Positions 1-64,000 of a stretch of 64,000 bases of DNA are shown piece after piece (the stretch's first letter is position 1; every line of letters starts with the position of its first letter). A program made the position numbers and the translations under genes. The stretch is from Tieghemostelium lacteum (lineage: Eukaryota; Evosea; Eumycetozoa; Dictyosteliales; Raperosteliaceae). The notes beneath the pieces were generated by a model. The model was not told the DNA's origin, made no database searches, and was given only the letters and a program-made list of their open reading frames with translations. Location of the stretch: positions 620,001 through 684,000 of the forward strand of contig LODT01000006.1 in the NCBI GenBank assembly GCA_001606155.1, written 5' to 3'.

Positions 1-443
1 AGTCCAAATGAACGTGGATGTAAAATACCATTACCATCCACTAAAATAACTTGTGGTAGATATTGACTGTTAACAGGGTCAGATTTCAATCTATTGATCA
101 TCTCCATCAAGAAAGTAACCTCACGGAATGCTAAGAAACCTGGTATGTATGGTAATGTCAATTTAATGAATCCAATATCTTTGTAAACAATGTTCATTGA
201 TGGATATTCTAATACAATTAAACATGCACATGCATCTTCATTATTATCTTTTACAAAACTGATATCTACACCTCCTATGTACCTCAATTCATTTAATGAC
301 CATGTAACATTATCTGTTAGAATTAATTGCTGTTTCAATGAATTTTGAATTTGAATCCACTCTTCTTTAATTTCTTTGAATTCATCATCTTCATCTTTAT
401 TGTTATTGTTATTGATATTATTGTTATTCGTATTGTCCGCCAT
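1..443 (-). CDS. endov: Endonuclease V, N-terminal part (cut by window edge)
   Basis: Endonuclease V cleaves nucleic acid next to deoxyinosine or inosine. In eukaryotes it acts mainly on inosine-containing RNA. The frame opens with an ATG at 443 and runs out of the window, so only about 147 N-terminal residues are visible. After an Asn/Asp-rich start of about 25 residues comes the family core: a GGVDISF motif carrying the first catalytic Asp, then a PYIPGFLAFRE block, then a VDGNGILHPRSFG block with the second acidic residue. These are signature motifs of the Nfi/ENDOV family. No intron is needed in the visible part. The next gene on the same strand ends 124 bases upstream. The family assignment rests on motif recognition and is strong. 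Confidence 0.93.
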   Translation of the reverse strand, partial: MADNTNNNNINNNNNKDEDDEFKEIKEEWIQIQNSLKQQLILTDNVTWSLNELRYIGGVDISFVKDNNEDACACLIVLEYPSMNIVYKDIGFIKLTLPYIPGFLAFREVTFLMEMINRLKSDPVNSQYLPQVILVDGNGILHPRSFG

Positions 444-567
444 ATTCAAAATAAAATGAAATTCAAAAAAAAATCTGATAAGTTATAGAAATTAATAGTT
501 GAGAATAAATCAAGTAAAAATATAGAAATAATTTAATTAAGGTTAAATGTAATTACATAATAGTTAT

Positions 568-3316
568 TTATTTAAAAGCAGATTTTAAAAGTTTTTTGTT
601 GATTATTTGTTGAGTTGGTATGGAAAAGGAAAGAATTCTCTTTGCAATCAACTCTTTGGTGAATTTGAGATGATTATTTTTGGAAAAGATTGTGATGAGG
701 TTATTGATTACTTTTTCATTTGCATAGAAGATGATTAGTTTATGGAAGATGAATAATAACATTTCCATTTGATATTTGATACATGTCTTTACGAAAAACT
801 CAAGATCCAATCGATAGTTTAGGTAATCTACAATGGCAGTGTACAGATACTGAATATTGAAATAGATGGATTCTCTGAGTGAACGTAGATACAAATCCAA
901 TTTCAATCGATAGTCTAATACCATTTGACTATCAAAATTGTGTACTTTAAGACACACTTGCTCCAATCTAGAAGGGATATGAGACTTCAATGAAAGACTA
1001 TGAAGTATAGAGAAATAGTCTTTACCCTTAGCCACTGAGTAATCTACAGACGACAACAATGACAATAATAATGAGTTAGCTCTACCTTCATCCAAGAACT
1101 GGCCTTGAACTTTTCTAGTCAACCTAATCAGTGACATAATAATCAACAGATAGCATCGTTTGTGACCTTGGTGATGTTGGTAATCAAGTGATTGAATTTT
1201 CTTGAAGTAGTGTGTCATATGGTTCTCACAAAACAGTTTAGTAAACTCCAGTGAATACTGTCCATTGAGAACTTTGTTGATTACCCTAGTTGAAACCTTC
1301 ACCAATTGATAATAGTCTTCAGTTCCCAGATCATACCTGATGATAATACCCTTATAATTCACAAATAACTCTTCCTTTTCAAAATCAGACAGATACTCAA
1401 AATTGATCTGTTGATAGTATTTAGTTGCAATTTTTATAGACAAATGGGCATTTGTGTAGAATGACTTTTGTAGGAGAATATCCAGGAATCTTAGTAACAA
1501 TGGTGTCACTTCTTTTGACCAGTAATATGAAAATTTACCAAACAGATCAATAATATTATCAAATAGACAAAATACTGATTCTGTAAAGAGAATTTCACGG
1601 AAATCAAAGTACAACAATGATGCTATACATTCAAAACTCTCAACCAGCACACGAATACCTTGTTCCATTACTTTATGATGGAACATCTCCAGTTTAATTA
1701 ATACATGTGTAATCATATTCAATCTGACAAATAGTGAAGGCAACTTATTATGATGCAGTAGAGCTGCTGGTGATTTACTGATATCATAACTCTCCAATAC
1801 ACTATTCTTTATTAGTGTAGTAAGATTATTAAATACTGGTATTACCTATTATTTATAAAAATATTAGATTTTAGTTCTATTGTTATATTTCTATACAATA
1901 CATACTTTAATATTTTGATGATTTAATAAAAGTAATAAAATTAAATATTTTGAAATTGAGAGTTCTTGGAATGATGTTGGCAAATAAGAAGCCTTGTCAT
2001 TAGGTTCCCTGAAAAATGGCACCATATCTCTAGTTGAAAATGTGAGATTTCTTACCAATTCTTTAAAGATCTCAATAGATTTGATATCAAAATTATCAAC
2101 TTGATTTGACAATGTTTGATATGATTTTAGTTGTTTAGTAATGAAACTAAATGGTTGTTAAATTATATTGGTGAGTTAGTATCTAGTATCTATCAACTGG
2201 AAAATGAATTCAAGATAAATATATTACCTTATTATAAGATTATTATGCTTTTTAATATGTTCAGGGTAATATTTTCTAATTTCTTTTAAGACTCTATTGA
2301 AAGATATATAGCAATCATCATTGTCTAATGATATGTTTGTATATAATGACTGTATTTCAGAGGATAGGTAATCTTCTGGTATAATCTCTGATAGAAATTT
2401 TAAATTTACCAAATTTACTGAGAACAATTTATCTTTAAATTGTGTAACAATTTGATTGAAATGATCATCTTCTAATACATTTTGTTGAAAGAAATATGAT
2501 TTATCTCTATAGAAATCTACAGTTTGGTGACATTGAATTGTACTTTTTAACATTTGATAATATATCTCTGATGTACTAGTTGACTTATTCACTCTCACCA
2601 AATCAACAACCTTTTGCATTATTTCTATATTTACACTATTTTCCATCAACATTTCGTGTATCATCTAATTGTATTATATAAAGTTAAAATCAGTTTGTTT
2701 CAATTAAATTTCAATCTATATACTTACTTTTAATACACTAATGATCTTATCTTTAAATTCATCTGTACAGGTTTTGGATGATGATCGAGTAAGATATGTA
2801 ATTATGGAATAATCTCTTTTTGTACAACCATATTTTAATATATCACACAAGAATTCCTGTTTGTATTAAAATATATATATAGGTCAGTAATTTGTTTAAT
2901 TATTTCAAAATTATTTGTGATTATCACTTACATCATTTTGAGAGTCATTAAATAGTTTAGCCATTGACTGTTCATCATATGACAATAAACTTGTAGTTTT
3001 AATTAATGTATAGATCCCTAATTTTCTTTTAGGTAGACTTTCATGTGTTGCCCATTTTCTTACTATTGAATAATTAAATTAAATTAATAATATAAATAAT
3101 TAATTAATATTGAAATTATTAGAAAGGTTTATATTGTTAATAGTTACCATCCATTAATAATTCAGTATTTGAATTAAACTTTTCAAATAGTATTGCAACA
3201 TCTTTCACAAGAAGTGGTTTATTCTGACAAGTAAGAAAATTAATGGATTGTTTTAAATTGGTCTCAAATGTATTAATCTCTTTAATAATATCATTAATTG
3301 ATCTTAGAGTTGTCAT
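568..3316 (-). CDS. Unknown 794-residue protein, six exons
   Basis: I do not recognise this protein. Exons are 3316-3148, 3062-2932, 2856-2728, 2664-2228, 2146-1906 and 1845-568, all with GT-AG borders and matching phases, giving 794 residues with no internal stop. The introns are 60-85 nt and A+T-rich. The ATG at 3316 begins MTTLRSINDIIKEIN. The protein looks soluble and almost wholly helical, with many Leu/Ile/Phe heptad-like stretches as in HEAT or armadillo solenoids, but no diagnostic motif was seen. There is no signal peptide, membrane segment or homopolymer tract, and the missing tracts suggest a constrained protein. It lies in line with the endonuclease V gene. The gene structure is well supported and the function is open. 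Confidence 0.85.
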
Positions 3317-4422
3317 TATTATTTCTATTAATACTATTAAATATATTTGTATGATTGAATAAATATTCTAACTATGACTCTGTCCAAGTGTGATTAAGAG
3401 TTGTAAATTAATGATGATGATGATCAACACCCCTCTACTCTTAATTATTTATTTTTTGACAACAAATATTATAAATATTATTGTTATTTGTTTGATTGAT
3501 TTAATTAAGATAATCTTAATGTTTGGGTATAGTGTTTTAATGTGCTTTGATGACTTTGGTCAATTTACAAATGAAAATTTTATAACTAAAACCCTTAATT
3601 TTATTATAATTCCCCCACTTGTTGTTGCTATTGTTATTTTTGTTATTGTTATATTTCTTCTTGTTTACCATCATGATACCAATACCCACACTAAAGCCAA
3701 CCAAGCAAATGTGTTGTGTGCTTGTGAGTTTATTTCATTTGTGTTCACACACCACATCTAAACTTAAAAAAAAAACAACACACTACATTGTCACCCAATT
3801 TTTAAATAAAAGCCTTTTTAATTCATATTTTGGGTATATAATATTTATGTGTGGGTGTGTCAAATTCTAATCAGTAAATAATTTTTAATCAAAAAAAAAA
3901 AAAAAAAAAAGGTTAATTTAAAAATAATCTCTATGACATAGAGATTTAGTTATAAAAAAATAAATGAAAATTTTGAAAATAATATCAATTAAAAAAATTT
4001 TAAAGACAAATATATCAAATATCAAAATTGATTTTGATCAAATAAAAAAAAGAACTAAAAAAATCCAAATTTTTACAAATCTGAAAAGGAGATATTTATT
4101 TTTACCTTGTTTTTTTTTTATTTTTTTGAATTTTTTTATAGATAAAGAGACTTCCAAACCAGACATCAATTCACAGGTTTTATTTATTTACATCTTGAAT
4201 GAGGTACATTGTGTTTGAGAACACTGAACCTACCACTAGATAGATAAAAAACAAATACACACATATATATACTATATAACATAAATTCATACTCTCTTCC
4301 ACCCTCCCTCAAACCCACATTTTTCCTTTTTCTCATAGTTTCATAATCAATCAATCTATCATTTATTTTTCACATACTAATTTACACCACATTTTCACCA
4401 CTCATCACACCCACATTTTACA
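3317..4422. other. Intergenic region with poly-A tract, palindrome and CA-rich leader
   Basis: No convincing gene lies in these 1.1 kb. The stretch from 3390 to 4218 has short open frames made mostly of Ile, Phe, Leu and Lys codons, as expected by chance in A+T-rich DNA. A run of about 21 A lies at 3891-3911, followed by a 21-bp palindrome at 3926-3946. From 4250 to 4420 the DNA becomes rich in C and A, with CACACCC/CCACCC-type words just before the ATG at 4423. That is typical of a dictyostelid 5' leader and could include G-box-like sites. Confidence 0.6.
3926..3946. repeat. 21-bp palindrome, 10-bp arms, 1-base spacer
   Basis: The arms AATCTCTATG and CATAGAGATT are exact reverse complements around a single A. 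The element sits 14 bases after a long poly-A run and about 480 bases upstream of the next ATG. It could be a dimeric factor site or a transcript hairpin, and the sequence does not say which. Confidence 0.7.
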
Positions 4423-6636
4423 ATGAATTATTCACAGTTTATCACACAAAAGTCATTCTTTCAGAGTAAAGTTCACGATATGACGTTGGGACAACAACAA
4501 AACACAGATGACTCATCACCTGTGGCATCGGCAAATTACCAGCATATATTACATTCTAATCTCTATGAACCAGTGTCATTTGAAATTGGTATCAATGCCA
4601 TTCATTATGACCCTAAAACACATGTAATCTCACTCATACCGCCAATTCATATGTTATCATCACCACAACCACATTTTCATAAAGTTCCCGATTTTCTTTT
4701 GAAACCATTTCAAGAATCTCAGAAAGAACAAAACCCAAAAAAACAAAAAAATAAGTAAAAAATCTTCATCTATTAATAGTAATAATAATAATAATAATAA
4801 CACTACAACCACTACTACTACTACTACTTCTACATCTACAAATTCTAATATATCAACATCCCCAACTACATCAACATCATCATCTCCAAGTGAACATTTA
4901 AGTACTACTAGGACAAGTCCAAATCCAGTTCACTTTGTACCAATAAGTCCAATTAAAAAACACCAGAATATATTATCAAATAGTAAAGATAAAGCAACAT
5001 CACCTCCACCACCACAAACACAACCATTTTCACTATCATTATCATCCTCATCGTCAACAACATCTAATACCATACCATCAATTAATTCAAGTCCATCACT
5101 TATACCAAGTCCAACACCAATGATACAAACCACTACTTCATCATCTAAGGTACCTAGAGGTCAAAGTACCAAAATTACAAATAATTATTATACACAACCA
5201 CCACCAGAATCTACAACCTCAAATGGTATTACCATTACAAATAACATCATTATCAACAACAACAACAACAACAATAGTAATAACAATAACAATAATAGTA
5301 ATAGTACTAAATCTTCACCAATTATCACTGAAAATCAAATGATATGTCCTGAATTTAAATGGGAGAATTTCCCACAATATAATACACCACTTTACAGTTC
5401 ACCTACGACTGAAATGTAAGTATTTCATTTGGAAAACCAAATATGTTATCCATTGATAACTTTATTCTAACACACAAATCACTGTTATTATATTTTTTAA
5501 AGTTTTACTGATTTCAATGTATCTGTTTTTAATAATAATAAATCAGATAATTTTACACAGAAATCTTCACATTTTAAAGACCATATAATATTGGGTCTAG
5601 AAAATAAAATTAATATGGAATGTGAATTAAAGGGATCACTACAATCATGGAATAATGATGGTACAATTGAGCAAAATCCTAAATTATATATCAATTTCAA
5701 AAACAGTTTACTTTATGTATTCAGTTTTCATTTCACACTATCTATTCTATGGTTTCGTGACCAGTACTCTGATCCCATCAGTCTAGAAAACGCTTTTAGC
5801 CATCAGGTTGGACCCGATGGAAAAAGTAACTATATAACACCAGTGAATAACAATGGAAGAGCTAAATGGGATGGCTTATCCTTTTCACCTCATATTCTAG
5901 ACCCTTTGGCTTCTTTACCTACATTTCAACAACAACAACTAAACCACAACAGCAGCAGTAACCACACCCATTTTCAACTGCAGTCACAGCAATTCTATAA
6001 AATTGTTGTTACTCTTAATGGACGAATTCCCAATCAAGACCCATCATATAGTAATGGGTTCATATTGGTACCTATTCTCTCTCTAAACTCTCCAATTCAA
6101 TCATTTTGAAACCTAACCCCACTCCCCTATCACCTATAGCCGTATCTTCAAGTCCTATTACACCTCAAATGATATTTCAACAGTCTCCTTCTGCATATAG
6201 ATTAACCCCAAAATCACCTTCACCAACTCCAACTCCACCATCACCATCACCTCAACCACTGTTACCTACCAGTAATCTTACTTCTAGCCAATTGTTTGTA
6301 CCTGTTCAACATGTACCTTTTTCACATGTGTTTTCTCAGCCCACTAGTCCACCGAAATCCCTTTCTCCACCACTTCCAGGAACCACCATACCAAAGAAAT
6401 CTAATACACCTGGAAGAAAGAGAAAGTTTTTACCTCCAACTACAAACGATGACACGGAATTCCCAGTCATCAACAATCTTAGTAATAGTACTTCTCCTCT
6501 ACCTACCTCAACTGTTAATCATAATACCAATGATATAGATATTGAAAATGATTCCACTGCAATTAAAAAACACAGAATTGATCAAATTCAACCTCAACAA
6601 AGACCATATATGAATCTAATTAACTCAATAAAATAG
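4423..6636 (+). CDS. Asn/Ser/Pro-rich putative regulator, frames disrupted
   Basis: Three frame-consistent coding blocks follow one another: 4423-about 4754, then about 4757-5415, then after a clear intron (5416-5502) 5503-about 6050, then about 6106-6636. The join near 4740-4757 needs a one-base shift at two A7 runs; a 25-nt GT-AG segment (4755-4779) would also restore frame but is implausibly short. The join near 6051-6139 needs either an 89-nt intron with a weak GTAATG donor or an indel in a CT repeat. The middle part (about 5340-6070) is not low-complexity and reads as a beta-rich domain. It starts near EFKWENFPQYN and includes KDHIILGLENKINMECELKG. The flanks are Asn, Thr, Ser and Pro-rich, and the C-terminus has a PGRKRK basic patch. 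The overall style is that of a nuclear regulator; CudA-type factors are one guess I cannot verify. Confidence 0.6.
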
Positions 6637-6752
6637 TATATAATTGTAATTAAACTATATATTTATATATATAGATATAAAAAGGGGTGAACTAAATATC
6701 CTCTCTGAAATAATTTATTTACAATTTGTAAGATTATATTAAGGAGTTGATG

Positions 6753-7928
6753 CTACAGAGCACTGCTGCCATTGATTATTGAATTTGGTAATAATGATAG
6801 CACGTGTTTTGCAAGTAATGATGCAAGTGTTGCTAAGAGAGTAAAGGTGAGAGATGCAATTAAAGGTTTGGAAATAACTATACCAAACAATGAGAATTGA
6901 ATAGGTCTTTGTGAAAAATAGGTAATGAAAAATATTCTTTCTTCAACAGTGTATTTAACCCATGATTGAACTTGGGTTGCTAGATTTGACCATGATTCAT
7001 TTACTAGGAATACTGGACTGAGGAAGAGAATTAAAATAGCTGGACTTATGATTATCCAAGGTGCGTTATACTTATTGTCTTCAAAAAAGTATGAATAGAC
7101 TCCGAATAACCAGTACAAGAAAAGTACGAGTACAGATAGGAAGAGTATGAACCTCCAACTACGGTAAGTAGTATCAAGACTTATACGTAGCTTATGATTG
7201 TATAGATTGAAAATGTCGTCTATTGTAGGTTGATTTCCTTCACCTTCTATATCTTTTTGATAGGGTGTCTCCTCTGCGCTTCTATTTTCTAAAAGAGAGA
7301 GAAAATACTTTTTTTCAATTCTGTGAAGGTAGCATACAAAGTGAAAGAGTCCAAGTAAACATCCTGCAGAGTACAGTGCTAATACACATCCAATGAGTTG
7401 ACATGTCATACCTATACCGTATTTCACCCTGTTACTGGTATGATAGTTATCATTGTCACCTGTGAGTACTTCATATATAGTCCAAGCAACAAGTGCCAAT
7501 GTACCACCCCAAAACACTACAATTACATAGATTCGGGATGTCTTTGTGTATTTCTCTTTTGCTGATACAGCTTGTTGATTCTCCGACTGCAACAAGTAAT
7601 CTTGTAGAGCTCTCAAATGATCTACTTTCCCAAATAGATATAATAACGATATGTATATTAATACCGCTGATAGCCATCCATAAGGTACCGATGTCAGAAA
7701 TAATGTTACAAAAAACAATATCATAATGACAGTTATCACTCTTAATACCCATTTGTTTTTGTGTCCTATACCTATTAACTTGAAATGAAATGCAAAAAGT
7801 GGTACCATTAATTGCATTTTATCATAAAATGTTGAATCTGTTGAATTGTTATTGGGCCTTATATCATCACTATTTATCTGTATATTTTCAGATTGATTTA
7901 ATCTAGAATATTTTATATCAGATTCCAT
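6753..7928 (-). CDS. Multi-pass membrane protein, gustatory-receptor-like C-terminus
   Basis: This is a single-exon protein of 391 residues. The open frame extends to 7970, but the first ATG in it is at 7928 (MESDIKYSRLNQ), so I use that start. A hydrophilic Asn-rich N-terminus of about 40 residues lacks a signal peptide. It is followed by about seven hydrophobic segments: two close together near residues 65-110, two in the middle (about 135-160 and 175-200), a pair near 260-310 and a last one near 355-380. The last loop and segment, with RPIQFSLFGIVISKPLIASL, resemble the pattern before TM7 of insect gustatory receptors (fsa.G.f.id..ll.si). The Gr-typical TYxxxxxQF ending is absent. Gustatory-receptor-like proteins are known in several protists and in plants, so membership in that superfamily is plausible but inferred. 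Confidence 0.72.
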   Translation of the reverse strand: MESDIKYSRLNQSENIQINSDDIRPNNNSTDSTFYDKMQLMVPLFAFHFKLIGIGHKNKWVLRVITVIMILFFVTLFLTSVPYGWLSAVLIYISLLYLFGKVDHLRALQDYLLQSENQQAVSAKEKYTKTSRIYVIVVFWGGTLALVAWTIYEVLTGDNDNYHTSNRVKYGIGMTCQLIGCVLALYSAGCLLGLFHFVCYLHRIEKKYFLSLLENRSAEETPYQKDIEGEGNQPTIDDIFNLYNHKLRISLDTTYRSWRFILFLSVLVLFLYWLFGVYSYFFEDNKYNAPWIIISPAILILFLSPVFLVNESWSNLATQVQSWVKYTVEERIFFITYFSQRPIQFSLFGIVISKPLIASLTFTLLATLASLLAKHVLSLLPNSIINGSSAL

Positions 7929-7997
7929 CTTTTTTTTAAAAATAAAAAAAATTTTCACAAATCCAATCAATTTTTAAACAAAAAAATAGTATATTCA

Positions 7998-9353
7998 ATG
8001 GCCCCCACAAAAGAACAATATGAAATTATATTTAATACAATTAGAAATATTTTATCAGGATTATTAATATGTGAGGATACCGATTATGAAAAGATTTTAA
8101 AGCTTTTAATGCAATATAATGATAATTTATATTATTTAGAACCAATACCTATTATATTAGAAAATATTCCAGCACTTAAAAAGATTGTTCACTTATTTAA
8201 TGAATGTCAAGATAATGCAATTAATGTAAGTTATTTTTTAGATTTATATTGGATTAGAATTTTAGAATACTAACTATAAATTTAGAAACGATTATGTTTA
8301 TTAATCAGTAGATTATGCACATTAACAAATAGTAATGTTGGAAGAAAACTTATTGAACAAGGTGCATTAGGAGGATGTATGAGATTACTTTATAGTACTG
8401 ATGTAGAGATACAATCTTTAGCATCACAATGTATAGCATCAATTATACACAATGATAGGGATACATCTAATATCTTATCGGAAAGAAATGCACATGAAAT
8501 TTCAATAAGGAATATGAAAAGTCTAATAGAGAGAGGATACACTCGCAGTGACAATGCAACTCTTTTAAATATGTTACATGGATTCTCATATTTAAATCAA
8601 CATTTAAACAGTGCTCAATTGGAAAGAACTATTGATGAAACATTGAACTTTTATTCATATATATTAGACCCTAAATTTACATTCCAGTCTGATATATATT
8701 TGAGGATTGGTTCTGGAATTCAAAATCTATGCCAATCAAATTTAGACATTACAATATCAAAATTTATTAAATATCATCTTCTTGATAGAATGATTGACTT
8801 GCTATTAGAGGATACCAATCATCACCAATTTACTATTTTTGGATTATTTATACTCATTAGGGTAGCTCCTGATGAATATATTCCCCGGTTTGCAAAACAT
8901 TTATCAGTTTTCATGTTAAACAGTGCATCCTATTCACTCTACCAATTTTTTTCTGGTATTAGTACTTTAGTGAATATGGAAAAGTTTGATCTAATTCAAG
9001 AAAACCAATTGATTCAACGTGTATTCCTAGCAAAAAAAAATCCAGATTATTTTTATTCATTATTGGAAACATTCAAGGAAATAGTTGATAGAGCACCAGT
9101 TGAAATGCTCCAACAAACAATCTATTCCACTAATGTTATAACATTAATATGTAATTACACTGAAGGTAAACCAATTCAACAAAATATCTATCCTACTCTT
9201 ATATCATTTCTTAAAAAAGTTCTACAGAAATATAAAGCAAATGCACAATCACTTTCAAACCCAGCTCCACAATTTAAAGAATCATCAATACAAAATGATA
9301 TTACCATCCTCAAAGAAATTCCAGAATTTAGAAAACCATATTGGGATATATGA
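7998..9353 (+). CDS. Armadillo/HEAT-like protein
   Basis: Two exons, 7998-8225 and 8286-9353, are joined by a 60-nt GTAAGT...TTTAG intron in phase 0 and give 431 residues. The ATG at 7998 lies only 69 bases from the divergent start at 7928, so the two genes probably share a promoter. The protein is helical. A segment across the exon junction (NVGRKLIEQGALGGCMRLL, then STDVEIQSLASQCIASI) has the spacing of an armadillo repeat. The rest looks like a degenerate solenoid with no enzyme motif, signal peptide or membrane segment. Such proteins usually act as scaffolds; the partner is unknown. Confidence 0.82.
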
Positions 9354-9411
9354 CTACCAAACCTTCAAAAATTTTTTAAATTTAAATAAATCAACATGTA
9401 ACTATACTCTT

Positions 9412-9561
9412 TTAGATAAAAATCATATTTAAAATAATTTTTATCTTAATTTTCTTTAGTCTACCATAACTATTTTTATCTAATCTAAATCTCTTTTGGA
9501 ATGAATGTGGAATAACCTTTTCATTCCAAGTCTTACCAAACAACTTTATATCTCTATACAT
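9412..9561 (-). pseudogene. Relic A of the F-box/LRR-like family
   Basis: An ATG at 9561 opens a 49-codon frame that begins MYRDIKLFGKTWNEKVIPHS. This resembles the start of the family just after the F-box helix, for example RLKLVCREWYREVVPKIIYG in the intact gene at 19088-20818. Nothing downstream continues the family, so this looks like a short leftover of a broken copy. It lies between the 3' ends of two other genes. Confidence 0.5.
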
Positions 9562-9751
9562 TGTTAAATATTAAATAAGGTAACACAAAATCTTTATAAT
9601 TATATAGTTTGGTAGTTTACATATTTATATCAATCAAACCTATGGAAAAAGAATAAAAATAAATATATATTACAAATAAAGACCCACCCTACCACTATTT
9701 CGATTATCTTAATTTCAGTGTTAATATATTAACAATTGTATTTTATTTTGG
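9562..9751. other. 3' flanks with no recognised feature
   Basis: A+T-rich DNA between relic A and the 3' end of the MRH-domain gene. I see nothing beyond likely polyadenylation-type AATAAA words near 9650. Confidence 0.5.
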
Positions 9752-10635
9752 TTAGTAATTTGTAACCTCTGTACCATTTATAAAACCACAATACATTGAT
9801 TCATAATTACATAGAACATTTGATCCCATACATTGCACTTCATCAGGTGCAAAAAAAGTCAAAGAAGTATCGCTAGTTGACATGTATATTCTTTGTGTAT
9901 AAGCATCAACTGAATTACAAATCTGAAAGAGAATGGTGGTTAATATAATTAAGAATGGATATTAGAGTATAATAGTATAAGAGGACTTACAGTAGTACCA
10001 GAACCTTTGCATTCAATAGTTTTATTTGGAGCCAAAACAGCTACAGAATTGTCTAGGAATACACATTCAAATGGTTTGTCATCTGATGATGTAGTACTAG
10101 TGTTTTGGTAAGGACATGCATCGTTACTTGTAATTTCAATGATAACATGGCAGTCATTTTGGATAAATAGTGCTGATGATATGGTAGTAGGTTGGCCAGG
10201 ATTACAAAACATTTGTATACTAGTGTATATATATTGACTATCATCAGAACATAATAAAGTAGAGAAATAATTTAATGTTGTGTAATTTAAAGTTGCTCCC
10301 ATCTGACCAGTTACATCAGCATTAGGTAATTGACCTAATTCCATTGATGTATAATCACCAAGATTAATCCAAGAAAATTCACCTCCTCCATTTAACATGC
10401 ATGCAGATGACCCTACAATATTCATTGAAGTGTCACAGACAGTATCCTCTGCACATATATTAAAATAATAGGTTTCTCCAAAGAGAGTGTCGTGAGTGTA
10501 CCCATAAGTACCATTAATCAATCCACTAAAATCATAATATCTACCATCATAATCTACATATGTACAACTTGGTAAATTTTGTGATTGTACATATGAAACT
10601 ATTAAAATTGCTAATACTATCAATAAATAGGTCAT
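9752..10635 (-). CDS. Secreted MRH-domain (mannose 6-phosphate receptor homology) protein
   Basis: Exons are 10635-9991 and 9922-9752, with a 68-nt GTAAGT...TTCAG intron in phase 0, giving 271 residues. The first 19 residues form a clear signal peptide. Next comes a Cys-rich domain with the MRH pattern: a Cys before DGRYYDFSGLI, then YYFNIC, later Cys pairs, a FCNPGQPT strand, and a CHVIIEITSNDACP ending. MRH domains bind mannose or mannose 6-phosphate glycans in lysosomal sorting and ER quality control. There is no transmembrane segment after the domain. The short second exon adds Cys residues and an N-glycosylation sequon, then stops. The likely role is as a soluble lectin in the secretory pathway, endolysosomes or matrix. 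The fold assignment rests on pattern recognition; glycan binding is inferred. Confidence 0.82.
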
Positions 10636-11265
10636 TTTACATGTTCTCTCTTTAAGATATTTTAGTTAACTAAAATTTTTAGAATTCAATTGAAATATAA
10701 TTTCCGACTTGGTATTCAATTTTTTTTTGAAATTACCAGGTCTTCGGTTTTTAGAAAGTAGATTGTAACTGATAATTATTTATACCATCCTAAAAATCAA
10801 AATAATCTCTCATGTCCAATTTACCGTTTTCACATAGATTTCAATTACATCTAACTAAGTGTTTATAATTTTCTTACACATTTCAAAAGTATTAAGTTGT
10901 CTAAAGCAGTACCGAAATACATGAGGTATAATCTTAACATTCCATTTCTTACAAACTAATCTAATATCCATAATAAAGAGGAAATAAATAAACTTATCAT
11001 TTTCTAAAAAAAATTGAAATCAATTTTAAAATACTCAGATTCTTTCCAATTGAAATAATATTTTTATTTAATATTTATAGATTGTTTTAGCTACACCTCA
11101 ATAAAAATTATAATCTAAGAAATTTAACAATGCCACTTAGGTTATTAAAATGTATTTGCAAACATAACACTTTAAATTTAATCTAATTTTTAGATTGACA
11201 TCTTAGTAAAGTAATGTTTCATTTTTATAAAATAAATATTAATTTAAATTGAAAATGTTTGAATT
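10636..11265. other. Intergenic region holding one gene relic
   Basis: This is the upstream flank of the MRH gene and the 3' flank of the M20 peptidase gene. Apart from relic B (10855-11007) it is plain A+T-rich DNA without supported coding sequence. Confidence 0.5.
10855..11007 (-). pseudogene. Relic B of the F-box/LRR-like family
   Basis: On the minus strand a frame of about 50 codons reads FIYFLFIMDIRLVCKKWNVK and then IIPHVFRYCFRQLN, ending at a stop at 10855. The RLVCKKWN...IIP pattern matches the F-box-proximal region of the intact genes at 14780 and 19088. It is also close to relic A (IKLFGKTWNEKVIPHSFQKRF). No start, repeats or C-terminal part are present. I read it as a decayed family copy. 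Confidence 0.55.
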
Positions 11266-12752
11266 TTATATACCACCACAATCAGTATCTTGTAGATCAG
11301 GATCAGATGAAACAGGGTTTGTTGAACCAGTATCACAGAGTTGGAATTTTAAAATTAGTTTTTTATAAAATTGAATGGCTTGATAAAACTGATCAATGGT
11401 GATCTTTTCATTGTATCCATGAAGTGTTGAAAATTCATCATAGTTGCATTTGAGTGGCATCATACGGTAGATGTTGGGTGTCAAGTTCCAGTAGTGTCTT
11501 GTATCGGTATTACCAAACATTTGACCTGATACTACTTGTAAATTGGAACCATAGACATTCTTTAATGCTGATTTTAAGAGTTTGTAAGGATTAGCTGCAA
11601 TAGGTGACACAGGTGAAGGTTCCATAGTACCATCAATAGTCAATGTAATTCTACTGTCATTTACCAACTCATAGATTCTCTGTAGAGTATAGGAAACATT
11701 ACTTCCTGCAATGATACGATGGTTTACCCATACTGTAGCTTGATTTGCAATGACATTGGATTTCACACCTGCTTTAATCATAGTTACAGCAGTTGTAGTC
11801 TTAAGCATTGATGACAAGTATGGTTGACTTTCAATATCACTATAATTGAATAAATTTAAAAATTCACTATTTATAACAGATAGAGGTACATTTGGAAATG
11901 GGTTCTTTTCAAGTGCCAATGCAGCCTTAGATATTATACCTATTGCTGTTTCAGCAGGTGGCATTGCACTGTGACCTGGTTGAGTCACAACAGATAGGTT
12001 ATAGAATATATATCCCTTTTCATTGACACCTACTAAAGCAGTATCCTGATTAACACCTCTTAAAAATCCTTCTTTTAATAACGGACTCCCTTCATCACTA
12101 AAATTATTAAACTATTGTGAATATCAGGAATAATATTAAATAATTAGGATATGTATACATACATTAACATTTCAGCAGTTATATTCAAGGATTGAACATA
12201 TTGAGATATTTTTTTGTGACCTTGGTTACCACCGAGTTCTTCATCATGACCAAAGGCCAAAAAGACTGTTCTTATAGGGGTATAGTTACTTGCAAGCATA
12301 GCTTCGACAGATGCAAGACTTGACATTACAATAACCTTATTATCAATAGCTCCACGACCATAGATATAGTTGTTATTTATAGTTCCATTGAATGGATCAT
12401 ACCACCAATCTGGTGTGAATTTGGCAGGAACAACATCAAAGTGACCATTGATAAATATAGGTTTCAATGTACTGTTACTACCAGTCCATTTAAATAGTAA
12501 ACTGTACTGGTTTACAATAGTTCTCTCGAGATTCAAATGAACTAATGGAAATGTAACCTCTAGAAATTCTCTAAATCTTATAAATTCGGTATTATTTATA
12601 GAGTTTTCTAAATCACTAGGATCAAAAGATATAGTTTTGATCTTTAGTGAATTGGCAAAATCCTCAGCGTATTGTAATGGTGTTTTTAGTAATGGTATGC
12701 ATTGACAGACCACTGAAAGGATTGATAATAAAACTATCAATTTACATGACAT
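11266..12752 (-). CDS. Secreted M20-family metallopeptidase (PM20D1/carboxypeptidase S-like)
   Basis: Exons are 12752-12163 and 12097-11266, with a 65-nt GTATGT...TTTAG intron in phase 2, giving 473 residues. Residues 1-18 are a signal peptide. The two-zinc M20 set is visible: GHFDVVP (His104, Asp106), YGRGAIDNK (Asp137), HDEELGG (general base Glu near 171 followed by a ligand Glu), DEGSP just after the splice junction, and a C-terminal LHGYNE His ligand. The SGH-type substrate segment appears as QPGHSAMPP. The closest pattern is the PM20D1/yeast CPS1 branch. Its members hydrolyse or form N-acyl amino acids, or remove C-terminal residues from peptides in lumenal or extracellular space. Several N-glycosylation sequons fit secretion. 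All key residues are present, so it is probably active; the substrate is inferred. Confidence 0.92.
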
Positions 12753-13139
12753 TTTAATAAATTTTTAATAATTATAGTAATAGAAATGTGGTAAAATAAA
12801 TATAATGAATGATACAAAATGTTGTTAGAAGGTCAGCTTAAATAGTAACCAAATTTCGAAATTTGTATATACCGAATAATAATAATGTTAAATTTAGATT
12901 TTGTTCTAAGAATACCCCTGAAAGATATTATTATTGGACCATTGGATAGGTCAGAGTAATTTTGATTCAAGGTATGGTCCAAAAAGGGGGTTCCAGTGCA
13001 CTTCAACGTTAGTTTGCACTTTTATTCAAAAAACTAAATTAAATAAAATTTGTAGAATGTCTCTCCATCTACCACACAGTCAACTGAAAATAGGTTTTTG
13101 GGATTTTAGATAAATATCAGTTTTGGAAATTAGGATAAT
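12753..13139. other. Intergenic region, no gene seen
   Basis: Between the M20 peptidase start and the 3' end of the Thr-rich gene. It contains a 14-bp palindrome AAATTTCGAAATTT around 12851 and a somewhat more G/C-rich patch around 12960-13020. No coding frame or relic could be supported on either strand. Confidence 0.5.
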
Positions 13140-14543
13140 TTATTTGATTGTACAAGTGGGTGTATAAGAACAACAATGGATATTGTTGAGTGATAATGGG
13201 CATACATCAGTTCTTTCCACTAGAATACATTTTGTTGAAACAGGATTACAATGAATATCTTGACATGTTAGGCACTGTGTAGCTTTTACACATTTGAATA
13301 TTTCATTTGATTTCTCTATACATTTATAACCAATGGGGCACCCAACTACATTACAATTATTACAACCTTTATATTTATCATTATTATTATCAATACTGTT
13401 TGATGTGTCTGTTATATAACTATCCGTTGTAACACTAAATATTGTGTTTCCATTGTAATGACCTGTTGTTGTTACTGGTGTACTTGTTGTAATGGGTGGT
13501 TGTGTATTTATATTTGTTGTTAATGTTGTGGTGGTGCTAATAGCATTGATGGTTGATGTAATTCCAAGAATTGTTGAACTTGTTGTTTCTGGTGTGGTTA
13601 TCAATGTTGTTGACGTAGTTGTTGTTGTTGTAGTAGTAACTGGTACCTTTCCTATAGTTGTAACTGGTGAAACAGATGTACTAGTTGTACTTGTTGTTGA
13701 TGTTGTACCTGTTGTTGATGTTGTACCTGTTGTTGATGTTGTACCTGTTGTTGATGTTGTACCTGTTGTTGATGTTGTACTAGTTGTACCAGTTGTTGAT
13801 TTAGAACTGGTTGTACCTGTAGTAGATGTTGTACTAGTTGTACCTGTTGTTGATGTGGTACCATTTGTTGATGTGGTAGTTGCATTTACACATGTCGGCA
13901 CTAGTAGAAAAAATGATGTTAGATATTATAATTAATGTAATATTTCAATACAATAATACCTTTTTGGCAACAGGAAGTACCTAAACATGGTGTAACTTGC
14001 ACAGCATCAGGATCACAAACCAAACCTTGTGAAGGGCAATCCAACTCAGCACAAGTTCTCTTTTGTTTAAAATTTGACCAATTACCATCTGGAGAACATG
14101 AACTCCAAATTTCAATAATTGTCTTATTATCAGAACTTATCAGACACTTTAGATTGGATTGATAAGTGTAACAATCATTCGTTGAACTTGAATCATAAAC
14201 ACAGTATCCCAATTGATCATTACAACATGATGCAAATACCAACCATTTACATGTAGGATAATTTTGTTGGCATGTATTCTGATCTGTTATTGTTCCACAT
14301 ACAGTTGCACTAGTTGCTAAGTTTACTATATCACACTTGTTATTATTCTTTACTTTATACTATTTATTCTACAGTACCAGTAAACTTACCAGCAGCTCTT
14401 AGTGCTACTTTAGAAGGTCTTAATAATATAGTTTGATTATATGCTGATAGTACAATTGTAGAGTTACTACTAAGTTGATATGATATTTGTACACATATAA
14501 TCAATATGTATAAAACAAATAGACTATTACTAAATTTAACCAT
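13140..14543 (-). CDS. Secreted Thr-rich mucin-like, Cys-rich extracellular protein
   Basis: Exons are 14543-14390, 14316-13960 and 13900-13140, joined by 73- and 59-nt GT-AG introns with matching phases, giving 423 residues. An N-terminal signal peptide is followed by a Cys-rich region of about 130 residues. A Thr/Ser/Gly stretch of about 140 residues comes next, encoded in part by an 18-bp tandem repeat, and is probably heavily O-glycosylated. The C-terminus has dense Cys residues (GCNNCNVVGCPIGYKC and later CC and C pairs) that resemble the small FOLN/EGF-like repeats of dictyostelid spore-coat and extracellular matrix proteins. A role in sheath, spore coat or adhesion is likely from composition. 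The exact family is not known. The G/T-rich stretch upstream at 14611-14640 may help control it. Confidence 0.85.
13693..13782. repeat. Five copies of an 18-bp tandem repeat
   Basis: The plus-strand unit GTTGTTGATGTTGTACCT is repeated five times with little change; the last copy ends in TA instead of CT. On the coding (minus) strand it encodes the TGTTST-type mucin repeat. The near identity of the units suggests recent expansion and probable length variation between strains. Confidence 0.85.
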
Positions 14544-14610
14544 TTATTAAGTTCTATGTATATTTTTATAATATTTAACATTTATACAGAATTTAAATAT
14601 TTAAAAATAA

Positions 14611-14640
14611 GGTGTGGTGTGGTGCAATGGTGGGTGTTTG
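14611..14640 (+). promoter_or_regulatory. G-box-like G/T-rich element between divergent genes
   Basis: Three GGTG(T)-type words stand in 30 bases (GGTGTGGTGTGGTG, then GGTGGGTGTTTG) inside otherwise A+T-rich DNA. The block lies 68 bases upstream of the secreted Thr-rich gene (start 14543, minus) and 140 bases upstream of the gene at 14780 (plus). It resembles G-boxes bound by the dictyostelid factor GBF during post-aggregative development. Function is inferred. Confidence 0.45.
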
Positions 14641-14779
14641 TACCCCTTTTAAATCACTATATCATTGTAAATCTAAGTACTTATATTTTGAATTGTTATA
14701 ATAGTTTAAAAGTATAAAAATTTTGTTTTGATAAAATCATATCAATGAAATCAGTTTTCTTTTTATTTTTTTATAAATT

Positions 14780-16564
14780 ATGATGGTGGAGATTAGGTTA
14801 CCACGATTTTTGATTATTAAGATATTTGATTATCTGTATTATAGCTATGGTCATGAAAAAGGAACTATTACTACCACTAGATTTGGAATTGGAAAACTAT
14901 TATCTTTACTGTGTAGAGAATTTAGAGATATATTAGCAAGAAGATATAAAATCATTAATAATATATCAACTAAAATAGATTTTGAAATATTAAGAAATAG
15001 AGGTCTAGATAACTTTACAGATATTGTTATATTCTCAAATAGTGTATTAAGAGAAGTTCAAAATTCAAAAGAAATTTATCCTTTTGTAACTGGTGTCGAT
15101 TTGATTGGTTTTGAAAATTTTGATATATCTAATTTTACTGGACCACAATCACGTCTAAACCATCTAGCTCTTCATGATACTCCTATAGATTCATTAAATA
15201 GTGTGATATCTCAATTACTATCAATTCAACTAAAAGAAACTGAAAATGAGGTTGCAGTATTACCACAATTAAGTAAATTGGAGTTTGGTGTTAGACCAAA
15301 ACATAGTGTACTGGATATTCAATCTATTGCCAATGCATTTAGAAATTCACCTCTGACTCAATTTAGATGTTATTCAGGTGTGTCATGGGTGAATATGGAA
15401 TCATTAATGATATTTAATCAGTTGAATAGGTTATCTATTTCAAATGGTTATATATGCGCAAATGTACTTTCAGCGGTGGTAACTAAACTTAGATCTTTGA
15501 CTGAAATTGACATGTACAAGGTAAATTTTGAACAGAGTAAAAACCATGATTTAGATAAAGGTTTGGATATATTCCTTCAAGATGGTATATCGAAAACTGA
15601 AACACTTCTCTACTGGAGATTGGTAGGCACTGAAAAACTAGTGTCTCTAAATACCTTAACATCATCACTAAGCTCCAACAAATCCATAGAATCTATCATT
15701 ATATTTAATGTATTTTTTACTAAAACTGATGGTGAGAATATAACTATAAACAATCAAATAATAAGAAACTTTTATAGTTCATCAAATTCTGTGATGGATG
15801 ATCAAAAGAAGAATACCAATGTAAAATTTAATCTTGGGTCTTTGTGGTTTTCACCATCTAATATTAAAAGACTATATATTCAAGGTATAAAAATTGATAA
15901 AAATATTGAGGAATATCATAACAAGTTATATTATGTCAATGGTATAGAGACTGTTGAGTTAATATCACTCTTACAACTATCATTACCAAATCTAAAGAAA
16001 GTTTCTACCATTTCAAGATATTTTTATGAACCTAGTGAACTTTATGAAAAACTTTTAGAGTTACTACTTAAACACCCTCTGACTAAACTGGAATTCGAAG
16101 GTGCCTATCCAAAATCACTGGTGATTCAGTTGATACAATCTAATCATCCAAATATAAAACAACTGTATATTCATAATGTTCAAGAGGTATTACCTGAACG
16201 GGACCTATTTGAAGCACTCTTACAGAATAACACCATAAGTAAATTCAGATATTTCATTCACACTTCTAAAAAGTTCACTTATAACTGTGAGGATTGGGCT
16301 AAGTTGATTTGTCAATTAGTAAATTTGAAAAATCTTCATAGTCTATCAATAACATTTCCTATAACTTTGGTAGACCAGAAAACAATTTCACCCGAGAAAC
16401 TGAAGGAACTTCAACAACAAGTTAAACAAATTCTTATTGATAACTTAGATCATCTCTATCATCTGTATTTATCAGGACAAAGAAGAATGGTATTGAGAGA
16501 TCTAATTAACAAATTGTTTTTAGAAAAGAATAAACATCTTAAGGTCTTTAGAGGGTTTGTTTAG
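14780..16564 (+). CDS. F-box/LRR-like family protein
   Basis: This single-exon protein has 594 residues. The N-terminus (RLPRFLIIKIFDYLYYSYG, then LLSLLCREFRDIL) has the form of a degenerate F-box: a hydrophobic helix, a break, then a helix with a conserved CRE. The rest is made of irregular leucine-rich repeats with Leu/Ile/Asn spacing (for example PNLKKVSTI and PNIKQLYIHNV). It is related to the gene at 19088-20818 on the opposite strand. F-box/LRR proteins usually act as substrate receptors of SCF ubiquitin ligases, with the F-box binding Skp1; that role is inferred here. The 3' end converges on the FNIP gene ending at 16612, only 47 bases away. No intron, signal peptide or membrane segment was seen. 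Confidence 0.87.
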   Translation: MMVEIRLPRFLIIKIFDYLYYSYGHEKGTITTTRFGIGKLLSLLCREFRDILARRYKIINNISTKIDFEILRNRGLDNFTDIVIFSNSVLREVQNSKEIYPFVTGVDLIGFENFDISNFTGPQSRLNHLALHDTPIDSLNSVISQLLSIQLKETENEVAVLPQLSKLEFGVRPKHSVLDIQSIANAFRNSPLTQFRCYSGVSWVNMESLMIFNQLNRLSISNGYICANVLSAVVTKLRSLTEIDMYKVNFEQSKNHDLDKGLDIFLQDGISKTETLLYWRLVGTEKLVSLNTLTSSLSSNKSIESIIIFNVFFTKTDGENITINNQIIRNFYSSSNSVMDDQKKNTNVKFNLGSLWFSPSNIKRLYIQGIKIDKNIEEYHNKLYYVNGIETVELISLLQLSLPNLKKVSTISRYFYEPSELYEKLLELLLKHPLTKLEFEGAYPKSLVIQLIQSNHPNIKQLYIHNVQEVLPERDLFEALLQNNTISKFRYFIHTSKKFTYNCEDWAKLICQLVNLKNLHSLSITFPITLVDQKTISPEKLKELQQQVKQILIDNLDHLYHLYLSGQRRMVLRDLINKLFLEKNKHLKVFRGFV

Positions 16565-16611
16565 AACCCCTTGTATTTATATATTTACAAAATTTATTTA
16601 CAATATTATAA

Positions 16612-18423
16612 TTATTTGTTATACTTTATCCAATGGACTGAACAATAAGGTGGTAGTTTACAATCCTTTAAAAGATGTTTTTGAAAATGTGGAAAATGTA
16701 GGTGTCTCAATGTGGAAGGTACTGAAGAGGTTGGTAGAGCTTTTTGATAAAATACTGAAAATTTTAGTGTATTTAGTTTGGGTGGTAGTTGACCAGGTTG
16801 AAGAGTTTCATTGAATGGGTGACCTAATTGCAATTCCAATAGAGTCTCTGGGAATGGTCCAGTAAATGATAAAATGTTATGTAGTGCGAGTTTAGTTAGG
16901 TTTGGCGGAAGAAATTGGGTATCTAATACATAGTTTGATGATTCTGATATTATATATAGATCCTTGAGATAAAGTGGTAATGATCCTTTTACAAGGTTAC
17001 TATTTAGGTATATGGATATAGTTAGTGATACTATTTGGTCTGGTAGTGCATTAGGTTCTATATATTTTGGGCATGGTAGTGTAAGAGCCACTAAATTTAC
17101 CAAATGTGTTAATGAACCAATTAGTATAGTAGGTTGATGAATACCTGAGAAATGAAGTGACTCTAAAGATGCTGGAAGTGACCCATTGTCAATGTCGCTT
17201 TGAAATTTGTATCCAAAAGATAGGTATTTTAAAGTAGATGGAAGATCACCTATTTTTATAGGTTGGTTGAATTCTTTGGATAAAACAAGTCTTTCAAGTC
17301 CTTCTGGTAGAGAATCTTTCTCTAGAGGGTAGTTATGTCGGAAGGAGAACTCTAGTGTTTTTAAAGTAGGTGGTAGAGATAATGGTGTTATAGGTTGATC
17401 AAACCCCCTTAAAGAAAGTTTAGTAAGTGATGGTGGTATAGAATAAAGGTCTATAGTATATATAGATAGAGATTTTAGAGATCTCGGTAGATGTTGGCTT
17501 GTTGACGTGAATTTGTAACCTGGAATTACTAGAGATAGTATCTCTAAACCTGAGGGTAGCGAACATGTTTCAAGAGGTTTTTGGAATTTGTCACCGAGAT
17601 CTAGGTACCTAAGGGTAGATGGTAAAACACCTGGTGTAAGAACTTGATTGAATCCATTTAATTTTAGAGTTTCTAGAGGTTCTTGAAGGTCGCCAACTTG
17701 AAGAATCCTATTACAATCCTCAAGTTTCAAAGTCTGTAATTGTCTAGGTATAATCTTATCCCACTGAAACTCATCATAACTGAACTTGTAGAGTATGGCC
17801 AGATGTCGAATGGAAGGTGGTAAAGTTCCAGGAACAAGTTTAAAATCTAAATTTGACCCTAGTGTCAAAGAAACCACAGTTGGGGGTATTATACCAGGTT
17901 GTAAAATCTCAGAAGGCAGTGGTTTAGTGTGAGAATCATCATCTAACGATCCACGCATTAGATTGTGAAGTGACTGAGGATGTACAGTACCCAATACCAA
18001 AGTAGTCAAGGTATTCTTTGGGAATAGTATAGGTGTTAAAGTACCTTGAAGACTATAGGGTTTATCACCTATATAGTAACCTATATCAATATTACCAATC
18101 TCTATATCCTCTAAATATTTAATTTCATCTAGATAGATTTGATAAAACTCTTTGTTGTCTATCTTTAAAATCTCGTATCTCTTTGGTAAGATTCCATAAT
18201 CTTTCAATTTACTTTTCTTTGTAGAGAAGATACTTGTGATCTTGCTCAGTCTAGACTGACTGCTTTTCAACTCCCAAAACCAATTAATAGGAAAATTCCT
18301 GTAAATCAAATTATTCTTAAACTGATATAAACTCTTACAAGTTGATAAAAAATAAATTATATCTTGATTTGTTTTTAAATGTTCATTTACAATTTTTAGA
18401 ACAGTGAGTGGTAATATTATCAT
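16612..18423 (-). CDS. FNIP-repeat protein with F-box-like N-terminus
   Basis: This single-exon protein has 603 residues. Residues 1-45 (LPLTVLKIVNEHLKTNQDII, then FLSTCKSLYQF) form an F-box-like start shared with the gene at 22429-24117. From about residue 115 onward there are roughly 17 FNIP-type repeats of about 22 residues: a Leu-Pro-x-(S/T)-Leu core, a Leu-x-Leu strand, then FNQP-like turns (for example GFDQPITPLSLPPTLKTLEF). It ends with the family-typical CKLPPYC cap. FNIP/IP22 repeats are an LRR-type fold greatly expanded in dictyostelids. With an F-box they probably recruit substrates to SCF ligases, although no substrate is known. The frame is intact with no sign of decay. Confidence 0.94.
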   Translation of the reverse strand: MIILPLTVLKIVNEHLKTNQDIIYFLSTCKSLYQFKNNLIYRNFPINWFWELKSSQSRLSKITSIFSTKKSKLKDYGILPKRYEILKIDNKEFYQIYLDEIKYLEDIEIGNIDIGYYIGDKPYSLQGTLTPILFPKNTLTTLVLGTVHPQSLHNLMRGSLDDDSHTKPLPSEILQPGIIPPTVVSLTLGSNLDFKLVPGTLPPSIRHLAILYKFSYDEFQWDKIIPRQLQTLKLEDCNRILQVGDLQEPLETLKLNGFNQVLTPGVLPSTLRYLDLGDKFQKPLETCSLPSGLEILSLVIPGYKFTSTSQHLPRSLKSLSIYTIDLYSIPPSLTKLSLRGFDQPITPLSLPPTLKTLEFSFRHNYPLEKDSLPEGLERLVLSKEFNQPIKIGDLPSTLKYLSFGYKFQSDIDNGSLPASLESLHFSGIHQPTILIGSLTHLVNLVALTLPCPKYIEPNALPDQIVSLTISIYLNSNLVKGSLPLYLKDLYIISESSNYVLDTQFLPPNLTKLALHNILSFTGPFPETLLELQLGHPFNETLQPGQLPPKLNTLKFSVFYQKALPTSSVPSTLRHLHFPHFQKHLLKDCKLPPYCSVHWIKYNK

Positions 18424-18696
18424 TTCATGTGTGATGAGTTGTTTTTTTTTAAAAAAAAAGTACTAGATATTTAAAATATAAATTTTAAGATTAGGCCTTT
18501 TCTTTATTCAGAAACAACTATGAATTTTATATTCAGCTCCCATCTTTCGAATGTTCTATTTGTTTTTACTAAATTTTTTGAAACTTAAAAATAAGATTCT
18601 ATTCTCTAAAATTTCACAAACTCGAACAAACGTTATTTAAAATGAAAAGTCATAAAATTCATTTTTTTTAAAGACACGGTTATTTCATTACCAGAA

Positions 18697-19062
18697 ATGA
18701 ATAAATTAACAGTAAAGAGAATATCAACTATTTTGATATTCATTGGAATACTATGTTGCACATTACTTGCAATCAATAATAGACCCAATATAGTTACCAA
18801 AAGAGATGATGGTACATATGATAAATCAGAATCATCATCAGCATCTAGTACATCAGGTGGAAAATACTCTTCTTCAGCTTCTGCAGGTAGTAGTAGTGGT
18901 GGAAGATCAGATACTGGTGAATACTCTGGAGAAACTACCTATACCCCTGAAACTGTAACTGGCCAATCAGGTACCCCTCGTACAACTGCTTTAGCTGCTG
19001 GCACAGGTCACCATTCCTTCGTTGCCTCTCATGGTGGAGGTTTACCATTCAAGCTCAATTAA
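18697..19062 (+). CDS. Small Ser/Gly-rich protein with N-terminal signal or anchor
   Basis: The protein has 121 residues and no intron. Residues 8-26 form one hydrophobic segment (ISTILIFIGILCCTLLAI) after a basic start, either a cleaved signal peptide or a type II anchor. The remainder is hydrophilic and low-complexity: Ser/Gly/Thr-rich from about 45 to 95, then a less repetitive tail with HHSFVASHGGGLPFKLN. No known family was recognised. Its regular codon use and defined tail argue for a real gene. It lies alone between the FNIP gene and the second F-box/LRR gene and is probably secreted or a surface protein. Confidence 0.65.
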   Translation: MNKLTVKRISTILIFIGILCCTLLAINNRPNIVTKRDDGTYDKSESSSASSTSGGKYSSSASAGSSSGGRSDTGEYSGETTYTPETVTGQSGTPRTTALAAGTGHHSFVASHGGGLPFKLN

Positions 19063-19087
19063 AATATAAATTCTATTATAAATAATT

Positions 19088-20818
19088 TTAATAGTTTATT
19101 GATCTCTTTCGTTTTCTAAGTAGATATCTATCTAGAACTTTACGTAAGGTTTTATCCTTTAATTTAACTTTTAGAGTGTGTAATGAAGGATTTGATTTTA
19201 AGGCTACTTCAAAGTCATTTAGAGGAGGTAACTGTGAAATATTACTTTGTGGTGCATTCCATCCAATGTGTTTTAGAGTGTGATTGTTCGTGATGAGTCT
19301 AGTTAATAGTTGAATATATTCACTCTTTTTCTCTCTGTCTTTGGAATTAATGGAAAAAACAAAATATTCCAATTGTTGGGTTTCTGGAAGACATAGAGTA
19401 TCAACTAGATGATTAAGATGCTCTAATGAACAATATGCAGCACTGATTGTTATTTTTGAGAATTTATGGATCATTAGGATTTTAACGATGGCATCAATAT
19501 TGAAATCACTGTATTTGATATCTAATTCCTTTAATGTGTTATTCAATAAAATGAATTTATATAAATTTAATAAGGCTTCATTTGCTAAGATGTAGTGTGG
19601 GAACATGTAACTACAGGATATATAAAGAATCTCTAGCTTTGGTAGTTTTAAATCTAAAAGTTTACTAGAATGTATTGACATCATTTCTCTGAGTTCTAAA
19701 GATCCACATTGTGTATGACAATCTTTTACCTCTTGTAATGAGAGCTCTTGACTGAAATTTATAATGACATGTGTGAGATTTGAAGTACCTTTGAAATGAA
19801 TTTTATCTTCTATATCACGGAGCTCAATTCCTTCAAAATCTACAGCTATACTAATGTCCTCTAAAGTATTGTTTTCAACATAGACTTTATCGACTCCTTC
19901 TGGGAAGATAACTTTAAATACAGTGATTTCAACGTGCTTTAGTGTCTTTGTTTGGTTGAAACATTTTACAAATGATTCAATTGGTATGATGGAATCTTCA
20001 GTGAAATCTAAGATATTCAAGTACTCTAGAGAATGGCAATTGGGAATTGCATTCTCAATGATACTTTCAAATCCAGATTGTGGTTGATTTTGACTAAAAA
20101 CAATCTCATTAAAACTTAATTCTTCTAGTTTGATGAGTTTTAGTAGAGTTTGGTTTACATCGTCTGATGTTAACACGGTGTTGCACAATATAAGTGATTT
20201 CAGTTCGCTGAATACAGTAATAGAGCACAGATCTTTTACAACAGATGGTGAAGCTCTATCTGAGTTACTTTCAATTTTAAAAGAATTCAAGTTTTCTGAC
20301 TTTCTAAAAAGTGTGGTATAATTACTTAAATATAATTGAAAATTTGATTGATACCAATTTGAAGTATTCAATATAAATACGCTAAGATTCTTTGAGACAT
20401 CATCTGAAAGTATTCGTTTTGGATTTTCAGGGTTGTTGTAATAGTTTGGATAGTATTCAATCTCTCTGAGTATTGGTGATGGGTAAACTATATCTATTAT
20501 ATCCGTAGTTACAATAGAGTACTTATAAACATTATTTCTAAGATTATCATACTTTTTATAATTCTCTAAAGATCTCTCCCCATTCAATTCAATTCGAAAG
20601 TGTAGTTGATTTTTATCAATAACTTCTTGATATTTAATAAAGTCTTTATCGTTCAAAATTAAAACTTCTTTACCATAAATAATCTTAGGTACCACTTCTC
20701 TATACCATTCCCTACAAACCAATTTCAACCGTAACAATAAATCAAAATACCCAGGTGTATTTCTATAAAAATATCCTAAATAGTTTACAATTTTAATAAT
20801 TAAATACCTCTGTAACAT
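19088..20818 (-). CDS. F-box/LRR-like family protein
   Basis: This single-exon protein has 576 residues. The first ATG of the open frame is at 20818 (a GTG precedes it), giving MLQRYLIIKIVNYLGYFYR. The N-terminal F-box-like region contains RLKLVCREWYREVVPK, which two nearby relics (9412-9561 and 10855-11007) echo. Irregular leucine-rich repeats fill the rest, with blocks such as LEILYISCSYMF and LKELDIKYSDF. A basic tail (RYLLRKRKRS) ends the protein and may be a nuclear signal. It is a divergent paralogue of the gene at 14780. The probable role is substrate binding in an SCF ligase, inferred from fold only. The 3' end lies 25 bases from the end of the small Ser/Gly-rich gene. Confidence 0.87.
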   Translation of the reverse strand: MLQRYLIIKIVNYLGYFYRNTPGYFDLLLRLKLVCREWYREVVPKIIYGKEVLILNDKDFIKYQEVIDKNQLHFRIELNGERSLENYKKYDNLRNNVYKYSIVTTDIIDIVYPSPILREIEYYPNYYNNPENPKRILSDDVSKNLSVFILNTSNWYQSNFQLYLSNYTTLFRKSENLNSFKIESNSDRASPSVVKDLCSITVFSELKSLILCNTVLTSDDVNQTLLKLIKLEELSFNEIVFSQNQPQSGFESIIENAIPNCHSLEYLNILDFTEDSIIPIESFVKCFNQTKTLKHVEITVFKVIFPEGVDKVYVENNTLEDISIAVDFEGIELRDIEDKIHFKGTSNLTHVIINFSQELSLQEVKDCHTQCGSLELREMMSIHSSKLLDLKLPKLEILYISCSYMFPHYILANEALLNLYKFILLNNTLKELDIKYSDFNIDAIVKILMIHKFSKITISAAYCSLEHLNHLVDTLCLPETQQLEYFVFSINSKDREKKSEYIQLLTRLITNNHTLKHIGWNAPQSNISQLPPLNDFEVALKSNPSLHTLKVKLKDKTLRKVLDRYLLRKRKRSINY

Positions 20819-20957
20819 CACAAAATATATCTAAATAAAAAAAACTTATAAAATTTGGAAATAAATTAGAGAATTAGAGGTAGAATTTCATAATTTAAAT
20901 AAATGTAAAGTGTAAATTTAAAAATTTATTAAATTTAAAGGATGTTATATGAATTGT

Positions 20958-21629
20958 TTAGTTGTCATCATCGTCAGTCAAACAAGCTGGGTGAACAGAT
21001 TGAGAGTTGGTGTCGTTTGGACCTGGGTTACAGTAGTTTTTGAAGAGGGAGTTAGTGTTTTCTTCCAAGATACCACCAATGATTTGAGCTGGGACGTATT
21101 CACCAAAATCGTTTAGCCCATAACCCATTGAGTTGATGACTTGAGATTCAATGAGAATTTGAGATTGGCAGTGATTGCAATAGAGGAATTTAATGGAGGA
21201 ACCAAAGATGATTTTAGAGTATCTGTTCCACATGGCAGCTGATTGACACATTGGACATGATTCACCAGTAGTGTACAAATAGAAACCAGTCCAGTCAAAG
21301 AGACCGTAGATGGAAGAACAGTTTTGCATAACAACAATTTCACCGTGTTGGGTCATATCTTTCTTAGCACCTACAGCATTGGTATTGATACAGATGGTTT
21401 GACCAGAGGTGGCATTGACGACAGAGGAAGCAAATACTGAACCTTTAGAAACGGCATGATCGATAATTTCTTTCATTTTGGCTTCATGGAAAAGTCTTTC
21501 GGATTGTCTAAGATCTTTTGGTCTGTAGACATAGGATGGATCGATTTCAACCCATGGTGCTTTATATTCTTTAGCAGCTGATAAAGCAACAATGGCAGCT
21601 AATATTAATAAAATAGCAGTAGATTTCAT
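20958..21629 (-). CDS. Secretory-pathway deaminase-fold protein (CMP/dCMP or guanine deaminase type)
   Basis: The protein has 223 residues in one exon. Residues 1-19 are a clear signal peptide ending in ALSAA, which is unusual for this fold. A zinc-dependent deaminase core follows. His95-Gly-Glu97 stands where H(A/V)E is usual, and TGESCPMC supplies Cys125 and Cys128 in the PCxxC position. The AAMWNRYSKIIFGSS helix-strand matches the guanine deaminase/TadA side of the family. The zinc ligands and the proton-shuttle Glu are present, so activity is plausible. Ala-to-Gly in HAE and Pro-to-Ser before CPMC are departures from the consensus. Extra Cys residues and a C-terminal Asp tail (TDDDDN) follow. 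The substrate could be an extracellular or lysosomal nucleoside or base. Codon use is stronger in C and G than in neighbouring genes, which hints at high expression. Confidence 0.88.
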   Translation of the reverse strand: MKSTAILLILAAIVALSAAKEYKAPWVEIDPSYVYRPKDLRQSERLFHEAKMKEIIDHAVSKGSVFASSVVNATSGQTICINTNAVGAKKDMTQHGEIVVMQNCSSIYGLFDWTGFYLYTTGESCPMCQSAAMWNRYSKIIFGSSIKFLYCNHCQSQILIESQVINSMGYGLNDFGEYVPAQIIGGILEENTNSLFKNYCNPGPNDTNSQSVHPACLTDDDDN

Positions 21630-22428
21630 TGTGTGTATGTTCGGTTCGGTTATATAAAAATTACAAGTATATATCGGGATAAATAATTATTATATTATTA
21701 TAATGGTACAAGTATAAAAATGTAGTGGTAATAGTACAAATTAATTAAGTATTTATAATTAATTGGTTGTTGTTGGTCTTTTGTTGGTTTGATAAAAATG
21801 TTTAATATAAAACTAGTTTTTATTTTATAGGTTTTCATAATCACAAAATATTGGGGTGAAGATATTATCGTTTTTTTCCTATCATTTATTTTATCTGAAA
21901 TTTAGAAAAATCAAAAGATTTGTACAATAAAATGCATTGAGAATGGGGTCTATCAAAAAAAAAAAAAGTAAATATCTTCTAAAATCCTTATGAAAATAGT
22001 ACTATTTAGGTCCTACCCTCATCAAAGAAAAATTTACACATAATACCTATGACAAATGTGACTGATATAATCAATTATTCTCCATATTTTATGATGATAT
22101 AAATCAGAACGATGTGAAACGAGAACATCAATATTTGATAAACTATTTCAACATAATTAATTAATCTAGATTTATAATTTGTTTAATATTATTTTCTTGG
22201 TCATTTTGAAACGACAAATAAGACTTGCACAATAAAGAGTGAATTAAAAAGAGCGAGTAAACAAAAATTTATAGAATCAAAGAATAATCTTTTGAAAATT
22301 TAAATATTTATTATAAATATATAACCACATATCTTAAAATTACAAAAAAACCAAGTGAATAAGTCTTTTTATTCAAATACTAAATCTTTAATGTTGATAC
22401 AATAACGATATTAGTGTCATTGAGTTAA
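21630..22428. other. Intergenic region, no gene seen
   Basis: This is the upstream flank of the deaminase gene and the 3' flank of the FNIP gene. A G/T-rich patch at about 21761-21790 lies roughly 130 bases upstream of the deaminase start and may be regulatory. Otherwise the DNA is A+T-rich with short poly-A runs, and no coding frame or repeat could be supported. Confidence 0.5.
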
Positions 22429-24117
22429 TCAAGTATCTTTATTAACTGTGATTTTACAATATTTTGGTATTATACATTTGGAAAGAGGGTTATAGTCGTG
22501 AATATGGAGTTGTCGTAGATAGGGTGGCAGGAGAGTGTATGAGAATTTTTGTTGATATGCATAGTTTTTATGTAATTTTAAGATTTTTAGGGATTGGGGT
22601 AAATGCTTAATTAGACTTTGGAAATGGTTACCAAATTCAAGAGTTTGAAGGTTTGGTGGAAGATCACCTTCCTCAATGATATTATTAAAATCACTTGGCA
22701 GTGTAAGGTGTAAGAGTGATATTGGAAATAGATTCTTTTGTTTAATGTTAATGTTACCATTTCTGAGAATCAGAGTTACAATACCATTGTTAAGTGTAAT
22801 TGGACCAATAGAAGTTATAGAAAGACTACCAAAATAGGCTGTTTTCAGTTTAGGTGGTAAATTTGAAATAAATGCGCTTTTGAATTTAAGGGATTCCATG
22901 TGAAGGTAATTTAAATTGGGGAGCTCATTTGTTGGTATAGAATGGTTAAATGAAGTACTATAGTTCATTAGGTATTCTAAAGTGGTAGGAAGTGATTTTG
23001 GTTCAATAACAGAATTAAAGAACCCAAAAATCAGTTTCTTTAAATTTCCAGGTAAATGACCTGGTTTAAGTGGATGATTATAGTTGAGTAAATGAAGAGT
23101 TGTTATAGACTGTGGAAGCATACCTTCACTTAGTGGGTAGTTGAATCCGTGTAATTCTAGAGTTTCAATAGTATCAGGAAACATACCTGGTACAATAGGT
23201 GAATCAAAGTTTCTGAGTATTAATGAAGTCAATGTAGAAGGTAATAGTAACGATTCTATTTGCATTTGTATTGGCACTAGTTTTTGTATATCCATTTTTA
23301 GAGATTTTAGACCTTTTGGTAATAACCCACAAAATTCAGGTGACCATCTAACCCAAACAATAGGTAGACTTAAATTAGTCAAAGAGGGTGGGATTCTACT
23401 ATCTAGTAGATGATCATAAGTGTACCCAAGTGTAAGAGACTCTAAACCATTGTGTAAAGCACCAATCTCAAACTGTGGACTATCTAGACAAGTCAAGTTT
23501 TTCAAAGTCTTTGGTAAAACACCTACTTGTATAGAATGTCTATAATCTTTCAGAAGTTTAAGAGATACCAATGGTTCAACAAGGTCACCAACCTTCAAAG
23601 GTTCGGTGAAATACATTGAAAGGTCCGTTAAAGAAGGTGGTAGAATCTGTGGTAGAGTGTAGTCTAGATTATAAATCTTACTCTTACACTCTGAGACCAG
23701 TTTAGTAACAGTTGCCGGTATTTGTCCTGGTGAGAACTTGTATAGGAAATATTGACCTAGTACCAATGTTGTCAAATTAAGTGGTAGTATATACAAACTA
23801 TTTCTAGTACTGTAATTGATAGTCATATGTTCAACCTCAATACTATTCAAAGGATTCATTTCTTTGTAATGAGTTTGCTGATTATCATTAATGGTCAGTG
23901 TTTTGAATTTCTTTGGTAAGGTGTTGTAATTATATTTAAACATTCTATATTGTTTCTTCTTTTTATAAAAGAAATCCAATGGATAATCCATAAATGTCAT
24001 TTTATCTATGAATTTATATAACCCTTTACAACTACATAAAAAATATAGTACATCCTGTCCACTTTCAAGTTGATGAGTAATTACCTTTATCACATATAAT
24101 GGTAAAGGAAATGACAT
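22429..24117 (-). CDS. FNIP-repeat protein with F-box-like N-terminus
   Basis: This single-exon protein has 562 residues. The N-terminus (LPLYVIKVITHQLESGQDVL, then YFLCSCKGLYKF) parallels that of the gene at 16612-18423, including the C(K)xLY helix. From about residue 105 to 530 there are FNIP-type repeats with LPxSLxxLxLxxxFNxPI spacing (for example FNYPLSEGMLPQSITTLHLL and YNHPLKPGHLPGNLKKLIFG). The C-terminal cap is CIIPKYCKI. It is probably an SCF substrate receptor by analogy. It is a clear paralogue of the other FNIP genes in this window, but too diverged to be a recent local copy. The frame is intact. Confidence 0.93.
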   Translation of the reverse strand: MSFPLPLYVIKVITHQLESGQDVLYFLCSCKGLYKFIDKMTFMDYPLDFFYKKKKQYRMFKYNYNTLPKKFKTLTINDNQQTHYKEMNPLNSIEVEHMTINYSTRNSLYILPLNLTTLVLGQYFLYKFSPGQIPATVTKLVSECKSKIYNLDYTLPQILPPSLTDLSMYFTEPLKVGDLVEPLVSLKLLKDYRHSIQVGVLPKTLKNLTCLDSPQFEIGALHNGLESLTLGYTYDHLLDSRIPPSLTNLSLPIVWVRWSPEFCGLLPKGLKSLKMDIQKLVPIQMQIESLLLPSTLTSLILRNFDSPIVPGMFPDTIETLELHGFNYPLSEGMLPQSITTLHLLNYNHPLKPGHLPGNLKKLIFGFFNSVIEPKSLPTTLEYLMNYSTSFNHSIPTNELPNLNYLHMESLKFKSAFISNLPPKLKTAYFGSLSITSIGPITLNNGIVTLILRNGNINIKQKNLFPISLLHLTLPSDFNNIIEEGDLPPNLQTLEFGNHFQSLIKHLPQSLKILKLHKNYAYQQKFSYTLLPPYLRQLHIHDYNPLSKCIIPKYCKITVNKDT

Positions 24118-24708
24118 TCTCTAATTCTAAAAAAATAAAAATGATCGATTATCTAAACAAAAGATCGCTAGTAATAAAACAAATAAAATTCAGAAATAAA
24201 AGTGAATGTTGGATCATTTTGTTAATTTAAATTTTTTGTTTTCAAATAATAAATTAATCTATATCAAGTTAATTTATTCATAAAACATAATTATTAAATA
24301 TTTGTCAATACATATAGGGCTTTTACTAAAATTTAAAAAGAATCAATCTGAAAAGAATTTGTATGTACTTTTAGAATGTTTTTTTTGTCGGTCCTTATGT
24401 TTGGGAATTTAATGAGTCATAAAGATTGCGTATATTTTATTTCATAAATGAAGGTGAAGGTAATTTAAATAATTTTTTTTTTTTTTGATTGTCAAAACAT
24501 ACAGAGCGAAGATATTTGCACACACATTTTTTGCAACAAAAAAAATCGATTAATCTTTTTTTTCAGCTTAAAGCTTTTAATTGTAATTAGGTTTTAGCAT
24601 TACCTCAACTATTATTTCAAAAATATTTTTCCCTGTCAATTTGTAAAATATTGATTAAGAGAAATCAGAGTAATAGTTTGTGTAAATCATTTGGATTAGG
24701 AAAAAAAG
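24118..24708. other. Divergent intergenic region, no gene seen
   Basis: This separates the divergent FNIP gene and sterol oxidase gene, so it must hold both promoters. It has a T-run near 24473-24486 and other short homopolymers. I could not identify specific elements. Confidence 0.5.
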
Positions 24709-25737
24709 ATGAAATTCAATAGTACTTTAATTATAAATACCATTGCAGAGAATTTCAAATCATCAAGAGTCTATGATGTATCTGCCGATCCACTCCCAAG
24801 AAACTCAATTGAATATTATTGGGTTTGGATTCTACAGAATTGCGGTGAATTTGGTCTCTTTTTGATTTTTTATTTAGCAATGGCTATCCTCTATGCTATA
24901 GGAGGTATTGTATTCTATCTCTTTGATAAATTTAAGTTATTCCCAAGTAGAAAGATTCAAATTAAAGTAGGTTTCATAAAACACCCCAAAAAACAAAAAA
25001 AACACACTAACATCTGTATGTATAATATTAGAAATACCCTTCTTCATATGAAATTAGAAGATGTATAAATAATTTGGTAATCAATTATATTACCATTATC
25101 TTACCATTGGGTATCATTTCATTCCCATTTTCAAAAGTTTTGGGATTAACACATGATTTACCATTACCAACAATGTAAGTACTTTGATAGAGATAGAATT
25201 CTAGAAGGAGGTTAGATGTATAAACTAACTTAATAATACAGTTGGAAATTCCTATTGGATATATTTCTATGTTTATTAGGTGAAGATTTCTTCCATTATT
25301 GGATGCACAGATTCTTCCATACTCCATGGTTCTATAAAAATATTCATAAAGAACATCACTATTTCTCAGCACCATTTGGATTCACAGCATCTTATGCACA
25401 TCCAGTTGAGGTTGTGTTTTTGGGTATTGCTACATTTGCACCAGCATTCATTTTACGTCCACATTATATCACCTTTTACTCATGGTTTATAGTTAGACAA
25501 TTGGATGCTGTTCTCACTCACTCTGGATACGATATCGAATTGTTCCCATTCAATTTCATGCCATACTATGGTGGCACAGTATTCCATGACTATCATCACA
25601 AGCAGTTCACATGTAACTATGGTTCTAGATTTACCTATCTAGATAAACTATTCAATACCTACAAAGAGAAACCAACCAAAATACCATCATCTGAACCCTC
25701 AAACAACTCACTATCGAATAATAAAAAACAATCCTAA
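24709..25737 (+). CDS. erg25: C4-methylsterol monooxygenase (ERG25/MSMO1 family)
   Basis: Three exons, 24709-24966, 25032-25174 and 25242-25737, with 65- and 67-nt introns and consistent phases give 298 residues, the usual size for ERG25/MSMO1. The enzyme is a membrane di-iron oxidase of the ER that removes C4 methyl groups in sterol synthesis. Two long hydrophobic regions lie near residues 45-75 and 100-120. The His boxes are clear: HYWMHRFFH (about 152-160), HKEHHYFSAPFGFTASYAHP (about 168-187) and, near the C-terminus, HDYHHKQF. The second exon contains the family CINN...LPLG...P segment. The tail is Ser/Lys-rich without an obvious KKxx retrieval signal. All metal ligands appear intact, and the subfamily choice over other fatty acid hydroxylases is fairly secure. 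Confidence 0.94.
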
Positions 25738-27002
25738 TCTCCAGTGGAACAACCCCTTTCCTACTCTACTGTGAATGTCAGTGTCATTCATAGGAGGAGA
25801 TTGCAAAAATATCTAAAAATACACACCCACACACACCATACACGCGCATCACAACAAAAAAATAAAACATTATCAAAATATGTGAGAAAAAAAAAATTAA
25901 TAACAAAAAGTCTGTAAATTTCCATATTTGGTATATAATGATAGTATTTTTTTATTTTTTAGTACTCTAGTCAGTGGTGGAAATGAAAATATTCCACACA
26001 CTCACACTTTTTTTTTTAAAACAAATCCAATTAATTAAATATTTCAATACACAATAACAATTAATCTATCAAATAATAAATTACAAAAATATTACATTTT
26101 TGGTATTTTTCATACCTCCTATTTCGTAACACCAAATATAGTCAGTGGGAAATATCTATCACCTCACATGTAGTAATAGTACTACTAGAGGTAATGTATA
26201 TATATATCTAGAATATTTGAATTTAGATTAAGAGTGTGTGAATGGTGTGGTTGTGTTGTTTTTTTTTTAATGTTGTTTCATTATTATGAATGTTAGTATC
26301 AATATCACAACACACTGTATACATACCCCCACCTCTATCTATGACTAATTTAATAAAAACTCAAATGTGGGAATGTGTGAGTGAGTAGTGAGGAAGAATG
26401 TGTGCTTGATTATTTACCCTATCGTTCACTTTAGTAGGTATAATATTTAAACAACACACAAAGATACGAAAATTTCTTTCAGAGTGTCTTTCAGATGTCA
26501 AAGTATTAATTACAATAATATAATAATGGATTGTAATGTAATAGGTATTTTCCTAGGTTTGTATTTATGTCAAATTCTAAATCTACAAATTACAACAAGG
26601 GAGAAAATACAAAATACAAACCCAAATAAACACCAAACATAATTATAGTCAAAGACATTTTTTTTATTTACTTCTTTTTACTTTTTTCTATTTATTTTAG
26701 TATAGTAAATTAATACAACAAAAAAAACAAATTGTTTTTTAAATATCTATATATTTTAAAATCTATAGACAACAAGCATTATAATATCTTTTCAATATTT
26801 AATTTTTTACTATAATTTTTATTATTTATTTAAATTACTCAATTTGGAAAAAAACAATAACACTATTCTTAAGAATATTGAATTCACCAAAAAAAAAATT
26901 GATAAATTGAATAATAATTTATAAATTATATATAGATAGTGAATAGGAAAAAGTGAACAGAATAATCACACTACAACCACATCCTAATTCTGTTCAAATA
27001 AA
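25738..27002. other. Long intergenic/upstream region (1.27 kb), no gene seen
   Basis: This lies upstream of the actin-fragmin-kinase-like gene. It holds a CA-rich patch at 25823-25845 and a GT-rich patch at 26233-26262 (GTGTGTG and GGTGTGG words) that resembles G-box elements, plus several poly-T and poly-A runs. No open frame has protein-like composition. It could include a noncoding 5' exon, which the sequence alone cannot show. Confidence 0.5.
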
Positions 27003-28205
27003 ATGAAGACAATTAAAAATTTAAAAAACAAAATTTTTTTTCCTAAAACACTTCATCAACAACAGCAACAAGAGTACAGTAAATCAGTATCCGATGAATT
27101 AGAGAATGAATTATATAAACCAATAGTGGAATCAAAGATTTCAAATTTGGATTGGAACCAGGCAATTCATATCGAAAAGTGCGACCAGAAATTGAATTGT
27201 CTCGTAGTCACTTTTGTCGAAGAGGTAATGGTACAGAAACAGATTGGTTCAAGTGGAGGAAGTAGTGGATCAAGTAGTGGAAAGTCTTCACCACCACCTG
27301 TATATCAGATGGTTAAACAGCAACAGTATTATAAAGTTCTACTGAAAACCAGTCCTAGTTCACAGCAGATTGCTCAGACTGTCTATGTTAATGTACTTGA
27401 ATCTATACTGAAATTGCCAATTCCCGAGATGCGATTACTAGAGTACTCCAACCCAGAGTACGAGGCAATGTCAAACCAAATTCTGAAACTCAGTAGCAAC
27501 AATAACACACTTTTCAACTATATAAAGAAGGAATTGAAGAAACTCTATCTTTTGGTGATGGCATATCGTCCAGGTGCCAAGACACTCGAACAATTGAATT
27601 TCAAGGAATACTTCTCTAGCAGTAACAATGGTGATAAGAAATATATGCAGTTGGGTCAACTCATTGCATTCGACATGTTTTGTAATAATTGGGATCGATT
27701 TCCACTGATATGGGAGAGTCAAGGCAACTTTTCAAATATACTCTTTTACGACCAACCTGAAGCCGGTCAGGAATGGTACTTTTCATTGATGGACAGTAAT
27801 ATAACCTATATAAATAATAGTAGTTTTACAGTTGGACATCATCGTTATATAAATAGAATAAAGAGCTTGTTCTTCTCGCTCTACAGTAACCCAAATATCG
27901 AAACACGTCAGGTTAGAAGACTTCGTGAACACATGTCCAAACACTACAAGGTGAATATACCTGAGTCCTCTGGTATCCTGCTGCAGTATGGCATCATTCA
28001 GGGTATACAGAGAATTGTAAATAATCTCACATCCAACATACTCAAAGAAACCAAAGAAAAAGTAAAGTCAATGGTTAAATACGAAAATGAAAATATATGG
28101 AAGAAGGGAATCGATGGTATCTATCTCCCTTTTCTCTATGATATCTTTGACAAGTATGATGAATTTGAATTATCACAAATAAATAAAAAATATTTAAATA
28201 TATAA
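27003..28205 (+). CDS. Actin-fragmin-kinase-type catalytic domain protein
   Basis: This single-exon protein has 400 residues. The AFK fold was first described in Physarum actin-fragmin kinase, an atypical eukaryotic kinase that phosphorylates actin. The recognisable part runs from about residue 25 to 330. It has VVTFVEEV and later YKVLLKT strands with a candidate lysine, VYVNVLES, a LLVMAYRPGAKTL hinge-like strand, then the catalytic region LGQLIAFDMFCNNWDRFPLI with GNFSNILFYD and FSLMDSN in the order expected for the kinase core (D..NNxDR, GN..N, xDS). A Ser/Gly linker (SSGGSSGSSSGKSSPP) interrupts the N-lobe. The C-terminus is helical. No kelch repeats follow, unlike the Physarum enzyme. 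Cytosolic actin regulation is inferred from family. Confidence 0.85.
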   Translation: MKTIKNLKNKIFFPKTLHQQQQQEYSKSVSDELENELYKPIVESKISNLDWNQAIHIEKCDQKLNCLVVTFVEEVMVQKQIGSSGGSSGSSSGKSSPPPVYQMVKQQQYYKVLLKTSPSSQQIAQTVYVNVLESILKLPIPEMRLLEYSNPEYEAMSNQILKLSSNNNTLFNYIKKELKKLYLLVMAYRPGAKTLEQLNFKEYFSSSNNGDKKYMQLGQLIAFDMFCNNWDRFPLIWESQGNFSNILFYDQPEAGQEWYFSLMDSNITYINNSSFTVGHHRYINRIKSLFFSLYSNPNIETRQVRRLREHMSKHYKVNIPESSGILLQYGIIQGIQRIVNNLTSNILKETKEKVKSMVKYENENIWKKGIDGIYLPFLYDIFDKYDEFELSQINKKYLNI

Positions 28206-28614
28206 ACAACAAAAAAAATTAGATAATTTAAAAATAACCTATAAAAAAAATTATGATGTTAGATTTTTAGTATTAGACTTTCAAATAAATGATTGTTTTA
28301 AGCTTTCGGGGAAATAAATATTCCTTTGCCTCTTTTTCAACAAATTAAAAAAAAAAAAAAAATAAGATATTATTGTTTTTTTTTTTTTTTTTTTTTTTTT
28401 TCCTTTTTTTTTTTTTTTTTTTTATTTTTATTGTTTGCTCTTTCTGCTTATATCATCTATTTTCACTTCCAACACAATCACCAGTTTAAGAATAGAAATT
28501 TAGTTTTATAACAAGTTTTATCACTTTAAACCTACTTTAGATAGATATTAAAAAAAAAAAATTGGGAAAAGTTTTCAAATCACTCTGACAATTTAATTTT
28601 GGAAATGATAAATA
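28206..28614. repeat. Intergenic poly-A/poly-T region
   Basis: An A run at 28347-28362 is followed closely by an almost unbroken T run of about 48 bases at 28376-28424 (interrupted only by CC). The two can pair as a weak hairpin. Homopolymers of this size are common between dictyostelid genes and are error-prone in sequencing. No gene is supported. Confidence 0.75.
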
Positions 28615-30634
28615 ATGCAAGTGGACACAACTAAACTATTAGATCACCCAATATTTGTTCCTAAAGTAGAGGACCTATTGGATTTGTCATTTGAAGACAA
28701 AATTAATCAACCAAATTCCAATTTTCTCAGTGCACCTGTACTCAGATACCCAACGATTACAAACTCTATTATAGACGATCATTTAATTAGAAAAGGAATA
28801 CCACTGGTATTGTCTGAAACTAATAAATGCTTTACACAACAAACTAATACACTCCCAACACCTGATACCAAATACGATCATCCAACAAAATTCACATTAG
28901 AATGGTTAAGAGTATGTACAATACAAATCTCCAATAAGGAGACCTGAGGATTCAATTGAGTCCATTATAGTCTTAATATAACTTCAAAGATATTAATAGT
29001 TTTTTTTTTTTTTTTTTTTTTTTTACATATTTTTGTAAAAATGTGATTTTCTATCCAAAGGACAATTATTCTGAAATTAAATTGGTAAATTCACCAACAA
29101 ATTTAGATACACTTACAGATGAAAAGGATTGGACATTGGGAAGATATTTAGAGTATTTACAGATATTACCAGAGGAAAGAAATCCCAAGCATCTTTATGC
29201 TAAGGATGTTCATTGTCCAGCAGAATGGAAACTGCTGGTAAAGGAAAAGATTCAAAAGGTGTTTCAGTCACAGGGACCTTTTGATTTAATTGGAAATCTA
29301 CCTCAGTATCTCAGACCTGAGACATCACTACTCTACATAGGCAGCAATGGAACATATACAAATGGACATGTGGATATTGCAGGTAGTAACGGTCATAATA
29401 TAATGGTATCTGCTGAACCCGATTCATTTAGCTACTGGTTCATTGTACCTAGAGATTACAAACAAGAAGCCATTAAATTTTGGGCTGAACTTGGTGGAGA
29501 TATATTCAATGAATCTAGATTTCTAAAACCCAGTGATTTACTTAAAGCTTCATTTCCAATATATATAGTCAAACAGGGTCTTGGTGACTTTGTATTGGTA
29601 CCTCCTGATGCAGTACATCAGGTAATCAATCATGGTGGAACTACACTTAAAATGGCATGGAATACTATAACTATTAAATCACTGCCTATAAGTTACTTTC
29701 ATTCACTTCCAGATTACAAACAGGTATCAAAGCCTGAAGTCTACAGAATCAAAGCTGTTGCATACTACAGTCTAAAGAAAATGATTCAACAGATTGAGGT
29801 CGAAAATCCTGTAGATATCAAGACTACAATTGAAAATCTCTCTTCAATGATAGAGATATTTCATCATATTCTTCAAACTGAGTCTATATTGATACCTAAA
29901 CCCAATTACCCATTCTGTGGAGATGGTGAGTCTATTCCGTTTCTTAAACCTTTTAAATACTTTGGTACCGAGAAGATACAGGATCGTAGATGTGACCATT
30001 GCAATTGTGATATCTTTAATAGATGTTATCACTGCCAAGACTGTAAATCCAAAGAAGATCCTTTTGGTAAAGATTATTGCTTTGATTGTGTTGCTAAAGG
30101 TTTTGGATGTGAATTCCACTTTAAAGATATGATATTAAAGGAATACATAAGTCATAGTAAACTGAAAAAGGAGTTAGTCAAGTACTATCAAGTCTTTAAA
30201 AATCTATTAGCACAGACTGGTATGAAGGAACAGAATATCGAAGATCTAGTTCAATCACGTCTCAATGAGATGCTAGATCGTTGTAAATTCTTAACAACTG
30301 CTACTGTTGCCTATCACGTTGTATATTTCTCTGGACAAGATGAACAGAGTTGTCATCGTTGTCAGAAATTCTACAAGAAATATAATTTAGTTCATTGCAC
30401 CAACTGTAAATCTAGATTCTGTGAAAAATGTGTTTGTCAAAGTGGAAATGAATTTTGTGAACTAATTAGAGAACAAGAGTGGCAATGTTACAGTTGTAAA
30501 GGTACCTGTGATTGTCCACCATGTCAATTCAACAAACTTAATAATAATAATCATAATCATAATAATCACATTAACCAACAGAATTCCATTATTAATAGTA
30601 GTAATGGTAATAATAATAATAATCACCATTTACT

Positions 30635-30678
<44 letters not shown>

Positions 30679-31988
30679 TTCATTTAAATAGCCCATCTAG
30701 TACATTATCTTCACTATCTACACTATCGACATTATCAACATTGTCATCTTTACCTTATTTATCAACATCTAACGATCGCCAATTGATTAAAAATACATTT
30801 TTACAACAACTCAACGAAGATAATTTACAAAACAAACCAACATTTCTCACTAACCAGAATAATATTTTACCACCTATGCCATCTTCAAAGTTAATTTCAA
30901 AAATATCACAAAACAAATTACCAAAATCATTAAATAACATTTTACCTTCAACCACTACAACTACTACAACAACAACTACAACAACATCTACTTCTTCGAC
31001 AACCTCAACAACTTCTAAAAAGAGACCTATTGTTTTAAATAATGATAAACCAAAGGGTAGACCTGCCAAGAATCTTAGAGCTTGGACAAATTCACATAAA
31101 CATATAATACAGTTGATAGAGAATCTTAGATCGAATGATAAATCTCTAAATAATAATAATGGGTCAGTTAAATGTGGTACCACCTCGACAAATGGTGCTA
31201 CTTTTAAACCACTGGATCAATTGCCTGAATTGGTTAGTTTATATATAAAAAAGAAACAGGCATTTGGTGGTGTAATGTGGGCTAAAACTAAACAAATACC
31301 TCTGTTACCTTGTTTGTGGGTAAAGGATTTGTCAGTTATTCCACCAGGTACCAAACTACTACCCAGTCTAGTCCAAGGAAAGAAGATTTTGGTTTTATTT
31401 TTTACAGATAATACGGATGATAGAGTTGCAATGGTTGGTAAGAAATCAATATTTACATTTGATGAAGTCAATCAGACTCTGTTACTCAAGTGTCCTGAAT
31501 TACCTCTATCCCAACTAGAAGACCTTTTCAATAGTGCCGACCCTGAATTGGCTACTAAAAAAGAGATTTCAAGTTTTGATTATAGATCCCAAATTGAAGA
31601 AAAGGAAGATGGTTTATTTATTAAAGATAGTTTATTAATTAATATGAATAGTAGCAGTAGTACCAATAATAACAACAACAATAATGGTAATAATAATATC
31701 ATTGGAAGTACTATTAATAATGGCAATGGTTTGGATAATGATATTATAATGAGTGGAAATGAAGATTTATTAAATGGTATGGCAGCTTTACAACAGTTAT
31801 CTGATCAATCCTCAATTGAGATACTTCAACAACAACAACAACATCAACAATTACAACAACTACAACAACAGCATCTACAACAACAACAACCACATTTACC
31901 TCAATTACCACAACAACATCAATTACAACAATTTCAACAACAAACCCCAAATGTAATCGGAAACAACAATCTACAGCAGATAATTTAA
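28615..31988 (+). CDS. JmjC-domain chromatin protein with ZZ-like, R1-type zinc fingers and PWWP domain
   Basis: Exons are 28615-28911 and 29061-31988, with a 149-nt intron containing a T tract of about 25; phase 0 across the junction rebuilds FTLEWLRDNYSEI. The result is 1074 residues. The JmjC domain spans about 100-310, with the Fe(II) ligands His202-x-Asp204 (GHVDIAG) and His285 (VHQVINHG) and Lys297 in the TLKMAW strand; it is likely a 2-oxoglutarate-dependent histone demethylase or related hydroxylase. A ZZ-like Cys cluster lies at about 408-453 (CDHCNC, CYHCQDC, CFDC). A 4CXXC/R1-type finger lies at about 528-590 (CHRCQKFY ... CYSCKGTCDCPPC), as in CDCA7. Long Asn, Thr and Ser tracts follow, then a KPKGRPAK AT-hook-like motif near 763. 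A PWWP domain begins with GGVMWAK near 835, and the tail is Gln-rich. It acts in the nucleus. The domain set is well supported; the methyl substrate is unknown. Confidence 0.93.
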
Positions 31989-32122
31989 TATTATTTCACT
32001 TAAATATATAAAAAAATCAAAGTGTATATTCTTTCAATCCAATAATAAACTTTTTTTTTTAAATTGGACAACAATATTCCTTCGCATTTAAATTTATTTT
32101 AAGAATTTAAGGCGATGTGCTT

Positions 32123-32572
32123 CTACCTCTTTCCAATTTTCTCTTTTTTTTCTCTTTGAGAGTATTCACTTGAGTCACTATCACTACTGCTATCATCACT
32201 ATCTTTATTATCTCTTTTTCTAACTTTATCTTTCGAGTGTTTGGTTGATTTCTTTTTGTAATCTGAATCAGAGGAATCTGAAGAATCATCACTGCTATAA
32301 TCAGAGCTATCACTAGAACTACTACTGCTACTACTATCAGAAGAATCACTACTACTACTGCTGAATTTCTTTGATTTCTTCTTTGATTTAGAAGATGGGT
32401 CATTGTCTTTTGAAATATCAACATTATAATATTGTTTGTATAATGAAGGGTTGTTTAATATTTGGGTTCTGCTTGGTCTAGAGACATAAGCTCTTTCATT
32501 TTTACACTGATAGGTAAGATGACCATATTGTAAACAACGTTGACATTGTTGTGTTTTAGTTCGGTTATCCAT
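32123..32572 (-). CDS. zcchc10: ZCCHC10-like zinc knuckle, Ser-rich protein
   Basis: The protein has 149 residues and no intron. Residues 9-22 form a CCHC knuckle (CQRCLQYGHLTYQC), followed by the family signature YVSRPSRTQIL. This matches human ZCCHC10 (C..C...GH.TY.C...R.Y..RPSRT). The remaining two thirds are Ser/Asp/Lys-rich and resemble RS-like or casein-kinase-2 target tails found in nuclear RNA-associated proteins. The gene's 3' end converges on the JmjC gene (134 bases apart), and its start faces the FANCE-like gene 91 bases away. The molecular role of ZCCHC10 is poorly defined; RNA or splicing association is inferred. Confidence 0.9.
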   Translation of the reverse strand: MDNRTKTQQCQRCLQYGHLTYQCKNERAYVSRPSRTQILNNPSLYKQYYNVDISKDNDPSSKSKKKSKKFSSSSSDSSDSSSSSSSSDSSDYSSDDSSDSSDSDYKKKSTKHSKDKVRKRDNKDSDDSSSDSDSSEYSQREKKEKIGKR

Positions 32573-32663
32573 GTATTTTGAACTATGTCATGACAATAGT
32601 TGGATAAAATCAAATTGAAAAGTAATTTAAAAAAAAAGAAAATCTTTTTTTATGTTTTTTTAG

Positions 32664-34408
32664 ATGATACACACACATTCATCTATTTTTCATTTACTTT
32701 TAAAATCATTATTCAATACTGAAAATAATAATAATAATAATTATACAACTGTAAACAAAATTATTCAATCTACTCAGTGGAAATGGAATGATTTTTTTAA
32801 ATATTTGGCTACTGATGTAAAGCATTTAAGTGAAGTCTACAAACCACAAGATTACAATAATGGAAATGATTTGATGCTTATTCAATCACTAAAGATTAAA
32901 CATCAAATAGATCTATTGAGTTGGATACTATCGTTTATTTCAGATTTAAAAGATCTTGATGACAAACATTTAGATGGTTACCAACTCGAATTTCCAAATA
33001 AAGAATTCAGTAATCTTTTACAAAATGTATATATAAATAATCAATCACTATATCAATCAAACATGTTGATAAATGAACTTGTAAATAATTGCATGTCTAA
33101 TTGTGGTACAATAACTGATGATAAAAACTATCTATCATTAGTTGACTCATTTGATTTCCAAAAGAAGCTATCAAATTTTAGTGACCTCTGTTTACAGAAA
33201 GATATTATCAGCTCACCCACACTGGTTAATGATTTAGATTCTAAAAGTAGTTCAGATACACTATTGAATATTCAAAAACAAATGGATATTGATTTACAAG
33301 ATTGGAATAACCAATTTAATAGTATGATTCCTTCGATTGAATCTATCAATTTAACTAAACCCAATACAAGTTCTAAGAAAAAGCAATATTTACCAAATAT
33401 TCTAAACGATTTAGTGGATATTGATGATGACTCTCAAGAGATGGAAGATATTCAGTACAGCCAAAATATAGAAATTGATTCAGTTAATACAACATCTGTA
33501 CAACAGAATAGAATGACTGATGAAGAAGTTGAATCACTACACACTATCAGAGATATAATGCAAAAGGATCCTATAAATACTATAAAATTACATAACGAAA
33601 TGCCAGTTTTATTAAATTTACCTGATATTGATATGGTTATATCGATACTTGAAATTGAAGATTCAAAAATTATGAAATTCATTGGTGAGTTGGTACTCAT
33701 TGACATGAGTTTTATCAATGTTTCCAAATACCTACAAACACTACTTTTACCAATAATCATGTCACTAAAGTCAACATTAGCTAGAGATTCACTTGAGGTT
33801 GTAACATTGGCACTACAGAAACAACACTCTGCCATTATAAATTCAGTTTTTATACCAATGATATATGATCCATCGAAATTCACTTCATTTCAATTTGATG
33901 TCATTTTAAAGGCACTTAGTGACACTCAAACATCTCAAGATATTAAATTAATTTTCTTCGATAGTCTTTTAATATTTCTAAGGAAACAAATCAATGAGAA
34001 ATCCTATCAATGGAATGAATATATAATAACTTTGGTAGCTAATAATATAAATTTCCGTTTACCTTTCACTGAAAATGTAAATATACTATATCCCTTGGTT
34101 TCTAATTTCCATTATTAATACATTTCCATTTAGATATTTTCAAATTTGTTAGAGGTATTAAATCATAATACACCAATGTTTTCCAAAGATGCTAAAATGA
34201 CACAATTAATTTATAAATTTTTATTAGGATATCAAACTCAGGTATGTTAAATTCATATTCCATTTATTAGTTTTTAACAAGATACTAATTCACATTACAT
34301 TAGTTAAAACCCTATTATTCCAAACTTCAAGATATACTAATAAAACTTGATCCATCCAAAGCAAAACTTTCCTTTTCCTTATTAGAAAAAATAAAAAATC
34401 AAAATTAA
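32664..34408 (+). CDS. fance: FANCE-like Fanconi anaemia core complex subunit
   Basis: Exons are 32664-34076, 34134-34241 and 34304-34408, with 57- and 62-nt introns in phase 0, giving 541 residues. The C-terminal half (about 280-541) is a helical repeat domain. The pattern resembles the FANCE C-terminus: LPDIDMVISILEIEDSKI, LLLPIIMSL, a SFQFDVILKALS helix, then exon 2-3 QLIYKFLLGYQTQLKPYYSK and a short LSFSLLEKI end. FANCE bridges the FA core ligase and FANCD2 in interstrand crosslink repair, and Fanconi components are known in Dictyostelium. The N-terminal half is variable with acidic and Asn-rich stretches. The ATG at 32664 directly follows a T-rich tract ending in TAG, so an upstream 5' exon cannot be excluded. 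The assignment is by pattern and is good but not certain. Confidence 0.72.
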
Positions 34409-34497
34409 CTTATATATACATATTTCGTCTTTCTTTTAATACAAATTTTGAAAAAATAAAAATATTAAAAAAACGATTGTTATTGTATAAAAAACCA

Positions 34498-35290
34498 ATG
34501 ACTATAAAAAGGACACTAGACAATAGAAAAGATAATGACAAGAAAAAGAAGCTTAAAAACGATGAATCAGAAGATGAAGATAAGCATATAAACAATAACA
34601 GTGAATCTGAATCAGAAATAGAATCTGATAGATCCGAATCTAGTTCAGAGTCAAGCAGTTCAGAGTCAAGCAGTTCAGAGTCAAGTAGTTCAGAGTCAAG
34701 TAGCTCAGAATCGGAGTCAAGTAGTTCAGAATCAGAGTCTGAAACCGAAACTAATGAAAAGAAGAAAATAGCAAAAAGAGAAGCTAAAGAAAAAGAGGAA
34801 CAATTGAAAATATCAAAAATGAATAAAGAGGAAAAGTTTGAATATGAAAAGAAAAAGATTGAAAAAGAGTTTAAACAACAAGACAAAGAGAAGATGAGAG
34901 AAAAAGAGAAAAAACTAATCAAAATGGAACTGATAAAAAAAGAAAGTTGAAGACAAGAAATTAAAGATAAAGAATTCAGAGTTGTTACAATATCTCTCAT
35001 GTTGGAAAGAGGATAGATCCAGTTGGAAATTTCAAAAGATTCAACAGATTGCACTGTTGAAATATGTTTATGATGAATCTATAATACCACAAAAATACTA
35101 TGATATCTCATTAGAGTATCTGGCACCTCTGAAAGGTATCTCTAGGGACAGAGTTATTGAAGAATGTAAAGAAATTATTAAACAACATAAGAAAAACGAT
35201 AGTGACTCCTCTGACAGCGACAATGAAGAGGCAGAGAAATTAAAAACAAAATATAAGCGTGCCAAAGGTTTACTAAAAGTCTTAGAATAA
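34498..35290 (+). CDS. WKF-domain protein (C7orf50-like), one frame break
   Basis: The ATG at 34498 opens a Lys/Glu/Ser-rich frame with tandem SSSSE units (about 34640-34740) and a charged coiled coil. The second part ends at 35290 in the next frame and carries the WKF domain: LLQYLSCWKEDRSSWKFQKI, then QQIALLKYVYDESIIPQKYY and YLAPLKGISRDRV. This closely follows human C7orf50 (YLxxWxxxxxxWxFQKxxQ...LL..YD...). The two parts would join smoothly if the A7 run at about 34935-34941 had one base less. No GT-AG pair fits, so a one-base sequence error or a true disruption is the choice. Members are nucleolar and linked to ribosome biogenesis. The acidic/basic N-terminus fits this. The total would be about 263 residues. 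Confidence 0.8.
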
Positions 35291-35355
35291 AACTTTGGGT
35301 ATTTTAAAACTATTTATTGTTTTTTTATTATTTTTATTTATAAGGTGGTTGTTGT

Positions 35356-38300
35356 TTAGGTATTGATTAATTTACTGTAACTTGGTGGATCAATCTTTCT
35401 ACTAATAAATCTAATTACATATAATGGTAAACAACTGACTAATGTTATAACAAATACTTTCCAAATAAATTCCCATGATAAAATAAATGATAATTCTAAA
35501 AAATGGTAAATTTAAAAAAATTAGTATTTTGAATATGGTTTAAAAGAATATAAATAAACTTACCAAAAGCTGTAACTTGGGGTATCATCATTGTTATAAG
35601 ATAGGATAATAAAGTTACAATTAAAGAGATGATCATTGCCTTATGCCAAGTGTGAATTTCAGTGGCTACATTTAAAAGTTCACAAAGAATCAAAGAGGTA
35701 AAAGTAATGGAGACAATATTGTTGAGACTGGATTCAAATAGAATAATAGAAAGTAACATGATAGCACCACCTTGGTAGACACTTTTAAGGACCCAAATGA
35801 AAAATGTCTTATAGGAGAGTGACCTTCCTTTTTGCAATTCATGGTACAACTCTGGATAACGGAATACAATTTCTTCAGGTACATCTTCATCCAAAACCAA
35901 AGAAAACACAGGAGCATTAGTAAACAATGTACTGTACCCCACCAACAACATACCATTATAAATGGAAATGGCAGCAAAGTAATAAATGGCAGAGAAAACA
36001 CATTGGATAAATGAGATAATCAAACCTCTATGAATTACAAATTGAGATAATCTAGCTGATCTCTTATAACTGTTTCTTCCATGCCATAGTATCAGACGAC
36101 TGAGATAACTAAATTGATTGATTGAAAAATCAGCAGCTAAAGATGCTTGTTTACCTTCTTTTCCAACGATACCAACACCAACATCAGCAGCTTGAATCAT
36201 ACTGACATCGTTACCACCATCTCCAATGGCACAAGTTCTCTTTTTAGTTTTTTCTTTAATAAGACGAACAATATCTGCTTTCTGAGTTGGAGTACATCTA
36301 CAACAGACTACAGAAGGTGCCTTGGCAGAGACTTCCAAAAACAAATCACGATAGTTATCCAAACACATTTGTAAAGAAGGACCATCAATAACCAGACAAG
36401 CATCCCTCATACGAGAGAATTGATTGAGTTTTTCAAATGCTCTACTCTTATCTTGAACTGATATTTGGAAGAGACTTTGAGTTCTCGATACAAGTTTAGT
36501 AGAGATTGCAATACAAGTTGCAGTTTCAATCTTGTCACCTGTAAGCATCCAAACTTTTACATCAGCATTTCTAAGCATTTCCAATGTTGATTTTACATGT
36601 TGTTGTAGTTTATCTTCAACACCAGTTACAGCAATCAAATCTAGATTTTTTTCAATGGTGCTTATAGCCTCTTGAACTCTTTGAGCTCTATCAGAAATGG
36701 TAGTCTTTGCCTGATTTAGACGATTGGAGAATGTGTGATATTCCTCTTCGGTCATTGTTCTCTTTCCAAATGCCAGAGTTCTCAAACCCTCTCTAGCCAT
36801 ATTACCACATTCTTCATCCAACCAGTCATTTGCGTTCACTAATTTAGCCATAATTGCATCAGCACCCTTCATGTAAAAAGTAATGACACCATCTTTATCA
36901 CGTACGATAATACCCATTCTCTTGGTCTCCGAAGTGAATGGGAAGACATTGAGAATCTCATAGTTTTCCAATTCACCATTTGGATTGGTTAGTGTGATAC
37001 TAGTTAACTCTCTTGCAGAGAGTACCAATCTAACAGATTCTGTAAATTTAACTAGTGCAATTTCATCAGGTGACGATGCTTGATAGGTTACAGAACTTGC
37101 AGCACTGACACTATTTGATTCCTCATCGAAACTAACCTTTAGATCGTTACTTTCAGACAATGACTTTTTCTTTCTCTCTTGAATATTGGAAACTTGTTTC
37201 TCTTCATCATCCAATACGGATTCATATTTATTCTTTCCAAAGGTCTTCTTGAGTTTCTTCTTTTTTGATTTCTTTGATTCACCAATATTGAGTGTCAAGT
37301 CAGTGTCGTTCTCAATGACAGGTGTCACATTATGACATAATGCTATAGCTGTCAATGCCTCTCTAATTTTTTGAGAGAGAGTTCTTTTAGTTCGTCCGCC
37401 TCCTGTGCTGTTACCCATCTTTCCAGGGAGATAAGTTTGACGTAGTTCGTCTTCTAGTTCTTGTAAAGTATCTTTAGTAAATGCCATCGATCCTAAATGT
37501 AACTTTTTGAAAACCATATCATTCTGTGTGAGAGTACCAGTTTTATCAGTTAGAAGATACTCAATTCTTCCCAATTCCTCGGGAATTGTTGATGATCTAA
37601 CTACAGTACCTGGAATATTCTTGTCTTTCATCATCATCCAACTGTATAGTGTCTTTCCAAGATCGAGATTTACTCTCATACTAATAGGGATAATGGCAGA
37701 GAACAACAATACATATCTGAATAAATAGATATACCAAAGTCCACGGAACCCTTTAAGAGCAATCATAATCAATGCCAAAAGACACAACAAACCAAAGAGT
37801 ACTTTAGATAGTGTATTTAACTCCATATCCAAACTACCAACTTTTGTTGAGGGTTGACTGGTATTCATTACACATCTTGTTTCTCTACCAGTGTAAATAG
37901 CACAACCAATAACATTACCACTGGCAATAACTGTATTTGCCCAGAGAGTATTCTCAACAGACAGAGACTCAGTCTCACCAGTTCCATGATTACCTTGAGT
38001 TCCTTCATATTTTGTGAAATTTCCTATAAATGTATAAATATCCTTTTTAGGTTTCTCTACATAGACACTAGCATTCAGCTGTGACAATGACTCATCAGTT
38101 GGCAGCTTCTGAGTCATAGATACTGTTCTTCTCAATTTCCAATCAGTTTCACCATCCAATTGATCTGTTCTAATAAATGAAGCACCAGACTTCTCTGTAG
38201 TTCTAAGGAATACCATGTCGCATGGAACCCTCTGATTGGTATCTATTCGAATGTAGTGACCTACTTTGATATCAGAACTGGGTATCGATGTAAATGTTCC

Positions 38301-39028
38301 ATCTCTATTCAACTTTTGATAGTGTTGTGAATTTGCCTCCTGATCTCTTCTGAATCTCTTAAAATCATCATAAGCCTCTTTGAATATCGTAACTGTCAAT
38401 ACAAATGCCAATGGTGATATATAGGTAAACAAATACCCAGTCTGCAAAGGTGGAATAAACTGTGAAAGTGCCACCAACAAAAAATATAAATTAAAAAAAT
38501 ATTTAAATTGTTCATATAAAATCACAGGTATAAATGTGTAAATTGAATATTTTTGATTTCTAACTACATTTGGTGGGAACCTATGAATAGTAAATTATTA
38601 GTATAATGTCATGTGTAATGATATACAAGTTTGATGTCTTACCTTGTTGGTTGATTATCAAGTGTCAAATCAATAGTTCTTGAGAAATAAACATGTCTTC
38701 TCAAGATGAGGTCTTGAATTTTCTGTAGAATAGATCTAGAGTCTACTTCTCTTTGTAGTTCACCTGCTGGTGATGTAGATGATTTACTATCGAGTAGAGG
38801 AGAGTATTTATTTGCTTTTGTTGGTGTAGAACTACCATTGACTAGAGGTGACATATCATTTATGTTCTCATCTAGCATGTCGAGATCTGTAGATGATGAT
38901 AAGTTACTGTGTACCCCTACCATACTGGACATTGTCATTGAAGAATGTGGTGACTTGTCCTTATGAAATGCAGAATAGGAGAAGGTATTCTTATTATTGT
39001 TATTATTATTGTTGTTGTTATCCTCCAT
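35356..39028 (-). CDS. P4-type phospholipid flippase ATPase, ATP9/Neo1 class
   Basis: Exons are 39028-38643, 38580-35564 and 35495-35356, with 62- and 68-nt introns and consistent phases, giving 1180 residues. P4-ATPases move phospholipids to the cytosolic leaflet of Golgi and endosomal membranes. The first splice rebuilds [13 protein letters not shown]...[15 protein letters not shown], the P4 signature at TM1. The catalytic [10 protein letters not shown] motif, KGAD nucleotide-binding strand, MLTGDK and [10 protein letters not shown] hinge are all present. An insert rich in Ser and Lys lies in the N-domain (about 37150-37300). The third exon gives the C-terminus [20 protein letters not shown] then PPSYSKL, which mirrors the human ATP9A/B ending and places it in the ATP9/Neo1 branch, which works without a CDC50 partner. 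The Asn-rich N-terminus is dictyostelid-specific. Confidence 0.96.
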
Positions 39029-39396
39029 TTCAATTCTCTTTCTGTGAAAATAATTTGTTGTTATTTTTATAAAAAAAGATAAGAACTACAATGATGTTTA
39101 AGGGAGGATATTTTATCCTCAATTATAATAAATAAAGATCTATCAAGTAAGAAACGAAGAAATAAAATTCAAAAAAAAAATTAATAAAAAAAAAATAAAA
39201 AAGAAAAGAATTTAGATACTTTTGATATTTTTTTTCCCTATTTTTTGGGTTTGAACTTTACATTTAATGACATTGACTTGAATTCAAGTGATTAATTACA
39301 TTGCGATTATTATATTTGATTACAAAATTGATGATAAAATGTTTATCAACTAGTTATTGTTTTTTTGATAACTTTTTTTTTTGAAGGGACACTCAC
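39029..39396. other. Intergenic region, A-rich, no gene seen
   Basis: Upstream of the flippase gene. It contains A-rich runs near 39170-39210, T runs and a 14-bp palindrome ACTTGAATTCAAGT at 39276-39289. No coding frame is supported. Confidence 0.5.
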
Positions 39397-39659
39397 TTAA
39401 TGAGGAGTTGTACAAATAGAACCAGTCCATACACAAACTCCTTGGAATTGTAATACTAAACATTCAGCCCAATTGTATTTATTACACCCTTATTTTTTTA
39501 TATAATCTAAATTAATAACTATTTAAATAGAAATAAGAAGAATATAATTTCTACTTACAATTTCCTTTTTTCTACAGATCCATTTTGCTGATCAGTAGCT
39601 ATTGAAACTATTGAAAATAAGCAAATGCATATAATGATAGAAATAATAAGTGATTTCAT
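39397..39659 (-). CDS. Small secreted Cys-rich peptide, two exons (junction frame unresolved)
   Basis: The ATG at 39659 starts a strong signal peptide (MKSLIISIIICICLFSIVSI) followed by a short linker, ending at a GTAAGT donor (exon 39659-39559). After an intron, 39488-39397 encodes CNKYNWAECLVLQFQGVCVW then TGSICTTPH and a stop. It has four Cys and Trp/Tyr spacing like a compact disulfide peptide. The best GT-AG pairing (intron 39489-39558, 70 nt) leaves the exons one base out of register. An A6 run just before the donor would fix this if it were A5. Both parts look coding, so I call a gene of about 63 residues. It is too short to appear in long-frame searches. The family was not recognised. 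Confidence 0.45.
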
Positions 39660-39961
39660 TGTTGGTTTCTAAAAGTAAAATAAAAAAAAATCTACAGGTT
39701 TTCCAAAGCTTGGTTTCAGAAATTGCATGAGATTTTTAGAAAATATCTTTGGGAACAACCCTTAAACTAAAATTTATAATAATTAAAATTTAAATCCCCA
39801 GTGAATAATTTAAAAAGTATCTATAAGATCACCCTGGTAATATTATTACTTGATTATAATATTTCTATTATTTAATTTATTTATTGCAAATATGAATTTT
39901 TTCAAAATTAACGATTATTAAAAAATTTCTCGATAAAGTGTAAAACCATTGCTCGTTTGAT
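39660..39961. other. Divergent promoter region
   Basis: A+T-rich DNA between the small secreted peptide gene (minus) and the RbfA-like gene (plus). No specific element was identified. Confidence 0.4.
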
Positions 39962-42046
39962 ATGATTGTACTCAAAAGACAAGGTTTATCATTATTTACA
40001 GATAAAATTGGTAGATCACTGATTTATTATTATAGTACTAGATCAGGAAGTGTTCTTTCAAATACTAAGAAACAAGGTAGCACAAGTAGAAAGATTAAAG
40101 TAAATCATGTATCCAAAGAATCTCTAAAGGATTTATTAGATTACAACAAAGTTCCTGTTCAAAAGACAAAATCAACAGTATTTGAAAGACTGGAATTACA
40201 AAGAGATTTACTTTCAAATGACTTGAATATGAGTGAGTCTCAAATTGATGAGATTTTAGGAAATAATGAACAGATGGAGAAAGAGTTTCAAGAAGAACAA
40301 AAAGAGTTTAAGAAAAATAATAATATATTCTTTTCAGAGAAATTCACTGCAATGAAAGAGGATGATGATGATGATAATTATATAAAAGAAGATGATGATA
40401 GTAGTAATAAGTATTCAGGAGACTTAGATCAAGATAGTTATTGGAAGAAACTAGAGAATATAGATGAACTTAAGGATTATAGACATGAAAATGAACATGT
40501 AGATAAACAGTATGAAATGGAATTGGAGAAGAAGGGAATGAAAATGGTGGATGGTAGATTGCATTCTGGTGGTATACCTGTACCCAGTCAATACAAGCAT
40601 TTCTTTTTGGATCCTGATGCACCTACATCGAGAAAAGAGAAAAACTTATATAAACGTATGGATGCACTGAAGAAGGAGATAAAGGATCGTAGAGAACAGA
40701 AGAAAACACAAATGTTACTTGATAGTAAATACAGTAAATTTGGAAAACCAAATAGGAAGATTATCATTGATGAACATGAAAATGTTCATACTGTTGTACA
40801 AAAGAGAATGAGTGATAAGATATTAGATGTTCTCAGAGAGTCGGCTATATTTACACCATCTTGTCAATTGGATATCTTGGAAGGAGATGGTAAAGAATTT
40901 GGCCACTTTTCAAATCCATTAAGAAAAGAGATTATGGATATTGACGATGCAGATCCAGTTGTAAGTGCCGGTAATATTGAATTCACTAAAGCTACCATGT
41001 CATCGGATTTGAGATGGGTTAAAGTCTATTGGAAGAGAATAAACGATGATGAATCTGATAACCATTTTCAAAAAAAGAATAGTCTTTCTCAAGAGGAACT
41101 GCATGATAAAATGGGAAATATCTCCGTTGCCACTGAAGATTTCAATCAAGATTTACAATTCATTAATAACCTCTCAAATGTCTCTACTAAACATGTGTAC
41201 TATGATATTCATAAAGACCTATTTAAAGATAAAGACCATAGTATCAAATCAACATCATCCAACCAAAAATATAATATCACTGTAAATAAGACTCCACCAA
41301 CTTCCATTCAAAATGATCAAGATAATAATAATATAAACAGCTACTTTGGTGAAAATTCCAAAATTATCACATCAGAACAAATTCAATTAGATTTCAATTT
41401 ACCAAAGAATAGTATAGATATTCAAAAATTCAAGAATTCTTTGAAACCTGTGGTGGAAGAGGCCGATTATGATCATAGTGCTAAAAAGACTAGTAAAAGT
41501 ACATATTATAGAATTACAGATAAAGATATTACATATAGATTGAATAATAAGCTTAAAGGTAGAATAAGAGGTTTAATTGCAAAGAGGGTAAAAACTAGAT
41601 ATGTTCCAGATTTATTTTTCCTTAAAGATGAAAAAATGGTTAAAGATGAGATCAATCATGATCTATTAGAAAATCTAATTACACCAGAACTTAAACAAAT
41701 GGTAAAGGAAAGACATCAACAAGAGATGGCTAAAGAACAAAAATATGTTTCTAAATTCTCTTCATTGTTTAGTAAGTCTCCAACTTCCAATGCACCTCTA
41801 AGTGTTGATTTTGAATCCATAGATGATGAAATTGAAAATGACAGAAATCTCATTGATTTGGTAAATGATTTCGCAGAGGTACAAGATGAAGAAACTTTAA
41901 AATACATTTCCAAAATCTCAAAGAAACTCGAGAGTCTAGAAGCCAAAGTAGATCAAAATACTTCTATTCATCAAACATCAGAACCAGAATCACCTTCATC
42001 TGTTGACAAATCAAATATATTTAAACAATTTAATAAAGATCTTTAA
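39962..42046 (+). CDS. rbfa: Mitochondrial ribosome-binding factor A (RbfA)-like protein with large insertion
   Basis: This single-exon protein has 694 residues. The basic, Ser/Arg-containing N-terminus (MIVLKRQGLSLFTDKIGRSL) looks like a mitochondrial targeting sequence. RbfA binds the small ribosomal subunit during 3'-end maturation of its rRNA. The KH-like fold appears in two parts. Residues about 277-360 hold RMSDKILDVLRES..., then IEFTKATMSSDLRWVKVYWK (the conserved V.VS.DL..A.VYV strand). Residues about 522-560 hold YRLNNKLKGRIRGLIAKRVK then RYVPDLFFLKDE (the L....IR..L...L..R..P.L.F..D half). About 160 residues rich in Asn, Lys and Ser separate them. Coiled-coil and acidic regions fill the N-terminal third and the tail. 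At several times bacterial size, it is far longer than the usual family member. Confidence 0.82.
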   Translation: MIVLKRQGLSLFTDKIGRSLIYYYSTRSGSVLSNTKKQGSTSRKIKVNHVSKESLKDLLDYNKVPVQKTKSTVFERLELQRDLLSNDLNMSESQIDEILGNNEQMEKEFQEEQKEFKKNNNIFFSEKFTAMKEDDDDDNYIKEDDDSSNKYSGDLDQDSYWKKLENIDELKDYRHENEHVDKQYEMELEKKGMKMVDGRLHSGGIPVPSQYKHFFLDPDAPTSRKEKNLYKRMDALKKEIKDRREQKKTQMLLDSKYSKFGKPNRKIIIDEHENVHTVVQKRMSDKILDVLRESAIFTPSCQLDILEGDGKEFGHFSNPLRKEIMDIDDADPVVSAGNIEFTKATMSSDLRWVKVYWKRINDDESDNHFQKKNSLSQEELHDKMGNISVATEDFNQDLQFINNLSNVSTKHVYYDIHKDLFKDKDHSIKSTSSNQKYNITVNKTPPTSIQNDQDNNNINSYFGENSKIITSEQIQLDFNLPKNSIDIQKFKNSLKPVVEEADYDHSAKKTSKSTYYRITDKDITYRLNNKLKGRIRGLIAKRVKTRYVPDLFFLKDEKMVKDEINHDLLENLITPELKQMVKERHQQEMAKEQKYVSKFSSLFSKSPTSNAPLSVDFESIDDEIENDRNLIDLVNDFAEVQDEETLKYISKISKKLESLEAKVDQNTSIHQTSEPESPSSVDKSNIFKQFNKDL

Positions 42047-42174
42047 ATTGATTATTATTAAATAAGTTATTGATTTGTTGTTTTTTTATTTACTTTTTGA
42101 TTTTGTTTTAAGTTAATGACTTTATGTTTTGTGTGTGAGAGTGGGAAGATGAGAGGATAAAAGACTAGGAGAAA

Positions 42175-44632
42175 TTATAATTTAGTTGGATCTAATAACT
42201 TTAAATTTCTTTCATAACATGTCTTTAGGAATGGATTTAAACCAGTTATAAAAGCATTACCAGATTGGAATTTATCAAGTCTTCTCAAGAGTTCACAAGT
42301 TGAGTTTCTTACATCTTTAGAAGTGTGAAATAGACCCACAGCAACAGGGAATAAACCACCATGTGATTTCGGTAGATAACTGAGAAACTCAGTTACCTGT
42401 TCCTCCGTCTTTATAGAATTGAGAAAACTGTCAAAGATCTTTAATACCTCTTTCTCAGAGACATGTTTCTTCTTTCTAAGTTTTCTAATAGATCTTGGTA
42501 TGGAATGGTCTCTAATAGCAGAAGTTCTCTTGGTATTATCTTTATCGGATAAATAAGTTGTAAAAGTCTTTGTCTTTGTCCACAAATCAATTCTCTGTCT
42601 GTTAGCATCCAAAGCCAATTGTCTAGATTGGTCATCTAGAAACTCCTCTTCATCCAACGCCATATCGACAATATGTTGAGTGTACTCCTGAAACAGACTC
42701 TTTATCTTATCCTCACCATAATGTGAAGATATATTATAATTAACCTCTGCCATAAAGTCATTGTCATATTGTACAAATTTATCAGGAACTTCACTCACCA
42801 GACCAGGATTTATAATAACCTTTCCAGTACCTATAGAGCATAATATATCCCACCACTCCAAATGCTCTTCAAACATTGGATTCGTAACACCAGTAATGTA
42901 ACCAGGAACCGACAGGAAGTCCAAATAACATAAATTAGTATATGGAAAACATCGCTCCCTTATACCCTTCAAAGGAGGACACACCATCTGACAAGCTGCC
43001 AAAACATAGTTACAAACCTCATCAGCAGAGCACCCATATCCAAGGAATATAATCCTCTTCTGTGACAATATACCATTGAAAATCTTCATTATATCATTTC
43101 CAAATTTCTGTACCAGTGTTATAACCTTGTGATCACCAACCTCATCTGGGAAATGAGTTATAGGTATGTAAACTGGCATCTTGTTGCCCAAATAGGAAAT
43201 AGTGGTTGCATAATTATGTTTATTTCTGTCTGGTGATGATCTCAATATCTGTTTCTGAATATCACTTGGAAATGGTACCACTGACATATCCAATGAATTC
43301 AATGAATTATAAAGTTCAATAATAACATCAATAGATGGTGTTACAAAATATTTTTGCATTGCTAATACCATAAATGGCTAATATCATCAATATCCCAACA
43401 TGTTAATACTCAAAACTCCTTAAATATAAAGTCTAACTCTATTACTAATACATACCTTTAGAATGTGAATATATTGATGTGTTGTACAAATTGCTAAAGA
43501 TTTTACAATAGCACCTCTTCTAACAGAATCATCTTTTTGATTGTTCATAAAATTTAAACAATACAAGAAATCTTTACATTTTGATTCTTCTGTTACTGGT
43601 GCTGTATTTAATAGTGTTGTTGTTGATGTTGATGATGATGTTGATATTATTGCAGTATTATTATTTGTTACTAATGTTGTAGTTGTATTACTATTATTAT
43701 TACTATTATTATTATCAGAGTTACTATTATTACAATTATCGCTAGTTGTTGTAGTTGTTGTACTATTACCACCATCTACACTAGCATTAGTAGATACACT
43801 ATTCTTTTCCTCTTGTGCTTGTTTTTCACTATTCATTTCAGTTATCAATCTATTAACCTGTTCTAAAAATATAATCTCTTCAGTTGCCTCTAGAAATCTG
43901 ATACCTAATGCTGTACCTGCGTCTGTAAGTACACAATCAAATAATGGTTCCAATTGTGTATATTCTAAATCTGGATGTTTTTCACTATTTATAATACAGT
44001 GTTAGAGATTACCAAAATGTTAGATTAAAAAAGTAAATTAACCTACATTTTAGCATTAAATTTTGAAGTTTTACTAGATATGGTAATATAATTTTGGTAG
44101 AATTGTAATTGTAACTTTTCATTATCCAACATTACCCAACCATTTTCCTCATCATCTGCAGAGAATTTATATATAAATGCTTCTATTGAAGGTCTGATAG
44201 GTGATATATAGTAAAATTAGAAATATTGTATCTCTAAAAGAGAATTGTGCTAAACACATACATTATAGTCTTTTCAACGACAACTTTTGGTTTAGTAGGT
44301 TTCTTATTTTTAGCTAAATGACCATCTGGATCAGGTCGATTGAGAAAGAATACTGTCCAATCATCACTTCTCTTGTGTGCACCATCTGGTAACATAAACT
44401 CTGCTAAAACTGCTTCGTCCTCACCTGTTGGACATGGATATTGATATTTAACTTTACTTCCAACATCAATATCAAATTCTGCCAATAATATGTATTCTAC
44501 ATTTCTTCTACTTTGTTGAGATGTAGTTGTTGTTGTTGTTGCTGTAGTTCCACTTGATGTAATATTACTATTAGGTGCTTGTAATACACCATTATTACTA
44601 TTATTAATAATTGGTGATGAATTTACAGACAT
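42175..44632 (-). CDS. Afi1/SPA-domain (DENN-related) membrane-trafficking protein
   Basis: Four exons, 44632-44262, 44193-44047, 43984-43456 and 43377-42175, with 67-, 62- and 78-nt introns and matching phases, give 749 residues. The first ATG in the open frame is at 44632. After an Asn/Thr-rich start comes the Afi1 N-terminal block (VEYILLAEFDIDVGSKVKYQ, then YPCPTGEDEAVLAEFMLPDG and DDWTVFFLNR). Then comes CKDFLYCLNFMNNQKDDSVR with RGAIVKSLAICT, interrupted by Asn/Ser/Thr tracts. Exon 4 holds the central and downstream DENN-like parts (KRIIFLGYGCSADEVCNYVL, then YTNLCYLDFLSVPGYITGVT). In yeast the Afi1 domain docks on the Arf3 GTPase and supports polarised traffic. A similar role at endomembranes or the cortex is inferred. 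The structure is well supported. Confidence 0.92.
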
Positions 44633-44813
44633 CCTCTCCAATCTAAATTCAAAAACAAATCAAAAAAAAAAAAAAAAAAAATACTTTGATTTTGAATATT
44701 CAAATGGGTTTTTCTGATTTGTTGTGTTTATATGTAAGGGGTGGAAAGAAAGGAAAAAATAAATTTATTTGTGGTGGTCAAAACATTTTGATTATTAGAA
44801 TGTTTATGTTTTT

Positions 44814-45965
44814 TTAATATTTATAATTGGATACAAATAAGGATTCAGAAGCAGAAGCAGTCTTTTCTTCACCTTCATATTTACCAAGTTGAGCTAGAGA
44901 ATTGGATTTGGCACGATGTAAATAGACATCACGAGCTTTATCTACATTGGCTTTGTCACCATTCCATGTCTTGATGACAGATGCTTGCAAAGCACGTCCA
45001 TAGGAGAAAGTGAGTGACCATGGTTTGCTACCAGCAGCCAAATTGATGGCATTTAGATTCTCAGTGGCTTCAATCTCAGTTTGACCACCTGACAAAAAGA
45101 CAATACCTGGAAGAGCTGGTGGAACGGTTCTCTTGAGTGTTTGACTTGTATATTTACCAACTTGTGCTGGGGTGGCTTTGGTCTTGGATTGGGTACCTGA
45201 TAAAACCATATTAGGTTTCAATAAAGCACCTTCCAATAAGACATGTTGGTCATTGAGATGTTTGAAAACAGCAGCTAAAACCTGTTCAGTAATTCTAGCT
45301 GAATCCTCAATAGAGTGTTCACCGTCCATAAGAATCTCAGGTTCGACAATTGGTACCAACCCATTCTCTTGACAGATGGCAGCGTATCTAGCAAGGGTAT
45401 GAGCATTCTCAGTAATTGACAATTGAGATGGTAAACCTTTTGGAACGTCAATCTTTAGTACAGCTCTCCATTTAGCAAAACGTGCACCTTGTTCATAGTA
45501 CTTCTTGCAACGGTCACCTAATCCATCTAGACCTTGAGTAGATGTCTCATTGTCAGTTCCTGGGATTGGTTGTGTACCTTTGTCTACCTTGATACCAATT
45601 TGAATGCCTTTACTCTTCAAAACATCAACAAAAGGTGTACCATCTTCCATCTTTTGATACAAAGTCTCTTCATAGAGAATGACACCAGAAATGTGTTTTT
45701 GAATGTCAAGATTGGTACCAATCAATAGTTCTCTATAGGCTCTTCTGTTAGCTTCATTATTCTCCAAGTTTATCTTTTGGAAACGTTGTCCGATGGTATT
45801 GGTAGACTCATCTGCTGCCAAAATACCTTTACCTGGTGATGCAATTAAGTTCTATTGAATTTAAATTAAAATTAGTTTGGATTTTGTTATTGAGATTTTG
45901 TGTTGACTCTAGAAACATACTGCAGTTTTAATTAATTCTTCAGTGTATTTACCTGCTGCTGACAT
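44814..45965 (-). CDS. fba: Fructose-bisphosphate aldolase, class I
   Basis: Two exons, 45965-45921 and 45851-44814, with a 69-nt GTATGT...AATAG intron in phase 0, give 360 residues, standard for class I aldolase. The enzyme splits fructose 1,6-bisphosphate into two triose phosphates in glycolysis. The N-terminus [11 protein letters not shown] precedes [14 protein letters not shown]. The Schiff-base lysine lies in [15 protein letters not shown], and [19 protein letters not shown] and [12 protein letters not shown] complete the active site. The C-terminal Tyr typical of the family is present (NYKY). Codon use is biased toward C-ending codons compared with neighbours, as expected for a highly expressed gene. 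Confidence 0.97.
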
Positions 45966-46283
45966 TTTCAATATTATATATATTATGAAACTAAATTATA
46001 ATAAAAAAAAAAAAAGGGTTTTGGTTTTTCTGATTTTCAATTTACAAATCCGATAGGAGGAATATGAAAAAAAATTTTGAGTTTGGTGGGAAAGGTGGAG
46101 AATTGAGATCCAGAATTGTTTTTCCAAGATCATTTTTATTCTTTAGTTTAGACAAATACTTACTTGAATGTATGATTTTAATTAATTTAAACTAATTACC
46201 CCTATATCTCATCACACTTTTTAAATTTTTATTTTTTTTTTTTTTTATTAATGGACTTGCAGGAGAGATGATAGATTAAGAAT
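45966..46283. other. Divergent promoter region of the aldolase gene
   Basis: 318 bases between the aldolase start and the small Gln-rich gene, with A runs at 45999-46014 and a T run at 46231-46245. No further element was recognised. Confidence 0.45.
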
Positions 46284-46544
46284 ATGAATAAACTACCTAT
46301 TGGAATCCCAACACAATTTTCTGAAAATAAATCAGCATTGATCTATATAAAATCATTAGAATCATTCAATAATAGTAATGATGAAAAACCACTATTAGAT
46401 CTTTTGAACCAAACTAGTACAAATTCACAATTTATAAATTTATTTTTAAGTAATCTTCAAATTGAATTAACAAATTCTATACAACAACAGCAGCAACCAC
46501 AACATCAATTACAACAAAAGAATAACCATTCAAAGAAAATCTAA
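46284..46544 (+). CDS. Small Gln-rich hypothetical protein
   Basis: The protein has 86 residues and no intron. Residues 1-66 are of normal complexity (MNKLPIGIPTQFSENKSALI, then ALIYIKSLESFNN and SQFINLFLSNLQIELTNSI) and predict as amphipathic helices. The last 20 are Gln/His-rich with a basic end. No family was recognised. Its non-repetitive N-terminal part and clean ATG context (AAT ATG) favour a real gene. A small helical complex subunit is possible but is only a guess. Confidence 0.55.
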   Translation: MNKLPIGIPTQFSENKSALIYIKSLESFNNSNDEKPLLDLLNQTSTNSQFINLFLSNLQIELTNSIQQQQQPQHQLQQKNNHSKKI

Positions 46545-46767
46545 ATTAAACAAAGTATTTGTACGAATATCTCAATTACTCTAAATAAACGTTTTTAACA
46601 AAGAAGAAAGAAAGGAATTGAGGATTGTTTTTTTATAAAAAAATTAATAATGGTTTATATAAAGATATTTAAAAATTCTATTTATACAATTAAGTCAAAT
46701 AGAGGGAAACAAGAGTGTGCAATCAAAAAGTTAAAAATATACATAATGAGAATTCACGCTAAATCTC

Positions 46768-47909
46768 TTACTTGGTTTTAACTTGTCCACGTGGAGAATT
46801 CTTGAGTGGAGATTTGACAAGTTTTTGTGAAATGGCTGTCTTAGTTTTGGTTACTTCTTTTTCTTCAGTTTCTTCCAATTCAACTTCATCATCTTCTTCT
46901 TCTACTTCTTGTACAACTTCTTCTTCAATGTCTTGATCTTCACCAATTTCAGATTCATCAACAGTTAGTTGTCTCTTTGGTTGTGGTTTCTTACCGCTGG
47001 CTAAGAATTCCAAAATGACATTAATCAAACTTCTCTTATTGAGAGAAGATACGTATTGGATTTCCTCTTCTTTGCAAAAATCTAATAATTCCTCCTTGTT
47101 AAAGTGTTGGAAGATATCTTGGAAAGATAAACCATTGTGTAGAGTAGTTGGTTTAGTTTTAACAAATTTAATCTTCTTGACTGGTTTCTTTTCCTTGATG
47201 GCAGGTGGTTCACCAGTGATGATTGAATATACATAGTGGTTTGGATTGTTCAATGGGAAATCTTCCAAATCGAAACCAAAGGTAACCAATAGTGATTTTA
47301 AAACAGAAACTGGTAACTCGTGGAGGAATACTTCAAAACCCATCATTTTAATTTCTTGCATAACAGCAGCACCATCATTTACTTCACATTCAAAAAAGTC
47401 TGACCATTTTTCAGCAGTAGCTTCACTTAAATCTTTAAAGTATTCAACACCATTAATGAGTACTTCTCTAGCTAATCTTTTGGTTAAAAAGATCTTTGTT
47501 TGTTTTTTCTATTTATAAAAAAAAAAGAAGAACAAGAAGAAAATGTTAATACATGCATTTTAAAAGGTTAACATGTTTAAACACATACATCAACTTCATG
47601 GAATTCATTGTAGAGGATGGTTAAGGTTTCATGGCTCATGTGAGAGAAGATACCTAGGAGACCGAGTGAACTAATTTGTTGAGTGAGAGCAGTTTTGTAG
47701 ATGGAGCTATCAATTTTTGGTTTAACTTCTTCAGCATGCTTATCAAGAGCTCTGGCTTGTAGAGTAAGATTATGTGCAATTGTTTTAGCTTCAGTTATTT
47801 CTTTGATGTGATCAGTGTTGGTGATTTTAATGTATGGAAGAACAGTTTCATTTTTAATGATCTTTTTGATTAAAGTTGAATAGGTTGGAGTAGTGGTAGT
47901 TTTGGCCAT
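46768..47909 (-). CDS. Unknown protein with SAP-like region and acidic tail
   Basis: Exons are 47909-47589 and 47508-46768, with an 80-nt GTATGT...AATAG intron in phase 0, giving 353 residues. The first two thirds are helical without low complexity. Residues about 225-270 (FQDIFQHFNKEELLDFCKEE, then SLNKRSLINVILEFLASGKK) have the helix-turn-helix spacing of a SAP-like DNA-binding motif. A basic stretch (KKPVKKIKFVKTK) precedes it. The tail has a long Glu/Asp segment (EEEDDEVELEETEE) and a Lys/Pro/Ser end (VKSPLKNSPRGQVKTK) with SP sites suited to cyclin-dependent kinases. This composition suggests a nuclear chromatin protein. The E2F-like sites upstream (48024-48049) fit a cell-cycle gene. 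The family is not recognised, and the role is inferred. Confidence 0.85.
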
Positions 47910-48507
47910 TTCTAAACTTAATATTATATGTTTAAACTCTTTGAGTTGAGGTGAATAATTATAAATAATGGTTGAGAAAAATATTTTTTTAATATTTAAA
48001 TTTTTTATTATGAATCAATTAAATTTTGGCGCCATGATTTTGGCGCAAATTCATTTTAATAAACCTTCTTAGAAATTATCACCCAATATTCAAATTTTTA
48101 AATTTTTTACCCATCCACTCATATGATTTAAATAATTTTTAATTTCCCTCCAAAAATAAAGATCAACCAACTTTTATATTCTTAAAATTTAGGTATTATT
48201 TCCGAAATTGATAATGTTAGAATAATAATGTAAATGGGGGTTAAAATAAATAATTTATTTGTAAATATACAATTCGAATGTAAAAATCAAATAAACTTAT
48301 TTATTTTAAAAACTTGCGATATAAATAGAAATCATGAAATTTACAAGTTTTATAAAGATTTCGTGTGTATAAAAATTTTCTTAGGAAATGAACAAGATTT
48401 AAAAAATGCATACTATCAGACGGTTTTTTTTTTAATTTAAAATCAAAAACTTATCTTTGTATTATTATAATAATAAAACTCTGTAAATTAAACATAAATT
48501 AAACAAA
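47910..48507. other. Divergent promoter region with E2F-like sites
   Basis: 598 bases between the SAP-like gene (minus) and the tRNase Z gene (plus). The only marked element is the pair of GGCGC words at 48024-48049. The open frame at 48234-48440 has chance-like composition and is not called. Confidence 0.5.
48024..48049 (+). promoter_or_regulatory. Paired E2F-like sites
   Basis: TTTTGGCGCC (48024-48033) and TTTTGGCGCAAA (48038-48049) stand 4 bases apart in otherwise A+T-rich DNA. Both match the E2F/DP consensus TTTSSCGC, and the second also matches the palindromic TTTSGCGCSAAA form. They lie about 115 bases upstream of the SAP-like gene and 460 bases upstream of the tRNase Z gene. Dictyostelids have an E2F/Rb system, so control of a cell-cycle or S-phase gene is plausible. 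Confidence 0.55.
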
Positions 48508-51258
48508 ATGAAAGCTGGTATAAAGATATATTCGAATGGGTCAGGTTATACTGATCCTTCTTTTGTATTTTGGACACCTGATAAGAGGTATATTTTCAAT
48601 CTAGGAAATGGTGTACACAGACAGAATCTTACATCACAAACTAGAATAAAAGATGCCAATATCTTATTCCTCACTCATTTGGATCCTTCAACAATGTCTG
48701 ATGTTCCTAGTATGTATATTTTATAGGAACCTTACATAAATAGTGTTAAAATTTAACACACCGTTAATTTAATTGAAATAGATTTTATATTAAGAAACAA
48801 GAATGATATAGCAATGGTAGGACCAATCGGTACAACACATTCTATTCTTGCTCATAGATATTATTTAGCACGTAGAATGAAATCTATTCACGTAACAGAA
48901 TGCACAGAAGACGAAGATTTTTGTCTAACAGATGGTTATTTGAAAGTGTTACCTGTGGTTTTAAAATCAATGAAATCAAATAACACCAATGAAAATAATA
49001 ATAATAATTCTCAAAAATTAGTTGATATTGATAAACGTAAAGTAGTTACAATATTTCATAATTTTAAGATACCTATGACATCAAATCAAACATACAAGTT
49101 CTTTGATAATATTGGTGCTAAACCATTCTTTGATTGGACAGTACTTAGAGGTGGTATATTGCATAGTAGTACTGGATGTCAATTTGCAATGGAGGAGATT
49201 GAACATTACATGATTTATTATTTACTGAAACAGGAACCTGGTGTAGCAGAGAAAGATGTAAAAGCATTCAAACCAATGAGATCTAAAGAGATTAAAGCAT
49301 TTTTAACTCAAAGTTCTTCAAACGAAGAAGATGACTACGAGATTGAGAACGAAGATGTTAATGAGAATCAACAAGAGCAAGAAGAGTTCTGGGCAATGGA
49401 ATCTAGACACTATCGTTTGATTACAAGGTTAACAAAATCTCTGAGATCTAGTAATCAACAGAAACGTAAACTTGGTATTGAAAGAGCAAAGATTTATATG
49501 TCTGATAGAATATACGGTCCTGTGAAATCACAGACTAATACATTCCCAGCACCTGAGAATTTCAGGTCAAAGGAAAGTGGTCAGATGGATATATGTTGTT
49601 ATATATGTCATCTCCCAGATATCATTGGAAAGTTCTCTAATGAGAAGGCTGATGAATTTGGTATTCCTAAAGGACCACTAAGACAACAGCTTTGTAAAGG
49701 AAACTCTGTAGTCTCTCCAAAAACTGGAAATACAGTGTCCCCATCCGATGTTTTGTCACCAACTATTGTAGGACCTGTTTTCATGGTACTTGTATGTCCT
49801 TCTGTAGAGTACCTTGATCAACTAGTATCCAATCCTTTAGTTAACTCTTACAAAACTTCTGAAAGATCAGGTTGTATAGTTCATATGATTCCAGAGGATA
49901 TTCTATCAACTGACAAATACATGCAATTTGTCAATGAATTCCCAGATTCAAAATGGCAGCATATAGTACTTAACCAAGGTTCAACATATCATGAATTTAC
50001 ATTGAAATCAGGTCAATTGATGAACGGTCTCTCTGAAGTCAGTCCAATGTTCTTCCCTCCATTGTACTCTTCTGTAACTTCCAAACCTATTCCTCAAGGT
50101 ATAAACATCAAAAACATTCAACGTGGTAGATATCAGCAAACTATAACTCTCAACCCACTGTCTTCTGAAAAACTACCAACCATCTCAGATGCACTGTGCA
50201 CAGAGTCTACTGACCTTTCCTACCATTTTGAACGTAACCCAGATACCACAAATAACATTTCTAACATCTCTTCTCATAGTGAATATGAGAAATCTCAATT
50301 AGAGATGCTAAGTAAGCTCTCTGATCGTGAATTGGAAATTGTGTTTTTTGGAACTGTTTGTTCTCAGTCTAGTGAGACTAGAAACGAGTCTTGTATATTC
50401 CTAGATCTCTTTGACAAAGGTGGTATTCTCTTAGACTGTGGTGGAGGAAGTTATTCTCAATTCTATAGAAAATACGGTCCTGAATTGACAGCAATTAAAC
50501 TATCAAAAATCAAGTTGATATATCTCTCCCATATGCACACTGATCATCATCAAGGGTTATTTAAGATACTCGAGATGAGACACAGGGCTTTAGTAGACTT
50601 AAATGTACCAGAGAATGAAAGATCACTTGCTATACTCTCACCTCCACCTGGTCACTACTATATTCGAGAGATTGAGCGTTCACTATCCCTTTATAAAGAT
50701 CCTTGGTCATATATCAAATTCTACACCTCCAATGAATACCCATGCAATAGTACACTCTCACAATTTGTTCAAAAAGAGCTTGGATTGCAAAGTTACCAAA
50801 CCGTACCTGTTATACACGCCTTCGCCAGTACTGGTATAGTTATTAAAAGTCAGAGTGGATGGTCATTAGCATACAGTGGTGACACTAGTTTCTGTGAAGA
50901 ATTCAACAAAGCAGCTCGTGATTGCACTATAATGATACACGAAGCTACTTTCCAAGACTCACAATGTGAGAAAGCACATCACAAGAAACACAGTACTTTT
51001 TCAGAAGCTGTTAAAAGTGGAAAAGAAGCAAATGCCTTTATCTCTATATTCACTCACTTTTCTCAACGTTATCCAAGTATTGAGGCACTCTACGCAGAGT
51101 TATCACCATCAGATTTGGGACATGTCAGTTTTGCATTTGATTTTATGACTGTAAACATTAAGAATCTTTCCCTAATTCCAAAAGCACTTTTATCCATAAA
51201 AATGAATTCCAAAGATCAAAATGACAGTGATGATATGGATGACGAAGATGATGAATAA
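48508..51258 (+). CDS. elac2: tRNase Z, long form (ELAC2/Trz1)
   Basis: Exons are 48508-48709 and 48782-51258, with a 72-nt GTATGT...AATAG intron in phase 1, giving 892 residues, typical of the long (ELAC2) form. The enzyme cuts the 3' trailer from pre-tRNA in nucleus and mitochondria. The N-terminal degenerate metallo-beta-lactamase half has FNLGNGVHRQ and ILFLTHLDPS without a metal set. The C-terminal half holds VFFGTVCSQS, LLDCGGGSYSQF, the zinc motif LSHMHTDHHQGL (HxHxDH), the YSGDT strand, the HEATF block, and a late TFSEAVKSGKEANA with ILTH-like FTHFSQRY. All metal-binding residues are visible. Inserts of Asn and acidic residues are dictyostelid-typical, and the tail is strongly acidic (DDMDDEDDE). 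Confidence 0.96.
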
Positions 51259-51488
51259 AATATATACCACCAGAATTTATATTTTAATTTCTTTAATTTT
51301 CAAATTTTTAAATCTTTTATTATTATTATAATTATGGTTATTTTTTATGATGATGTTAATATTTATATACAATACATATGTATCAATCTGGTGGGTTTCT
51401 ATTGTTTTCTCTTTTTTGGTTATTTTAGTGTCATTCTATTATTTTTGTGATTTTGAGTGAGTGGAGTTGTAATTTAAATAGAATCTAT

Positions 51489-52156
51489 TTAAAGTTTGTT
51501 GTGATCTGTTGGTTGTTGATTTTCATTTGAAAAATTTGAGAAATTTAGTTGTTGTATTAATTGGTTAAATGATGATGATGGTATTTGAACTCCACCATTA
51601 CCATTATTATTATTGTTGATATTGGGTATCGATGAAAGTAAATGATTATTATTATTATTCTCATTGTGTTGTAATATAGTAGTAGAAGATAGATTGCTGT
51701 TGGTTAAGTTTGATATATCATTACTAATCGATGTAATGGGAGGATTACTGCCAATCTGTTGTGGAAAACTTGTTGAATGAAGGTGAAGATGCTGTGATTG
51801 TTGTTGTTGTTGCTGATTGGAAATAGAAGACAAAGACGATAGAGTAGAGAGTGGAGAAAAACCCGAAGATGACAGGGTTGGTGTAGACGATGTTGATGAT
51901 GATATTACTGGTGAAATTGGTGTAGATGGTGGTGAAAATTGATAAATGTTAGCATTTGCACTACCGCTAGTTACCGAAGCTGCAGTCAGTGAAGAAGAAC
52001 TTTTCTTTTCTTTGACTTTTTTAGGTTTTTTAGGGGTTTTTTCTGAGGGTGATGATGTGGTTGATTTAGTTGTACTTGTTGTTTTAGTACTATTTGATTG
52101 TTGTAATGCATTCAACTCTTGAAGAGTTGATTGTGGGTTAAATATATTACTATTAC

Positions 52157-52198
<42 letters not shown>

Positions 52199-54721
52199 GA
52201 GGAGGTGTTGAAGGGGTAGGTGGAGATGTACTTGTAGATGTTGATAATTGTTGTAAAAGATTACCACTACTATTGTTACTACCACTTAAACTACCATTAC
52301 TACCAGTGGAATGTAATTGAGATGGGTTTGCACCTAAGGGTGGTGTTGAAGGGGTAGAAGGTGGAGATACTTTCTTTAGATCAAACTCACCCTTTTGAGT
52401 CATCTTTACTCTTCTGGTTTTAAACCAATTCTTTACACGATGTTGTGGTACACCAAACTCTTGACTGAGAGCTTGAATATCCTCTTTAGTTGGATAGGGA
52501 TGTGTTTTGAATGTATTTTCTAATTGTTCCTGCTCGGCAATGGAGAACTTCTTGACTGCAACAGCCTTGTAACTAAACTCGCCCTTTTGTGCCAAATTCT
52601 CCCTCTTGTGCTTAAACCATCTGGAAACTTGCTCAATAGTTATATTCCTAAGTTCAGAGACAATCTTTAGTTTTTCGTTCTTGTCAGGGTACTGATTGTT
52701 GACCCAATACGACTCTAAAAGTTCCTTTTCCGAGACAGTTGGTCTCCATCTGGACTTCTTTCCTTGTTGCTCGTTACTAGGTGACCCTATACCACTACTA
52801 CTTCCAGAACTTCCTCCACCTAAATTACTACTACTTCCACCCCCCAGGCTAATAGTAAGATTGGGTCTACCTCCATAAGGTTGATATAAAATCGAACTAT
52901 CTGATTTACTGAATTTATCCTTATCCTTCTTTCCTTGGCCGCTACCACCTAATGTTTTGATGTTGTTGATCTTTGTTTTCTAATCTCTGTTTAAAAATTT
53001 GATTTAAACTGTGTTTAATGTCTATAGGGTTATCAAATGTCTGTTGGTTTTTGGGATTGGAAATATTGGAACTAAAATAAATATTATTGTTATTGTTGGG
53101 ATGGGTATTATGGTTTGGGTGAAATATGGTAGTACTTGATATACTACTTGGACTGTGACCCAAATGGTCAAAATGATACGCTAGTGCACTTTCTCCTGGA
53201 GAAGTGGTGTGAAAAAATGGAATGTGATGTGGTGTTGGTGGTGTCTGTGGCGTGTGTGGTGTCTGTGGTGCGAATATTGGAAAATGAGTCGGACTATTAT
53301 TGGTAGGTGATGTAGTAGTTGGTGTATTGTAGTAACTGTGAAATCCACTAGTGGAACCTGGTGCACTGTTAAATGTATGGTGATGGAGAGGTGTAATCAT
53401 ATTAAGTCCCAAAGGAGTCTGTGCAGTAGGTGTTAAAAGTGCAGTGGTTGTATGTAAATGTGGATGATGTTGTAGTGGGTGTGGCTGGTGATTCGATGGT
53501 GAATATGGTGGTTCATGTTGCGCTGTTGGTGTCGGTGTTATTTGTTGTTGATGATGCAGAAAATCATAGAGTTGACTCATGGCAGGATGTGGTGTTGGAT
53601 TGGTAGGTTGGTGATGATGTGTTAACAGGTGATGTTGAGGAGGTGGTGTATTATTTGGTGGTGGGTGTGGTGGTTGATGCATAAATTCATTTTTAATCTC
53701 TATTACTCTATCGGTATTCAATGAATAATGAGGTTGAATTTGAATTATTTGATGTGGTAATTGCATTGGAGTTGGAAGTTGTGGTTGGAAATTAGTGTGC
53801 TGTGGTGGTTGTGTACTAGTATTATTTGAAAACAAATCATAACCACTTGTATCAAGCATAGAAATTTTTTTACTAATATTATTATTATTAATAATATTAT
53901 TATTAGAATTATTATTTATATTAATAAGATTTTTATCTTTATCGACTTTTTCCTCTTCTTCCTCGTCTTCATCTTCATCATCTGGATTTTCTATTCTTTC
54001 CTCTTCCATTGGATCTACAATAGGTTTCAGTGGAAATGAAGGATGTGGAATTGTAAATGTAGTTGATGGTACAGCAGAAGTTGTATTTGAATTTTGTAAA
54101 GGATGATATACTGTAGTAGGTGCAGAAGTGGGAAATGGATAATGAAAACCACCAGGTGTCGCATTAGTCGGCGGCAAGTAATAGTGTGGGGTAGATTGTG
54201 GTTGAGGTGATGGTTGAATGAGTGCTGCAAAATTGGTAGGGTGAGAAGTACTTGCAATGATATTGTTATTTGATGGTTGTATAGAGTTTTTTAGTGATTC
54301 CAATTGCATAAGCAATTGTTGTTGGTGATTTATATTCAACTCATTACTATTATTATTATTGTTACATTTTAATTTATCCTCTCCTACTAATAGTGTACTA
54401 TTGGTTTCCTGTATATTGTTGGTGATGGAAGTAGCAGTATTGTTATTTTTTTTTTTTTCATTATAAAGATTATTTATCGATTTTTTTTTTGGGTTCAAAT
54501 AATTTTGATTGGAAGAATAAATTTGGTATTAGTAACTAAACTACTTTTTTGGTAATATATTTATATTGATAATCTAATTGAACTGTGATTCTTTGAAAAA
54601 ATTTGATGTGAACAAAAATCCATGTCCAAACCAAATTTAAGAGGTGTTTAAAAGGGTTTTGGTGGTGGGGGTTTTCGTCGGAAAAAACAAAAAAAAAACA
54701 TACATTTTCACTATTTTCCAT
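51489..54721 (-). CDS. Tandem-homeodomain transcription factor (one frame break)
   Basis: The C-terminal coding frame runs without a stop from about 52980 down to 51489. It contains two homeodomains. HD1 (about 52780-52605) has KSRWRPTVSEKELLESYW and a recognition helix ending VSRWFKHKREN. HD2 (about 52560-52395) has FSIAEQEQLENTF, PTKEDIQALSQEFGV and HRVKNWFKTRRVK. Each is followed by QKGEF, so the unit was duplicated as a whole. Asn/Ser/Thr/Gln tracts complete the C-terminus. Upstream, a His/Pro/Asn-rich frame (54408-52942) overlaps the homeodomain frame and would join it with one added base near 52945-52975, so I treat them as one gene. A first exon of 18 nt (54721-54704, MENSEN) with a GTATGT donor, joined to an acceptor at 54409 by a 295-nt intron in phase 0, supplies the only good ATG. 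A nuclear developmental regulator is inferred. Confidence 0.78.
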
Positions 54722-55530
54722 TTATACCAAAAAAAACCTTTAAAAGTTGTATTGTGATGTTGGTGGTGTGTATATTGAATTTAATTTAATTTTTTTTTTG
54801 TATAATGGGTTTCTGACTCAAATCATCACGTATAGAATTTAAGATTCCAAAATCCACTGCAGAATAAATAATTTGATTGGTTGATGAGTGAGATAAAATA
54901 TCTCTGCTTTTTGCTTTCTTTTTTTTGAAAAAATAAAAAAAATTCAAAAAATTTGCTTTAGTTTTAACGAAAGAACTCAACGTTCTCTTCCAATTTGTCA
55001 AACTCGGCGCCATGAGTAAAACTCACAAATTGAACCGTCAATGGGATTCAGAAAAACTATGATATTTCATAAGTTGGTTATGGCAGAAACATCCGTTTTT
55101 CTATTTTTAAATAAAACACAACATATATATATTCAATATCGCGTATAGTACACTATGAGTACGTTTACTTTTACATTTTTATTAAAAATTACTTTAAATT
55201 AATTAAATATTTTTGAGTCTTTTTTTAGCATCATTGACTTTATTACTATTTTTATATAACCGATGGTTTTGATATTAAATTTTAATGTCATAAACTTTTT
55301 TAAAAATTATTTTAAAAATCATTATTTATTGTTATTTTAAAAACTGGAAATATCATGTTTTTACCACTATTTACAATTACACCAAAGTATTTTTCATCAC
55401 TTTTTATTTTTAGTGGATAGTGGGTGATAATGCTAACTCACTCACCTTCAAATAAAAAAATATATAAAAATTTTTTTTTAATTTTTTTAAAACTTATTAT
55501 TACGACGGTGCTTTATTGTATTTTTAAATA
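54722..55530. other. Upstream region between homeobox and SAPS genes
   Basis: It contains a possible small minus-strand gene (54786-55013) listed separately, with a GGCGCC word spanning its ATG. From 55030 to 55530 there is A+T-rich DNA with no supported feature. Confidence 0.45.
54786..55013 (-). CDS. Possible small protein of 75 residues
   Basis: The ATG at 55013 opens MAPSLTNWKRTLSSFVKTKA, followed by a Phe/Lys-rich stretch (could be intronic) and then DILSHSSTNQIIYSAVDFGI and LNSIRDDLSQKP. The two ends look protein-like and the N-terminus could be a mitochondrial presequence. The middle resembles a T/A-rich intron without a clear donor. The family was not recognised. I give it only modest weight. 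Confidence 0.3.
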   Translation of the reverse strand: MAPSLTNWKRTLSSFVKTKANFLNFFYFFKKKKAKSRDILSHSSTNQIIYSAVDFGILNSIRDDLSQKPIIQKKN

Positions 55531-57752
55531 ATGAATACATATTCATTTATATCAAGGTTTTTGGATAATGAGATACCTGCAGTCACTGCAAATTTTAAAG
55601 AGTTTCTATTAAAGGATGGATTATTACCAATGTTGATCAGTTTTGTTTCACAAAACTTTCCCAAAGCAATTCAAGGCGATATAGAAGTACTCAAACAACA
55701 ACAACATTTAGAGAAGATGAATAAGATTAAAGAACAACAGTTACTACAAAAGCAATTGGAACAACAACATTTGGAGTCTACAGACGGTACAATTACAACA
55801 TCAGGATTCTCAAATAACAATAATAATAATAATAATATAACTTCAGTCACTAATAATGGTAGTACATTATCTTTAGAAAAGCTGAATATCAGTCAAAATA
55901 TCCTAGCTGAGATTCCTATGGATACTATAAAATCAAAAAAAGTTATGGATCTATTTGTTCATCCATCACCACCATTTATCTCATTGATTAAAGAGAAATT
56001 ACCTTTAACTGGTAGGTTTTATGGACTGTATATATATATTAATATAGAGGTAATTTGTTATTAATTAATGATTGATAACAGTATCATGTTTATTTGAAAT
56101 TTTTAATAGTGAATCTAAAGGAAACATATACCATTTTTGTAAAATTTTAAATTGTCTATTCTATCAGTTTACATTTGATTTCATTAATCAATTAACAGAG
56201 ATTCAAGAGAGTTCTGGTAAAAGTTATTTTCAAGTTCTAATTGATCATCTATACCATTTACCAATTCAAGATTTCTTTGTAATCATTGCAAAGAGAGCTA
56301 GTTCCAGTGTTAATGAATATCAAACATCCAATCCAATAGATACCAAAAAAATACAAAAATCAATACAAAAATCAAAAGTATTTAATATAATTTCAAATTA
56401 TTTTACTCATATTGGTATGTATGATTTTGTCAATATATATATTTTGTATACATTTAGAGAGTTTAAACTAATTTAGATATTATAGATAATCAAATAGTAA
56501 ATGAAACATCAGATCAAATTCTAGAAGGATCATCAGAATTGATTATTAAAATTATAGAGGACTTGAATATTTATGGTCCTGATACGGGATTACCAATATT
56601 TTGTTTTCAAACTAAAGAGTTTGTTGATAGTCTATTGAGAATAATGTATAATGAACAGAGAAAATATACATTTGTTCAAAAGAATGTTGCATTGAATGTA
56701 CTATCTGCTTATTTCAAACAGTCTATAGATTACAGTAGTAAAAATGAGTTTCAGAGAGAAAAGGATTCAGTATTGTCACCTTCAGGATCCAGTTCATGGG
56801 TATTGTATTTCTCTATCAATCATCTAGCAGATATCAGTAAAATTCTAGTAGATATTGGAAATGATCCAAATCTCAAAAAGAATCTATCTCATTACAGACT
56901 AGAGACTTTTAATCTCTTTATTGAAATGTTAAGAGCCAGAACTCAATTTAAGAGAAAACTACCAAATCAACAAATTCTTCCAGTGGAATTATGGTACTTT
57001 TTAGTAGATTGGTTCTTCCAATTTGGGTATGTATTTCCTATATATATCTATTTTGTATATAGACATCTTACTTACATTATCTCTATTATAATTATAGTAA
57101 TATCTATCATTCTAAATTCCTTCAATTAATTCAAGAATTATTTTCACAAGGTCATATACCATCTATTAAACACTTTTGCTCTATACATTTAAAGAGATTT
57201 ATTTCATTTTATCAAAGTGAATCTCAATCGGAATGCAGAGGTGTAATATTGGTCATTTGTAATTATATTAGAATAACATCAACTCAATTGCCATTAACAC
57301 ACTGTCTACCAACATTTTTAAAATCCAATGAGCAATGGATTCAATTTTTACCAATTTTAGTAAAGGACACTGTAAATCAGTATACAGATGATACTTTAGA
57401 TGACCAATCCAATTATCAATCAAAATTACATCTTATTGATATTGGCACTGAATGTAAGTACTGCTTTTTGGCTTATATATATTTTATCACATTTAAAAAC
57501 TAATGTTGGTATTTTTAAATTAAAATAGTTGCAGATTCTATAGGATTTGAAGATGAAGATAAAAAACAACAAAAGAATGAAAAATCAAATTTCTTGATGA
57601 TTGATGAACTGAATCCAACTTCATCAACTAATGGCGCAACTGCACAAATGCAATATGAACAAGCTCTATCCTCTCTGGAACAGGAGTTAACTTCTGAAGA
57701 GAAAAAGAACAAAAAGAACAAAAATAACAAACAAGGTAAAAAGAAAAAATGA
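55531..57752 (+). CDS. SAPS-domain protein (PP6/Sit4 phosphatase regulatory subunit-like)
   Basis: Five exons, 55531-56011, 56082-56414, 56486-57026, 57098-57453 and 57529-57752, with introns of 70-75 nt and continuous phases, give 644 residues. SAPS proteins bind the Sit4/PP6 catalytic subunit. The order of helical blocks fits the family: FLLKDGLLPMLISFVSQNFP, LFVHPSPPFISLIKEKLPLT, VSCLFEIFNSES, FQVLIDHLYHLPIQDFFVII (the v..ll.Hi....i.dlLl segment), RLETFNLFIEMLRAR, and across the fourth splice WFFQFGNIYHSKFLQLIQEL (the NNxLHxxV-type block). A Gln/Leu coiled coil and Asn tract interrupt the N-terminal part (about 50-110). The tail is Lys-rich. The usual MFWRF-like start is missing, so an upstream exon or divergence is possible. 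Confidence 0.8.
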
Positions 57753-58545
57753 ATCTCAACTTTTATGTTAGAGATGAGTAAAAGTATTTATTCAGTTTTA
57801 TCACTGTTTAATAAACAATAACGGATAAACATATAAGTAATTTATATATAATTATATTCTACATTTTGATGATAATATAAAAGATGGTGAATCTTTTTGG
57901 AATTTATATCTTAAATTGGTTTGACTTTTTTCAACTTTGAAGGAGTACAAAAAAATATACAGCCAAATTTCATAATATTTAAATCAACTTAAGATAGTGG
58001 ATATCAAAAAAAATTTTGGAGCAATGAGACAGGGAGGAAAAGCAGGTCGATTTATATTAGAAACATATGATACAGACATTCTCAGAATGAGTTGATATCT
58101 AAATATTATAGATTTATTAGTGAAAGTGATATTTTTATTTTTTAAAATATCATATTAATAATACTTTATATAGATACTTAATTAAAAAAATATTGCCTAA
58201 GTACATTTCATAAGTCTTCGAGTTACTACAAAAGATAAACTTCAGAGACCCATTAGAAACTTCCCAAATCTACAAATATTACAACTTCTTATTAATGACC
58301 ATTTTATATTTCATGATACTCTTCAAAAACTATGTAAATTGTATTTTACAAATTCAGTAACATGTATCTCATCTTTATTCTGTTGATCTAAATTATTAGC
58401 TATCAATGATATTTTAAATTTATATCTTTTAGATGTCACAGATAAATAAAATTGTCCTTGTAATTTAATAACTTTTTTTTTATTTTTTGATTATTTCTCA
58501 AAAAAACGAACGAAGGTTTTTACAATCTATTTTATATAAGTGAAA
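57753..58545. other. Intergenic region with a probable gene fragment
   Basis: Mostly A+T-rich DNA. A coding-like fragment lies at 58201-58386 and is listed separately. A short frame at 58024-58095 (MRQGGKAGRFILETYDTDIL) is not supported as a gene. Confidence 0.5.
58201..58386 (+). pseudogene. Relic C, LRR-like gene fragment
   Basis: One frame of 61 codons reads VHFISLRVTTKDKLQRPIRN, then FPNLQILQLLIND, and ends with ISSLFC and a stop. The PNLQILQLLIND...LQKLCKLYF pattern is that of leucine-rich repeats as in the F-box/LRR genes at 14780 and 19088. It has no ATG start, no F-box and no flanking exons with a matching frame. It is probably a leftover of a family member. Confidence 0.45.
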
Positions 58546-60088
58546 ATGCCCAAACCATTTATTAAACCACAAAACAAACAAATTTATACATTCTATCAAA
58601 GTTCAAGTAAGAACAGAAGAGGTCTTGATACACCAAAAGTTGAATTAGTTGAAAAAGTAAGTTTTCATTCATGCAATTAATATATCAAAGAGAATAGCAC
58701 CTAACATTTTCAATAAGTCTAAAGATGGAAAAACAGATAATGAATATGATGATGAAGAGTATTATGATGAGGATGGTGAATACTATAATGATGAGGAGTA
58801 TTATGATGAGGATGAAGAATACTATGAAGATCAAGAACAATACATAGATGAAGATGATCAAGAGCAAAATGATAACTTTAATAATGTGACTGATAAAGAT
58901 ATAGAAGAAAAGAGGCTTAAACAAAAGGAAGAAGATGAATTGGCCTTGCTGGGATTCAAAAAGGATGGATTTGATTATTCTAGATTTTTGAAACCAATCA
59001 GTGGTGGAATGTTTATTCCTGCTATTTATGATATGAATGAACTAAAGAAACATAAGGGTGGTATATTGAATTTTGTTACAACTTCTCAACCAGCACCTGT
59101 AGGTTTTGGTCTAGAGGAGATTAGTCAACATTACGTAAAAAATGAAAAAGAACTAGAGAAATTAAATGTAGATACTGATTTGATTCAGGCTTTGGGTGAT
59201 GATGGTGATTTTGAAGATATAGATGAAGATTTCATTCTACAGGCTAATGGTGGTACTTTAGATGGTTTAAATGATGAAATTAATCAGACTAGAGATAGAT
59301 TGAGACGTTTTAATATGGATGAAGATGATGAATATTATCCTGAAGATGGTTATGATGAGGATGGTAGACCTATAGATTTAGAGAAACAAAATAGAGTGGT
59401 GGACGAAATTATGGATTTCCAATTCCAAAAGGCTCTGGAACAGTACGAAGAAGAGGAAATTGGTGAATTGGATTATGAAGAAACACAGGGTCAATTTTCA
59501 ACTGAAAAATTTGAAGATGTTTTCGATGAGTTTCTAGATAATTACAATGAGAATCATTTACCTTTGATGACTCAATTGGAGAATTTAAAGAAATCTAATG
59601 CAATCATTCCACTGACTGAAGAAGAAAAGAAACAGATTATTGCTAGAGATTGGTCAAAGGATATATTGGTGCAGGTTGAAGAACCACAACAAGAGAATGA
59701 ATTAGATAAATGGGATTGTGAAACTATTATATCTACTTATTCAACTATATACAATCATCCATCTCTTATAAAAGAAGAGAGACCTCAGGCAAAGAGAATT
59801 ATAAAGTTGGGTAAACATGGTATTCCTGTTAAACCTTCTAAACAGGTCGAAGAGGAAGAAGAAGATGAAGATGAAGATGAAGAACCTAGAGAAAACCTAG
59901 GTGCTGCTATTAGTAAAAATGAATCTAAAGAAGAAAAGAAACTACGTAAACAACAGGTGAAACAAGATAGAAAGAAATCAAGAGAACAAAAGAAATCATT
60001 AAAAGTTGCATTCAAACAAGAGGAATTGAAACAAACTAATATAATGAAAAGTCAACAAACTACTAGTACTGTAGCTGTAAGATATTAA
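58546..60088 (+). CDS. ltv1: LTV1-like ribosome biogenesis factor
   Basis: Exon 1 is 58546-58656 (MPKPFIKPQNKQIYTFYQSS, then GLDTPKVELVEK) and matches the LTV1 start (KPKKFIDKKNAVTFHLVHRS in animals). Exon 2 runs from about 58691 to 60088. The only frame-correct junction seen is an intron of 34 nt (58657-58690, GTAAGT...CAAAG), far shorter than other introns here. The second part has an Asp/Glu/Tyr-rich stretch, then LALLGFKKDGFDYSRFLKPI (the DYDYxxHL block of LTV1), GFGLEEI, the acidic middle with DEIMDFQFQKALEQYEEEEI, and the WDCETIISTYSTIYNHP motif. KxGIPV is followed by a basic coiled-coil tail. LTV1 helps late 40S subunit maturation and export. The total is about 502 residues. Confidence 0.9.
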
Positions 60089-60126
60089 TAAAACAAGAGG
60101 AAATAAATAAATCTTTTCTTTTTTAT

Positions 60127-63100
60127 TTAATATTTACCTGTATAGATTTGGAATTGAAAATTTGGGTATTTTGATTGATGTTTTACATAGATATCCTTTT
60201 CAATTACATGTGGTTGGTAATAAGAAGGACAATAGATGACCATATTCTTCAATGTAGGTCCATTAAATTCCAATATTGAATTTATCAATTTTTTAACTGA
60301 TCCAATTTTCTTAGCATCTGAAGCATCCAATCTTAAATTTAAAAAGACTTTTTGTAAATTACAACAGCAGTGTTTGATAAAGTATCTTACAGTATCTAAG
60401 GTAATTTCAATTAATCGTGCTTGGATATATTGAGTATCCACTGTAAGAATTTCTAAATTTGGTAATGGTTTATCAATTATTGCTGTAAATACATTATCAA
60501 TAATCAAACCAGTGGCAGTGTAAATGAAATGTAATCCATCGGAATAATGGTGAAGTTTACTATAGGTTATCGTATGTAACCCATTAGATATCAGTGAATA
60601 TGGGCCTACTGAGAAGTAACTATTCAAATCTGCATGTATTACCATTGGAAAATTCACAAAACATTTACGAACTTGATTAAACTGTAATTGAGAGACTAAT
60701 GCATACTCTACAAACTCTTTTACCTTACTATAGTACCTATTTTCACAAATTATTTCCAATATATATAGTATTATAATATCAGGTAATTTCACATTGTTTA
60801 TAGGTTCTGATGATCCCACTACTTCACTTTGACTAGTTTCCTTATTGGGAGTTATATTAGATATCAAAAGGTCAAGTTTACCTTTAAATGATGGTTTTCT
60901 TTGGCAAAAAGAGGTAAACAAATCTAATATTGGTTGTGGATAGATATTTGTACAAACTGGTGGGGTTTTTTGTATAAAACCAGACTTCTCAGATTCTTTT
61001 TGTGGAGAGTTAATTGGAATGTTAAGACATTGTTCAATAAAATAGTCTGATAGATTGCATAGATAGACCATGTTTTCAAGATTAATATATTCAAGACCAA
61101 AAATAGCTATATCTGCTAAGATTTTGGTTTCATCACCGAAATACAGGAGATCTCTGAGACTATGCAATAGAGACAATATATTTCCAAGTGTATTAAATGA
61201 GAAAACATTAAAGTGTCTTGGAGGGATATTCTCACGAATAAATTCTCTAAAGTTTCTATCAGAGTTTAACTGTTGTTTGTTTCTAAAGATATCTGATAAC
61301 CATGGTATATTCTCTTTAGCGAATCTAGTCAGTAGTACTTTAGATAGACCTTTAATGAAATAGTCTAATAGATCACTGGATTCAGTAATGAAGGTGGCAA
61401 ATGAAGTTTCTTTTGATAAATCAACCTCTGATTTCAAGGAATATATTATCAAATCGATGAACCATTGGTGATAAGAGGTTCTGGTTTTAATGAGTTTGTA
61501 TACACTGTGAAGTATTGTTAGTTGACCATCACTATATCCGTAGTGTCTAGACTGATGCATTATAGTCAGCCATTGATCTAGTTTGTGACTATCAGAGTAG
61601 TATTTAGCAACAGTCTCACAGAGATCCATACAATGATTATATGGAATTTGGAATGACAAATGTTGGACTCCTAAAAGATTATTTTGGAATTTATCTGCAA
61701 TCAATCTAAATTGGTCGTCCATAGTCACCAATATTCTATTTAGATTTGGTAGTCTTGTGTATTCTTTGAAAAATATTTCAAATATCTTTTCAAACTTTTT
61801 AGATGATGCTATTCTGTTACTTATAAATAGTGTCTCTAATAGACCATAGATATTACCAATAACATAGAGTTTAGTTTGAAACAGTTTTCCAATTTTCAAT
61901 AGAATATCAATAATGGAGGCAGTCTCTTTATCAGTCAATTTACCATACTTTTTTATAAGAGTTGATAGTGATGTTGCAGTGGTTTGAATCTGATGTACAT
62001 TTTCAATTTTCAATAGACTTGTTAGAGTCTTATAGATCTCTAATAGATTATCCACAAGTATCTGACTATCGATAGATACTCTATTGAGAGCATACACAGC
62101 ATAGATTAGATGATTGGTTGTTTTCTTTTTAGTTTTAGACCATTGATTGAAATATTCCATTAATAGCTTATCAACAACATCAGTACCAAAATGTTTTTTT
62201 AACAATGATAAATCACATAAAGCCACTCGATCCTTATCTGCAAAGTAAGGGTATGCAATAGGTGCTTGATATTTTGAAAGCATCCCAGTGGCCATTGCAT
62301 TATGTTCAGGATTTGGATTCTCACTGTATTTCACCAACACTGGTAATGCCAATAGATAGTAATCTTTTAATAACTGTAATTCACTATCAGATAACTTATC
62401 AAAAACCACAAAAACCAAATACTTTACAATGAGTATTAAACTCATGATTTTTTCATTTTCTAAAGGTTCCATTGAGATTATTGATAATATTACTGCAATT
62501 GAATGATGTGATAACAAACTTTTAGAATTTGATATCATATCTAGTAAGATATAATAGACAAGTTCTACCTTCTCACGATTATCTTTATATATATTAATAA
62601 CCTGTAATCCCGTCATTTATAGATTTGATTTAGATACTATAACTATATTAACAATATTTACTACATGATCTTACTTTTAAAAATGGTTTCATAGGTAATA
62701 TAGAGTCATTATATATTAATGGACCAAGTTTAGGTTCCCTTGATTGAGGCATTGTAAATATATTTCTCAATTTCATTGATATTAGTATATTAGATATAGC
62801 CTTTTCACAATTAGATTCTAATATCTTTTGAATGAAACCATTGTGATAAAAGTAACCAACACCATTAATACCCTGTGAGGATACTAATCGTAATAGTAAT
62901 TCTGGTCTACTAACTGAATCATTTTCATCACTTTTAATAGAATTGCTGTTGTATTGGTACTGTATAACCCAATGTCTAAATTTTTGTATAAATAACATTA
63001 CATCCCAATGACATAGCTGAGAGGCAATATCTTGACAGTAATATAAATTCTCTTCCACAGGATTACTTTCATCCTCAACCCATAATATAAATTCACCAAT

Positions 63101-63226
63101 AAATAAGTGCACATGTTTAATGTTTTTAAACAATGTAGCAATAGTTTTACTCCCAGTTGGGTCTATATGTGGGAATATCTTATAGATAAAATTTAACGTT
63201 TCTTGAGAAAACGATAACAAATTCAT
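60127..63226 (-). CDS. Unknown 1008-residue protein
   Basis: Exons are 63226-62675 and 62601-60127, with a 73-nt GTAAGA...TACAG intron in phase 0, giving 1008 residues. The ATG at 63226 follows an in-frame GTG (63232) that I do not use. The protein is soluble and helical throughout, with many Leu/Ile/Phe repeats and little low complexity apart from a short polar linker near 640. No enzyme motif, signal peptide or membrane segment was seen. The composition suggests a long HEAT-like solenoid. The last 150 residues (LPNLEILTVDTQYIQARLIE, then CCCNLQKVFLNLRLD and GPTLKNMVIYCP) have LRR-like strands, which suggests a distant link to the F-box/LRR families in this window. The function is unknown. 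The 3' end converges on LTV1 within 38 bases. Confidence 0.82.
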
Positions 63227-63325
63227 TCTCACAAACTAGTAAAAATGATACTTCTCAAAAATCAAAAAAAAATAAAACTATTGAATCTAACAGTTTGGTA
63301 AAAACTATTTTGACAAAGAGGTTTA

Positions 63326-64000
63326 TTATTTATGCACAATAGTGCAAGATGGAGGTAATGTACAACTTCCAAAGCTTCTGTTATAAACTGATTCTTCCCA
63401 TGGAGCTCCTACTATTGGTAAAACTAATTTACAAAGATTATTTGGAATAACACCAGGTCGCACAGTCTGTTTAAATGATTTTGAAAATTGTAGAATCTTT
63501 AAATTGGGTGGTAATGAACCTGGTTCAATTTGTGTATTAAACTGTGATCCAAAAGATAACTTTCTCAGTCCCACTGGAAATGAGCTTTTTCTAATTTCAG
63601 GCATACCTAAAATACTAACTTTGATTTTTAAGACTTTTAATGATTCTGGAAGAGATTTGGAATAGATTGTCTTCTCTGTTAGGTATGGTAGATAGAGTAC
63701 TTGTAAACTAGGTGGAAGATCATTTGGTCCTATATCCATTCGAAATAAATCACCTTTAATTTTAAGAACTCTCAATTTAGTTAGATGCTTAAATATACTT
63801 TTTTGTCTATTGATTTGAATGGACACTTCTTCAAGTGATATTGGTAATGCACTTAGTTCAATTTCATGAGGATACATTCCTTTAATTTTCAGATATTTCA
63901 ATGTGTCAGGTAACATTCTTTTTTCAATAGGGTGTTTAAATTGATTGGAAAGTTCTAACTTTTCAAGACCATACGGTAGAGTGTTTACATCGAGATTCGA
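63326..64000 (-). CDS. FNIP-repeat protein, 3' part (cut by window edge)
   Basis: The frame enters from the window edge and stops at 63326, giving 224 visible residues. It carries FNIP-type repeats: TLPYGLEKLELSNQFKHPIE, MLPDTLKYLKIKG, LPPSLQVLYLPYL, LPESLKVLKIKV, FGSQFNTQIEPGSLPPNLKI and a CTLPPSCTI cap. The cap and repeat spacing match the FNIP genes at 16612 and 22429, making this the third family member in the window. The N-terminal F-box-like region lies outside the window, so its presence is not known. Confidence 0.92.
   Translation of the reverse strand, partial: SNLDVNTLPYGLEKLELSNQFKHPIEKRMLPDTLKYLKIKGMYPHEIELSALPISLEEVSIQINRQKSIFKHLTKLRVLKIKGDLFRMDIGPNDLPPSLQVLYLPYLTEKTIYSKSLPESLKVLKIKVSILGMPEIRKSSFPVGLRKLSFGSQFNTQIEPGSLPPNLKILQFSKSFKQTVRPGVIPNNLCKLVLPIVGAPWEESVYNRSFGSCTLPPSCTIVHK

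Follow-up and report, generated by a model that had tools for sequence, protein, structure and literature searches.

A putative secreted zinc deaminase and its family in Tieghemostelium lacteum, with pterin or folate as the favored substrate

The window analyzed here is a 64,000-nucleotide stretch of the genome of Tieghemostelium lacteum (D. lacteum below), in which positions 20958–21629 of the minus strand hold an intact, intronless gene running from ATG to stop through 223 codons. Open-frame reading and comparison of its flanks with those of related copies mark this single exon as the complete coding sequence of a 223-aa protein. The protein starts MKSTAILLILAAIVALSAA, which is its strongly hydrophobic stretch: the Kyte-Doolittle mean is 3.48 for residues 6–16 and at most 1.46 for any 11-residue stretch from residue 31 on. 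This mean, a helix over residues 2–19 in the structural model, and paralogue leaders that vary but remain hydrophobic point to a signal peptide of residues 1–19 (21573–21629, minus strand), with cleavage probably after LSAA; minus its leader, the protein is 22.8 kDa. In a control of 25 distinct ATG open reading frames (ORFs) of 200 or more amino acids, taken from the window and other loci and omitting three spliced family members whose exons are each too short, nine reached 2.7 near the start; seven of these belong to the deaminase family described below and two are other secretory-looking ORFs, while the remaining 16 did not exceed 1.76. An earlier note on this DNA had read a signal peptide followed by HGE and CPMC motifs, and all of these are confirmed in the 223-aa frame, the leader by its hydrophobicity. 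The neighboring ORFs, also on the minus strand, encode an FNIP-repeat protein of 562 aa (22429–24117; 5e-42) and a 576-aa protein (19088–20818) with no Pfam match at E up to 0.01.

The mature deaminase domain, assigned to residues 20–216 (20982–21572; all features here are on the minus strand), is marked out by a PF00383 match at residues 57–143, by the model, and by its dN/dS. HGE (residues 95–97; 21339–21347) is aligned with H53-A-E55 of Bacillus subtilis guanine deaminase (GuaD, 1wkq) and, by analogy with the deaminase superfamily, presumably supplies the zinc histidine and the catalytic glutamate. ESCPMC (residues 123–128; 21246–21263) contains the zinc cysteines C125 and C128, each present in all ten known family genes, and W134 (21228–21230), aligned with GuaD W92, is a tryptophan in all ten family genes and in 80 of the 80 best bacterial relatives. 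The other cysteines found in 10/10 family genes are C80 (21390–21392; Cys too in L032, L034, L035, and L039), C104, which with N103 belongs to an N-C-S/T sequon likewise seen in 10/10 (N103-C104, 21318–21323), C151-x-x-C154 (21168–21179), C200 (21030–21032), and C216 (20982–20984). Six of the eight invariant cysteines are accordingly free for disulphides, as expected outside the cytosol, and may pair with one another. The sequon itself may be incidental, NC being present in bacterial relatives as well.

The deaminase fold recognized in the earlier note holds in profile search, where PF00383 matches the window protein above its curated cut-off (E 1.7e-9) and MafB19-deam also exceeds its own (1.3e-7). 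With the window protein as query, phmmer returns a solved TadA as top match (E 5.9e-8). An AlphaFold2 model built from the window protein and 71 bacterial relatives has a mean pLDDT of 87.1, and Foldseek matches it with TadA (7.0e-10), plant guanosine deaminase (1.1e-9), Nitrosomonas guanine deaminase (3.8e-9), and yeast cytosine deaminase (9.8e-8); GuaD (1wkq), Nitrosomonas NE0047, and plant guanosine deaminase (7dbf) have their fold in common with the model. The PF00383 match and the model with its Foldseek matches place the window protein in the zinc-dependent cytidine deaminase (CDA) superfamily, with serine replacing the proline before CPMC. This replacement, found in eight of the ten family genes (the other two have Pro), and HGE for HAE (10/10) are family-wide traits and not peculiar to the window gene. 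Taken as a claim by itself, it is highly probable that the window gene encodes a secreted zinc deaminase.

A search of the genome (23.33 Mb in 43 contigs) revealed at least ten genes of this family, comprising the window gene and nine relatives. The nearest, C35, is 96% identical to the window protein, and four others lie in tandem on C31 (75–95%). Paralogues C4b and C42 have one phase-1 intron each, at the same place, which the window gene lacks; C13 has one intron at a different place, and C30 is a further paralogue. Three of the ten genes were spliced by hand. A hydrophobic leader, HGE, and the eight invariant cysteines are found in all ten. The earlier proposal of a secretory-pathway deaminase is supported by these leaders and by the predicted signal peptide of a D. 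discoideum relative, DDB_G0292096, so that a leader is carried by ten family genes of one genome and by this protein, as described for it in PMC4920372.

Over residues 21–216, the window gene and its nearest paralogue differ with dN 0.002 and dS 0.29, and comparison of the mature domain with further intronless copies gave dN/dS values of 0.023/0.49 and, for the most distant, 0.153/1.01. The leader of the same closest pair has changed faster (dN 0.26, dS 0.45 over 20 codons), its hydrophobicity being kept. By these rates the mature domain is under strong purifying selection, and because it is constrained while the leader varies yet stays hydrophobic, the family copies look like working genes. 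Homology between the window gene and C35 spans the ATG to 6 bases beyond the stop, and in four of the five intronless copies other than the window gene it begins no more than 9 bases from the ATG and ends no more than 47 bases past the stop. Such borders could be left by retroposition or by an old segmental duplication whose AT-rich flanks have since diverged, and either origin may apply.

Family members differ in their C-termini. A CBM49 domain was matched at the C-terminus of C4b (E 1e-8) and C30 (E 4.9e-16) and was absent from the window protein, C42, and C13, the three others scanned; the remaining five copies stop shortly past the deaminase domain or close with Ser-rich sequence. In C13 a Pro/Thr linker leads into a hydrophobic C-terminal tail that, by eye, resembles a GPI signal. 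Two further observations concern single members: C4b (L018/L015, C4:753 kb) has a His-rich, possibly metal-binding stretch, HEGHTRSHHHH, directly past its signal peptide, and the tandem paralogue C31a (L022, 1728–2495) has a long Ser-rich C-terminal tail in which O-glycosylation is possible.

The closest relatives among the matches listed are bacterial HGE deaminases with twin-arginine-type leaders, from Roseibium, Roseovarius, Obscuribacterales, Polynucleobacter, and others. Bacterial sequences were chosen for their similarity and with the help of two peptide patterns, HGE being named in one and TTGE[SP]C[PA]M in the other; of the 587 matches listed, 502 were confirmed and the best 80 kept. 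Because the patterns named these motifs, the high share of both among the bacterial rows, such as HGE in 75 of the best 80, is partly selected. In a first tree all ten amoeba rows group together (100/98) within a clade of 46 rows (97/99). In a second tree, from which L073 and the TAD2 row were omitted as long branches, the wider group received 98/98. Transfer of a family gene from bacteria to the amoeba is likely, judging from these trees. Direct descent from the Roseibium group was considered and not adopted: the best tree unites amoeba and Roseibium rows (99/94), yet an arrangement in which 35 exported bacterial rows form a clade excluding the amoeba rows survives the AU test (p 0.149), and long branches meet at the amoeba/Roseibium junction.

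Two adjacent arginines with a hydrophobic stretch behind them, as in twin-arginine export leaders, occur in 32 of the 36 bacterial rows of the amoeba-containing clade vs. 9 of the 44 other rows, which makes export a likely trait of most of the branch; a looser RR pattern recovers 33 of the 36, both being custom patterns and not a Tat predictor. ESC in place of EPC is seen in 13 of the 36 exported bacterial rows, in none of the 44 others, and in 8 of the 10 amoeba rows. Identity over the best segment is 28–39% for the 36 bacterial rows, and C151-x-x-C154, C200, and C216 of the dictyostelids are absent from the 28 exported rows aligned, several of which show one Cys, shifted by a column, at the C151-x-x-C154 site. 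Three exported relatives compared with NCBIfam gave only below-cut-off matches (TadA, anti-phage dCTP deaminase, and ComEB). Among mobile elements, 5 phage and 35 plasmid records matched weakly, none spanning 80% of the query, and neither of two scans of viral contigs gave a confirmed relative. L058 and L061, Clostridia relatives that fall outside the exported clade, have a hydrophobic N-terminal stretch that lacks the RR pair, and given these, such deaminases may have gained export on more than one occasion.

Features of the active site bear on the substrate. The positions of GuaD F26, N42, H53, E55, C83, C86, and W92 match in the secreted dictyostelid family, and F26, N42, and W92, which we take to form the substrate shell, are kept in all ten amoeba rows. 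In the rows for guanosine deaminase and TadA, the W92 position is Leu. D114 of GuaD, presumably a substrate-contacting residue, is kept in none of the family genes, where it is replaced by Q (seven), N (two), or S (one), and thus the family's pocket differs in part from the guanine deaminase one. The family further departs from GuaD in its leader, its additional cysteines, and the Gly at the position of Ala54, as in yeast cytosine deaminase. When the window protein was combined with 28 exported rows, the resulting profile ranked guanine deaminase first (3.3e-23), with a small lead over TadA (5.6e-22). A larger profile, built from the same protein plus 71 bacterial rows, some of them from outside the exported clade, matched guanine deaminase (2e-41) and guanosine deaminase (7.1e-37). 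A seven-row amoeba-only profile placed TadA (1.3e-13) slightly ahead of guanine deaminase (3e-12), and the single window sequence and Foldseek both rank TadA first. These comparisons suggest, with modest certainty, a guanine-deaminase-like pocket in the secreted family. The guanine-deaminase branch deaminates 2-amino-4-oxo-pyrimidine rings, and guanine, pterins, and folate all contain this ring. With guanine, pterin, or folate as the substrate, the match to the active site and to dictyostelid biology would be no worse than with the nucleic-acid digestion or defense suggested in the earlier note.

The secreted HGE family accounts for 10 of the 13 places found in a PF00383 profile search of the genome. 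The three others, by eye TAD2-like (C19), TAD3-like (C33), and cytidine-deaminase-like (C29), have no leader in the frames read. PF01979 was found at six places, and no leader was seen by eye in the four with a readable start (C40, C1, C38, and C2; the starts on C42 and C18 were unread). PF00962 was found at four places in three stretches, of which the ADGF-type one on C42 carries a leader and the two on C29 have unread starts. Among PF00383, PF14437, PF01979, PF07969, and PF00962, a leader was therefore seen in two kinds only, the HGE family and the ADGF-type adenosine deaminase. The genome also has seven places matching PF19086, in line with the seven terpene synthase genes counted with PF03936 in D. 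lacteum, whereas five other species have 1, 2, 9, 12, or 19 (PMC6156593).

An extracellular folate deaminase of Dictyostelium is said to have been defined biochemically by Bernstein in 1981. Pterin deaminase activity is known from D. lacteum, and 8-azaguanine, a guanine-deaminase ligand, has served as an inhibitor of the dictyostelid folate deaminase; a search of open-access papers found none linking 8-azaguanine with Dictyostelium. The dictyostelid folate deaminase is both secreted and found at the cell surface, with a molecular weight of ~40,000 (PMC4794234), and its gene was described as “yet to be cloned” in a 2021 review (PMC8616412). It resembles the leader-bearing family in being a secreted deaminase, and a match between the two is proposed here. 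As to size, C4b is 39.6 kDa when its first 19 residues are removed, vs. 22.8 kDa for the window protein, which is off unless dimeric; as to the surface form, C13 has the hydrophobic tail, identified by eye, that would be expected for membrane anchoring. The aggregation signals are a pterin in D. lacteum and folic acid in D. minutum (PMC3341216), and pterin or folic acid is likewise stated to be the signal of some group 3 species (PMC10445921).

These considerations lead to the reading favored here, to which we give a probability of roughly four in ten as a whole explanation: that the window gene encodes a secreted, disulphide-bearing, guanine-deaminase-like zinc deaminase whose preferred substrate is pterin or folate. 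The window protein would enter the secretory pathway and act extracellularly or in the lumen of the phagosome. Zinc would be held by His95, Cys125, and Cys128, and Glu97 would shuttle protons while the zinc-bound water displaces the ring amino group and ammonia is freed. The most likely substrate would be a free compound with a 2-amino-4-oxo-pyrimidine ring, pterin or folate being favored, and the enzyme would thereby destroy a chemoattractant, namely bacterial folate or, in D. lacteum, the pterin aggregation signal. An exported guanine-deaminase-like enzyme, kin to the twin-arginine-exported enzymes of bacteria, would in this way have come to shape folate gradients during feeding. The family can tentatively be put forward as a candidate extracellular pterin/folate deaminase of slime molds. 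Since D. lacteum aggregates to pterin, an enlarged set of secreted deaminases could plausibly serve as its acrasinase and clear the aggregation signal, and it is conceivable, though we would not bet on it, that the family is the dictyostelid folate/pterin deaminase described as uncloned in 2021, multiplied for this role to at least ten genes; the link between family size and pterin signal is based on one genome. Folate deaminase could instead belong to a family outside those searched or to one with an unread start.

The main rival to a pterin or folate deaminase, and one that we regard as a serious contender at odds only slightly below those of the favored reading, is a phagosomal or extracellular deaminase of nucleobases or nucleosides (guanine, guanosine, or cytosine type), which would digest bacterial nucleic acids and salvage nitrogen. 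The leader, the guanine-deaminase-like active site, and the bacterivore host all agree with it, as do the relatives with export leaders in bacteria, for which we know of no role in pterin signaling. The loss of GuaD D114 speaks against it, and it leaves the gene for the secreted folate deaminase unexplained. No recurring partner gene was seen by eye in 13 of the 80 bacterial neighborhoods, a result that helps neither the nucleobase nor the pterin reading. The D. discoideum CDD protein DDB_G0292096 (Q54DP5) is among the four major proteins reported on secreted multilamellar bodies, which are produced during bacterial feeding (PMC4920372), and this fits digestion equally well. In the same source it has, besides its signal peptide, a cytidine/deoxycytidylate deaminase region and a carbohydrate-binding domain, a layout like that of C30 and C4b and unlike that of the window protein, which lacks the last of these; from this layout, it is probably an ortholog of the family.

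The location of DDB_G0292096 on membrane bodies (PMC4920372) and the CBM49 domain of two of the ten members would also agree with a secreted protein of structural or carbohydrate-binding function, built on the deaminase scaffold, that has lost enzyme activity. We consider this quite improbable: the zinc ligands and the catalytic Glu are all kept in 10/10 family genes, dN/dS of the mature domain is very low in the intronless copies, and most of the members, as detailed above, either gave no CBM49 match (window protein, C42, and C13) or end soon past the deaminase domain or in Ser-rich sequence. A mutator or defense enzyme with RNA or DNA as its extracellular or phagosomal target is very improbable. 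This reading would draw on the common superfamily, on TadA being among the best matches, and on the secreted deaminases of fish, SNAD, for which such a role in immunity has been proposed (PMC11004436). Against it, the window protein has W134 and F66 where the TadA row has Leu and Ile, and it scores 26.1 bits with the TadA NCBIfam equivalog model, the cut-off of which is 150. Fish SNAD1 has a signal peptide and the deaminase superfamily in common with the window protein (PMC11004436) and differs in being AID/APOBEC-like; the six Pfam families that the window protein matched up to E 10 included no SNAD or APOBEC model, in a listing from which HMMER filters discard most matches above 0.1.

A folate or pterin deaminase gene would be of wider interest, as the model in which cells steer by self-generated gradients gives a central place to a secreted deaminase that breaks down folate (PMC4794234). 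A family of ten secreted deaminases in a species that aggregates to pterin offers a short list of candidates for this enzyme. If the substrate proves to be different, the family still marks a branch of exported deaminases common to bacteria and social amoebae.

Within the exported clade, Val replaces the general active-site Asn (GuaD N42) in 11 of the 36 bacterial rows. The nine of these that were read (L036, L037, L038, L040, L042, L044, L046, L048, and L050) come from Obscuribacterales/Melainabacteria-like or other MAGs, and one carries the title Actinobacteria.

The second leader-bearing deaminase kind of this genome, ADGF/ADA2, is adenosine-specific and belongs to a different family, PF00962, from the secreted HGE enzymes. 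It is also extracellular in dictyostelids (PMC12711200), and the copy found here is the one on C42. Elsewhere in PF00962, a single open frame of 737 codons (L131; C29:42231–44354, minus strand) contains two adenosine-deaminase-like matches in tandem.
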